This document shows, in pieces, positions 1 through 64,000 of a stretch of DNA of 64,000 bases. Made by a program: the position numbers and the translations under genes. The notes under the pieces were generated by a model, which ran no database searches, had not been told where the DNA came from, and saw nothing but the letters and a program-made list of their open reading frames with translations. Numbering within the stretch: position 1 is the stretch's first letter; each line of letters opens with the position of its first letter. Origin of the DNA: Nemopilema nomurai (lineage: Eukaryota > Cnidaria > Scyphozoa > Rhizostomeae > Rhizostomatidae); assembly GCA_003864495.1 (NCBI GenBank), contig ML133443.1, positions 2,984,949 through 3,048,948 on the forward strand. The letters are read 5' to 3'.

Positions 1-1149
1 CTAGCTTCTTACTATTTACCATTAACTTGGGTTTCCCACTTTGATTTTAGTATTCCTGCTCATTTAACAGAAAACCAAACTGACATTCCATAAATCCCAA
101 AAGCAATCAAAATCTAATGAAACTGTCTTCAGGATGTTATTGAGAACGAGAAATAAAGCAGCTCGTGAAAGAGTAGAAAATTGACAAACTACAAGCAATA
201 TATTGCCATATATTAGTAATTAGATCTCGCTAAATAGGAACTAAGCACTCTCAATTAGAAACCATATAAATATACCGTTCGTCCTTATTTTTTGTGATAA
301 GGTTCTTGCCATTGAAAATGAACTATAGGATTCATATAAGAGGAAAATATTACATAAACCACGTACTCACAATCATAGCCATCCAGCAAGAGTATGTGCA
401 AGTTTAGCTGCTCCTTGTTAAACCATTAATACAAATCACAGAATAATGGCAGGCTATTATTCTGTAAATCTCAGAATGTTGTTCATTTCACTATCGAGCC
501 AATGAAAGTCACATGTTACTGATTAGATGCAGAGGACAGTCTTATACAGATATAAGCTGTGGATTACTGTAGGCAATCCTTAAATTAAATATGCAATGAA
601 TTCTTCAATAATTAATAAATGGATAACAACTTATAGTCAGGGGGACCTCAATTCAGCGAATATATCAAAACGCACCAGATAGACATATTTAGGTTCGTGC
701 AGTAATGCGTTACAGCGGATACTCTTATTACAGGGCTGCCTGCGCTAAATAGTAATATTCCAAACCATTTATCAGATATAAATACTTTTTATTTCAATGA
801 AATGCCTGCAGTAGAAATAAACGAGTCTTCTACTGCATGCTTCCTATCCTGCAAATCTTTGTAAATGAAAATATTGCATGGTTTTTAAGAATAATGCTGG
901 TTTTTGAGAATCAAACTATGCAACATCATACATTCCCCATGATCCACATATCTCTAAAATTATACATTCTGGGTTGTGCTTAAAAGCTCGGCATTTGGAA
1001 CACAAAAAGTGTCGTTAAGTTCCATTTTCAGCCCAACGATTGGATAAAATATCATACCTGTGGGCCAAACCAATAAAATACTTATCGATAATGACATTTG
1101 ACAAAGTCTCCCATCTTAAACACTTACTAAAGCAACACTGAGCTAGAAG
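1..1149. other. AT-rich non-coding sequence
   Basis: No supported gene. A minus-strand donor-like gtgagt at 364-369 follows a short open stretch (EQLNLHILLLDGYD), too weak to call. Confidence 0.5.
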
Positions 1150-1224
1150 CTAAAGGACATTTGGTGAATAGGGAAATACGTTGTAAATGTGATCTCGTGT
1201 CAGACCTTCCTCTGTGCCCTGCAT
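1150..1224 (-). CDS. Candidate terminal exon, unknown gene
   Basis: On the minus strand a strong acceptor (ttagctgttcttcag) is followed by 24 open codons (MQGTEEGLTRDHIYNVFPYS and four more) and a TAG. No family recognised. It may belong with the candidate exon at 3561-3629, since the phases would agree, but no linking exon was found. A second frame is also open, so this may be chance. Confidence 0.25.
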   Translation of the reverse strand: MQGTEEGLTRDHIYNVFPYSPNVL

Positions 1225-3560
1225 CTGAAGAACAGCTAAAGAAGACTTGTACTAGCTGGGAATATATGATTATGTAACTTTCAATCGCAGTTTCATCTGC
1301 CTTTGTCTCTTACAACCTGACCATTTAAGATTATGTATTAGTGGACTCCCCACTGATTAACAAAGAGTGGGGAGATGGTGGCTTGAAGAATGTTTAACAG
1401 GTGCCAGTTTTTGCAAAAATATTGTGTTTGGATAAGGAGGATCCTTGGGGATAACACGTTAGAATAACACGTTTTATTACTAAATTCAAAAACAAATTTA
1501 AAATATTTTACTGAGTTTACTTGGAGACAGAAATGGCACATGTGACGATATAGATTTTCAATTCCAGCTTGCAGTCGATTGTATATGAAGCTCCTACTTG
1601 GCTTAACTCGGTAAATAATTTGGTTTAACTACCAAATTTCTAAGCATAAGCCATCTGCACAAATTCCTTCACGTGTAGAATTTGAGTTGTTAAAGAAAAT
1701 ATTTAAAACAGAAAATTAGATACTTTGAAAGTATTCTTTACCGATGTACATAGAGACCCACGTATAAAAATGAAATATAAGAGTGCAAGATTGCACTGCA
1801 AATCAGCGTTGGAAGCTGTTGTGGCATTATCTACAAAAAGACTGTTTATAATTTTGAAACAGAGATGACTCCCTGACCTTGGTGCTTTATTCAAAGAATC
1901 CATTGTCTTGTTTGAGATCTCAAACATTCTTTTACACCCAGAATCACGAAAGGACAATTTATGCAAAGTCTTAAGAACCTACGTTGTCGAGTCTTCTTGA
2001 TACGTTTAATGAAATTCTCATTAAGATTCCTCTTTTAAGAAGCATTTGAGAATTACTATCAAGCCACAGTTTTAGGTTACTCCGCTCCACTTAACCAAAA
2101 ATGTGATTCTTAATCACCATTGACCAATACTTAATTTAGAAGGCATTAACAGTGGATCGCCACTGATGTCATGTTGGTAATACGCCATGATTGCTTGACA
2201 CCTATTGTGAAATTGTTATCGACAATGGCTGACCAAGCTTGTATGGTTGGTTATTCTTTAAGCTGCTAGAATTTCCCATTACACGCTTATTTCTGACAGG
2301 GAAATCCTGTACGAAAGCTAAACGATTCTCGATTGCTGCAAATTAGAACATACAACTGTGGTTGAAGACTACAATATTCGCATCGGCTGTAAAGAAGAAC
2401 CTAAACTTTTCTGCAAGTTTGTCATGATAAACGTCAAAGATTACTGATGATGACATTAAAGTTGAGCCAGTGTATATGCTTTGAATGTAATAGGCTGAGA
2501 GGACAGCGAGTGACTGAAGTCTTAACTCTACAGTCACTATTAAAAGAAAACATGCCAATGTGTTTATAATCTTCTTCGACATGAGAAGCCTGAAGAAAAC
2601 AGAAACTGTCTGCCCATAATGTCGCCTCTTAACAATAATTAGAGAAAATGAGAGGTCCAACAGGAATCTTCCAACGAGCTAATTACTGGAGAAAATCCTG
2701 GCATAAAAGCCTAAAGGTAGCTTTGTCGCTGCATGAATATATCCGAATGTCAATCATCTGCACCACATGGTACTTCCAATCCAACATGATCCATCATTAC
2801 TCTAATAAGTGGAAATAATCTATTTTGATTCTTTTACGCTAATCATCTTGGACATGGTGGGTGAACATATTCGAATCTCACAATAGATGGTAAAGGACTA
2901 GTTTTTGCATACATAAAGTAGTTTTTCGTCCGACACTCCTCAGAGTATGCAAACGAATTGCAAAAAATGCAACAATTGGTTCCAAAGTTATGTACCACAA
3001 AACACTTGTTCACATAACCGAATCTCAAGCCTTTGAGGAAAAGTAAATAAAGTGCTAGATGTATAGAAGATTGATGACATTGCCACCATAAAGTAATTAC
3101 AAATTGTGTCTTGCGCTGGTGTATTACTAGGTACAGATAAAGAACAAATTTTTGTTTTTCGAGGCGTATGTTTTCCTATGTGCAATGGTGTTTAATTTAA
3201 AGCCAAATGCATAATTGCATCCCGTATTAAGCTATAAACTAGCTGCTCCATATGCAGATAAATTCCTAACTAGGTAGAATTTTATTGCAGTACCAATAAG
3301 CTTTGGTTGATTTATAAGACGAAATCCTGCTACCTTTAGAGAAAGAACTTCAGTGATAAGGTTTCCTCGTTTTGACAACGCCTAAAAATGGAGAGAGTGC
3401 ACGCAGGTCATGTGTGTTGCAAACCAAAGTATATTGATAAAACTCTGATAAAAAACATCTTCAAAGAAGATGAGTAGATGACATCTAGAGCTTACAAAAC
3501 ACGACTGCAACAGTTCAAACAGAATTGCAAAGCACACAGCCATCCTGAAGCGTTGCTTAC
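1225..3560. other. AT-rich non-coding sequence, or intron of a possible minus-strand gene
   Basis: Only the hairpin repeat core at 2902-2953 stands out. A hydrophobic 105-codon minus-strand frame (2343-2660) has no recognisable domain. Confidence 0.45.
2902..2953. repeat. Dispersed hairpin repeat, copy 1 (core only)
   Basis: Tttttgcatacataaa ... ttttcgtccgacac ... ctcagagtatgcaaa: the terminal parts are inverted (TTTGCATAC / GTATGCAAA), so it can fold as a hairpin. Confidence 0.6.
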
Positions 3561-3629
3561 ATCAGATACGCGGGGAAGCTGATCAGAGATCGGTCTTTTT
3601 CTCCGTGAAGCTGTGATATAATCAGCCAT
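3561..3629 (-). CDS. Candidate first coding exon, unknown gene
   Basis: On the minus strand an ATG in good context (gggATGGct) opens 23 codons (MADYITASRRKRPISDQLPR and three more) that end at a consensus donor, gat|gtaagc. More GC-rich than the flanks. No homologue recognised; downstream exons would lie below 3561. Confidence 0.3.
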
Positions 3630-5370
3630 CCCTCCTGGGAACTTTGATTGCAAAATCGTGATTAACAATACCGAAGTCAGTTCCGTTATTTCAGTTCAGA
3701 ATACTAGGTCAAACGACTTTAAATCGGTGCTTTTAGCCTCCATACACTTAATTGCAGATTAAAAGGAGAGAAGGTCTGAGACCGCAATACGCTAAAGTCA
3801 TTAAAAATGAATTTCCCTGTAAACAGGGTGTTTGGCGATGAATACAAGAATTCCATACGATGAAACTGCAGCACCGCGGCAGCGTGTTCTCATATCTATA
3901 ACGGTAGGACTTTCACGAAACTTAGTCATTTAGTTAAACATATCAGTCAGCATATGGGCCTATGACCAGGGCTCGTTGAATATCTTTGCATTGGTGTTGT
4001 TTTTACAAAACTTTCAGCCTTGTGTGAACTTTGGTTGGTTCAAACCATCTGCTTTGTATTTAAACTGTGCGTTTTCTTTCTGAATGTCAGCGGCTCTCGC
4101 GAGCTACACAAAGACTTAGTTTGAACAAAGAACACAGATGTATACATACTCATAGCATACTTGACATACAGGCTAGGCTCTTTCGTGTTTCTTTCCTCTG
4201 TTATTTTAATTAACAAAGGTGTATTAGCTGCTAATTCAGAAATAACAAACTGCCTCCACAGGTTCCAAGAAGAAGGCTGCTGTCAAAGCTCTAAAGCCTG
4301 TAAGTAATAACATTCTAAACTGCTTCGGAAATGCTTCTTACGCACTTGCTAATTCGCTCATATAACTGACAGGTCAGGGTAATTAAAAAATCGATGAAAA
4401 TAACTAGACAATGAACTGTGACATGTTTACGAAATGATTTGTTGAAGACAGTTCGCCATATTATAAAGAAGCAATTAAATGAGAAGTAGACGTATTCTTC
4501 AATTTGGAAGATCTGATTTAGCATGTTTGAAAGGCAATTAAGACAATCAAGTTCCCAAACATGGTCATAATTAAAAGTCTGCGGTAAATTGATCGCTAAT
4601 GTTGCAATGATTATCTCCTTGGAAACAAAAGAAACAGACCCTGTGCTGTGAAATTCGTGAGATTGAGGTTATTAGCTGAATCTAAGAACTGTAGGCAGTA
4701 ACTGTCAAAAACAATTGTGATGATGAAATACTCAAAGAGTGGTGATTATGCAAGCGGCCTGATTTGTCCCAAAACTGGCCTGGTACCTATTTGACAAGAT
4801 GAATTCCAAGGTGCCCGTGCAAAAGGGCAATGCACCAAATTTGAAAGCCACGACACAGGACAGGGAAAGGCGAATGAGACACTGGCTACTTTCGTTGTTA
4901 AAAACAGTTTTGTATGCAGGCTAACTTGAAAGCGAGGTTAACAAGGTTTATTCTACGTACCCCCTATTGTGCTGTCAGCGTGAAAACGAGGCTAACCATG
5001 TCAGACGACAGCATTCTGGCACAGAACTTCTAAGGATGCTGATGCAAGTGTCCTACCCTTTCCCTATTCTGTGGCTCTGGTTTGCCGCGGGAAGGAAAAG
5101 GGGCGTTGTCTAGAAGGTTGATGCGCCTGAACGGAGAGGTTAACTGCGGTTTGAAACCAACCGTACGCAGTTGGTCATCAATAAAGTCACTGGTATTTAA
5201 GAAAGTAAAGTTTGCCTCCTTTGAGGTATATGGTAGTTTAAAGAGAGTTGATGGGGCATTCAAACAGGTCCTTGAGTGGGAAAGCAGACGAAGAGGTGAC
5301 AGCTTGAATGTAACGCACAAATACATGCATTTCTGCATTGAAATGGGGATTTCATGACATAATAATTTAG

Positions 5371-5610
5371 ATATGCTTACTTGACATAAAAATTGTCAAG
5401 AATTTAACATCAAATGACATCAATGAATCTAAAGCGTTCATTGAAAATTTAAATGGCAGGATAAAAAGAGAGAAATACAAAACAAAAGACGCCCTCAAGC
5501 GAAATCAGTATAGTGAGAGTTGCCCGTGGTATGACCTAGAGAAACTGGAACTAGTGGCCTCTCAGTATCTCATTGGTGTATTACAAACAATTAGATCAGC
5601 CTCTCTTTGA
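5371..5610 (+). pseudogene. Protein-like open stretch without start codon
   Basis: About 79 codons open between stops, with plausible protein composition (KAFIENLNGRIKREKYKTKD, then SCPWYDLEKLELVASQYLIG) ending TGA. An adjoining 91-codon frame (5082-5357) is also open in a different phase. Together they may be a decayed, frameshifted coding element, possibly a retroelement remnant. No domain recognised. Confidence 0.22.
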
Positions 5611-8600
5611 AAAAAGCAAAGTCGAGAATCATGATATACAGCTGGTTGATAGTGACAAGATCTATCTATTGAGAAGGGGTACCGCTCTGACTATATGAAA
5701 TGGACGAATTTATGACCAAATGAAATCAAATCAAAAATCAATCTTCAACTAAATGATAAGTTGAATGAAATTTATTATAATTCTCCAAAGAATATACAAC
5801 AGGAAAAAATTTAGGCGAAACACATTTAGTGGGTTTATTCTCGTATATGTTAGAGGCCCAATAAAATATTTTACATTTTAGCAAGAGTCGGCAAAAGAAA
5901 AACAGCAAGGGAGCTTACGATTGCTTTTAAGTTAGAAAGGAGAGGAGAGGCACAAAATTGTGAATATACAATCGATTAAGAGGCACAAGATTGGGCCTAT
6001 TTGAATTTGAGATAATATAAAGGTCTGCCCATCGAATAAACCACATGAAGAGGCTTTCGTATTTTAAAACTCATTTCGGAAAAGGAATCGGCAGCAGAAG
6101 AAAGGGCGTGGTTGCAAAATACGCACAGGGGTAGTTATCTGAATCCATGGAAATGCATTTCAAAAAGCCTTGGTCATCTTCGAAAAGAATGGCACCTTCC
6201 TAGGATCAGATATACGTGACAGCGAATCTTTTTGTGAAAAAAAAGTTTTGTTTATCCTTGATGTAGATAAAGCTGGCCTTCAGTGTAACCGATACAGGTT
6301 CAACCAATGCATAAATTTTTATCCTGATTTCATACCATTTCTATTTTAAGGTTACTCTCACAACTTAAAGTAGAGAAGGTGCATTTACCAGCTAACCAAA
6401 TGAATACGCTCTTTATATGCTCTTAATTCTTGATCACACTTACAAACGTGGATTCTCTCTCTCGGATCTATCGCTTAATTCATGACCGAGATTTCTTTCG
6501 TTCGCAAGCCCAGTTTCCGTACAGAAAAACCTACCATTTATCACAGTACGTATGTGTTGGTGAACATGAAATTACGAAAGACGTAACATCCGAATATCTG
6601 AGCGAACGGGTGCTAATCAATAGCGAAAACAACAAAGAATGAGATGAAGAATTATTGATTTTGGCCTTGACAAAACATCGGATGGAATTAAAATTCGTCG
6701 ATTTCACTGAATGCTAATGAATTATTTATAGGAAGAGGCAATATTGCCTGATTTCATATGAAAATATTTGCATGCAATTCTGTAAACATGAACTCACTTG
6801 CACAACAAAAAACAGTTGCGATTATCTTTGAATCAATATCGTGGTTCTCTCGTTGTATATGCCAATACCTTTCGTCTCAAATGTATTACAGTTTACGCAA
6901 GAGCTTTGAGAAGAATCCTTAGATGAAAAGCTGGATTTAGTGACTGTTGCAATAATAATAGTTTGACGCACTGCAAACTGTTTTCAGAGGCAGATTTGGT
7001 CAATATTTAAACATCTAAAAAGAAGAAAATAGATAAATGCTCCGAAATATATATGAATGGAACATCGAAGGAAGGCTCAGATTAAAAGGAAGGAGATTGC
7101 ACAAAAGCTGAAATAGCAGAAACTTGGCTGCATTTGGAATATTCTTGGTAATTAAATAGCTAATTAAATATTTCGGGATTCCCCCGACTTCATCTAATTA
7201 AAGACTAAGTTGGGTTATCTGATTTAGCAATTAATTGCCGACATAATCGTTAAAGAGGAAAGAAAAGTGTTAGTTGTCTATTCTGACGAAGATTTTAAGT
7301 TGCATAGATATTGTTCACCCATACCCCGATACATGCGAGAGATCAAACCACAAAGTATTCAGGGAAAGTAGAAAAAAGGCTCAAGGTTGAGGCCTTAGAA
7401 ACTCAGCGACAATTTTTGGTGCGATTGGATTTCAACTTGATGGCAACAAAGCAAGCATTCGGCCCTACAATACAGAGTGTCTTGGCGTAAAAGCAACCCT
7501 GGCGAGAACACGTGAAACTAGTAGACACAATGGAAATCACACAGACGCCAGAAATGTCAAAATTGATAGTCTTAAAATTAAGAAAATTTGAAGAAACAAT
7601 AAGTTCGACAGGCAATAAAAATTGAAGTGCTTAATATGGAACTTTGCTTCTCATTAAAATGGGTAACAGTTCGAGAGTAGCGTACGTGTGGAGTCGTATC
7701 TTAATTACCGCGATGGATTTTGATTTCCCTACCTAGCTGGGAGGCAAACCAGAGTGCATAATGGCTAATTCTTTCCATTCTGGTTCCTTGCATGCTGATT
7801 AAATGGTTTTCTTGAGCTGCTTGACATACCGAATTATGATCGACATAACAGGGCTACGGTTTCCGAATAAAACTGTTCTTCGATTCAACGAGTTTAATCT
7901 TCAAAGCAGACTCTGTTCTGCATACTACCATTATCACCCATCTTACTTGTTGAAGGCTTGTTGTGTCATTAAAAAGAGGGGGGTTATAAGCGTACGTAAA
8001 TACCTACACCCCTTGACAAAGTTGATAATGACTGGAGTTTGACAAGACTGATTGACAAAGACTAGAGTTTGACAGACAATTGTTTAACTTGGATCTCAAC
8101 GAGTGTCATTGTACAGCATGCACCCTTTTCCCAACTGTTTAAAGAGAAATGTCATTGGATTGTTGTGACTGACTTAAACCGAATTATCAAATGTAAAACT
8201 CAATGGTGGACCATCAGAAGCATAGGGGGTAGGGGGCCAAAAATTAGTACATACTCCAATAATGTTAGCAGCTTGCTCTTCAAAAACTAGAAAAAACAAG
8301 CGTTTGCAACTGAAAATATTTCAGAAAAAGCTGTTAGGAATGTTCGAATTCGCGTCTAATTTCTGATAAATTCTTGCAAACGGAGTGCTCACACAGACCA
8401 CTGATTGAAGCACAGGATAGCAAAACAAGAATAATACCCTGTGATCAAATGAAACAACAGAAATATCCAAAACGGAAATATCCAAAACGGAGTACAAGGA
8501 TACAATTAGCTCTTTCTTAAATGCAGCTGGTCTCTCATTAACATAACTAGATAACATTAATACCAAAGAAACCAGAAAACTTCTAATCTGGGGACGATAT

Positions 8601-11600
8601 AAAGTTGAGAATACAAAACCAGACTCTATTGCAATTTCAAGAAGTACAAATCAAAGAAAAAGTAAATGACGCTCAGAGTGATTTTTAGTACGCTCAGTGA
8701 GTTTGAAAATTAATTGTTACTGATAAAGGTTTTTTACGACCTTAATGCCCGAAAGATTTGCCCTCATAAGCCTGGATTAACATTTTTTCCAGATAAAAGT
8801 TAGATAGCAAAGCCAAAGATCTCTTTAGCATGAACAAACAAGATCACGCCCTTCGGCTTCCAATGAAAACATGATTTAATGCAGCTTATAAATGCGAGAC
8901 TTTTAAATATCCGTTAAAAGGTATCGACTTTTCATGTTGCTCAGGGTGCAAGATTACAAAAAACTTTTCGTTAACTGTGTAGCTTAAAAAAAAGAATATC
9001 ATCGTTCGTTAACTATGTGTACCTATCACTAAAAATCTACTTTCAGCTAGTTTTGGGTGGATTGGAACTGGAGGTAAAATTGAATGCAAGTGTGTTTGGA
9101 TGCGTAGCGTGGAAAAGCAGCGGTTGATACTATGACGAGAGTTGTTGTACCAGTCCATTTTATGTTGGCCTCCTCCATTTTAAAATTGTCCCCCCAGACA
9201 AAAACAGATCAAACGAGTCCCCCACCATCCGTGAAATGATGTTAACATGCACTCAGCTCTTGACATAATTCAATCTGCACATTGGCACACATACTTGTCA
9301 CACTGCCAGTCCTAGTCACTGGCTGCACCTAAAGGGTAGAGCAGGTCCGGGCCAAGAGCGACTCCAGAAAGCGGGCGTCTTACCCACGAACGTCCCCTTG
9401 TGAAGCTGATGACCTGAATTATTCAAACGCCCCCCATACAATTATTTGGTATTTGTAGCAATTAAAATTGAACTAGCAATTAAACTTTGAAGGTGAGATT
9501 GGCAGAGGCAGGACTGCTGATTGAAACAAAACTAAGCGTACCATATTAAGGTAAATTCGCGTGATTTACTTTCTAGTATACTTATAAGAAACTACAAAAG
9601 GATTTCAGCTACAGGTGGAAGGTAATTGAAAGGCTTTTTATTCGCCAGATAGATACCTGGACAAGAAAATAAGAAAAATCCATGTCAAAATACCTCAGGT
9701 TTGCACCAACCAGAGTCATGTCCCAAAACAAACTTTTAGGTGTTGTGGAGAGCCTGCTTGGCGAAGGGCTCTCTCGTTCTACATTCCAATTCGGGGAAAA
9801 AGTCCCAGTGTGATAGAAACTCCCCAATCTGGTGCCGAGCGTCTAGTTGTGACAAAAATGTCCAAATGTTTTGTTGATAAGCTGCGATGGCGATTGATCG
9901 AATGTCTCAAAAACATTGAGTTCTGGCCCAACGTCACGGAACAAAGTCGCTCGCTAAACACTTGTGAGAGACATGAATGTCCCAATGTGACAGTGAACGT
10001 CCCAATGGGTACTAGTGGCTACTTCTGTATATTCCTAGCTAGAGACAGGCGAAAGTATTGTACATTTTGTTCGCTGCAATGCATAGAAACGGATCTATTC
10101 ATTTGCCACTCAAAATTAATCCAATCCACTGAACAATGTCATCAATGGGCTTCTCGAATATTTCTTAGCTGGCAGCTATTTCCTTACATCCTTGGCCATC
10201 ATTTAATGCTAAACCACGTTCCGAGTTTGAATTGGTTTCTTTTGAAAGTTTAACTTCAATGGAGTTATTGGGATCACGTAATCAGGTCTTCGTGACAAGG
10301 AAGGCCTACCTATTTACACCATGCAAAGGTGGAGAGGCCCTTCCTCGTTCCGTTGGTTTAGAATTTGTGAAAACAAGCCCATTATTTTCCATAGAGATGA
10401 TTATCAACCCAAAGTGTGTGAAACGATTTAAATTTAGATACATGACAAACCATATCCACGGTTCTCCTCAGTTTTAGAAAAACGGACTTTTCATAAGACA
10501 CTTAAAGCAAGTCAAAAAAATTGAAAAAGATTTTACCTTTAATACCACGCATTAGAACATACTCCAATACTAAAAAATGTACTTGCATAATTCATAGTAT
10601 TGTCGATAACTACTTCCGAAGCAGTAAACAATAATTTTGAATATGCAATTCAATTCTAAAATGTAAACACGATGGATTCTCCACAAGAGCCGCCACTGCA
10701 TAAATAATGAGGATAGTCCTCGGAGCAGCGAAGCAGGGATAAAATGTAAGTGAAATCTTATTCATAACTGAATAGGACAGGGAACAAATTTATTTGGAGT
10801 TGACTTGCAGCGTTTATACCTGAAGCAGAAGACAACAACATGGCCATCGTAAGCGTAGCTAAGCCAAAGACCGCATTTAAAACAGTTCTATAAAATGTAG
10901 AATTTACTCACATAAGTTAGGCAAACTCCAGCAATCAACTTCTGCTGTGGAATGTCGCAAGCGAGAACCTTCTATCGTCTGCTTTCACAATTAATGGTGC
11001 AAATGAAAGTTTCGCAAGATTAAGACACGTCACGGACATTGTTAATGGGAAAACGTAACGCAATGTTCAGCTGGTTATTGATACGAAGACATAAATGTCA
11101 AGATCCGCATACGATAATCCGAGGCTGTACGCAGAAAGCCTTTTCATTTCAGAGTTAAATCAAGAAAGGTGATCCCTCTTGAGCGGAGATACCGTGGCTG
11201 TTTGAGACTTTGATGCGATTTGTTTCAGTAGATTTCCTTATCGAAAAGCTCGAGGCCTGACCTTTAGCGTCAAGCAACACAAAAACACCAAATTCCAGTT
11301 TACCTTGTCTAGTTTCGTCTGTAATTGAAAGCAAGGACATTGATTTTGTCGATAGTATAGCTTTATTCGAGGGACTAGATTCTTGGCATGCAATTGTTGA
11401 GGAAAAGCCTAACAAGTGTTTAAAGCGTAGACCCTAAATTTCAGTCGCCATCTGTGGTAAGTACAGTTCAAAACTTTCGACATCTTTTTGCTTGGCATGT
11501 TCATTGCTATTTAATAAACTATTTCAACTATGTATTGATGTATTGGAGCTTGTAGAAATGGAGTTAATTGAGGTTAAAGATAGTGATAAAAAAGATGATC

Positions 11601-13169
11601 TTTCTGCAGGAAAACTTTGGTGGAAATAAAAAAAGCAAAATAGAAGCCAACTATCAAACGAAACCTCACAAAATTAACAGTATGATTTAAGTTATGGAAA
11701 TAATGTCAGGACAAGGCCTGTAATAATTTGATATCAAGGAAACCTTGGCGACAACCATTGCAAATCGAGGCGACTTTAATCAGGAAACGTGATCACGGAC
11801 AATGGAAAATCACGTGAAAACCCGACCACCAGTAGCAAGAAAGAGAACAAAAATAGTTGAAGGTCTTGAATAAACGTGGTCAAGATTTAATTAAAGTATA
11901 ATGAAAATAATTCACTATTTGTAAATAACCATCTTTGGTATGATAAATATACAAAATTCACTTGATTTATATCAGAGGGCTCTGAAATTAGCAAAAGTAG
12001 AAACACATCAATAACTTTGGATTAATTTACAGATTTTATTTGCCTTCGGCATTGAGAGACCTAAAGTCGGCATTAATTCTTTCAAATATTTAATTTCCGG
12101 ATAACTAGTGGATCGTGGGCAAAGCTTGGGGGTTCCATTTTCATTTTAATAGCTTTCAATGCTGAATCACCTTTTGAAGCGTTCGAACGTAAGGCTACGT
12201 ATACAAGGCTCTTGTTCTTATTCCTCTGTGCCTTCTTGCAACTTTGTACATTAAAAACTATGTATACAAGCCTCACCAAGCAATCTACCAACAAGGCCCC
12301 CTAGTACAGTGATAACCTTCCCACCCAAAAATATCATTCTGGACCTATCGTGGCACAAGCATCATCAGATTATTTCATTTTTAACCGGTGCAGAGAACCC
12401 ACCAAGCCTCATATACTTTGTGTATAGTTCATGTCACTGAATCCTTGATATTATCGCAGCGAACAGTCTTGACGTGCTTTCAAGTTGCCAGAATCATCTT
12501 TAAATAATCATCTTCAAATATAATGAAGTTTTCACCACGTCAATCCCAGAGTAGCCTGGTGAGGGTATGACAAGCAAAATTGGCCCCAGATCATTGGCAC
12601 AAGTTGAAAAATTTGGGTGGCACTTAAATTCAGCTAGCCAGATTTAATTTTATTAGGAAAGGTAAACAAAATTCAAATTACGTTATCCCATCGGTTCAAA
12701 GTTTTAGGGTATACTTAATCCTGTTCAAAGAAGAAACTAATTTTATTTCACAAGTCGTGAAAATGGTTGTCCCTGCTGTCAATCATACTTCACTTGAAAA
12801 AAAACAAAAAGGGAAGGTATCGTTGTAGAAAGAGTAAGAATGGAAGTGAAGTATTGGGCTTATGTCATTCACCGATTCCTTCGCAGTTAGTAAAAGACGG
12901 TTGTGGGAAAGTTGCGATGGCAGAGTCGCGCAAAATAATCATCACTTGCAATGCATATCGCATGTAGAAACCCTGATGCATCAACCAAAAAACTATCAAA
13001 TGTGACACAACTTTGAGTAGTTGATCTTAATTTACATAAAAGCGAAACAAAATAAATAGCTTGAAATTCAGACTTTTTTCAAAACGTGTCTAAACATGCC
13101 GAGAGCTTGACCAGATTGAGATCAGATGGAAATGACACAGCTTTGTACAGATGAAATCAATTTACTCAC
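5611..13169. other. Long stretch without a supported gene
   Basis: Open frames are short, mostly AT-driven, with no recognised domain. A small direct duplication, ggaaatatccaaaac, lies at 8459-8491. A 147-codon frame at 9810-10253 and an 86-codon minus frame at 11155-11415 are the longest and are unrecognised. Confidence 0.5.
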
Positions 13170-13235
13170 CAGTTCATGCTCTGTAGGACACCTTCGGTAC
13201 GGATGCGAAACTGCTGTGGATATTGACTCGCGGCT
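13170..13235 (-). CDS. Candidate 66-nt internal or 5' UTR exon
   Basis: Bounded on the minus strand by acceptor ttttacttatag and donor gtgagt. Two frames are open, so the reading cannot be fixed; it could be non-coding 5' UTR of a minus-strand gene. No homologue recognised. Confidence 0.22.
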
Positions 13236-13737
13236 CTATAAGTAAAAGAGGTCATGTATTAAGATGTGATGTATCTAATAAATTGTGGAGCCAATCAGCT
13301 GATATCTCGAGTCTGTGTGTTCTGTTCCACGTGCGCCAACGAACGATAAAAACAGCACGGCCAATCGAATAACCCAGCATTGCATCATGAAAGTTCACAT
13401 AGACAAAAGGATGATTAGTATGAAAAATTCATACTTGTATATGTACATATGTTTACCGAAAAGATCCGTATATGAGCTGCTAGCAAAGATCTAGTGCCTT
13501 GATAGCGAGATACCAGGTCTTCAATCCAAGACTATATTAACTTGATTGCAAAGGAGCCGTGAACCCTTCAAGAGTCAGTGGAATATGAGTTTCCTGTCAT
13601 CTGCTGACTGAAGAACTTCCTTGCAAGAAATGTCAACAAAGCCCGCTATCGCCATGCAAACATAGAGATCTTCAATCACCCAAAGTAGGGCTGATTCTTC
13701 TTAAAACACATGCTAGATCATCTTATTTTCTTTTGCG

Positions 13738-13998
13738 ATGAATTTAAATACCGCACTCATTCTTATATTGATAGAGGCAGTGCTTTCAAAATCACCGACT
13801 TGTATTGCTTTTGTAAACAGGACTTTCCTCCATTCTAATTTGAGTGGATTCTATTACGATACTTTTCATAAGAGTGTTGAGGTGATTCCAGCTGTTTCAT
13901 GTCTCGAATTACTTCAACGCAATGTAAATGCAGGTCCAGCTGTAACACGTACTGCTGTGTCATATCGACTCGTCTCCGTTCGTCCGACTGCTTGCTAG
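13738..13998 (+). pseudogene. Possible secreted, PAN/apple-like fragment
   Basis: The 86-codon frame starts with a signal-peptide-like segment (MNLNTALILILIEAVLS). A later stretch, VSCLELLQRNVNAG, resembles the Cys-rich core of PAN/apple domains, but the expected second and third cysteines are missing. It therefore looks broken, or only coincidentally similar. Another frame is open at 14020-14292 just downstream. Confidence 0.22.
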
Positions 13999-14431
13999 AA
14001 GCAACATCGCGCTAGTGCATTGCAACTGACTACCAGTCATTCAAGAAGCCAGCGTCTTGCTAGTTCGTGTGAATTTGTGAAGGCATTTTTAAAGAATCGG
14101 GGTACACAAGTGAGTTATTTTTTTACCATTGAAAGAAATTTAACTGCAAATGAGATTGCCGATCGTCAACATACTCTGGTAGGTTCATCGCAACCAATCT
14201 TATTTATTGGATACAAGCAGCATCGCGAAATGTCGTTTACACGACACACGTTTATGCAAAGGACGTTTTCTACACGATATATGACTCGGTAGTTGTAAGC
14301 TGTTTCATCCTGCAGGTTCTTATTATTCAATAATAGCGCGTTTGAATGTTATGGACCGTGATTTGATGAGCTCAGATGTAATGCAATTAAGGTTAAATAT
14401 ATTATGTGCAGAGCAGTGAAATGTACTTTCA

Positions 14432-14630
14432 TGTCGTGTCGTGTTGTGTCGTGTCGTGTTGTGTCGTGTCGTGTTGTGTCGTGTATGGCCATATCGTGTC
14501 GACTCGTGTCGTCTCGTGTCGTATCAATACAATCCTATTTAGGTAGGGCGGTGACTTTAGTTGCATTGTCATAGGATACAGTAGAATCACGTTGTGTCGT
14601 GTCGTGTCAAGTAAGGCTACTCCGTGTCGT
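14432..14630. repeat. GTGTC pentanucleotide satellite, two blocks
   Basis: Dense block 14432-14527 of GTGTC/GTGTT units and a second at 14590-14630, separated by unrelated sequence. The minus-strand ORF across it (HDTTQHDTTQ) is an artefact. Confidence 0.9.
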
Positions 14631-17141
14631 AATTTGTCATGCAGTCGCATGCGGCAAATTTACTAGGTGCAAATTTGTTTATCTAAAAATCGCGATAATG
14701 AGAAAATAAAGCATCACGGTATAGTCAAAGTTTTCATAGCATGCGGCACTTAATCGTATATAGCATTGGCATCACTTTGAAAAACATGCAGTTTTATGCA
14801 ATGAAAAACATTTGTCTTGTCTGTACAGCAAAAATACTTGACAATCAACATTTTATGACAACATTACTTGCAGCTAGGCACTTTCATAAACAGCCATGGT
14901 GCAAATGAGTGACCATGACAAAATTATTGACCAATTGGATTTCTTTCTCCCGACTAACTATCATCGCAGCTTAAAAACTGAAGATGTCATTGAAACAGTC
15001 TGGGAATTCTCTTCTCAAGCAAAGGCACAAATAAGATTACGGGAACTTGTATCAATGATAAATCATCGGAAAAGCACCGCAATATCACTACTTCAAAAAG
15101 GACGTTTCTTCGATTAATTATATGGCTTATGAATACCAAAAGCCCTTCTAAATATGCTAAGAAACACATAATGCAATAAAATTTGAGTTCTTTGGTCATG
15201 ATTATTCAAAAAAATAATGAAGTCTGATTAAGAGGGTTAAGGCAGCGTTCAAGGTTGGATTTTCAGGATGCTCCTAATACAGACGCCACCTGGGATATTT
15301 GAATTGAATATTTTCAATAACTTTTGATAAAGTTAAATCACCAAAGATGCTCTGTTCGATCTAATTCATGAGCAGACTGTTTCAACAAGAAAGGTTAAAA
15401 GATCGAATTTGGCAGATAATTGTGCAACTGTTTGGTGTCTTAAGCTTCTCAGCCTGAAATCATAGTACAACTACAAAATGAGATTTTGCCAGGTTTTGTT
15501 TTAAATATTATAGAAATTTTTAATGATTTAAGAACACTATAGCAAGCTATACGACGTATTCGGTATTACCAGTATAAAACTTTCGTGGGTTTTATGGTGG
15601 TTTTAGGACGACATAGCGAGCTACAGTGAGCATTGTTAGCGGTATTTTACATAACAAACTTTATTTTTGCAACAATTGACTTGACTGTTAGTTTATCTAG
15701 AACAAAATCAAGCATTGACTGCTGGCTCAAATAATAAAGACTAGCTTCGATGAGAAACAAAATATTTCTACCCAAAATATTTAACGCTTTTGCTTCGACT
15801 TGAATCATTTTGTGTTCCAAACTACAAAATGGCCTATCAAAAATCCATGTTTCATTCACGATGACGTCACTAGGTATTTTTAAAAATATAACAGACATTA
15901 AATGTTGGCAGAATTTTTATTAGGAAACGTCTGCTAAAAATGAATCCATAAGAATATAAACTTATTAACTGGGGCCTTTCAAGGCTATACCTAAACATTT
16001 CAAACCACCAAACTCGTCACATAATATAGGTACTGCTTAGTTGAAAAGCTTTCTGTCTCAGGCGGAACATGTGCAACGGGGTGTGAGCCATGTGACATTA
16101 TACATGTCACTCCCGGTAAAATACATGCAAAGGGTTATTCTGTAGTGATCAGTCTCTGGGTATTCAACTAGCGCGGAGTCTATTTGCCTTGCCTCTCCTT
16201 GCCGAGCTTAAACGCGACCGTTACACATGAATGAGAATGCTTCGGGTCCCCGGATAACATTGCAAGGAAGTCAGATCATTTACAGCTTCACAACCCTAAG
16301 TCACCCAGAAATCAAAAAATCAAAGCGAGTGAGGCACACTAACCGATTCTGCACGTTTCTAAGTCACTGAGAAATCAAAGCGAGAGATTGAAACTAAGAA
16401 AGGCAGTACGAATATAAGTCACCTAACAATGACAGCAAAAAACTGAACTTTTCTTAGTCGCCCAGAAAATGAGAAAGATTAACAATAGTTGCAGGTGTCC
16501 AAGTCTCTGTCGCTCAGTAAGCAAGATGCCATGTTCCCATGCTCGGGTATTTCTTAAAAAACATCGGCCCAATTTCACTTAGGCATTTGGAACCAGCATG
16601 TTCCTAGTAATCGACATGATGTCATGAATGCGTAGATGGCATTAGATCAAGGCAATATCCTTCATAACAACTCCCACCCCGGTGTCTAGTGAGTACAAAG
16701 CGAAAGTCTTTCTCCTTTATCACAGAAACTTTCTGCATTATAGAGTTCATTAACCAGGCCGTAAAAGGTTACTATTTTGAAACAAGCCTATAATCTATGA
16801 AAAAGGAGGCTTAATTGCTTAAAATGGATTACTTAGGTAGGCTGCTCTGTATGGTAACGCAGTCTGCAGGGTAAACACCGAGACAATTCTACATTATGAA
16901 TGAAACATAAATATCGGTAACACTTCTCGGTGATAGATCCATCATTGCTACTTACAATTCTTTGTCGCAGAAAAGATTAGCAAACAGGATTTGCTGTATA
17001 TGTTACAGGTATGAGGGTGTATCCTCTTAATTTGGATTAAAGACAGCAGGTTAAAAATATCTTGAAGATCTCCTAGGTAATCTGCCTAGAAAAGGCACCA
17101 GTTATGCACAACTTATCTCATACACAATTCTTTATTTTCAG
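14631..17141. other. Intergenic, probably includes the nAChR-like promoter and 5' UTR exon
   Basis: The acceptor at 17140-17141 requires an upstream transcribed exon, which I could not locate. The only repeat seen is the degenerate one at 16297-16475. Confidence 0.45.
16297..16475. repeat. Degenerate tandem repeat, roughly 45-65 bp units
   Basis: Four units begin with taagtca or ttagtcg followed by c-agaaat and caaagcgag variants; unit length is irregular. Confidence 0.5.
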
Positions 17142-17219
17142 AACGCAAGCTGCAGTCGGTGAAAATGCGCGCCTGTGTTTTCATTCTTCAGCTGTTCCAG
17201 GTTTCTAGCCTGATCTCCG
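17142..17219 (+). CDS. nAChR-like coding exon 1 (5' UTR tail plus signal peptide)
   Basis: A good acceptor (attctttattttcag) precedes position 17142 and the ATG is at 17165. The exon encodes a short basic start and a hydrophobic stretch typical of a signal peptide. Donor gtaagt follows at 17220; one base of the Gly19 codon is left over. Confidence 0.85.
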
Positions 17220-20200
17220 GTAAGTAAACATCACCTGATCATAATCTGCAAACCATAGTTATGATCATTTGCCTTCTGATAGTAATTGACAGAAAACTCC
17301 CTCTATCCCGAGGAATTAACGCGCCAGTCCTATGAAGAATCGAGCCGAAACTGCATCGAAAGCATGCCTACAATCAGCAATAAAAAACATCGCCCACTGT
17401 CGCTTAGTATCGGGGGAAAGTCGGTGCGATAGAAAACAGGTCCCATTGTCACCGCCCCAAGAGGCGAAAGGATCTTTTTCTAAAACCAACATAGGCAGGA
17501 TTCAAAACACCTATTTCTAATGCTATCTGAATTTCGGATCGCAGAAATAGAGTGTAAATCCATAAATGAGCGGCCCCGTTCATCCTTTGAAAATGCCAGT
17601 AGATTTGGTTCAATTTCCCCGTCTCCATTTGATTGCCGTTTGCCCTGTTTACCGACCTGTTTTTGCAAATTGTTTGTCGTAACATCAAAGAGGAAAGGCG
17701 TTTTAATATAGGGACTTTTAATATACGGGTGGACTGATCGTCCCCTTCTTTCAGCCAAGATCCCCTTTCCTACAAAATATTTAAATCCCATTCATATTTT
17801 CTGCTATGATTGCACCACTTATGATTCTGGGTCATGATTAAAAGAGCCTTTGATTGAATCGGATGACAAACAAGGGAATTTCGGACGCTTTTCCCACTCA
17901 GGAGTTAACAAGGATTGATCGGCGAACCCTTTTTGCTTAAAACAGATAACAGCTGACCCTTGGTATTAACCCACATGTTTCGCCGCTCGAGTAGCGGCTT
18001 GACCATCTGGTCTGTAAACATGATCCTTGCAAAAACAAACAATATTAGCCAAATTACTCTAAAGGCAAATTCCTAGATACCCGTATTTGGCACACTAATC
18101 TATAGCAACATGGATTACTGTTTATATTAACTAAAACAAGCTCATAATTAGTTGATATAAACATAATTATCGGTCCTAGCCAAACGATTGCTTTTTGAAA
18201 TTCGTTCTTTCTTGAATACTTCGCCGCGAACTTGATACGTTCAAAGCAATGAATAGGCATTTCACAAGAGAATTGCTTATCAACCCAGGGGAACCATAAG
18301 CTTTAAGAATGAATCGTCTAATTTCAGAATTCAAAACAGCTTTGAAATTGCAAGCCACTGAGAAGCTGAAAATTTTTAACAATTTCTTTCCGTTCTCCTT
18401 TCCTTACCATCTCTATCATCTTCCTTGATAGTAACTGAAAGGAAATGAAAAGAGGTGTCCACAAGGTTTCCCCTTACTGAACCGTTTACCTCTGGTTGCT
18501 TTACTAAGCTCGTGAAATTCTTAGTTTGGTTTCTTCCCAATACACTCCAGCATGAATATGCGACATAATTCAGCCTTGCTATCCATAATTTAAATCAGTT
18601 ACATTGCCAGCATAGCAGAGCTGGCTAGTTTCCTCTTCCTTCCTTCTAAGGGCATACTTCTTTCTAACGTTTAAGTAGTTCCCCAACTTAATCATCAGAT
18701 GATTTTTGAAAGCAGTACCATAGTCATGTACCACATTTAAACACACTATCGTTATCTATTTGCCTGTTGTTCTGTATATGTCTTAATCTTAAGTGCAATG
18801 TGATATGTGATATACACTAAACGCATTGTGGTACACACTTTTTATGAGTACCATAGAACATTTCCAAGTGCAGCAGTGATTTCTGATTTGCTTTAAAAAC
18901 CAGAACCGATTTGGAAAAGCGTGGACGAAAGACAACGATTACTAGTGTCAAAGAGTGAGTCAAGGGTGCAATGGGAGCAAAAATGCTGTATTTATCCACT
19001 GCAAGCAAAATCAACCAGCTGCTCTTCTTCTCCCTTTCTTTCTCTCCTTCCTTTCTTTCTTTCGTTCTTCCTTTCTTCTTTCCACCTTTCCACCTCTCTA
19101 TCTTTCTTTGCTTCCCTCTCTCTTTCTTTCTTTCTTTTTTTTCTCTCTCTCTCTGTCTTATATTCGTTGTTAACTATTTTGGAAGTTGGTTTACTCGGCA
19201 ATGAATAGCTTAGGTATGTAATAAATATTTTAAAACATTCTCAGAAAGTAGGAATTGTTTTTCTAAATTAAAAACTTAAATCAAAATTACACGGCACCAA
19301 ATTTGAACGTTTTATGGGGCGAAAAAGGCTAAAATAAATGTTAATAAACATTTCTAATAATAAATGATAAATAATAAATTTCATTTCAAGGTATCGAGAG
19401 GAGAGATGATGATGAACTCAGATTGCTGAATGATTTATTTGTGACACGAAAATACAACAAGCAAGTCCTTCCTACTGAGCGCAAAGAAAAGACGATCAGA
19501 ATCAAATTCGGAATCGCCTATGTGCAACTAGTTGAGCTTGTAAGTACCAAACGCGTCTGATTGACTTCTTGCTCAAGAATTCTCGATAGGACAGAATTCC
19601 AATATATAATCTGCAAACTTTTGTTCCAAAACCTGTGGGCTAAGCCTTCGCTTTTCGTGCATTCTCTTTCCTAAACCTACACTAATTGAGTTTTTTGCAT
19701 GTTAGCAAATCAGGATAATAAAGAGCCACATCAAGACTATCGTAGTTCAGGGTACATTTATCTATTCAGAAAAAATTTGATCGTGTTACCTTTCCATTCA
19801 GGAAAATCAATTACTGCTAACATGTTTGTTTGCGCCATTTCACAAACGATGATTGTATTGATTCCTCACTTGTGGTATACCGTAAATCCTCGAATTAGCG
19901 CACTGGGGGATAATTCATTTTTGATATTTTTGGATGGGGGCTTATTCGAGGGGGGGCTTATTCGAGGGGGGGCTTATTCGAGGGGGGCTTATGAAATAAC
20001 CTGAAACATGCCATATAAAAAGATAATTTTTAAAATTACCTTCTTTTCATAATATGAAAAATAATCTAAGTATAAAGTAACATTTGATTAAATTATTAAC
20101 AAAAATATAAATTTTTGCGGTAATTCACTAAAATGCCAAAGGCAACTCCAGGAGTCGAAAATCAACAAATCGAGGGGGACTTATTCGAGGGGGGGCTTAT

Positions 20201-23200
20201 TGAAAATTTGTAGTTCTAGGGTGGGGGCTTATTCGAAGTGGGGCTTTTTCGAAGTGGGGCTTTTTCGAAGTGGGGCTTTTTCGAATGGGGGCTTTTTCGA
20301 GGATTTACGGTATAAGACAAATATTGGGTAGAAATGTTTTATTTGAAAGCCCGCAAAAACGAATATGATTATAAGCTGTTTCTCATGGCTTTGTTCTAGG
20401 TCTGGACCATTACTCTGTCATTTCACTCTAAGGTTGTTGTATCGTAACACAGTGTAATGGACGACATTTATTGGCATTAGCTAACAGCGGAAACTTTACC
20501 TGATTCCCTGTTCGTAAAATGGAACCAAGAATTGATGAAAAACCAAACGGCCTTGATTTGATTGACCCAAACCTGATAATTTTCAACTCTCCATTTATTG
20601 AATTAATTTTTCGTGATATCTTCTTTGGTAAAATATACCTTAGAACTTTAGCAATTTAATATATTTTCCGCTGCTTTTTAGAACGACAAGGAGCAAATGA
20701 TGATCAGCAACATATGGGTTAGGCAGGTAATAAGAATTTCTTCAGTTTTACTTTCAACTGAATAATTATAGTTCCCTCCAGCACATTGAAAGACTATGTC
20801 TCAATGTTCGAATGTCTGCTAGCAGGGACGCCTGCATTAGAGAGAGGATGCCCTATACCCTCCTTTTAGAGCCCAAGTGCCTTTTAAGCATTGCTTTTTG
20901 CAATTACTTCATATGTTTTATTTCTTTCCGGACAGGTAGAAAATTACCAACAGATACATTAGTCTTCTAAGTATAATGTTGCCAACACACACTACGATAA
21001 AGACACCCCAAACTCTAAATGCCGTTGAATTGAACTTTAAAGCTAATATACCTCTTTTGAACTACGAGTCAGTAAAAACCAGGTGAAATTGGTGCAAAAA
21101 TTTCACTTTGCAACCTTAGTAGAAGTTATTTCCTGTTACAGCCCCCTAATCAGGAATCAAGTAATTAAAGAGATGAGAATTTCAGTTCAGAATATTTTAA
21201 ATGATCTTTTTGCAGGTATGGACCAATACACATTTAAGATGGGATCCAAAAAAATATGGTGGAATCTCTTCAATAAATGTCGACCCATCGAAGGTGTGGC
21301 TCCCGGACATAGTCTTATACAATAAGTAAGTCATTTTTCGAAAAAACTGTTGAAAAAGTCATTAAACTGTACTTGTAATCTTTACAAGAAATATGTACGC
21401 AAGCTAGGTTACAATTGATTTGCATTACGCTAGGCCTGGGTCAATCACATCAATTGGTATCAGGTAACTAGAGTTTGCTTTAAATCGTACCAATTGTAAA
21501 AAAAGGATGCATAAGGCGTCCTGCATTAGAGACATTCTATAATACTCAATTATTATTTCAACAATAACTAAAGATTCTTAATAGGAGAGGGTAGCAGCAC
21601 TCAAAAAAACCAGCGTTCTTGTGTCAGTTATCTCGCTTAAGTTATTCTAAAACGTTTTTCTTTACAAATCTAAAGATCATTGTGACTTTGAATAAGAGAT
21701 ACACCTTGGCTTTTTCTTTTACTACCTTAAATTCTGCTGCATTTTCAACGTTTCTTGTTTCAGCGCAAAAAAGGGACACGACTCCCTAACTATGTACACA
21801 TTCAAGACGAAAGTGATTCTTGAAAGCAATGGCGAAAATAAATGGTTTGCCCCAACAATTATCCGTAGTGGATGCAGCATCAATATCACATACTTTCCTT
21901 TCGACGATCAAGTCTGCAACCTTCAGTTTGGCAGCTGGACTTACACTGAATCAAAAATTGACATCCAGCCAAGGACCAAGGAAGTTGACATGAAAAATTA
22001 CCTTCCCAGCTCGCAATTCAAGCTTATATCGGCGAAGGCGGAGAGAGATTTCACAAAAAGTGGGTAAGTTTCCACGCTGCAGTATGCATTTTTTATGCGA
22101 AAAGATGCAGCAGCATATATTTCTTCAAGAACAGCAATCAACGTCTCACGTCGACCTAGCAAGTATACCCTGCAGAAAGGTGACTAGCAAATATGCATTT
22201 AGTTAGAACCAGCTAGTATAATGAGGGTTTTTTACAAAGTACTGTTATACTTTACCGTTGTTTGCAGGATTTTACTATACTGCAATGGTCTATACAATAT
22301 TGTATTCCATTGCACGGTACAAAACTGCAGTATGTTGTACTATACAATATGATATTGTACTATACATCGTTCAGCTATAAAAATTCATTGTATTACCACA
22401 CTATAGTATAGACTTTCGTTGCAATATGTAATACAACATCGTACTATATTGCACCGTTTGATACAATATAATAATGTATTTTATACCGTACCCTAAAAAT
22501 TGCTGCACCCTATCACAGGAATTAAACAAATATCTACACTGAAGTACGTTACACGAAATAAACATACACTCACGTGGCCATTTATCTTCATTTGCATTTT
22601 CTCCTTCCAGCGGTCAAGTATATCCCTACATCAACTTTGTTTTCCGCTTCAGAAGACAACCAGGATTCTTTTTGTTCAACGTCATCATCCCTTCCCTTGT
22701 AATCACCTGCTTTGCCATATTGACTTTCTCCTCGCCCCATATCACAGGCGAACGAGTAGGCCTAGCCATCGAATCCTTTCTTTCCCTTTCCTTTCTTTGC
22801 CTCATGGTTGCCGGAAGCATACCAATAAATTCAGATGTAACTCCTCTGATAACTAAATTCCTGCTTATGTGCATGGCTATGATCTCTATGGCTGTGTTGT
22901 TTAATCTTGTCTCTATGAACTTACTGCAATCACAAGCTATTCCTCCATTGGTTCGATTCATATTCTTCCACGTCCTTGGACCAATGGTCGGCGTTTGCGA
23001 GGGGCGCAACAAAGGCCTGCAAAAGAGGAGAAAATCCATCTTGATCAAAGAGCAAGGCACAAGGGTTCTCAGCTATCTAGATCGCACTTCAGCGGCGGAG
23101 TTGGGAAACGACGCAATGAGCGCCGCAAGCTTGTTGCAACAGACCGCTAACCAAACGCCGAACAAACAGCCGAGCATGCCCTACAAACGGTTCATGAAGA

Positions 23201-23427
23201 AGACCAAGCCGGCGCCGCCTTCAGATGACGCCTACGACATTGTGTCGAGAAACATGGATGACATCATCAAACAATCACACATCGAAGTGATCACGCAGGC
23301 CAACAAAGACTTCTGGAGGTGCCTTGCGCAGACCCTTGATCGAATCTTCCTCATCTCGTTTTTCTTGAGCTTCATTTTTGTGTCTGCTGTGATGCTTCTC
23401 AAGGGATTCGGTCATCACATCAAGTGA
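17142..23427 (+). CDS. Nicotinic acetylcholine receptor-like (Cys-loop) channel subunit, non-alpha type, six coding exons
   Basis: Subunit of a pentameric ligand-gated cation channel of the plasma membrane. CDS join: 17165-17219, 19391-19539, 20682-20726, 21216-21325, 21764-22063, 22611-23427; all introns are GT-AG and phases agree, giving 491 residues. Residues 1-19 look like a signal peptide. The extracellular domain carries loop A (WLPDIVLYNN, Y118), a Cys-loop C157-C171 with 13 residues between, an N-glycosylation site N160-I-T inside it, and loop B W178. Membrane helices lie near 239-260, 269-290, 302-325 and 465-484, with an intracellular loop of about 140 residues before the last. Loop C has no vicinal cysteine pair (S219-G220 instead), though the tyrosine Y224 is kept, so this is a non-alpha-type subunit. 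TM2 has E267 at -1' but G at 2', E274 at 6' and G at 20'. A splice acceptor at 17140-17141 before the ATG implies an unseen 5' UTR exon. Ligand is not certain; acetylcholine is inferred from family only. Confidence 0.93.
19022..19160. repeat. Polypyrimidine (CTTT/CT)n tract
   Basis: About 140 bases of almost pure C and T with tttc and ctct units, in the first intron of the nAChR-like gene. Overlapping ORFs here are low-complexity artefacts. Confidence 0.95.
19391..19539 (+). CDS. nAChR-like coding exon 2
   Basis: Encodes residues 19-68, the N-terminal helix and first strands (ELRLLNDLFVTRKYNKQVLP), recognisable as the start of a nicotinic receptor extracellular domain. Acceptor ttcatttcaag, donor gtaagt at 19540. 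Ends in phase 0. Confidence 0.92.
19878..20312. mobile_element. 435-bp MITE with 17-bp terminal inverted repeats and TA target duplication
   Basis: The left end TACCGTAAATCCTCGAA and the right end TTCGAGGATTTACGGTA are inverted copies, flanked on both sides by TA, the target site of Tc1/mariner-type elements. Inside are G-rich subrepeats: gggggcttattcgag units at 19936-19992, and gtggggctttttcgaa units at 20222-20300. No transposase. It sits in the intron between coding exons 2 and 3 of the nAChR-like gene. Confidence 0.85.
20682..20726 (+). CDS. nAChR-like coding exon 3 (45 nt)
   Basis: Encodes 15 residues (NDKEQMMISNIWVRQ). The 45-nt length and the phase match the third exon of vertebrate nicotinic subunit genes. 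Acceptor ends at 20681, donor gtaata at 20727. Confidence 0.92.
21216..21325 (+). CDS. nAChR-like coding exon 4 (110 nt, loop A)
   Basis: Encodes VWTNTHLRWDPKKYGG through loop A WLPDIVLYNN. The 110-nt size and phase-2 end match the fourth exon of vertebrate nicotinic subunit genes. The long open frame visible here in another phase is a shadow. Confidence 0.93.
21764..22063 (+). CDS. nAChR-like coding exon 5 (Cys-loop)
   Basis: Encodes residues 121-219 with the Cys-loop (CSINITYFPFDDQVC) and FGSWTY of loop B. Acceptor tttcag at 21763, donor gtaagt at 22064. Confidence 0.94.
22199..22490. repeat. Quasi-palindromic TATACAATAT-rich block in nAChR-like intron 5
   Basis: Many overlapping copies of ctatacaatat, attgtat, tactatac and their complements (for example tctatacaatattgtattc), giving dense imperfect inverted repeats just upstream of the exon-6 acceptor. 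Confidence 0.6.
22611..23427 (+). CDS. nAChR-like coding exon 6 (TM1 to TM4 and stop)
   Basis: One 817-nt exon encodes the end of loop C, all four membrane helices, the cytoplasmic loop and the TGA stop at 23425-23427. Acceptor ctccttccag. The ATG-initiated frame at 22672 is internal and not a separate gene. An ATTAAA at 24040-24045 is a possible, unproven polyadenylation signal. Confidence 0.94.
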
Positions 23428-23861
23428 AGATGAGATCAAAACAATAGCAGCGGCTAGAGGTGGCGTAGAAGATTACGAGACTTGCGAAAATGTTCCTTTC
23501 TAGCCCCTAATTAGGTGTTATGACGTAAATACGACTCTGAGAGAGCCATTTAAGAGTTCTCAAACTTCTGTTACTCGCATAATATTAGACATTTGAAAAA
23601 TGAACGTTATACGTTGTCAATAGAATTATACTTAAAAACACGGTAAACTTTAAGTCATGTATAAGTATCAACAGCTTCTGTCAGTAGTTATTTTATACCC
23701 AATCATTATTATTAATGTATCTTATTATCTTATTGTCATATCTGTGGTCTCATTTGGCTGAAATCTCTACCAGCAACTGTATCTTGAGCTAAGAAGAATG
23801 CATTTCGTGCAGAACTTGATTCTCTTAAGTTATATTCAGGAATGTATTGGAGGTGGCCGTT

Positions 23862-23966
23862 AATCATCATCATGATCATAACTATTATCATCGTCATTAT
23901 CATCACCATCATAATCATCATTATCATCATCGTCATCTTCATTATTATTATCATCATCATCATCTC
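23862..23966. repeat. (ATN)n trinucleotide microsatellite
   Basis: Atcatcatt/attatcatc units over about 105 bases, 430 bases past the nAChR-like stop; the minus-strand ORF rich in Met and Ile is an artefact. Confidence 0.95.
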
Positions 23967-24763
23967 AATTACATTGTCACCATCAATTTAAAATTGTTCA
24001 AAATTAGCTGTTTAATTTAGATAGCTAAAGTAACAGCAAATTAAAGCCGACTATGATGTAAAAAATACGTTATAATGTACAATGAACGAAAACAGAAGAT
24101 GAAAATGATAGTTAATCTAAAAACACTTAATCTTTTATAAAAATCAACAGGTGCATGAATTGCTAGTCCGTTATTTTTCTCGGTCTATTGTTTTATTTTT
24201 CTTTCAAATTCTTAAATTCAATTTGAAGTGATTGTCGAGTTAAAATAATAATTCACATTGAAAAGCTAAAATAATTAAAGTGTCAAGAGAACAAATTAAC
24301 TGGTGACGGTGAAAAGGCAGATTTTGTTGGGACTTTCACATAAACAGTGAAAACGTTCTAAAAATCTCGCTCAAACCCAGCATGTTGGAGCCTAACTATG
24401 CCAGAAGGTTGATCAAAACGTAGACCTGAGACAATAGAAACGCTTAGTGACTCTCAAAACATCTTCAACCACCTACGAGGAAGACAGCGTAAGACTAAGT
24501 ACATGCTGCGAGCGGATGGAGATAATGATCAAGCTAATGGAACCTCGACTCTTATTAGACACGTGGACATGTTTACATCGTTAGAAGAGAACCGGTCGGT
24601 AAAATGTTTATGTCGTTTGACAAGGCTTTGAATTGGAAATGTTTGGTGACAAAACAGATCGCACACAAATATGAACAACTTGAAGTCGCCTTTGCACGAA
24701 TATATGCAGAATGTTTGAATATACATATGATATATGCATGTAAGATATATGTATGAATTTCTG

Positions 24764-24965
24764 GCAAATTATTCCCAAAACTCACAAGATATTGAAGTTC
24801 TCTATTCCCAAACGAGTTCTCTATCATTCCAAACTAAACAAAGCAAATTATTCCCAAAACTCCCAAGATATTGAAGTTCTCTATTCCCAAATAAGTTCTC
24901 TATCATTCCAAACTAAACAAAGCAAATTATTCCCAAAAGTATAAGTTCTCTATCATTCCAAACTT
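24764..24965. repeat. 79-bp tandem repeat, two full copies and one truncated
   Basis: Units start with gcaaattattcccaaaa at 24764, 24843 and 24922 (period 79); the third lacks its middle. Copies differ by only a few bases. Confidence 0.9.
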
Positions 24966-25670
24966 TTTAACTTTCCTAAAGCCTTCTCTGTCCCAATCTA
25001 ATCCATGTTGTTACAGAATCTCACATGCCCTGGTACTAGATTTGCCTGCTTACGTACCATCTCCAGCTGGAACAAGTGGTTCCTTTGTGAGCCTTAATCA
25101 GATAGACTTCCATTTCACGCATAACATGCTGCGTCTGGCTCATCAACTGGCAAGTTGGAGGTGAAAAAATGAATGATTCTAAATAGAGATTGTTGATACT
25201 ATGCATGTTATTCTGAAATATTCTTCTGCAAAACAATGAAAATTAACTTTCTGTTACACACATGAGGAAAGCAAACGCTGCCTTTCGAGTTCCAAGCTTA
25301 ATGAGATCGTCTACATACTTTGTCATGTTTACTTGGAAGGCTATGTGCAAATGAATGTGTATCAAGACACAATTAACTATTGGCAACCTTCGTCTCCTTG
25401 GCCGTTTTTTCAGACATTTGGGCCAATTAGCGCCCATTTGCATTGGCAAACAATTGATAAACAAAGAAAGCCAAACGGGTTTCAAAGAATCCCTTCTCTA
25501 GTTAGAATCAGACTTTTATCAAATACTTCCTCCTAGAACAGCAAGTTTCAAGTGGAAAATCGTTTTTGCTTCAAAGATTCTAACAATCACCTACTGCATA
25601 GTCGCTTGCATTGCTGCCATTTGGTAATAATCCAGAGAGAAACTTCACAATGGCAATAAAAAGCGGAATT

Positions 25671-25770
25671 AGTTTTCGCATACTTAAAGTAAATTTTTCG
25701 TCCGACACATTTCAGAGTATGCAAAGGTCGGAAAATAACCAAAAGCTGACAGAATAAATAGCCAGTTGCG
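25671..25770. repeat. Dispersed hairpin repeat, copy 2
   Basis: Contains ttttcgtccgacac, then ttcagagtatgcaaa, then tgacagaataaatagccag. It matches 26763-26857 over about 95 bases, and the core also matches 2902-2953. Confidence 0.65.
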
Positions 25771-26762
25771 GATCGAAAACACTAGAGGGTGATAAGAATA
25801 GCGCGTGATTGGTTTCAATATCGGGAGAACTTACAACATAAAGCGACAAAATATAATGGCAGCAACAGGTGGAAATAGTTTTCGTGCGATACTTCCATAA
25901 CGATAGAAAATGCAGAATAGGAGATATTATCACTAGATCTATGAATGTTAAATTAGCTATGAAAAGAGCTTAAAATTATTTGGTCGCAAGTTTTTCTGTT
26001 ACATTCGTAGCGTGTAAAAAGTCACTACAGAAAACATTTCGGACAGAGAGAGGATTTCCCCTAACCAGATAGCTGGTAAAACTGCACTGATAAATGAGGG
26101 CGCTAGGAAGTCACGTTTATGGTTATCTCACGTGCTGAATGGTTCCAAATCGAAATAAGTTGTGAGTACATTGTCGTGGTGTGCTTCTCACTGTTCGGTT
26201 CAATCATGTGTTTGTGGCGTTCATAAAGCAAAGGCATATATTTTGCTTCTCTTTTAAACCGAAAATATATCTCGTCTTCTAATGTTAAATCTTTCAGCTA
26301 GGAAAAATAGACTCTGAACAAGCCTTTTACTTCCGTTAGTAACAGCTATTCTTGCGGCATAAAATCGATTGCGTAGGTTTTTAAGTGCCTTAAAGTGAGT
26401 TTACAAGTAGATACATATCGCTGTCCCTCCAAAAATACCAACTAATTTTGACCTGTCAACTGAAGGAAAAAACGCCTGATCTGAACTGTACTATTGCTCA
26501 ACCATTTGAAATAAAGAATAAATAGAATGCTGATTAATATTAAACGTTAGAAGGGAGCGCATGCTTCCTACAAAATCTCTGACAGTAATATCAAGAAAAC
26601 GATTCAAAAAATATTCTTTTAATTATACTACTAGTTTAAAGAAATGTGATGTAGATTACCAGTTCGGCGTAATTCTGAACGGCAAAGGAGAGAATCATTA
26701 CTTCACGGTTTATATTTTGTACTGCAAAATTTCAAAAGGGACAATACAGCGGAGCTATTTCA

Positions 26763-26857
26763 TTTTTGCATACTCAAAGCGCTATTTCCTACAATTCTCC
26801 TCAGAGTATTCAAACATTGGAAAATGGTCATTAGGTGACAGAATAAATTGCCAGTAG
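26763..26857. repeat. Dispersed hairpin repeat, copy 3
   Basis: Contains tttttgcatactcaaa and ctcagagtattcaaa, which form an imperfect inverted repeat, followed by gtgacagaataaattgccag shared with 25671-25770. Confidence 0.65.
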
Positions 26858-27765
26858 AAGATGAAGCACCACGTGAGGATTGTGTAATTGACCTAATTGA
26901 CCTGCCCTACGATTCGTTATGGCGTAAAAGCAAAAAGAAGATTTAACAGCGTTTACATGTGGCCCATGGAGAAAATTCGCGGCACGTTTCCTTATTTTGC
27001 TATCATAGACAAAAAAGTAACAGTTAAAAAGTTTAAGGGTCGTTTGACAGGAGCCCACTGGAATCACATTGCACAATTTTCCAATGTTTAATGCAGCCCA
27101 AACCGATCATAATGTATCATCGTTACATGTTTATTCTAGATTGAATGAAAAATGAATCAACGGCAAATATTTAAGTGGAGCTTTGCAAAAATCGTAAAAG
27201 CAATAAAAATGTAATAACAATAAAAAATTAATAGCAATAAAAAATTAATAGAAATGAAAAGTAATAACAATAAAAAAAGTAATAGCAGCGTTTCTGTCGA
27301 GAAAAGAAAAATCACAGGAACAGAAATCTATTGACATTTTCAAAAAAGGTGTTGTCGCTTTGACTCAGTCTTTGGCCCATTGAAACCAATGACAATTTTC
27401 CTTCAAGAATTAATAAAACATTTACTTATTAAATGCACCATAATGAAAGGATGCAATGACTCTTGGCGGATGAAGGGAAGGTCTTCATGTACTAGTCACC
27501 GTCTGTATCAGCCGAAACTCAAGAAAACGCGGCAATGACTATGCAAATTCATATCAAATCATAAATTAAAATGTCATTTTGGCGTTATTCCAGATCAAGA
27601 TAACAGAAACTTTCTAAAGGTTTCTAAAAGACAATGGACAGTAAAAGATATCAGTTCTACGACCAGTTGCTAATCTTGCGAAATGGCTATCAGTTCATGC
27701 GGATTTCAAATGTTTTTCAGCAAAGACTACTGTTTCTATTGTTAAAACAACCATCAGCATTTCGC

Positions 27766-28131
27766 CTAATAGTTTCTTCTCCATCTAACAAGATTAGAAG
27801 GTTCAATATCCAGTTTACTTCTTCGATTATTCGTCTCCCTTGAAAATCGAACTCCACATGTCGGCTTTTCCATTGTCCAAAATGGCGCCAGCTTGTTTCG
27901 AAATTGTCTAATATCATTTTGGTCGTAATCTCTCTTCATTGCCGCTCGCTGCAAGCCCTCTTCAGCAGCTTCCAGTTTCTTGCTTTTTAACATCTCTTCT
28001 TGCAACGCAAACACCTCGTACTTGTTTACTCTGCGGGAAGATGTGCTTCGCGTGAGAATATTATGGCCTCCATGTTTGCGAAGTAGGCCGCAGCTTCTGG
28101 AAGGGCGCAATCTCTTGCTGACGTCAGCCAT
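27766..28131 (-). CDS. Small single-exon gene, unrecognised 121-residue basic/coiled protein
   Basis: I do not recognise the family. The ATG at 28131 sits in an excellent start context (accATGGct); an in-frame ATG lies four codons upstream, but this one is favoured. The product starts MADVSKRLRPSRS, is Arg/Lys-rich near the N-terminus, then has an amphipathic, probably helical segment (about residues 35-75: KYEVFALQEEMLKSKKLEAA and following), then Trp- and Arg-containing sequence up to TAG. No signal peptide or membrane segment. Codon use is less AT-biased than the flanks. Short helical proteins of this kind are common among axonemal proteins, but that is only a guess; a spliced version with earlier exit is possible. 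Confidence 0.5.
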   Translation of the reverse strand: MADVSKRLRPSRSCGLLRKHGGHNILTRSTSSRRVNKYEVFALQEEMLKSKKLEAAEEGLQRAAMKRDYDQNDIRQFRNKLAPFWTMEKPTCGVRFSRETNNRRSKLDIEPSNLVRWRRNY

Positions 28132-30122
28132 GGTTACCGGCATCCACTGTGGAGACTGTTCTCTGGAGATTACTCTCGGTGTAATCTTCCAAATACAAGT
28201 GAATGCCAGATACCGACGACTCAACTACTGGGCCACTAGTCTATGCCTGCAGTGCCACGCGCTATGTCTTCCAATGAAATCCCGCATTAAGTAAACAAGT
28301 AATCTGACGTGATTTAAGAATTCTACACGTGCACAATCGTGGTTTGACGCAAAATTACAATTAGACGAACAACAATAACATCAAAAACTTCAACGAAAGC
28401 ATGTATTGGAAGTGAATAGTTACAGAATCATGCTAGCCTTAAAGAAGGGTTTAACGGGCAGCAACTGAGCTACCCTAAAAGTAAACAATCATATTGGATG
28501 TCTGTTAATGTGATAATGAATAATATTAATAAAAAGACCAGTCAGTGAATCGGTGACGCATTGGAAACAATTTGATTGTGTTGCAAAAGAGAACTGAGCA
28601 GCGTTCTGTCGTTAATGAACGGACGTTTAAAAGCAGCAAATGTTTTTACAGATTTAAAACAACTTCATACAAGTCATGACCAAAGTAGACATTCCTTCAC
28701 ACTTTTGTCTCTAGTAAACACAGCGCTTAAAGATCATTTCATCATTTAAAAGGCTTCTGATCAACTCCAATAGGACATTGTTCTGCATTGCAGCGTGATG
28801 TTCCACAAGGATACTTTCTAGGCCCTTTTCCCCTCCTCACAGCTTAACAAATGATGTTAACACGGGCTTATCATAATGTTATTTGCTTGTTTTAGCATTG
28901 CTAACGGAAACTCAGAATAAAAATAACAAATAGGGAATTGAGCCTAAAACATGGAGTTGACAAGTGAATATCTTTCACCCGATAAACAAGCAAAGTATTG
29001 CAAATTAGAATTGCACATACTAAGAATTCTACCTGTCTTAGAAGTCAGTTCAAACAAAACCTTCTTTAAGTTTCTATGATGTCTTAAGATTTCATTGTCA
29101 AGTTACCAAGTTTTTATCAACAACAAGAAAAGTATGATGAGAAGAATAATAATTGTATGGCAAATGAATTCTTGTTTTCTGACTTTTGCTTCATTATTCC
29201 TAGCAAAGAAAGCATCTTCAAAGGCAGCTGACCAAAGGAGCTGTCTATGATCTTCTTAATCATTCTTTCATGCTGTTTATGCAACTTTTGCATATCAAAT
29301 AATTGTTTACAATAGTAATCAAAACCAACTAAATATAAGTGCGTCTTGCAGAAAACGAAATATTGGTTTACCTGTTTATCAATAGCCAAGAAATCTTGAA
29401 AAAAGCTCAAAACAGTAAACCCATGTTTTCAAACTTCAAGCACCTTTCTTTTGGGTGCTTTAAGAATGAAGAAATTATTGTTTCATTGTTGCATTATATT
29501 TTGAAGTCTTTTCAGTAAGAAAAAATTGCTCAACCAACTAATTAGTAACAACACAATAAACTTTGATTAAATGTGACTTTGAAGCAAAATGTTTGTGCTG
29601 AAGAGGAGACTAATCAAGAAGTTTCCCCTCTTTAATTAGTTTAACATTATTATTTATAATTAGAATAAATTAGTTTTACAGATGTTGATAAAAATCAATT
29701 AATTTGAATCACACAGGAAATAATATTCATATTGTTGCCCAGATATAGTAAATTTAGACCATTTCATAATACCATTTGATGTCACACATAATTAATTTGC
29801 CTTAAACAATAGTTTCATTGCTTTCTGCAGAACATTTTATGTTTCATATAATCAAGCATACTCTATTGAGTGTAATGAACTCAAAGAAAGAAAAACCCTA
29901 ATCAAAGAAAGGTGAAATTGAGAATAGAAAACTAATTCACAATGTCCCAGAAAAAGTTTCAACGTGAATCATTTTCTTTTTTCAAAGATTGTGTCCTCAA
30001 TTTGCTTCTTGCAAAAATTATTTCAAAATCCAAGTGAAGAGACAACTCTGTTTGCTTGCACACAATAGGGTAGGACTTTGCTTACAAAAATACACTCCAT
30101 GACTACTAGTTGGAACGTTGAC

Positions 30123-30257
30123 CTAGGTTTTTCCAATAATGCAAAGACTGTTGTCAGTATACTCTTTGGCAGCTCCATCATCAGCTAATATTTCAAATCC
30201 TTTGCATTCAATTCTGACATCAGCTGGTACATATGGCGGGCGAGCAAACAAGAAACA
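30123..30257 (-). CDS. Candidate exon or gene fragment, unknown product
   Basis: On the minus strand, after an AG at about 30258, the frame reads CFLFARPPYVPADVRIECKG, then FEILADDGAAKEYTDNSLCI, and ends GKT-TAG. Composition is convincingly protein-like and the frame is antisense to a meaningless plus-strand ORF. No clear donor or partner exon was found; it could be a gene fragment or part of a repeat family. Confidence 0.3.
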   Translation of the reverse strand, partial: CFLFARPPYVPADVRIECKGFEILADDGAAKEYTDNSLCIIGKT

Positions 30258-31099
30258 CTGCTCGCGTAGTATACTCTATGACTATCAGACACTTACTGGC
30301 GCTTTTCCAAACAAATTTCAAATTGTAGACAGTTAAAGAACTTTAATAATAATTATATGATAAGAACATGTAACCTACCGTGGGCTGAAGAGGCATCTTC
30401 GAAATGGACTAAATCCATGTCTCCACATTTCCGAAAAATTTCCCGCCCGAATCTGAAACGAGGCTCCTCTCAATTGGGCTTTTTTCGTGAAACTCAGCTT
30501 GGAGAACATAATTTTTACTATTCTTTTATATTTCTTATTTCAGTTTATACCTATCATTAGAGTAGTGTAAATACGATTGACATTGGAAACTAGATGGTCA
30601 AATGAGTTTTGTCGCAGTAAATAGCAGATCTAATGTGAATTTACTTCATTTGTATTTCATTTTGATTTTTACGAACAAAGAATCACAAAAAGTCAAATTA
30701 CTAATTATCTTTTCTTGAACGTCTGTTTTTGCAGAAATATGGAGCATTTGTGAAACTCGATAATATTTTGTCATAATTTTGATCATTTCAAAAGCAAAAA
30801 TGAGCAAGGTATATTGGTATTACGAGTTATGCAAATATTATACTTGATTATACTTTCAAAGTGAAAAATGAATAAAGAAAATGCTTCAAGCACAAAAAGG
30901 AAGAGCAAGATCTTTGAAAGTGGTAATGCAACTAGATCAGCATGCGTATGGGGCCATTCAAACAAGAATTCTTGGTCATGGGATTTTGGTTTGATGTCGC
31001 GAAAAAATAATCTTACATGACGTCTGTGTTTCATCATGTTCATGCCAAAACTATCAAGGCCTACAATGCCTGCTAAAAGTCCTTGGAACACATCAGTAT

Positions 31100-31329
31100 T
31101 TTCCCTGCTTTTTGCATTTTTCATTTCTTTGACACGCCATAAGCCGTTAATCCCCGTCCTCCCCCCTAAAACAATGTTGGTAACAAAGTATAGCATCCAG
31201 TTAATCTTGGGGAAAAGTTTAGTATGAAAATGACGCTTCGTTTAGCAGCAGGACAACATTGTTCGTAGGGGATGAACGGATGCGAGTTAAAGAATTGCCG
31301 TTAGTGTTCCAAAAATTTTGGCAGGCATT
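31100..31329. repeat. Dispersed repeat, copy A of a roughly 230-bp pair
   Basis: Matches 33584-33820 in the same orientation, including acaatgttggtaacaaag and gcttcgtttagcagcagg, with scattered substitutions and small indels. A 137-codon minus-strand frame (30783-31196) overlaps its start. Confidence 0.85.
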
Positions 31330-32370
31330 TTTCACGGGAAGAAGATTTCCTTGGAAGAAGATTCTTGTCAACAGTACAATGCTTGAGTTCGATTATTGAA
31401 GTATCACTGGAAAACAAAGAAATCAATTTGGTTTGGTGTAGATGCAAACAAAAGCTCTTTTAATGTAATAGAACAATCAAAGAAAACTTAAAAAATGTCT
31501 GACAATAAGTAGAAATATTTACAACTTAAGACAGAGCTCTCTAAAATGGAAAGATCTTAATTCACAGATTACTACAAGTTCTAATAATTGTTCATCTGCA
31601 GAAGTAAATTAAACAGATTTTCAAAGGAGAGTCTTTATCGATGTCTTTGGATTAGGTTCAGAAGAAATCAATGCAGGCCATGCTGAGGATCTATGGAAAG
31701 AAAGAAACGGGTTAATTGCGTTTAAGGTGCATCTATTCCACTACAAATCACAACACACTAAAGATCATATAAGTTACAATCATAAGATCCCATGAAACAT
31801 CAAATATGACAATGAAATACAGCTGAACTTGCAAATTATAAAAGTGTAATCATACAATAAATTATGGTGTAAAATTACAAAGCTAGAGATTTGATAGAAA
31901 AAAATCATAGAAAATAATTGATGCTCTGGTTTGGTTATTGTTTGGTGGATGACTTTTGCTACACACTCATCATGAAACTATGCCTTTAACCGAACAATTA
32001 ATTAGTTAGATAGATGACTATTTCCTATTTCACTGTATTATTTTGTATCGCATTCACACATCCTTCTAAATCGCACTAATGTAGTCATCTAATTAACTCC
32101 AGATCTCAGATTGGATCAATAAAATTCACTTTACCAAATGATGTAACACACATCAGATTATGAAATACCAAGTTCTATCATTTAATACGGAATAACTTCA
32201 TAGTTTTACCGGTAGGTTTGTTTCTGTCTCCTAATAACAGACTTTATGAATTATAGACGACTAGAACATGATAACTTGCACTTTTAGGCTATGTTTCTAT
32301 CAGTTCATTTTCAAGAATCTTTGTTTCTAAATCAATCCATTTTCAGTGTTTCTGAGGGTATTTCCCTTAG

Positions 32371-32872
32371 ATCACTCCGTTTTGAATCATTCTGTTTTCA
32401 AATCATTCTGTCTTAAAATCACTCCGTTTTCAAATAACTCAGTTTTAGAACCACTCAGTTTTCGAATCACTCTGTTTTCAAATCACTCCCTTTTAAATCA
32501 CTCTGTTTTCAAATCACTCTGTTTTCAAATCACTCCGTTTTCAAATCACTCCTTTTCAAATCACTCTGTTTTCAAATCACTCAGTTTCCAAATCACTCCC
32601 TTTCAAATCACTCCTTTCAAATCACTCCCTTTCAAATCACTCTGTTTTCAAATCACTATGTTTTCAAATCACTCTTTTTTTAAATCACTCCGTTTTCAAA
32701 TCACTCCGTTTTTAAATTAATCCGTTTTTAAATCACTCTGTTTTAAAATCACTCAGTTTCCAAATCACTCCCTTTTAAATCACTCTGTTTTCAAATCACT
32801 CTGTTTTAAAATCGCTCCGTTTCCAAACCACTCAGTTTACAAATCACTCCGTTTTCAAATCACTCTGTTTCA
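32371..32872. repeat. Minisatellite with 15-17 bp units (tcactc-gttttcaaa)
   Basis: About 30 units of the form atcactc(c/t)gttttcaa, with some units shortened to tcactccctttcaaa. A 124-codon plus-strand frame (FSNHSVFKSLCFQITPFSN) results purely from the repeat and is not called as a gene. Confidence 0.95.
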
Positions 32873-33583
32873 ACAGCGTTTTAAAACGCAAAGCCCGAAA
32901 CGGAGATATTCTGCTTCTTTTCAATTTCATGGACACATACCCTTATAAGTACGAGCATATGTGTGTATCTATTAAATTAGATTAATTATGGACCGAGGAA
33001 GAGCTCAGATTAAATTTAACAACTAATGTCGATTATGATTATGATTATGCCACAGAGACGTGCGAAAATTTCTAACGGAACTGCTGGACCAGATGGGGAA
33101 GGGTGGTGGGAGAAATGTGTTCCTCTGCATGGACAGTATGGGATAATCACGCGTATTTGTGGCCCTTCCCTTGGATGAAAGTAATCAAATGCGTTTGCCA
33201 AAAAAAAATTCAGGGAAAAGAGCATTAGATTCCAGCTGTTGATCAGATCCTCCGTGTTGGGTGTTCAGTCGGCTATCAGGAGCTGTTGTTTACAAACCTC
33301 GTACTCCCACTTCCCATAGACAAGTTCCCAATGTGCAAGTTGGCTTTCCTCCCACGAGAATCACCCTGGGCAGCTACCGTAAAACCAGATGGCTCAGATA
33401 GGCTTTGCGGATATTCAATCTAATACTCAATTGTACTTTAAGGAGCTGGTCTCAAAACAGACTAGGGTTAACTCCCTATGATGATAAAACATTTAACCGT
33501 ATACTGTAGGTAGGCTTGTTGGATCTTACTGCCAAAATAACATGATTTGTGCAGCGTTTTTTTGGTGCATAAATAGGCATACC

Positions 33584-33820
33584 AGCTTCCAAGTTTTTGC
33601 ATTTTTTATTTCTTTGACACGCCACTAGTTGCTAATCCCCTTCTTCCCCCTTAAACAATGTTGGTAACAAAGTATAGGATCCAGTCAATCTGGGGGAAAA
33701 GTTTGGTGTAAAATTGACGCTTCGTTTAGCAGCAGGACAACATTGTTCGTAGGGGGAAGGGGGGTGAGTGAACGTGGGTCAAAGAATTGTCGCAAATGTG
33801 CCAACAACTTTGGCAGGCAT
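33584..33820. repeat. Dispersed repeat, copy B of a roughly 230-bp pair
   Basis: Same-orientation copy of 31100-31329, about 2.5 kb away; the reading frame seen in copy A is not kept here. Confidence 0.85.
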
Positions 33821-34820
33821 TGTAGCTGAATGATTGCTTATATACATGAACATTTATATATACTATTACTAGAAATATTCTTACATCAAGACTCAGAAAA
33901 CATGAACATCTTCATCAGTAAAACGTTCCTATATTTGTTCTCAAATTTATCAGTTTCATAATTTTTGATATTTTACGACTAATTAATGGACGTAGACATT
34001 GTAATTGATTCACATTATATTGTAATTAAAACATACATTATAATTGATTCAGCTAAAAGTTGCTTCGAATTATCTCTCAGTATATTGATTTATTGTTGAT
34101 ACACGGAACAGTTACCTGGTATTCGCATTAACCCAAATACTCGAAATAGAAACTTAAAACCCTCACGTTCTCCATACTATACGCGTATATACTTTCGCCT
34201 TCGTAGCATCGGGTATTTTAGGACAGACGGAAAACATCTTCAAATACGCACAAACACTTTCAGGTGCAAAATGCTAATGGAATCTTTAAGATCCTTATCA
34301 CGTGTGACCATAGCCATAGGATAAAATTATTTTCATGTGATCAGACAACAACTGCGAAGTTATAACATCATGTGTCCAGTTTACTTGACAGCCAATCAGA
34401 TTGGCTAAGCTATCATAATGAATCGGCAATTGTTGAAATTTAGGTATACGCTTTTCATTGTCCATGACTCGATGCCTTTAACACATTCTAAAACTAGGGT
34501 CGCGCCTTTCTCAATGCTCGAGTGTACTCGCAATTTTTGCAGACAATAGTCATTGCTATTTAGCCTTTGTTTCAACCATCCACAGTATGGTCGAGGGCTG
34601 TAGCAACTTCAGATAAAGAAAAGAGTAAGATACTTATGGTTCGCTCGTAAAAGGAGACGTTCAGATAGATGTTTTTTCCTTATAACATACGACTTTCAAT
34701 GAATACTAGTTTCTCCTTTACCGTAGATCTGACGAAAAGTAAAGGTTATGGAAGATGTGAAGGTTAACCATCCTTCGTGATCGATGAGATAAATGACGTA
34801 TATACTCACTGGCCTCTCAA

Positions 34821-34907
34821 TCAGATGACTTCCTCGATCACAGGTCCTGATCCATTGACTTTAGGCTTGTTTGGGTTGTTTTGTAACAGCCAATCAGAGA
34901 GCCAAAC
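34821..34907 (-). CDS. NME5: NME5 exon 6 (C-terminus)
   Basis: 87 nt encoding VWLSDWLLQNNPNKPK and a short tail ending EEVI before TGA. It was found about 1.9 kb below exon 5 by its match to the conserved NME5 C-terminal motif. The plus-strand frame over it is a shadow. Confidence 0.9.
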   Translation of the reverse strand, partial: VWLSDWLLQNNPNKPKVNGSGPVIEEVI

Positions 34908-37900
34908 CTATCAAACAGCAAATCAGAGTCACAATGACGTTTACACTAATACTCTCAAATTCTACACACCACTAGCCGGAAAAAACTATTATCTTCTCAG
35001 CGCGTTTCATCTGTCACTTAAAAATATTCATCCACGTGGGCTCTTTCCTTTACAAGATAAGTAATGAACAGCAGTGTGTGACCCAATGCAAAGCTTCAAA
35101 CCCAGAGTCTGCTTTTCCGTTTTCGATGTTGCTCGTAGTCCCAAACCTAATTGAACGGATTTAAGATTCGACCACGCAAGCTTGATTGAGCATGGCACCT
35201 TCGCAAAATACTGGAGTCTGGGCCCTAGTACCGGAGTCTGGACCCTAACAGACGCATTAACCTATTCAATCTAATCCCCTTTGTATTCGCTTCTTTCGTT
35301 TTCGTTTCGTTCCGTATTAATATTCGCTCCGTATCGCACATTCCGTAACCTACGTTTTGCACGTTTTCACGTGTATCGTTACTTAGAATATGACAAGTTT
35401 ATAGCCATGAACCATCGTCTCTCTCTGTGGTTCACAAAATTCGTTATTCAAGTTATGTCCAAAATGGACGTTACTCAATCAAAGCAGCATCAATAAAAAC
35501 TTCACTTCCAATTTCCTATCAATGGAATTTGCTTGTCAAACATCGCTTTCTTTTTGCTCAGGAGACACACTGACATTCGCTAGGGTTTGTGAAGCCTATC
35601 ATTAGAGGAGTTAGAAGTTTTCTCTATGCTTATAAGAGACAGTTTGTCAGCATTTGCAATGGGGCAATTTCAATGGCTCAACATAAATGTGGTGCTTTCC
35701 CATAAAATAACAACTAACATAGCAAGGGAAGGCACATGCCCCCGGAACCAACGTCTATGAATCAACCCATAATTTAACGTGCTAAAAGAGCACCAACTGG
35801 TAAGGGAATCAGGTCAAATAGTTTTAAACGGATTTGTCAAAAATTATCAACAGCTGAAAACTAAAAGACTCAAAACTGAAGGCTCAAAATTAAAATATGT
35901 AATCACATTCCCACGTTAGTGTGTGTTAATCTTAACCAGACGCAACTAGGAAATATTGAAAAATTATTGCGAGAGAAGGACACATTTTGTTAATTATTTA
36001 TCTCCATGACACAGCTCACATCCGGAATTTAGAATTACCCAAGGAAATCTGCGTACTCCTCAGAGGATGTAGTTTTGAGCAGTCCGTAAGTAACAATGGC
36101 GTCATGAGAATAAACAAGTGCTGTAATTTCAGTAAGTAGCTTGATTCCAATTCCATTGGGAAAAGGTCGTAAAAAACGTGTTTAAAATCATTTTTGCGCT
36201 GTAAAATTCACGGCTTGTTCTTGTAGTCAGGAAAAATATATGTGCAATTCAATATTGCAAGAACAACACTATTACCATTACATCACTACCGTGCGGTGAA
36301 CTTTTAAGTTTGGTAGAAGGTGATCGTGAATCCTTAAGGTCAAACAAGCTTGGCATTAAGAGATGTACGGACAGAGGACTGGGATGAATCAATTTGAGCA
36401 ATCGGTGCTTTCTTGTTCCTTGCTAAGCAGTCCCTTTGAAGAACCAACAGGTATACCTATACTTCACTACATTCCAAGCCTCAAATCTGTTAATAGGGGC
36501 CAGGAATTGTGGCATCTTATCAGCCAAAAACAAGATTAACTGTCTTCCATTGATTTAAAAAAGCGACAGATTTTAAGGAATCAAGGAGATTATGGAGACA
36601 TCATGGGGAATAGTTTTAAAGTTTTGCCGCATAGCCTGGAAGGAAGCCAGAGCTTTAATCCTTTACCTCCTTAAAACAATACACATTATATAAGCAGAGC
36701 AACACCTGTCAAAATGACAGATTTAATTTGGCAAGAGTGCTGGTTGATGGTTGATTGCAAGCCAGGGACTGTTGATAGCACTTTGATGTATTTAGAAGCG
36801 TCAATCCATTCCTGGCACAAAGAGCATGTTACTTACAATCGGCTGGTCCGGCTTTTGTTTGCATAACTCTGCGAGTCCCTTCTGCAACGTGGGGTTGACT
36901 GCTCTTGCTAGATAGTCTCTGGCTTCTTGGCCTGTTGGCAGCGGCTCTATCACAGCTGCGAAGGAAGTTTTACAACCATTACAGAAGCTTATCATGCAAC
37001 AACTGGGATAAGAAAAGTTTTGTTTAGGTTTCAAGTATAAACATCATCTCTGACATAAAGCACCATAAACAAGCATACATTGGTTGATATACCAAATAAA
37101 TAGAATACTTTATTAGGGTGAAAATTATACATCAAGGCACTAGCCAGAGAATAAAGTCATTTTGTTTGTGGATTAAAAGTGCTTGATACAAAGTTATATA
37201 GTGATTCACTGTTTCTCTCTCCAAACAGGCAAACAAATTGTAATGGCCACTGATATAGCTGGGAAGCAGCTGTCTCCCTACCAAAACTTTCTAGCTACCA
37301 TAAGAGAGGTTACCCCCTATATCATCACACCCTTTTGTCAGAAAATTTTCTGCTCTGCCCCACCATTGTAAATTCCTAGCTATGCCACTTTATATGGCTC
37401 CAATCCTTGAAACAATTCTAACACTAACAAAACTGTTATCATTTCAACTTTTTTTGAGTCTCAACAAAATCCCCCTTGCAATGGCTAACTTGTTCCTACA
37501 CCTCAGATACAGTGAAAAACACCGAAAAAAGTGGCCAAACTTCAAATCTTTGTGTCATTTTCAGTTTCAAATAGGATGCTTTGTAGCCATTGTCTGCAAT
37601 TCTATGCAAAATATTTGCTGAGCTGGGATACATGACCTTGACTTTGTGACATTGACAATGGCCTAAGCTTAGATGACAGATAGCATAAAACTGCCTGTAC
37701 ATGAGGATTCTAGACATGATTTATCTTTCAAGGCTAAGTTTTTCAAAAAATTCAATTGTCTCTTTTAATTGCACCAAATATCAGCAATTCCAAAAACAAT
37801 GTAAACTTTGGCCTAGTAGACGCAAATCAACTGTTTCTTTTCCCAGCTTGCCAATTTTGTATGAAGCTTGTTGCCAGACACAAAGATATTTCAAATCAAA

Positions 37901-39586
37901 AATTGGAAAAATAAAAATGAAATGATATGAAATGAGATAAGAACCACATAAAAATTAAAGCTTTATGCGGTTATTTGGTCTACATGCAAAACATCACAGA
38001 CTCTCAAGATGTGAAAGTGTAATGAACCAACCATCTGGAAAAAAGAAGTGTATTTCTCGAACTGCACTAGTGTTGCTGTCGCTGCCATGAACTGCATTCC
38101 TTTGGTTGTCAGTTCCAAACAAAGCTCTTATGCTGAGGAAAAAGAGGAAAGCAACTTTCAGGACTTTTTCCAAAAAGCAAAACATTGCTATGGAAAGGTA
38201 AACGATTCCTGGCAAATAAAAACTGCATTGACTTCACCATAAAAATGGTGCCTCTTTAAAAGCAATTCTACCTGTCTGGTGCATCGTCTCTGGCTCTTGC
38301 TGTTTGCGTTGGACCAATTATTTGTCTCCAGTATGATATGGCATTGTCTTTAGCAAGAATCATTGCCAAAATGGGTCCACTGCAAAAAACATTTCAGGGG
38401 GTGTGACAAATATACATGACTTTGATCAAAACATCACAACCATTTTTTGGCTATCCATTTATTCATTATACCTTTGTATACATAATTTTATTTTTGATGG
38501 ATTATAGCAACAATTTTCAAAATTAGCATAATCATTCAAAATTACAGAATTTTGTGACTAAAGACTCCCAATTTAAAAAATCATTATTGCACAAAGAATT
38601 GGTTGAACATGACAGGGTGATACTTTAGCTGATCCTCAATGAGATAAACAACACAGACATTTATGGAAGCTACTTGTTTCTACAAAGTTGAAGTTAGACA
38701 GTCTGCCATTAACTATTTCTTTTTGTAACATCAGATCACCTTGCGGATAACAGCATAACTGATGAAACCTGGTGATTCTTATTCTGATTGGAAACATAGA
38801 TTTTATCTAGGTAGTAGACATAAATAACTTTTCTAGAGTTAATTCAACATAAGCATCAAACCAAAATGTATACCAAAGATGATGCTTCAATGCCAGTCAT
38901 ATACTTGTGCACACAATTCCTAATAAGCTCCTTATTCAGTACCCAACACCAAACCCTACCTGCATTTACTCTATGCAAAATCTAAAATTTCAGATAATGC
39001 TAAATACTTCCGTAAATAAATACCTCACTTCGTAAGCAACACATGACATTATATTTAGATCCATAAAGGAATCACTCTTTTTTTATAGAAAAATGTCTTG
39101 TCTTACCTACTCATAAAAGCAACCAAGCTTGGAAAAAACATTTTTCCGTAATGTTCAGCATAAAATTCACTTGTCTGTCCTGGCGTCAGATGCATCCTTC
39201 TTTTCTATATTCAAAATAAGTGGTTTAAACACTTCTTTGGTCCATGTATAATGTTCAAACGTGCACATGACTAAGTTGAGCAAACTTTAAAAATGAGTCC
39301 ACTACAGCACATTAAAATATTCAAAATAAAGCCAAAATTGTATTCAAACAATGAAATGACTAGATTAAGGCATTAGTCACTCGGATATCTGGCGTAAAGA
39401 CATTCATCATGCATTTACGATAGTGAAAAATTCATTTACCCGCAAAATAGAAAACCCATGCTTAAGGATAATTTCTTCGATTTCATCTGCTTTATCGATT
39501 GCATCTGGCTTTATGATTGCCAATGTTTGTTCTACATAGATGGATGGACCTTTATTTTCTATATCCTGGCTTTCTGTTTCAGACAT
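34821..39586 (-). CDS. NME5: NME5-like nucleoside diphosphate kinase-family ciliary protein, six exons
   Basis: NME5 belongs to the NDPK superfamily and is linked to cilia and sperm axonemes (radial spoke region). CDS join on the minus strand: 39586-39440, 39204-39107, 38379-38272, 38132-38032, 36955-36837, 34907-34821; all phases agree, giving 219 residues, against about 212 in human. The NDPK-like domain covers about residues 17-150: TLAIIKPDAI (nucleotide-binding strand), AEHYGKMFFPSLVAFMSSGP, and NAVHGSDS with the family's active-site histidine at H133. A C-terminal Dpy-30-type segment follows (QEARDYLARAVNPTLQKGL, then CKQKPDQPI and WLSDWLLQNNPNKPK). The ATG at 39586 is the first in frame; an in-frame stop lies just upstream. 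Human NME5 is reported to have little NDPK activity, so catalysis should not be assumed. Confidence 0.94.
36837..36955 (-). CDS. NME5: NME5 exon 5 (Dpy-30-type segment)
   Basis: 119 nt encoding VIEPLPTGQEARDYLARAVN, PTLQKGLAELCKQKPDQPI. Acceptor cttccttcgcag, donor gtaagt; ends in phase 0. Confidence 0.92.
38032..38132 (-). CDS. NME5: NME5 exon 4 (active-site His exon)
   Basis: 101 nt encoding IRALFGTDNQRNAVHGSDSN and the REIHFFFPD end of the kinase-like fold. Acceptor tttttcctcag; the donor gttggt is non-optimal but is fixed by phase and homology. Confidence 0.9.
38272..38379 (-). CDS. NME5: NME5 exon 3
   Basis: 108 nt encoding GPILAMILAKDNAISYWRQI and IGPTQTARARDDAPD. Acceptor ttttttgcag, donor gtagaa. 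Confidence 0.92.
39107..39204 (-). CDS. NME5: NME5 exon 2
   Basis: 98 nt encoding KRRMHLTPGQTSEFYAEHYG and KMFFPSLVAFMS. Acceptor atatag, donor gtaaga; leaves two bases of the next serine codon. Confidence 0.92.
39440..39586 (-). CDS. NME5: NME5 exon 1
   Basis: Encodes residues 1-49: an acidic lead (MSETESQDIENKGPS), then TLAIIKPDAIDKADEIEEII. Donor gtaaat on the minus strand directly below 39440; phase 0. A frame opening upstream at GTG does not carry a real start. Confidence 0.92.
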
Positions 39587-42500
39587 TTTGTAACTCTCGA
39601 GCTTCTTCACAACGTCAACAATCCGCCATTACATTCAGTTACTATGCGAACCGATAACAACTGGTTACCAGACCCCTCAAGTTCTCGAAGGATATGGAAC
39701 CCGAAGGACGCAACTTTTTGCTAAAAAGTAGTTTTTAAGAACTTTGAAATTTTGAAAATTACGCGGCAGGATTCGAGCAAAATGTTGGACACAATTTCAG
39801 AATGGCGAATAAAGGAAGACAAGGTATTCAATTTATAATTAAAAGGTGTAGACAAACACAAACAGTAGCGTAACGAAGGGGCAAGGGGCAGCCACCCATC
39901 CCCCCAGAATGCTCAGAAAGTTGGTCTCTGGGAAAATTGAAAGTCTGCAAAAAATCTGCATCTCAGGGGGGAAGTAAGATAGAGAATTTTTAAAATTTAG
40001 ATGTTAAAATGCTTGTGAAGGATTTTGAAGAATTCGCTCTTACACAGTTTATCTTCTTTTGTTATATATAAACATTTACTCACGTCTTTGAAAAACAAAT
40101 CTTTAACATAGAAATTTTCTCGTCTGATATGATTCAGAAATCAATCAATTGTGGCGTTTAATCAACCAAACTTTGACATGTGTAAATTGATCAATTAAAT
40201 AATCGATCAATAAATTAAACTTAGGTAGCTCGGTACCATAATGTTTTTATGAACCATAAATAAAAACATACACGATCGAAAAAATTTTCTTAGAATTTTC
40301 GTTACCCTTCGGCAGCCTCAAGTACAATTTGTCATACAACTCACCGGACCTCTTAAAATCCTTTTTGATAAAATACAATTGATAAAATCCTTTTTAAAAT
40401 TAAAATACAATTGGATCAGTCAATCAATCCATCAATTGCGAAATTCATGGGAATTGCTTACGTTAAGTTGTGCCATATAATACGCAACATACCCAGAATA
40501 ATGTTAGAATGTAGAGCGTGGGATGATTTTGAGCAAGGTTGTTCCTGTGAACGCGAGGTTGCCTAGGATTGAATACGCAAGTTGAAGTATCTTACGCAAC
40601 AAAGCAAATGAATGGCGCGGAAGGAAGTATGGAATCAAGACATGAAATAAGGCTGTGATAATAGCACTGTTTCTAGATCGTTGTTGCAAAATTGTATCGG
40701 GAAACCATTGTTAAAGGTGTGGTTGAAAATTGCCCGGTAACCTCTTAGCTCTTACTTGTTTCTTATTCAAAGCCCGCACACAGAAAAACACCTGTTCACG
40801 AAGAAACAATTCTAGGCTTTGAGGCACGGTGCATCATAATTCGACACTGGACTTGAAAGGATATTTTGCTAGCGACTTGCAACACGCCAATGATCAACAA
40901 TTTTGCTTGTAAGTGGTTGAGTCGACTGCTGACTTGACCTCGGCAATTGGAATGTCAAACATAGCAATCCTCTTATGAACCTGGCAACACAGCTACTGCA
41001 AATTCGTTAATCCTGGCCCTCCAACGAACCCCCCAATGCTTGAGTTGGAACAATTTTGAATGGTTACCAATATGTGACCATTAAGAGTATCTGTCAAGAT
41101 ATACAGGAAATAGATTAACGAATTGCCAAAATTGCATATCAGCATGTACTTCATTGTCTTAGCAGTTCTATCACATTGGTTTTGTTGCAAAGTTTTGAAC
41201 TTTTTAAAAGCTAGACTTGTCATTTGTAACTGCAATCTCTGCATGAAGTCTTGAAAAACTTGCTCTGATTTACGGATTGTACAAGCTGCTAAATTCCCTT
41301 GGCTCTCCAAAAAATGTTGTGTACCAAAAAAGTGAATAATCCTACAAACAGAAGTGATGCATTATCATATAGCTATGGCTTTCTTCTGAAAATCCACACT
41401 GTTTGAGGCAGGGCATTTTTTAACATACTGAGTGGTTGGGGGATTGCCCCACCGGGCCCTACGAGTTTCCCCACCACTGAAGAGAAAAATGCTACATATG
41501 CCCCAAATGTCAGCCATTTTGTGGTCCTTAGAGATAAAAGTAACCGGTGTTTCAATAGGTTGGTAACACATTTGGGGGCTCAATCGATGTTGATAGCAAT
41601 CTTTATATCAATATATTTCTCATTTATCCACCTTGTAACTCGATTCATTGCCCAATGTAACAAAACCTTAGTGTTTCCTTGCATTTTTCAACCCTAATCA
41701 GGCTGAGATATTGCCTTGAAATTAATATCTTTAAGAAAAATGTCCCACCACTCAAAAATGCTTAAAAAACGCCCTGGTTTGAGGGGTCAAGAGAGTTGCA
41801 GCCACCAAGGAGACACGGAAAAAAAACGGAGATTTCAAAATAAAAAAATTGTCATGGATTTCTAGCTACCAATGCTAGAGACTGTAGCTTGAAAGCTCAA
41901 TGTGAAAAAGAGATAGTATAGGTAAAAGTGATTCCGAGAGGAGCCAAAATGTGCAAGAATGGAAAGGCAGTTTGTGATATACAAAGAGACATTATAATTT
42001 CATTTTTATGCTTTCCTTCAAGGAACTATCAATTACTACTCTACATAACAAAAGCAAAATATATCAAGATTATAAAAGGCTGGTTTTAGAGTAGTAGCTC
42101 TACTACATGGAAAATTGATTGTACAATAATTCTGACACATTTGAATTCTTGTCTTAAATTCTCGATACATTAAACTCTGTACCAAGGTAAGCAAATCTTC
42201 TTGATAGGAACATTATATGATTTTTAGACTTGTTTATGGTCTGTTCCAAGTTCTACTTCAGAGATGCAAGACTGGATGATATAAATTATGACGGGTCGTT
42301 CTCTAAATGCTCCAATTTTATTGATCTATTTTTCAAGTTCATCATTTATATATTCAATAGATTTTATTCTTGTGCAAATAAATCATTTAATTCACTTCAT
42401 AGTTCAAACCTACTTTTAAGAGCAACCATACTTGGATACAAAATTTCTATGACAAATCATTTCAAACAAAATTGAAAAGGTACCTCAAGCTTGGCAATGA

Positions 42501-42999
42501 CTCGCCAAAACTTCTGCATTCTGATAAAAAAGCAAGAACTAAAGGATAGAAACATTTCCTACAACAAAAAATTCCCTAGTTAAGTTTCAAATTTGTTCAA
42601 TTCAAACTCTTTTGAGATATTTACTAGTTCAATACAATATTTCAATCGATATTGCTGTGTCTGTTTCCTGAATATCCATTCACTTTCAAATTGGTAGCGA
42701 GAAGTACAATTGAACTCTTGTCGACGTCCGATAACTAAATGCCAAACTACTTCACCACAAACTACTTTCGGAGTATATTGTTCCTCGAACAGTGCTCTCT
42801 GCCGTCATATTTACATTCCAAGCTAGTCAGCTAGACGATCCATTCGTGCATTGCATGCGTCGTCCACTTTTCTGTTTTCCTTGCAAACAGTTAGGCCTAT
42901 ATCGCGTTCTGATTGCAGCTTCTTTGCCTCTTCGAATTAAGAAAGCCAGGCACGGTCGATGTATCGCAACAAAGATCTTTCAACACAATAGAGTTATAT
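39587..42999. other. Intergenic region between NME5 and the Kv 3' end
   Basis: NME5 5' flank and presumed promoter at the left side, with no clear TATA box. Repeat-like C/G-rich patches at 39880-39970 and 41400-41470; nothing else supported. Confidence 0.5.
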
Positions 43000-43005
43000 T
43001 TTATT
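43000..43005 (-). terminator. Possible polyadenylation signal of the Kv gene
   Basis: A perfect AATAAA on the minus strand, about 310 bases past the Kv stop and about 45 bases beyond the end of the 86-bp array. If used, the 3' UTR would carry the three extra array copies. Position and motif are seen; use is inferred. Confidence 0.4.
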
Positions 43006-43049
43006 GATAACCGGGTCAACTATTGTTATTCATTAGTCCCTGGAAATTA

Positions 43050-43393
43050 CGTGACTCTACACAACCGACTCCCGCTCAATCTGATCGGCATCTTCTTCAT
43101 TCAAGTCATTGTTATTCGAATACCATTGGCAGTCACGTGACTCTACACAACCGACTCCCACTCAATCTGATTGGCATCTTCTTCATTCAAGTCATTGTTA
43201 TTCGAATACCATTGGCAGTCACGTGACACTACACAACCGACTCCCGCTCAATCTGATTGGCATCTGCTTCATTCAAGTCATTGTTATTCGAATACCATTG
43301 GCAGTCACGTGACTCTACACAACCGACTCCCGCTCAATCTGATTGGCGTCTTCCTCGTGCAAGTCATTGTTATTCGAATGCCTGTCCCCGTGA
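43050..43393 (-). repeat. 86-bp tandem array built from the Kv C-terminal coding segment (4 copies)
   Basis: Units start at 43050, 43136, 43222 and 43308 (plus-strand coordinates), an exact 86-base period, each starting cgtgac(t/a)ctacacaaccg. The highest-coordinate unit (43308 onward) is the coding one and holds the Kv stop. The three lower units are closer to one another than to the coding unit (for example CTTGAAT against CTTGCAC, and ATTGGCAGTCA against a divergent end). Read on the minus strand in its own frame, every copy still encodes SNNNDL, a variable stretch, ESVV and a TAG stop. A degenerate half unit may precede 43050. Confidence 0.93.
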
Positions 43394-43713
43394 CCATTCT
43401 TCAGTAGTTTTCGTATGCGCTTGCTCACAACTCGGCCTTGGTTCTGAAGCCGCTTCAGCCTTTTCTGCCTTTCAATCAGCTCTTGTCGCCTATACTCAGT
43501 TCCCCCGTTGAGCATGGGATTTTGTTGTTCTTTCGAACTTGAATCCTCATTTTCAAAATCCTGCGTGATGAACTGATTAAACTTCCGTGCTCGCTCCCGC
43601 TGATAAAAGTAATCGAAGTTGGAGACGATAACTGGAACAGGCAGGGCGATTGTCAGCACTCCACAAACTGCGCATAGGCTTCCAATTACCTTTCCCGCGA
43701 AGGTATCTGGTAC
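43315..43713 (-). CDS. Kv channel exon B (S6, cytoplasmic tail, PDZ-ligand-like end)
   Basis: Begins [20 protein letters not shown] after acceptor acttctttcag and runs through S6 to a TAG stop at 43315-43317. The last 20 or so codons and the stop lie in the first (coding) unit of the 86-bp tandem array. Confidence 0.94.
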
Positions 43714-46282
43714 CTGAAAGAAGTAATAGATTTAGTCATGGTGAAGATTACCAATAAAATCAACATAATCTTAAGAATCTGTTTAATCAATCTGAATCTG
43801 GGCAAGATTGAGCCTTTTATGGTGAATTCACACTAAGCAGTCAAATTTGGTCTCTTAAGAAAAGCATACTGATATAAAAATTCTTAATCCATAGAAAGAT
43901 TCTCTTCCTTTGAACTCTACATGACACGTTCTGGACCTAGCTCAGATGAAAGACGGCCTAAATCTAAAAGCCGAAATCCTAGTCAATGCTAGGCGGGCCT
44001 TGGCATTTCATCTTGATACAGCTACTAAGGGAATCATTCAAAGCAAGTTCCACATTGTCATTCTAGTCATCGTTAGACTTGTCTCCACCCAAGCGTGTGA
44101 TGCCAAGTGAAAGGCGATCTAGACACAGCTAGCTGTCCTTTTTGTATGTTTTTAATTTGCTTTCGTTTCTGAATAATAGGATTATGATCATATGGCCCAC
44201 TTGAGATGACATTGTTCGTCGTAACATCTGCTACTGAGTTCTTTTCAGAACTTAATCCTTCGTATTTGATATCTCATTACTCTAGAACATCATAATCTGT
44301 CTTTCTCAGGTCACAAGAATCTCAGAAGAAGTAACTCAATGAGAGCCTACACTCTTCAAACGGGAGAGGCTTTAACGGTTCCACATATGGACTGGTACCA
44401 AAAGGCTTCAAAGCGCTCGCACTTGCGCAGTTAGGAACGATCCCTAATGGCTCGGCAAGATGCTACTGTGGAGGAGGAATATGCACAGAAGTCCGCTTTT
44501 GACACAATTGGCGCCAAAATCACCAAAACGAAGCAGTGTTGATGATTATTCTGACCATTGTAGGCCGCAAAAAAACTATGCCTTCTTTATTCTTCATTTT
44601 TCATTTGGCCCAAAGTGAAATGTGAAATGAGTTGCCAACAAATCAGTGTTTTGAACCCATAAAAAGCAGATAAAAGTATAAACTTTAATTATCTTCTATT
44701 TCATTTCTTTTTATTTTTTGGTCGGTTCAATATAGTTCTGGCGGTTTACGGGAGAGTCAAACGGAATGGACTCTAATGTCAAGAGTCAAGTTAAACCACT
44801 TTACAAGTTCTCGTGTAACGCTCTATCTATACTAGTTTTGGAACGATTACGTTTGATTCCGTGCCTCTTTTGATAAATTTGGGTTGAAGTCATAATATCA
44901 GCCTTGCGGCAAAATAATTCATCGACTTAAGGTGAGAATTGCAGTTTTGAATCAATTGCGAATATTTTTTTTTATCAAGCTCTTCAACGCCTTCTTTGTT
45001 CTTTGGATGCGCTTCTCTTTTGATTATCGTATCACTGATAGCATCTGATTGTATTGATAAAACAAATGGTGAAGCTATGAGCAAAATTCAATCGTATGAG
45101 ATACCAGCTACCTTTATAAAGCTACCTTCATAATTACATTGATCGTGATAATTTTTGAGTGTGATTACCTTGATCATTATGATACTTGATTACGATTATT
45201 TTGATCGTGATCATGTTGCCTTTGCATTATAATCACGTCGTTTATGATGGCGATAATACTTGGTAATGATTGCATCGTAATGATTTTTACTATAATTGCA
45301 TTGATTAAGTTTGGAGCCAAATTAATCATGACCTCATTGGTCACGAACTGTGACACAATCGATGCAAAGAAAGTGATTGTGATCTTTTGCCATAGGCACA
45401 ACTTAACACCTGTGCATGTAGCTGCGTCTTCAAATGAAGATTTCATTCAATTGATAATTAAAATAAACATAAACAACATTAAGCAAAGCTTTGATGGTTC
45501 AAAATGTTTACATGTTTGACTAAACAGCACCCATTCTTAATAATCTCCGAATCAGCGGCTCACCGTGTCAGCTTATAGAACAAAGTCTGACGCTAATTTC
45601 CCGAAATCGACAGAGCCCAGCCTAGAGTTGAACGTATATAATAACGAAGATAAATGCGAACCACTTTGATGTCCGAAGGGCCTTGTTAATAATGAATGTA
45701 AAAGTGAATATGTAAATGAAATTGAAAAGAGAACGAGGATGTTATCTTGCTGTGCAACGCCTTTTGGGTCACCACAGAACCTAGTCACTATGAAATATCC
45801 ACCTGATACAATGAAGTCGGAATCGGGGCCTATTCAGCAAAGATAATTAAACGGTTGATTGATTGAATCTTGAATTGCGGCTTGTCTGTAAGCTATAGTC
45901 ATTATGCTTATTAGCGTTTTCATGCAACAATATGTATTGTCTCTATGTAACATCACGCATGCCTAAATAACACAATATAAACATTCTTATTAGAGCTTAA
46001 ATAGGCTTGATTATCGTCAACCCTTGGAAGTTTCTTGATCGATCTAGGCAATGGCTCTAGAGATACGCTGTCTACTCATTTTCCATATAAACCTGCAAAT
46101 TAGCTCTTGGTATTCTAAGCTATTTGCTATGTGCCATGTTACAGCTTTTCTACTTTTTGCTTGGTTTTTCTTTATGATGTTTTGTATGAAATATGATATT
46201 CTAAATCATATGATAGCAGCGAGTTGTGGACAGAATACATGAAAGAAGCTCGACATTTAGAAGCATTGACAACTTAGAGTAG

Positions 46283-46328
<46 letters not shown>

Positions 46329-47813
46329 CGGTCCCTGCCTTTCATTGGTCAGAAACCTAGCCAATCACAACTCGTCACGTGATACACATTGGTAGACATT
46401 AGCTGGAAGAAGCGTAAACAGATACGCACCTTGTCACCGTAGCCCACTGTGCACATGGTGATAATGGCCCACCAGAAGGCATCTGGAATGCTCTGAAATG
46501 TCTGGTCCTCCACATAGTAAATTGCACTTGAGAACGATATCACTCCGATTAGCAAGAAGAAGATCAGCAGTCCCAGCTCTCTTATGCTGGCTTTCAAAGT
46601 TAGGCCTAAGATCTGCAAGCCGCGCGAGTGTCTTGACAATTTGAAAATCCTAAACACCCTTACTAGACGGATAATTCGTATGTTGTTGAGGCCTAGGCCC
46701 TGCTGATCAAATGCTAGGGTGATGTAGTACGGTATTATTGCAAGCAGATCTATAATGTTCATGCAGCTTTTCGCGAACTGCAGCTTGTTCGGGCATGATA
46801 AAAATCGGACGATGAACTCGAGAGTGAACCAGGCCACAATTCCAGTTTCGCAAAGCTCGAATATCTTCAGCCAGTTCGGGTTGGTTTGCTTCTTATTAGG
46901 CATAGCAGTGCTGGGAGCTTTGTGCATTCCGTCCGGCAGAGGCCGCGTATCGTTCTTGAACGGCAGGAAGGGCGGCAAGTGGGCGGTATTGAACATAGGC
47001 TGCCGCGCGGACGGGTATCGCGGGAAGTTATTGCGGCCAAAGGCCTTGACTGACGGCATGGGGTCTATGCCTTTGAAGAACGGCAAAGTTTCAATACACA
47101 GTATTGTTACTGAGCATATTATGATCAGAACTGAAAAGACAGTTAGAAGGTTTGCCGCAACTCCAGAGTCTGGTATTTCGAAGAGCTTCCAGATTTCCCT
47201 TTGCAGCCGGTTTTTCGGTAGCTCGCTAACCGCCGGGCCTTCATTGTCAAGTACCTGGTTCAAAGCGTCCTGCCCGAGCTCAAAGAACTTAATTTCCGCG
47301 ACAAGAACATGCAGCGGAACTGTAAGCGGGCAGTACACTTGCCCATCGGATTGGTAGAAGTAGAGGATCGCGGAGAACGCGTGGCGATCGCGGTCGAAAA
47401 AGTACTCCTTCTCTTCTTCCTCGAAAAATTGTTTCCTTTTGGTAGCATCTCCAAGCAACGTTTTCGGGAATCTTTCTAATGTCTCCTTATACGTCTGATA
47501 TTTCTCTCCGGATACGTTTATAGTTATTCGCTTCGGTTTTTGAACCGGTCCATCGCTTACTGAAATGGAGCCGCGCGGCGAAGAGCTTGCCGACGGTAAA
47601 TTCCCCGCTAGAAAAGAGCCGTTCAGCTTCGAGGACGCTCTGTTCAGGGTTGTGCGGGCGAAACTCCCCGACTCGATGGAGAGACTTCGCCGGTATTTGC
47701 TGAGCATCGCGTAGCGGCCGCGTTCCATTTGACTTGGAGCCATGGACCCTATGTTGCCATTCATGTTTATTATGAAAGAGAGGCGTTTGGCGTCCACTGA
47801 GAGCAGCAACAAC
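43315..47813 (-). CDS. Shaker/Kv1-type voltage-gated potassium channel, two coding exons
   Basis: Pore-forming subunit of a tetrameric voltage-gated K+ channel. CDS join on the minus strand: 47764-46430 and 43713-43315, 577 residues. Order: basic, Ser-rich N-terminus (1-75); T1 tetramerisation domain (about 78-170, [13 protein letters not shown] to EIKFFELG); S1 about 205-228; a long S1-S2 loop with N-glycosylation site N271-D-T; S2 about 298-322; S3 about 335-352; S4 with R363, R366, R369, R372, K375, R378, R381, the same spacing as Shaker; S5 about 394-416; pore with TVGYGD (439-444); S6 with the PVP motif (470-472). The tail has a basic coiled segment (about 518-550) and ends ESVV, a class I PDZ-ligand pattern. 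Start chosen at 47764; the frame stays open to the acceptor at 47814-47816, so an upstream exon could add residues. Confidence 0.95.
45400..45519 (+). pseudogene. Ankyrin-repeat-like fragment
   Basis: Reads [20 protein letters not shown] and, after a short Asn-rich stretch, DGSKCLHV followed by a stop. This follows the ankyrin pattern (TPLHxAA ... VxLLL ... DGxTpLH) for one repeat and the start of the next. An acceptor-like ccatag ends at 45394. It lies in the Kv intron on the opposite strand and no flanking repeats were seen, so a relic is likelier than a gene. Confidence 0.3.
46283..46329. repeat. (CAA)n microsatellite
   Basis: About 15 uninterrupted caa units in the Kv intron, 100 bases beyond the exon A donor. 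Confidence 0.97.
46430..47813 (-). CDS. Kv channel exon A (5' UTR end, T1 domain to selectivity filter)
   Basis: Acceptor tttctccttacag precedes 47813 on the minus strand; ATG at 47764; donor gtgcgt directly below 46430. The exon ends immediately after GYGDK, so the intron splits the gene right behind the selectivity filter. If unspliced, translation would run a further 27 codons into intron. Confidence 0.94.
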
Positions 47814-50800
47814 CTGTAAGGAGAAAGACACATTTAACAGTTTCTGCTTTTATGGATTCTGCCACAAAGGAAATAGGAAGAATCTCTAAAATTTGGGGGG
47901 GGGAGGCACACGAAAGCAGAACAGGGAAACGTTGAAAAATCTGGACAGCCCGTGTCTGTGCGTCCCCCCGGTTCTGATATATACGTTTGCAATTCAGTGA
48001 ATTGATGAAAATGGTGGAAACTGCTTGGAAGCTTTTGGTCCGAACACACGCAAAGACGTCGTCTTCTACTGCGACGTAAGGATGAGCTTTGAATGATCTC
48101 ATCATAGATTGTACTTCTTAATCATAGGATGGGTTGCGTTGTCTTCTGATTTCTCTCCAATGCATGCGTCGGCATATTTCATAAATAGATAACAGTGAGT
48201 AGCGGAAGGATCATCGTCCATAGAAACGTGTCTTTAATCTGCAAAAATCATTTATTAAAAGTCGCAGCGTGCGAATTACTTTGATCATGAGTTAAAAACT
48301 TCCCAAACTTTATGATAGCACCCTTTCTCGATTTGCATAAAAATAAGGGAGTAGAAGAGCTTTTTGATCATTGCATGGCAGTTTTCTAGTGATACCATCA
48401 ACATATTGTGGATCAGGTTGGGATGAAGTCACGTGATTGCTCTGAATGAAAGATCCTACTGCAAGGCTCCATTTTCACTGTAGCCACGAAAAAACTGTAC
48501 AGGCAGCTAAAAGTGAGTCCTAAATTGTTTCTAATTACGTTTAGGCTCCAAAAAGCACTTTAGCAAGTCGCTCACATTGACTTTAGCGAAAAGAAGTGTT
48601 ATGAATAATTCCATACAGTCCTATAAGTTTTGTTTAAGAAAGATTTGCGTTGCATTTTAGATAACGTTTGTCGAACCAACTTGAGTAGCCTGCGTGCCAT
48701 TAAATTCTAAAACACTGTTCAGGCAAGCGTTTATTGATGGTGATCAAGCCTCCAAGTAAGTGCGAAGGAATAACACAACACGTTGAAAGAATTAGTTGCT
48801 TAAAAAAGGAAACTTTAAATAACTAGAGAACTAAATCCAAATCTGTTTTAGGTCATGCATGTCCCCACAAGTAATCATGGTGCGCCTATTTGCATTCAAC
48901 TTCTTATCAAGCAAAAAAGACAGCCATTATGAGCAGCCCTTCCAAACCACAAGGCAGATAGCTATCTCCGGGTCAAATAGCTTAGATTTCATGACTCTTC
49001 CCATCAGATTAAACGGCTGCTAGTTTCTTGAAAATTTCTAGTTGAATAGTCCGAAAGGGAAATTTATGCCAAAGCTTAGGCACATTTCTGGTCATCGTTA
49101 GAGTAATTAGCCCAAGTTGCTGATTAATAAACTGATGTTAAATGATAGAAATGAATTATTGCTCTTCATTGCATTTATTTGTTCAGCATGGTACGCGTTT
49201 TGAAGTTGATGGAAAAAGTCTGAATGTTAATAAGCAGGACTGAACGATGATCCTGTGATTTTTCTAGGATGCTCCTTACACGCCTTTACAGAGGCCAACG
49301 TTGAATACCTAGCCCGAATATGAAAACAAAAATGCCAGTGATGCATAAAATAGCAATTGTTTTGAATTTTTCGAAAGGTTCTTTGTCTAGGGCTTTTTTC
49401 TGAGATACCACCAGATTCAGGGCTGAAGTGGAAATATCATTTGAAATCTGCAAAATGAAACTAAGGTGACATTATTAACCATTCAAATCATTGTCTGGTT
49501 GGGACTATAATTAAAGATTTTAAATTCAAATTGACTATAAGCAACGTTCTACTTTTCATGAAATATGTGCCAAATTTCTTACAGCTATTCATCACACTTT
49601 GCATTAATGAGATTAATTAGAATCAGTAATTTAACCTGAATTTTTCAAATTAGCCTAATTGGTTAGCTTAATGCTATGAAAATTTTCCTTCCACAGACTT
49701 AATCTCTTCAGGTCTCATTCAAATTTTAAATGAGTGTATATTTGTCAAATTTACAATCCTGCTTAAGTAAAGAGCCTCAAAATCTTGGTCCCAAAATCTT
49801 GCTTGGTTCGTGAAAAGTTTCCAAGAAACGACTTGCAAATCTTGTCCAATAAACAAACATGTCAAAAAAGAGTTTCATAAGAGGTCGAGTTAAAACTTAT
49901 TTAAACACTTATCGACGGTGCTAAAATGTTTTTGACAAAAAAGCAACTCAATGCCCTGGCCAAAAATCAAACAACGACCTGTTCAAAGTATAGTAGTAAT
50001 CGAAAAGCATCAAAGGCAATTACATAGCAATATATTTCATCCTGTCCTCAAAGCGTCGATAGCTACTCGATGAACTTGGCAATGGAACTCGTACTCGGGA
50101 CCGCCTTTTTTATGAAATTTTTGGTGTTAGATTAAACGTATCAAATAAATTTGTCGGTCGAATAAGTGTCGGATTAGTCGAAAAATTGTCAGATGCGACT
50201 CAGGAAATTCATCTTGTTCAAAGAAAATCTCTGAAGACACGTAAGTTCTGTTTTTCTGTGATTCGAGCTTGTCGAGTGTGTTGCAATGCAGTTGGCGTGG
50301 GAGTGAGCTATCTTATTGCAAGTAATCAAAGATCATTTTGCAGCGGTCGGTTATGAAATGTCGATTGATCAAGTCGTGCCTAAAGAAATTAAGCCAAAAA
50401 TCGTTCGTCTACATGAATTTAGGAGTTGCGACTAGAAACATCTTTGCTTTCAATATCCCTCTAACATTTGGAGTGGTTAGCAATGGACACCAAAACTAGA
50501 CAAGATCGTTTGCAATGTCAAATGTGTTAGAGATAAGAAATTTCTGGATATTAGAGGAAAAGTATTACAAACTGGGACAAAAAATAGGACGAGGTACCAA
50601 TTGTTATGATACATTGTTAAACATGAATTATAAGATTGTTTGAATTGTTTCTGGGACAATGAACTCAATAATCTGTTCATCTTTTTATCAAAGAGCTGCA
50701 TGCGAAATTTTGAGGCATAATTTCTAAACAGTCATATATGCTTTTACTCAACTTCCTACTGGTTGGTTGTGAGATCACAAGGCAGCAAAGGTCAAAGATG

Positions 50801-53800
50801 CCGCGGGGGGTTAGCAAGATACGTTCAAAGCACATGGAAATGCTTAATCACCGATAGAACACGCAGCTAAAATATCTACTCGTGTGATGATGTAAGCCCT
50901 TCTACCTGCGCTATATTCGGTCTTCTGAATGGATACGTTCACGGGTTCCGTAAACTGACCTGATAAAAGTAGACACAGATGAGAGAGCCTTTACAATTAA
51001 AACTAGATTTGATATTCTTTTGTTATGAGCTTAACCCAAATGTGGGCAATAGGTGTTAAGGAATTGTTTGTTGCTCCAACCCTAGATTTATTTCTTAAAG
51101 CATATGCTCGAAGCAAGAGTCTGTGCATCTGTCGCAGTGTTGATTTGCAAAAGGTGGAGGGATTAAAAAAGTTTCAATCACTGCAATATGTACACGGGAT
51201 ATCGCTGATTGTGTCTGAAGGATACTTCTCGAAGAAGAGAGAGTTTGATCACCAATCAGTGCAAGTTGCTTAAAGAGAATTCACAAACTGCCGTGGGGTC
51301 CATAGGATCGAGAAAACACTGAAAAGACATGCTAGGAGTGACAAAGCCGGAGTATTTCTCCAAGATCACCTTCCCAACTGTCTATAAAAAGGTTGTAAGA
51401 TTTTCGGAATCGACGTTCGTTGAGTGCAAAACGCGCAGGTAATTGATGCATTCCGCCGTATGAGCTCTCGAAGCTAAATTACGGATGAAGGTAATTAATG
51501 TTGTCTACACGACAGGATGGAAGGTGTCGAAACAGTTGACGAAGCTCTCTAGGAAGGTATCACGGAACAACGAAGTTACTCACTTAAAACTTGCTATCCT
51601 TCTCGTGGGAATGCTTCGATTTAAAAGGAGCCTCTCAAACTCCTGACAAAATAGAATTAACTGAGCTGTCGTATCATGCTTACAAACATTAAAGAACTTT
51701 AACACAAAGATTCCTGAACAAATATGTCCCAAGCACGGATATGCGTACGAAAGCTGAAAGCTACTATGTTCCACTGAAAAAGGCCACGAAAAGGTGCTAA
51801 GAACTACAAAATTTCGCGTTAATAATGGGCTTTCTGACGCTATTCTTCATCCTGAATGTCAGATATTTTGAAAAACACGGCAGAACGTGAAGGGTTTGCA
51901 GAACAACGAAAATGGGTAACATTGTGGTGGAACTTTAAAAGAACCAAAAGCACAAAATTCGCTTGGTTAGGAAAAGTTTCGGGTGGGAATTTCGTTTGCT
52001 ATACCTTATAGCTTTTACAAAAACATTAGAAACAAGTCAACGGCATCCAATTGCGGCTCGTGTAAAAGATGCTAGGATGCTAAAATTTAACATTAAATCG
52101 AAGATCATTCTGGTTACTGGCAAACATGGAACACAAAATGGGATTCTACGCGGCTCGTGAATACAAAAAAAACAAAGATAAGCATTCTTACTCAAATGTC
52201 GATCGGCTTTTGACAGCTTGATACACTTCAGCCAATCAACTTCTTTCGTGCGGTTGATAGCTCGTAACGATAAGTGGTAAAGCAACTAGCATCTTGATCT
52301 TTTATAGTTCCATGTCACTTTGGGTGGGACACGCGTGTACTCCCATGTCCTCTACATGCGACACATATATAGTGATCAGTCTTCTGTCACTGCGTGTTAT
52401 GTTAATTTTCCTGACACACTTCTCTACTTTTAAGCCCGACCATACTGACCCAGTTTCCATCAACAACTAGCATGTATTCAGCTCACCGTTCTTGTTTTGC
52501 ATCCCATTAGCATAGTGCTGTCGAGTTGCCTAGCAACAACGGTCAACCTTATGCAAATTTTCTTCAACGCACACCATACGACCAGCTGCCAAGTAGTGAT
52601 ATTTTCTGATCTTGTGAAGCTTCGCTTAAATGAATGTACAGATAAATAGCTCTGATCTGCTTTTGCATTTGCAAACTGACGAACAGGCCCTGGTTTCTGA
52701 GAGAATTTTTGACAAATGGCGCGCAAAGCCTTGTTTATCTGTTTGAAATCCTAGCTTTGTGAAGCCTTCAAAATAAACATTTAAAGAGCAGCATAATGCG
52801 ATTTCTTAGACAGAAATTAAGATCATAATTCTAAAAAATAATTCAGCATGGGAAAGAAAATACATAGATGATCACCACCCTGCCTCTTTAAATTTTTCTA
52901 TTAAGGATGATTTTCCTGTTTGTAGCAGAAATGGAATTTAACTGCAAAGTTTCATGCCACGTTTTGACTGTTGGGTTTGAAAAAACTGTCGGGTTCTGAA
53001 AAATCGTCCCGGCAAAAGCCAAACATGACGAGACTATAGAACTAGTGACTTGGCTACAGGTTCACGCATATAATGACTTCGCATATGCATATGATTACGA
53101 TTCCAAGCACATTTGTTTCTCAATCTGTCAGTTTCATGTGCGTAGAATGATTTTCTTTTTTGTTCTTGCGCTTTGGAACAAGAAACACAAGGTGACGCTA
53201 CGCTTTTGTGACTACCCAGAGCCAAAAATGAAAGCATTTTTACTAAGATCTGGAAGGGTCTTTTTGTGCCCTGGAGAGTTTTCTGGTTTTATTTTGTGGA
53301 GATATGAAGCTAAATCCCAACTTCATTCTGTTTTGTTGTGCTTTCCTCATTAACGTTCGTGGGATGTTTTTAAAACACTCTTTTAAGTGCAATTAAGAGC
53401 CCAGAGTCAGGAAAACATTACGATCGCTCGGGCACTGACTGGAGGAAGTTCCTCGAAAAACAATATAAGCTGCTATGACACACCTAAGCCACGCCCACGT
53501 TCTATTGTTTTGTGAGAAAGGTTTGCCTTCTAGGACGTTTAACAACTTTTCTGGACTCTGTAACAGCCCAATATGAATTAGCTTCAATAAACTTGTACGA
53601 CACTTTCAATGAGAATATTCAGCTTATAGAATGGTTCTTACAAGTTTACCACTTAACATGTCATTAAATCTACTCTTTCTGTTATATGAATCTTTCTGCT
53701 GCTTCAACCCCTACAAAGCTATCATAAATAAAACTGATTGTTTGAAAAAAAGTTACGTTTGAGGCTTTCATTTACTGTGACTTCCGGCTCAACAACATGT

Positions 53801-55098
53801 TGCATGAAATTCTGTGGCAAAATGTTATCACAGAAAATCCATGCTAAGCACTTTTTGCAGCTGGTTTAGCTTGCCTTCGACTCAGTTGAAACTGTTATGC
53901 TGCGCAGCCAACCACTCCTTCGCATACAGCTGTGAGCTCTGCTAAACCTCAGTCAACATTTCTTTCCTTCCAGATGCGACTGATTGCAAGAACAACATAT
54001 GTTGCACACACAGAGGCTTGAAACCAAGATGGCAACTTATCTGCACGTTTAATTGCATTCCAAATACCAAACAATCACGTTCTTCACACTCTTTCTTCTT
54101 AACTGTTCAGAATATTATTTTCTTAACAAAAACTTTATAGCAGATCTTGACTATAACTTTGACTTTATACAATTTCATTTTTTCTCATTGTAATAGAATA
54201 ATATATATTTTATTTTGCTATATATTTTTAATCAGACATAGGATATTTTTTTTCCAAAATTATCCAAAATATTGCTGAAACTCATCTAATGGTGAAAGCA
54301 TTTTATGCTTTTATGAAAAGCATCCCTTCATACACACAAGGAAAACGTATGTAAGGATATATTTGATTTAGATTATATCTAAACTATATAGATTATATAT
54401 AATATACAGTGATAATTTCCATTAGTTGATTCCAATTAGCTAGAGTATGCACAGTAACAGATTGCACTCACTGCAAATGAAGAATGGAAACAAATCATTT
54501 GGTTCATTGCTGCTCCATCACGGAATTAAATCTTTTATATGGCATCAAAAACAAAAAATTCCAACAAAATTGCTTTCCCATTTTTTGAAATGATGTAAAA
54601 CTCTTCTTGCCTGTCTTCTGCTTTTGACATATTCTGCTTTGTAAATCAATTTTAACTTTAGATATTCAACACATATAAGCAACAGAAAAATACCTGAGCG
54701 TACGATTCGTTTTTATTTTTATCGTGTTACCATATACCACCGGTCAATTTACGATGGATCTTTTCTGCAAAAATTCAGCACAATCAACTATCCATTGTGC
54801 GTAGTACATAAGTTTGTTCAATTTTTTGCTAAAGTAGCTAGGAGTTGCCCTTGCTTTAAGGATTACCCTTTAGCTAACTGAAATTACTTAGAAATCTTGG
54901 AAAATCTTGACAATACATGGGCATTATCAGTTAGGATAAGCTAGATTTATTGTTGCATCTGAAGAAGTATTTTCCTATGTGAACACGAAGTCATCATCAT
55001 CACCAATCATTTATTGCAGAATGTCATACCGTTGAAGAGCATCTGAACTCTGCTCTGGTTTAAAAACCATATAGGCCAAGTTATTTGTCTCATTTAAT

Positions 55099-55157
55099 AT
55101 AAAAATAAAATTAAAATAAATTAAAATAAATAAAAATAGAATAAAATAAAATGAAAA
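55099..55157. repeat. (AAAATA)n-type A-rich repeat
   Basis: Irregular taaaa/aaata units; may be the tail of an old retroposon, but no body was recognised. Confidence 0.7.
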
Positions 55158-55428
55158 TCAGGGTTTGGCCAAGAATCAGTAGATTGAAATTTTAACGCTT
55201 TGTATTGCAAAACCTGAAAAAGCATGGAATAAAGATACAATATTTTCTGAAATTAGATCTCTTTGATCGAAAGCACACGAAATGGCCAGGAAGCTCAACG
55301 TCTTGCAGTTTTAAAGACGAGAAGATTGTTTAGCTACTCAGTCATTTCGAACAAACAAACGGTAGATGACCAAAATGCTATTAAGAAAATAAAAGAATTA
55401 ACTGTAGGAAGTTGGCCCTAAAAACATG

Positions 55429-55474
55429 TTGGTTGGTTGGTTGGTTGGTTGGTTGGTTGGTTGGTTGGTTGATT
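55429..55474. repeat. (GGTT)n tetranucleotide microsatellite
   Basis: About 11 perfect ggtt units; the Thr-Asn-Gln-Pro frame on the minus strand is an artefact. Confidence 0.97.
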
Positions 55475-57589
55475 GAAGCAACGCATAGAAACAAAAATGT
55501 GAAGAAAAAGGATTTGGAAACATGAGTAAATAGAATAAAAGTATTTAACCTCACATAAGAACAGATCTTCAAAACAAAGATAGAGTTCAAAGAAAAATCC
55601 AGAGAGGAATCATTTGCACACCAGAATGGTGAACAAAGTTTTAGAGGGAAACTCGTAAAAGCTTTGAATCTAATTGTAAATTATATATTGGACTTACTAA
55701 GCCTTGGGAAGTGCAATGAATCCATAGTTATGATAAACAGCTCTGGCTGCATAACTATCTACTATGCATAGATGCATGGGAATACCACTTGGAATCAGTA
55801 GAGGGAAAAACCTACTTATCCCATTACCTATAAACACGTCCTTGCTTGCTTGATGACTTAATGAGAACTGATGACGTAATGACAAAGGACAGGGCACACA
55901 GCATAGAAAATTAGCAAATATAATTTTGAAGCAGACTTTCAATTCTAAGAGACGGTACACTGATACTTTCAAAGCTAGAAAGTTTTCTAGCGAACACAAG
56001 ATTGTGACATAATTGAATCCGATTCTTTCGGCGCCAAAGACTTAGGTGGAATCAAAGGATTGTTCTTTCGGAAGTAAATATACTTTTGTAGATAATTTCA
56101 TGCTTTTAACATTTAGCTCATTTATAAGCGAATATTCAAGGACTCCTACGTAGGCAGCCTAGCCGATCTATTAACCGACAAACACGTAACTTTTAATCAA
56201 CACTGCAATACACCATCTGTTCGAGAGAAATCTTGCAGGAAAATCTCTAAACTAACAGGCCAAATTTTTTAAAGCTTAATCAAGAACATTTTTGTGTTAA
56301 AACTGATGTATAGCAACGGTGCAAAGCCTTATCTGCCATTATTTGACAATCATTAGCCTTAAGCTTCTTGCCAAATGTTTACAAGCAATTCAGACAGCCT
56401 TGACGGATAGCTTTGCATCTATCCTCTAGATATAAACACGGTACAATGCTTGCAAACTACATCACAAATCAGAATAGAGCTGCCATTTCTGCAGCCATCG
56501 TGATATGACGTCCCATTGTCGAAAGAACCACGAACCATAGGATTGATATTGTTAACTGCGTCAGTCACTAAATTCTACGGTGCAGTTTCTTAGTTGAAAT
56601 ACGAATATCTAAAGTTTTCTAGTTGAACAAACGCGTTAGTGGAAAACCTGTTTTTAAAGTACTCCTGCAAATGCATGGAATTTGTGTAGGTCACTGAAAA
56701 TGTCATAGGAATGACTTGCTTGCTCAGAGCTCAAACCATGTGCTGGCAAAGATTACACAAGACAAACTTACCGATAAGCAAATTAGCTGCTTGAAAGTGC
56801 AAACTCAATCGCAGAAGAAAATGTGATTACTTGGATACATATTATGTCTGGGCAACTCTGTACAATTTCCTCAGTGTCGATAATTGATTGAAAATGCAAA
56901 TAATCTATTATTCAGATGCAACACAATTGGAAATTAATCAAAGTTTTTACCTCGCTGCTAGAAATCCACTGTCAGCATTCAACGGTTTGGTAGCATGCTG
57001 GTATTTTCCCGTGAAAGCATCCCTGTTCGCACTCCTAAGAGAAAATTCATTTTGGCAAGTTCGCTAACAAGATTACACCAAATTTTCGCAGCTCGCTGTT
57101 AAATGCCCTACCACAACCAAACAACAGTCAGCCGAATACGTCTGTACTGTTTTATTGAACTCAATCAAATTTTCATCCTTTCTACGCACTGCAGAACTAC
57201 AAACAGCCTTTCGATACAGTTCACTAGTGGACGATGATCTCAGTCATCTTCGCACAGAATATAAACATTAGCATTATCGTGTTCTTAAACTGAACCTAGG
57301 CTGCAGTGGATATTTCTTTCTAAGAGCTTTACTGTTTGGTCGAACGGTGTTAGAGAAATCCAAGTTTCGGTACGACAGTTCGAATTAAGAAAAAGCTGAT
57401 TTAATTTCAAATAAATCCCTTTCAAAGCCAAGCCTGTGGATGGTAGATGTAGTTGACATCTTTGTATAGAGCAGGCCCGTTAAAGTGAAAATAATAGCAC
57501 GGTTCTAGCTCCTTCGAAAGCTATCCTGTGTTATTTGACCAAAGACAATGTAACGCAACACATAACCAACAAAGATTGCGATTAATAGG

Positions 57590-57631
57590 CTGCAAAGCAT
57601 GTATTTGTAGCTGCAAAGCATGTATTTGTAA
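57590..57631. repeat. 21-bp direct duplication
   Basis: Ctgcaaagcatgtatttgta plus one base, twice in a row, differing in the last base only. Confidence 0.9.
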
Positions 57632-59765
57632 CCTGTATATTATCACACTGTATCCAAGCCAAATGAGGTGAAAATTTAAAATTAACAGAAAATGTCACTT
57701 ACAACGAAAATTCTGCAGCATCAACACGGAGCTTGATCTTAATCGCCCAGAACCTAACATCCCAAACCAAAGACATTCGCAGTCCAGTAGTCTATTGAAA
57801 GTTGATCGTTAAATCGCTAGAAATTCACCTGCCCGTCTGTGAAATTTGGTTTAACAATAGCAAATAAAAATATGTTCGACAGCAAAGTAAACTCCAGTGT
57901 ATAATTGACTGATTTGAATTTTTCAATTGTCAAAACAACAAGAAGCTACTCCACCACACATTGAAAAAACTAGCATGAAGCCAGAACGCATAGTAATAAC
58001 TTTGTGCATGATCTTCCGAGCTGAAGAGAGCACATCACGAAGTCAATCTGGACACATAAACACTCCGAACAACATGATTTCAATAGGAAGCGCGTGTATG
58101 CTCTAGCCGGGATAAAAGATTCACGCATTCGTGGTAATTGGCGACTCAGGAATTTAGCGAGTGCGTTCAAAATGTCGCTGCTCGTTTCATGGTCAGCCTT
58201 GGACTAAAAGAACAACCAAGAGAGGGAGACCAATTGACACAAGGGACTTGATGCTATTTAGAAAAAACCACGTTTGCGACATTAAGTCTTTCCATGTTCT
58301 TCAGGAAATTCACAAACACGAATCTGGCAATAATCTAACAACCATCTCACAACTATCCAAGATCCAGTCGAACATAGAATGTGAATCTTCAGATTTCTCA
58401 CTTAGATCTTTACGTTTTTCATTTAATTCATTAGAGGTAATTTTATAACGAATTCATCAGGTTATATTAAACCGACTTTTTCTCCGTGCAGATATTTCTA
58501 ATGTGATTTTCTTCATGCATCGCCGGTTAAATAGTATTTGAATCACATGTATTTGAAAGTTGATAAAGATAATAAGATAATGATTCAAGCTATAAGAGGG
58601 TTGGTCAGAAATGTTGCGCCATTGTTAGTTGAGCTTGGTAAATATTTGTGGTACTATTCCTGAAACTGCATCCGAATGATTTTTCAGAGTGCTCTTAAGA
58701 GGTGTACAAGATCTCTAATGCTCACTCTAGTCGAGAAAAACTGCAATATTTGTTTTCTCTATTGAATACCATCCTCGTGATCAGAACTTACTTTTTTCCA
58801 ATTACACAAATTATATGAGCGATGCAACAGGATGGCAATATTCGAACAAAAAAATCCAAATCTAGCAGGAAACCCTCGCAATGCTTCAAAAATCTCATGT
58901 AACGAGGTCGTCAACATAAAGGGGAGTTCAGCATGATTTAAACTAAGGAAGAAGACACATTCACGCAAGCGTGGAAACAGCAGGAGAGCCTTTTTACTGG
59001 ACTAGACAGGCGTATGACCTAGTACTACGGGAGTCGCCGCACGCTGCCAAAACGCCGCTTCATTTGTGGGCCTGCTAAATTCTCTGTGTACATCATTAAA
59101 GATTGATCGTTAATCCCCCAAAAGTGACTCCACTCATTCAGTTTTCTAAACAAGACATGCAGCAGCAATGAAGAATTCCATAACGAAAAGGTGGTGCTTA
59201 TCATCAAATCTACAACCGTTCTTTAGCGAGAAATGGAGAGCGGTAGTCATTACATTGGCGTTCAAGAAAGCAGCAGGAGGTTAAGTCGTCTTGAGCGCAT
59301 GCCGAGACATATGACGCTGACTAAACTGAAGATTGCATTAGCGTTAATTGTGTTTTCTGCTAATGAGCAGCTTTATCACCAGCAAATACAATGCGACTGA
59401 GTCTGCAAATTCAGGGACCACTGGCATGCCACGAGTTTGTTTGTTATCTTGGGACCGCACATATAGTTCGAGTATATTCCTTCGATAGTCAAGAAACATT
59501 GTCTTTTAACACCTGGTTGAGCTTTACTGATGTACATAGCAATGATAGTTAGGCGAGAAGAGAACCCGCTTCTCCCAAAGTCTTGTTGCTTATTCTATCT
59601 GAAATATCATCTTGGGAAATGTGCATTGAGAGATCGAAGGCGAGCAGTGGCGGATTTGCGGCCTAGGCCTAGTGCTTCGTATCTTCTCGCAAGTTGGAAA
59701 TGTTGACAGATTTGTCTGCCGTAATGAGTAATCATTTCAGCGGAAGTTTTCGTCTAGATCTGCAA

Positions 59766-60185
59766 TCAGACCAGCCAAGCCATCAGGATTAGCCCTGGCT
59801 CACAGTCGTACTGGTAGTTTACAACAACCATTTGATAGGACGGCGGAATTGACTGCGAAAAGCCTTCACTGTTGATTCTTTGACCCTCGGGACCTACGTT
59901 GCAAGCTCGGGGGATCTCGCGGTTTACAAGCCAAAAGTCCCGCGGTCTTTCTGCGAAGTATCGCGGCACTGCACAACCAGTTAAAAGGACCCTAAGTCAC
60001 AATCATTTTTGCATCAAATGGTTATGAAACACTTTAAATCGTGAATAATAGTATCTCTCAGATCGCTTACCAGTACTGGAACCAACATCGTAGCAAACTC
60101 TGGGCACATATATGTTTGATTTTTCTAAACTTCTATCAAAGCAATCTCTTCTTCCCATTGGTGTTTTGTGTGATGCAATGTCCAT
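59766..60185 (-). CDS. Small two-exon gene, unrecognised 105-residue protein
   Basis: CDS join on the minus strand: 60185-60071 and 59968-59766, with a 102-bp intron (donor gtaagc, acceptor ttgtgcag). Exon 1 leaves one base and exon 2 supplies two, so the frame is kept across the junction. The product runs MDIASHKTPMGRRDCFDRSL ... NIYVPRVCYDVGSST, then PRYFAERPRDFWLVNREIPR ... YQMVVVNYQYDC ... LMAWLV before TGA. It is rich in Tyr, Arg, Pro and Trp with four Cys and has no clear membrane segment. Exon 2 is markedly more GC-rich than its surroundings. The start at 60185 has a fair context (aaaATGGac), but the frame is open further upstream to 60239. Function unknown. Confidence 0.5.
59969..60070 (-). 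other. Short intron of the 105-residue gene
   Basis: GT-AG intron of 102 bases, far shorter than the kilobase introns of the neighbouring genes. Inferred from splice motifs and frame continuity. Confidence 0.45.
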
Positions 60186-60570
60186 TTTGGAAAAAAAATA
60201 CTTTCTGGATTTCATTTTTGATCTACTAGTCAACATCAAGTCATGTTTTCAGCAGCTGCTTACTGACGATAAATGACAAACTAATTTACTCAAGGTATTC
60301 TACTTCAAACAAACAAAAATTACTAAAGATTGATATTAATTTAAATATTAGTCGAAGCTTTCTTTCCTTGACTTTGGGCAGCACCAAAATTTTGCAAGAA
60401 ATCTTGTGTTTTTTCATTTGTTATTGCTTTCAATATGCCAAAGACGAAATTCCGTAAAGTAGTTTTGAACTTCGACGATAAAAGGATTTGCTAATATAGC
60501 GCTTTTTAATCTAACTCTAGACAGTTCTGTGATTGGTTTTAGCGGGTTATCACTCAATATTGATCGACCT

Positions 60571-60593
60571 ACAACAACAACAACAACAACAAC
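60571..60593. repeat. Short (CAA)n microsatellite
   Basis: Seven caa units. Confidence 0.9.
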
Positions 60594-61397
60594 CGAAAAT
60601 CATCCACAATGAGTTGTGTTAGCGAGAAAACTGCACCAAATAGGCTTTGCAGGAGCTGAAAGAATCATAAAACTGTCTCTAGGAGAGAAGACCCGCGCTA
60701 GGAGAGAAAGCGTGACAGCGAAGGCCTTGGCAAACCAATCAGTTTACCTTGGCAATCAATATCCTTGCCATCACAAAAGCATTCACATATAAAATCGAAT
60801 TCGTAAACAGGTGTAAAGCTCGTCTCGATCGCGTGGCTATTCCATACAGCTAAGTGCCATCTGAATCTCTAAGAAGAATAATTACGCAATAGGACAGAGC
60901 TTGCGAGAGGAAATTAAACTCACCGAATTGCGAGATTAGCATAGGTAATGATACCCTGTGTAAAGGGATTAGACAATCGTAAAATGACTTTAGATCGAAC
61001 AAAAAACATCTCGCGAATCCATCTGCTTCAAGGCGTGTCTACTTAATAATCAATTCGAACAACTCCTTGGAAACAAAAGAGGGTATCCACTGCGCCAACA
61101 AAAGGCAAAGCACGTGTCATTTCGCTGTCCAGAAAGCTTATACTCTGATAAAATTCCACATTGCAAGATAACGGGGTGTATCTCGTTGCGTTAGAAATAG
61201 GAAGCATGAATGAAATAACACTTGACATTTACCAAATGCAAAAAGATCCATTGAAAAACATAAACTATGTACTTCGACTGCCACTAAATAGCATAGCACG
61301 GGAAGGTATATTTGTTCGCTACTTAATGTAAAATGAAATATATTTATAATATTAAGTCAACAGTATATGAATATATATTCACCGTAGTCATGGCATT

Positions 61398-61658
61398 TGC
61401 TTCTTCTATTTCGGCTTTAGGCCTTCATCAAGGCCTTCGGCCTTAGGCTTTAGGCAAATGCTGACAGAAGGAAAATTCTTTCCACAAGGGTGCTACCCAA
61501 TTGTATCAACCACTTTGGTCGGAATCGAACTCCAGCTTGCTGCTCCAAAAACCAACGCTCATTCCACTGGGCCATACGACCCAGTGAAATGAGCGATGAA
61601 TCTCCGAAGCCAACAATGGAGATTTCAATTCTTCTTCTCCGGCTTAAAGCCTTCATCA
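61398..61658 (-). mobile_element. SINE-like element with tRNA-derived promoter
   Basis: On the minus strand the segment carries box A (TGGCCCAGTGGA, 61563-61574) and box B (GAGTTCGATTC, 61521-61531) at tRNA spacing, the internal pol III promoter of tRNA-derived SINEs. It is bounded by two similar direct repeats (cttcttct...ggctt...gccttcatca at 61398-61430 and 61628-61658). The tRNA arms do not pair well, so this is not a working tRNA. An AT dinucleotide tract follows at 61701-61745. Confidence 0.65.
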
Positions 61659-61698
61659 GAGCCATTTAAACCATAGATATATAATCATAAGGCAAATG

Positions 61699-61700
<2 letters not shown>

Positions 61701-61734
<34 letters not shown>

Positions 61735-61745
61735 TATATATATAA
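61701..61745. repeat. (TA)n microsatellite
   Basis: Nearly pure ta dinucleotides; the motif aatgctaatata repeats around it up to 61770. Confidence 0.95.
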
Positions 61746-62179
61746 TGCTAATATATATAAAATGCTAATATGTATATAATCACGAGACAAAGGCTGATAG
61801 CGGAAACAATTCTTTGATGTTTGACATATGAAATGAAAATACTTAATTTTAACTAATTCGACTTGACATAGAACAAAATGACAAATAATGCACTTTGTGA
61901 TTTTTTTTATTTAGAAGCCACATGGCTAGATTCAATTTCATGTTTGCATTTTTAGCATCTAGCATCTAAATTATGTATATATGTATTTCTAAGTAAAAGC
62001 CATTTTTACTTTTTACAGACAAAAAGTAGGATGTTCTAGTTATTGTTCCAGTTCCAGTTTTTGTGAAGATATCCTGTCTTCAACTGTAGAAGCAGGTGCA
62101 GCAAAACAGAGGAAGCATGCCATTAAAATTTAAGCAAGGGAAAACAGAAATAGAGGAATTAAGCACTACGTTATTAGAG

Positions 62180-62715
62180 TGTAGAAACGAGTTGTGATGG
62201 GTTTCTACCGATTACATTGCTCAACCTCTGTGGACGATTCGAGCTAAGCCAGGTCAAACAGAGCCAGGTCGAGAAAGACGACGCGCTGCCTGTTGTATTC
62301 TATAGATTTGAATGGGACTCTGTGACTCTGACTTAATTATCTGCACTTTATAATTACATTTATACTGCTGTTCCAAAAATGAATTTGCTAACAAATGGCG
62401 TGAAATGATGATAAAATGATGATGTAATCAGAATAGAAAAGTCTAAGCCGAAAAGCAAAAAAAATGCATTGTAGAAACGAGTTGAGATGTGTTTCTACTG
62501 ACTGCGTTGCCCAACCTCTATGGACGATCCGAGCCAAAGTTGTCTTGTTTAACGTGCAGAGAACACGGAGCCAGGCCGAGAGAGAGAAACGATGCGTTGC
62601 CTGTTGTGTTCTGTAGCTCTGCTTCTGACTGAACTGAACTTTACAATTCTATTTATATTGATTATTCTAAAAACAAATTTGCTGACAAATGACATAAAAG
62701 GATGATACTGTAGGA
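62180..62715. repeat. 290-bp tandem duplication, two diverged copies
   Basis: Copies begin tgtagaaacgagttg at 62180 and 62470. Both contain caacctctgtggacgat or caacctctatggacgat, then gagccaggtcgaga or gagccaggccgaga, then gttgcctgttgt-ttct, then aatttgct-acaaatg. Copy A lacks about 20 bases (cttgtttaacgtgcagaga) present in copy B. Confidence 0.8.
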
Positions 62716-64000
62716 AAGGCGCATACAAGCCAGCGATACTGTCATCAGTGGGACCAAAATTCTTAGTCGAAACTTATCTCTTTTTAGATGGCTTGAAAAT
62801 AGTGCATCCGTTTGACTGGCTTGAGTTTGCTTGAGTTTGGTTGCGTTTGCCCATGTTTGCCCGAACTGCCTTCAATGAGATATTTCCTAGTTGAAAAATT
62901 TAGCAAGAGACCTTCAAAAGCAAACCCGTTTAGTTCCCTGCGTGCTCATATTTCCCAATCCTCGGCTAATAACGGTGGATTGCATAATTTCTTGCCAACA
63001 ACAAACTCGTGGGTCACTCAGCGGATTCAGGATGCGCCCACTTCAAATTCCCTGCAAAACCTGCCCCGGCAGAGATTAGCACTCTTATCCCTAATGGTGC
63101 AACTTCATTCTGGAATTTGATGAAGAACTGCGAGCAGCCTAAAGACAACTGATCAAGGTCACAAAATCAGTTCTTAGGTGGGACCTTGTACAAAATTAAT
63201 AGTACAAGATCACCACAAAGGAAAAAAAATGGAAGATTTATCAATAGCACTTACCAATCTGGATTCTCCCAAAGGTGTTGCCCTGAAGCCGAATCGCACC
63301 TGTTGGGCATTGCGTCTTTTACAGTTTCGACGCGGCTGCTCTCTTTCTGCAGAGGTTTCTGACAGAAGAGTGTCAGGCAATAAAGTACTTAAAGTAGGCA
63401 AAGGCAGGTTCCAGCATTTCCAGCAGCATTTCATACGAAAATTGTCGTCACTGTATGTTTTTATCAATATAAATGCAAACAATTACTTATTGTTAATAAC
63501 AGAGAAACGAAGAAAAGTACTTTTACATTATCTCAACAATACAAAATAACGAGGAAACTTTTCCAAGTTGGAATTAGACTTGAATTAATTCATCAGAGCC
63601 TCAGTTTAGGGGTGTTGGTGCCAAAATTGGCAAATTTCTATTGTTTTTTGCAGTATTTGGTGCAGGAGCCCCCCCCTGGTTTTGATAGCACTACACCACT
63701 GCCAGTTTCATCAACAAAATTTATTCGCTGACCTTTGAAAGTTCGATTGAAATATGTGAAACTTTGGGTAGAGAAGTGCATGCTGAAGGGCAAAGTGAGA
63801 AACAATACATGATCCTTGGCCTTCTTTCTTCAAACTTAAATTTAACTGCACACATAGATGCATATGGCCTAGAAAACGTGACGGTAGTAGATGGCTGCTT
63901 CGAGTCTACTTTAGTTAGGCCTGAATGTCTGTCGCTAACCGAAGTTTAAACTCGAGTGGTTATGTTCTACATACCACCAATTTTTCCTGCATGGTACTAA
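62716..64000. other. Right end, no firm gene
   Basis: Contains the candidate minus exon 63255-63358 and unrecognised short plus-strand frames at 62812-63120 and 63764-63949. Confidence 0.4.
63255..63358 (-). CDS. Candidate internal exon, unknown gene
   Basis: On the minus strand, acceptor cactcttctgtcag and consensus donor gtaagt enclose 104 nt. Two frames are open (one reading RRNAQQVRFGFRATPLGESR, the other KESSRVETVKDAMPNRCDS), so the coding frame is undecided. No family recognised. Confidence 0.25.

Follow-up and report, generated by a model that had tools for sequence, protein, structure and literature searches.

The human SLC6A3 (DAT1) gene carries a 40-bp VNTR in its 3' UTR, and the last exon of the human CEL gene contains a coding VNTR whose repeats are translated. 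The array analysed here lies at the end of a potassium channel gene of a jellyfish, in a stretch of 64,000 nucleotides (the window) that corresponds to positions 2984949-3048948 of contig C77. It resembles the 3'-end VNTR of SLC6A3/DAT1 in its head-to-tail units of tens of bases, in its position in a (predicted) 3' UTR and in a unit number that varies between locus copies. Unlike SLC6A3/DAT1, however, its first unit takes in the last part of the coding sequence together with the stop codon, and each unit consequently has a stopped tail frame. With CEL-type coding VNTRs it shares the location of the repeat at the C-terminal end of the gene, but only the first unit of the jellyfish array would be translated and the protein would be unaffected by unit number. 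A limited search of the literature on repeats and stop codons, minisatellite exchange, and cnidarian genomes and channels found no stop-spanning array, although a precedent may exist. The array belongs to a known class of repeats, the minisatellites or VNTRs. We conclude that it is very probably a stop-codon-spanning minisatellite of variable unit number, likely neutral, that lies in a predicted 3' UTR; we infer this neutrality, the mechanism of its duplication and the transcription of the array.

The channel gene and its C-terminal tail

The gene lies on the minus strand, comprises at least two exons and encodes a Shaker-type (Kv1-like) voltage-gated potassium channel. Its upstream exon encodes a T1/BTB domain followed by the transmembrane region and the filter up to GYGDK, and ends at a GT donor. 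The last coding exon belongs to an open reading frame at 43315-43731 (minus strand, stop included), in which the Pfam Ion_trans match falls below the curated cut-off. The T1/BTB domain, the six-segment ion-transport domain and the GYGD filter of Shaker/Kv1 channels are all present, the placement in the Kv1 subfamily being that of the best match rather than of a tree. The best relatives of solved structure (PDB) were Kv1.2 and Shaker, and among the best 120 of 3985 matches all those with a name were channels from animals, in many cases cnidarians; the top eight matches were unnamed.

The likeness to Shaker/Kv1 channels extends from the T1/BTB and ion-transport domains to the class-I-PDZ-like end of the protein. 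The Drosophila Shaker C-terminus is ETDV, versus ESVV in the jellyfish channel. ESVV has the C-terminal S/T-x-V of class I PDZ ligands, a sequence motif that points to putative binding. We read the ends of 11 last-exon relatives out of 27 matches (P0129 was excluded from the alignment): eight ended in RESVV, one in RETVV and two in neither (P0129 and P0130). The longer relative P0009 also ended in ESVV; in P0029 and P0031, which are more distant, the end was ETGV. Judged from these relatives, ESVV is an ancient and conserved terminus; its fit to a PDZ ligand agrees with the preliminary description, which had called the tail PDZ-ligand-like.

An 86-base array across the stop codon

Tandem Repeats Finder reported an array at 43049-43379 with a period of 86, 3.8 copies, 95% matches, 0% indels and a score of 606. 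Head-to-tail units of tens of bases, as found here, are those of a minisatellite. Four units could be delimited, with starts spaced by exactly 86, 86 and 86 bases, and the stop codon of the channel lies within the first of them (Table 1). Both the exact 86-base, four-unit structure and the position of the stop had been proposed in the preliminary description and were borne out. The span proposed for the array, 43050..43393, needs a small correction: its final 14 bases (43380-43393) belong to the coding sequence and match the spacer of the other units only in part. At the other end, the spacer of unit 3 departs from the repeat after AGTCACGT, placing the end of the repeat at about 43049.

Table 1. 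Positions in the window of the channel exons, the array units and associated elements.
Feature	Position	Strand	Basis
Upstream exon, open frame	46430..47833	-	ORF 46349-47833; Pfam BTB_2 and Ion_trans
Last coding exon, VPDTF...ERESVV	43318..43713	-	ORF, acceptor, relatives
Stop codon TAG, within unit 0	43315..43317	-	ORF reading
Unit 0: coding tail, stop, spacer	43294..43379	-	Tandem Repeats Finder and unit alignment
Unit 1, open tail frame	43208..43293	-	Unit alignment and translation
Unit 2, open tail frame	43122..43207	-	Unit alignment and translation
Unit 3, open tail frame	43036..43121	-	Tandem Repeats Finder, unit alignment, translation
Spacer palindrome GTCACGTGAC	43304..43313, 43218-43227, 43132-43141	.	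Pattern search
AATAAA, likely poly(A) signal past array	43000..43005	-	Sequence only

The tail frame SNNNDL...ESVV, followed by a stop, was found in all four units of the window. When 74 bases of each unit were compared, 3-4 sites differed between any two of the downstream units, and 5-6 between a downstream unit and the coding unit; the downstream units are thus closer to each other than to the coding unit, as had been claimed, and the recent expansion proposed for them is supported. Between GTCACG and ATTCG, the coding copy falls 5 bases short of the other units. A second mid-size tandem array is present in the window at 24764-24938 (period 79, 2.2 copies, 96% matches).

The first AATAAA after the stop codon sits beyond the array, which places the extra units in the predicted 3' UTR. 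A search for nine poly(A)-signal hexamers between the stop and this AATAAA revealed none. The earlier proposal that the extra units belong to the 3' UTR if this signal is used is therefore supported, as a prediction from the DNA. Read-through of the TAG codon would add 13 codons (SHVTANGIRITMT) before a TGA, and would leave the ESVV end buried, not repeated.

A second copy of the locus

A counterpart of the locus was found on contig C56. Its array contains seven units, versus four on C77, and their spacing is again exactly 86 bases. The sequences surrounding the two arrays were compared: no base out of 396 differed in the last exon, 2 out of 1401 in the upstream exon and 6 out of 1541 in the 3' flank, and the intron was 97.0% identical (23 mismatches and 16 gaps in 2739 columns). 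Units 0, 1 and last were identical between the two contigs over the 74 bases compared, and the inner units varied in number and sequence. The few differences in the 3' flank and their absence from the last exon indicate that unit number changed much faster than bases. With four and seven units in the two copies, unit number may be polymorphic within the species, as it would be if C56 and C77 are alleles.

Both ends of the window matched C56 in order, and 30 kb between them, compared directly, showed 92 to 98.6% identity by piece. Pieces of C77 taken further out, at 2.80, 2.89 and 3.1455 Mb, had no match on C56, so that the C56 copy may be a retained haplotype with different surroundings, a segmental duplicate of recent origin or the product of a misjoin. 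The window also contains a 16-base array of about 32 copies (32371-32870), whose C56 counterpart is among the least conserved stretches of the compared 30 kb.

Arrays can be mis-sized in assemblies, and the evidence used here is the assembly rather than raw reads. An assembly artefact in the array nevertheless appears extremely unlikely, as the array is present on two contigs, in each with ordered units that vary internally, and its edge units are identical on both.

The second copy also bears on the tails. The preliminary description had stated that ESVV and a stop are kept in all copies; this held for the four units of the window, but two of the six downstream units on C56 read DSVV. In the downstream units the ESVV stretch was altered in this one way only, E to D, and always ended in SVV. 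All nine downstream units of the two locus copies displayed an open tail frame ending in SVV, then a stop. This is what would be seen if the downstream units stored alternative C-termini that are swapped into the coding unit by unequal exchange or gene conversion, with the PDZ-binding end kept; by reasoning, exchange at equivalent points would always preserve the frame. If this were true, repeat turnover would be a simple way to edit the PDZ-binding tail of the channel. Such a reservoir of tails is, however, very improbable in view of two results. The coding unit was identical in both locus copies, and its four differences were found in no downstream unit, so that exchange into the coding unit is not visible. 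Of a replacement of the coding tail by exchange or conversion, suggested earlier, these two locus copies show no trace. In addition, the tail codons of the downstream units of both copies contained four distinct substitutions, of which none was synonymous and all four were amino-acid-changing; a neutral model predicts 23% synonymous changes, and in a sample this small a neutral array would give such an outcome with a probability of about 0.35, or roughly once in three. The idea that selection keeps the tail in the extra units predicted a bias to synonymous changes and did not find it here, although the test is weak. In appearance the extra units are recent copies rather than maintained tails. 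Nothing in the substitutions points to constraint on their tail frame, although with only four substitutions a weak constraint may still be present.

A broader version of the same explanation makes the array a live, contraction-safe C-terminus cassette, in which tail variants (E to A, R to W, ESVV to DSVV) are occasionally swapped in, the PDZ-binding end is never lost, and unit number may in addition tune expression through the spacer palindromes. We give this combination very little credence.

Origin and possible roles of the extra units

In the reading that we prefer, that of a probably neutral minisatellite, a local tandem duplication would have copied the last 20-odd codons (about 80 bases), the stop and a few bases of 3' UTR, and slippage or unequal exchange would then have increased and reduced the number of the resulting 86-base units. 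Translation would be limited to unit 0, the other ESVV frames being inherited look-alikes with only a putative role. The duplication may have been seeded at short direct repeats: GTCACG is present in the coding tail and just 3' of the stop, and GAATAACAAT is present in the tail and a second time beyond the last unit, at a distance of 86 bases. The spacer between units resembles the post-array sequence at its start (AGTCACGT) and the preceding coding sequence at its end (ATTCGAATAACAAT), and its alignments to the post-array and coding sequences score equally (16.5).

Although the period of 86 is no multiple of three, exchange between units at equivalent points leaves the frame and the stop intact; contraction is therefore harmless, and the array can persist without function. 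The earlier remark that homologous exchange keeps the tail in frame was correct, but it is true for any stop-spanning array. If the array is neutral, it is a small and clear case of a variable repeat that arose across a stop codon and that can contract without harm to the protein. Its spare copies would, moreover, seem to hold an older residue that has since changed in the coding tail: all downstream units have Asn where the coding unit has His, and Asn is also found in the 80%-identical relative P0121.

We also considered that the array may be older and longer than its recent inner part, with decayed units running past it into the poly(A) region. Words in register with the repeat occur beyond the array (GAATAACAAT and CAATCAGA), and the score of this region was reached by 0/150 and 20/2000 shuffles, and by 5/400 and 4/400 under two scorings. 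Under a third scoring, however, 66/400 shuffles reached it. Among 416 further stretches of the window, 3, 6 and 51 scored as well under the three scorings. Furthermore, the first word would be explained by short direct repeats that seeded the duplication. Upstream of the array no signal of decayed units was obtained, 127/150 shuffles being as good. An older, longer array is thus unlikely; the decayed units past the array are suggestive but depend on the scoring, and we do not claim them.

The palindrome GTCACGTGAC in the spacer, which we liken to an E-box-like site, raised the alternative that the array is a copy-number-dependent regulatory element, in which the palindrome or the repeated 3' UTR tunes expression. 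Exact matches to GTCACGTGAC occur three times in the window, all within the array, and with one mismatch five matches were found versus 0.83 expected, a number that none of 100 shuffles reached. These copies are not independent, however, because they represent one junction multiplied by the array, and one of the six C56 spacers has lost the palindrome (CACATG). Folding of the array RNA did not reveal any structure signal either: it was no more stable than shuffled sequences (z -0.26; 38/100 shuffles folded equally well or better). A regulatory role of this kind therefore seems highly unlikely.

When the 213-Mb genome was searched for the array, the matches listed contained only the window locus and its C56 counterpart, which sets the number of such loci at two or more (at least). 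The 20-base spacer pattern, with up to two mismatches, gave 10 matches, nine in the two arrays and one, with 2 mismatches, on contig C61. Comparison of the plus-strand open reading frame of the array with predicted proteins yielded no candidate, a weak test that addresses proteins and not the DNA of relatives. Apart from the window locus and its counterpart, the genome contains 17 Kv-like last-exon matches (19 rows minus these two). Tandem Repeats Finder detected arrays in five of these 17 loci (about 3 kb each), with periods of 5 to 40; an 86-base period was found in none of the 17, which amounts to a partial test for stop-spanning arrays. In one of them (L014), repeats of periods 20 and 40, at 1309-1389 and 1719-1798, flank the matching exon; these short repeats are unrelated to the 86-base unit.

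Two arrays with a period of at least 40 were counted in the window, the 86-base array and that at 24764-24938 (a third row reported for the window re-describes the 86-base array), against one in six other stretches that total 60 kb; the frequency, based on 124 kb, is a rough one. Such arrays are thus not rare in this genome, and one would expect some stop codons to lie inside them. Repeats of another type are also present in the window: a dispersed repeat of about 220-250 bases, at about 62460-62710, has at least 40 matches of 84-90% identity on many contigs.
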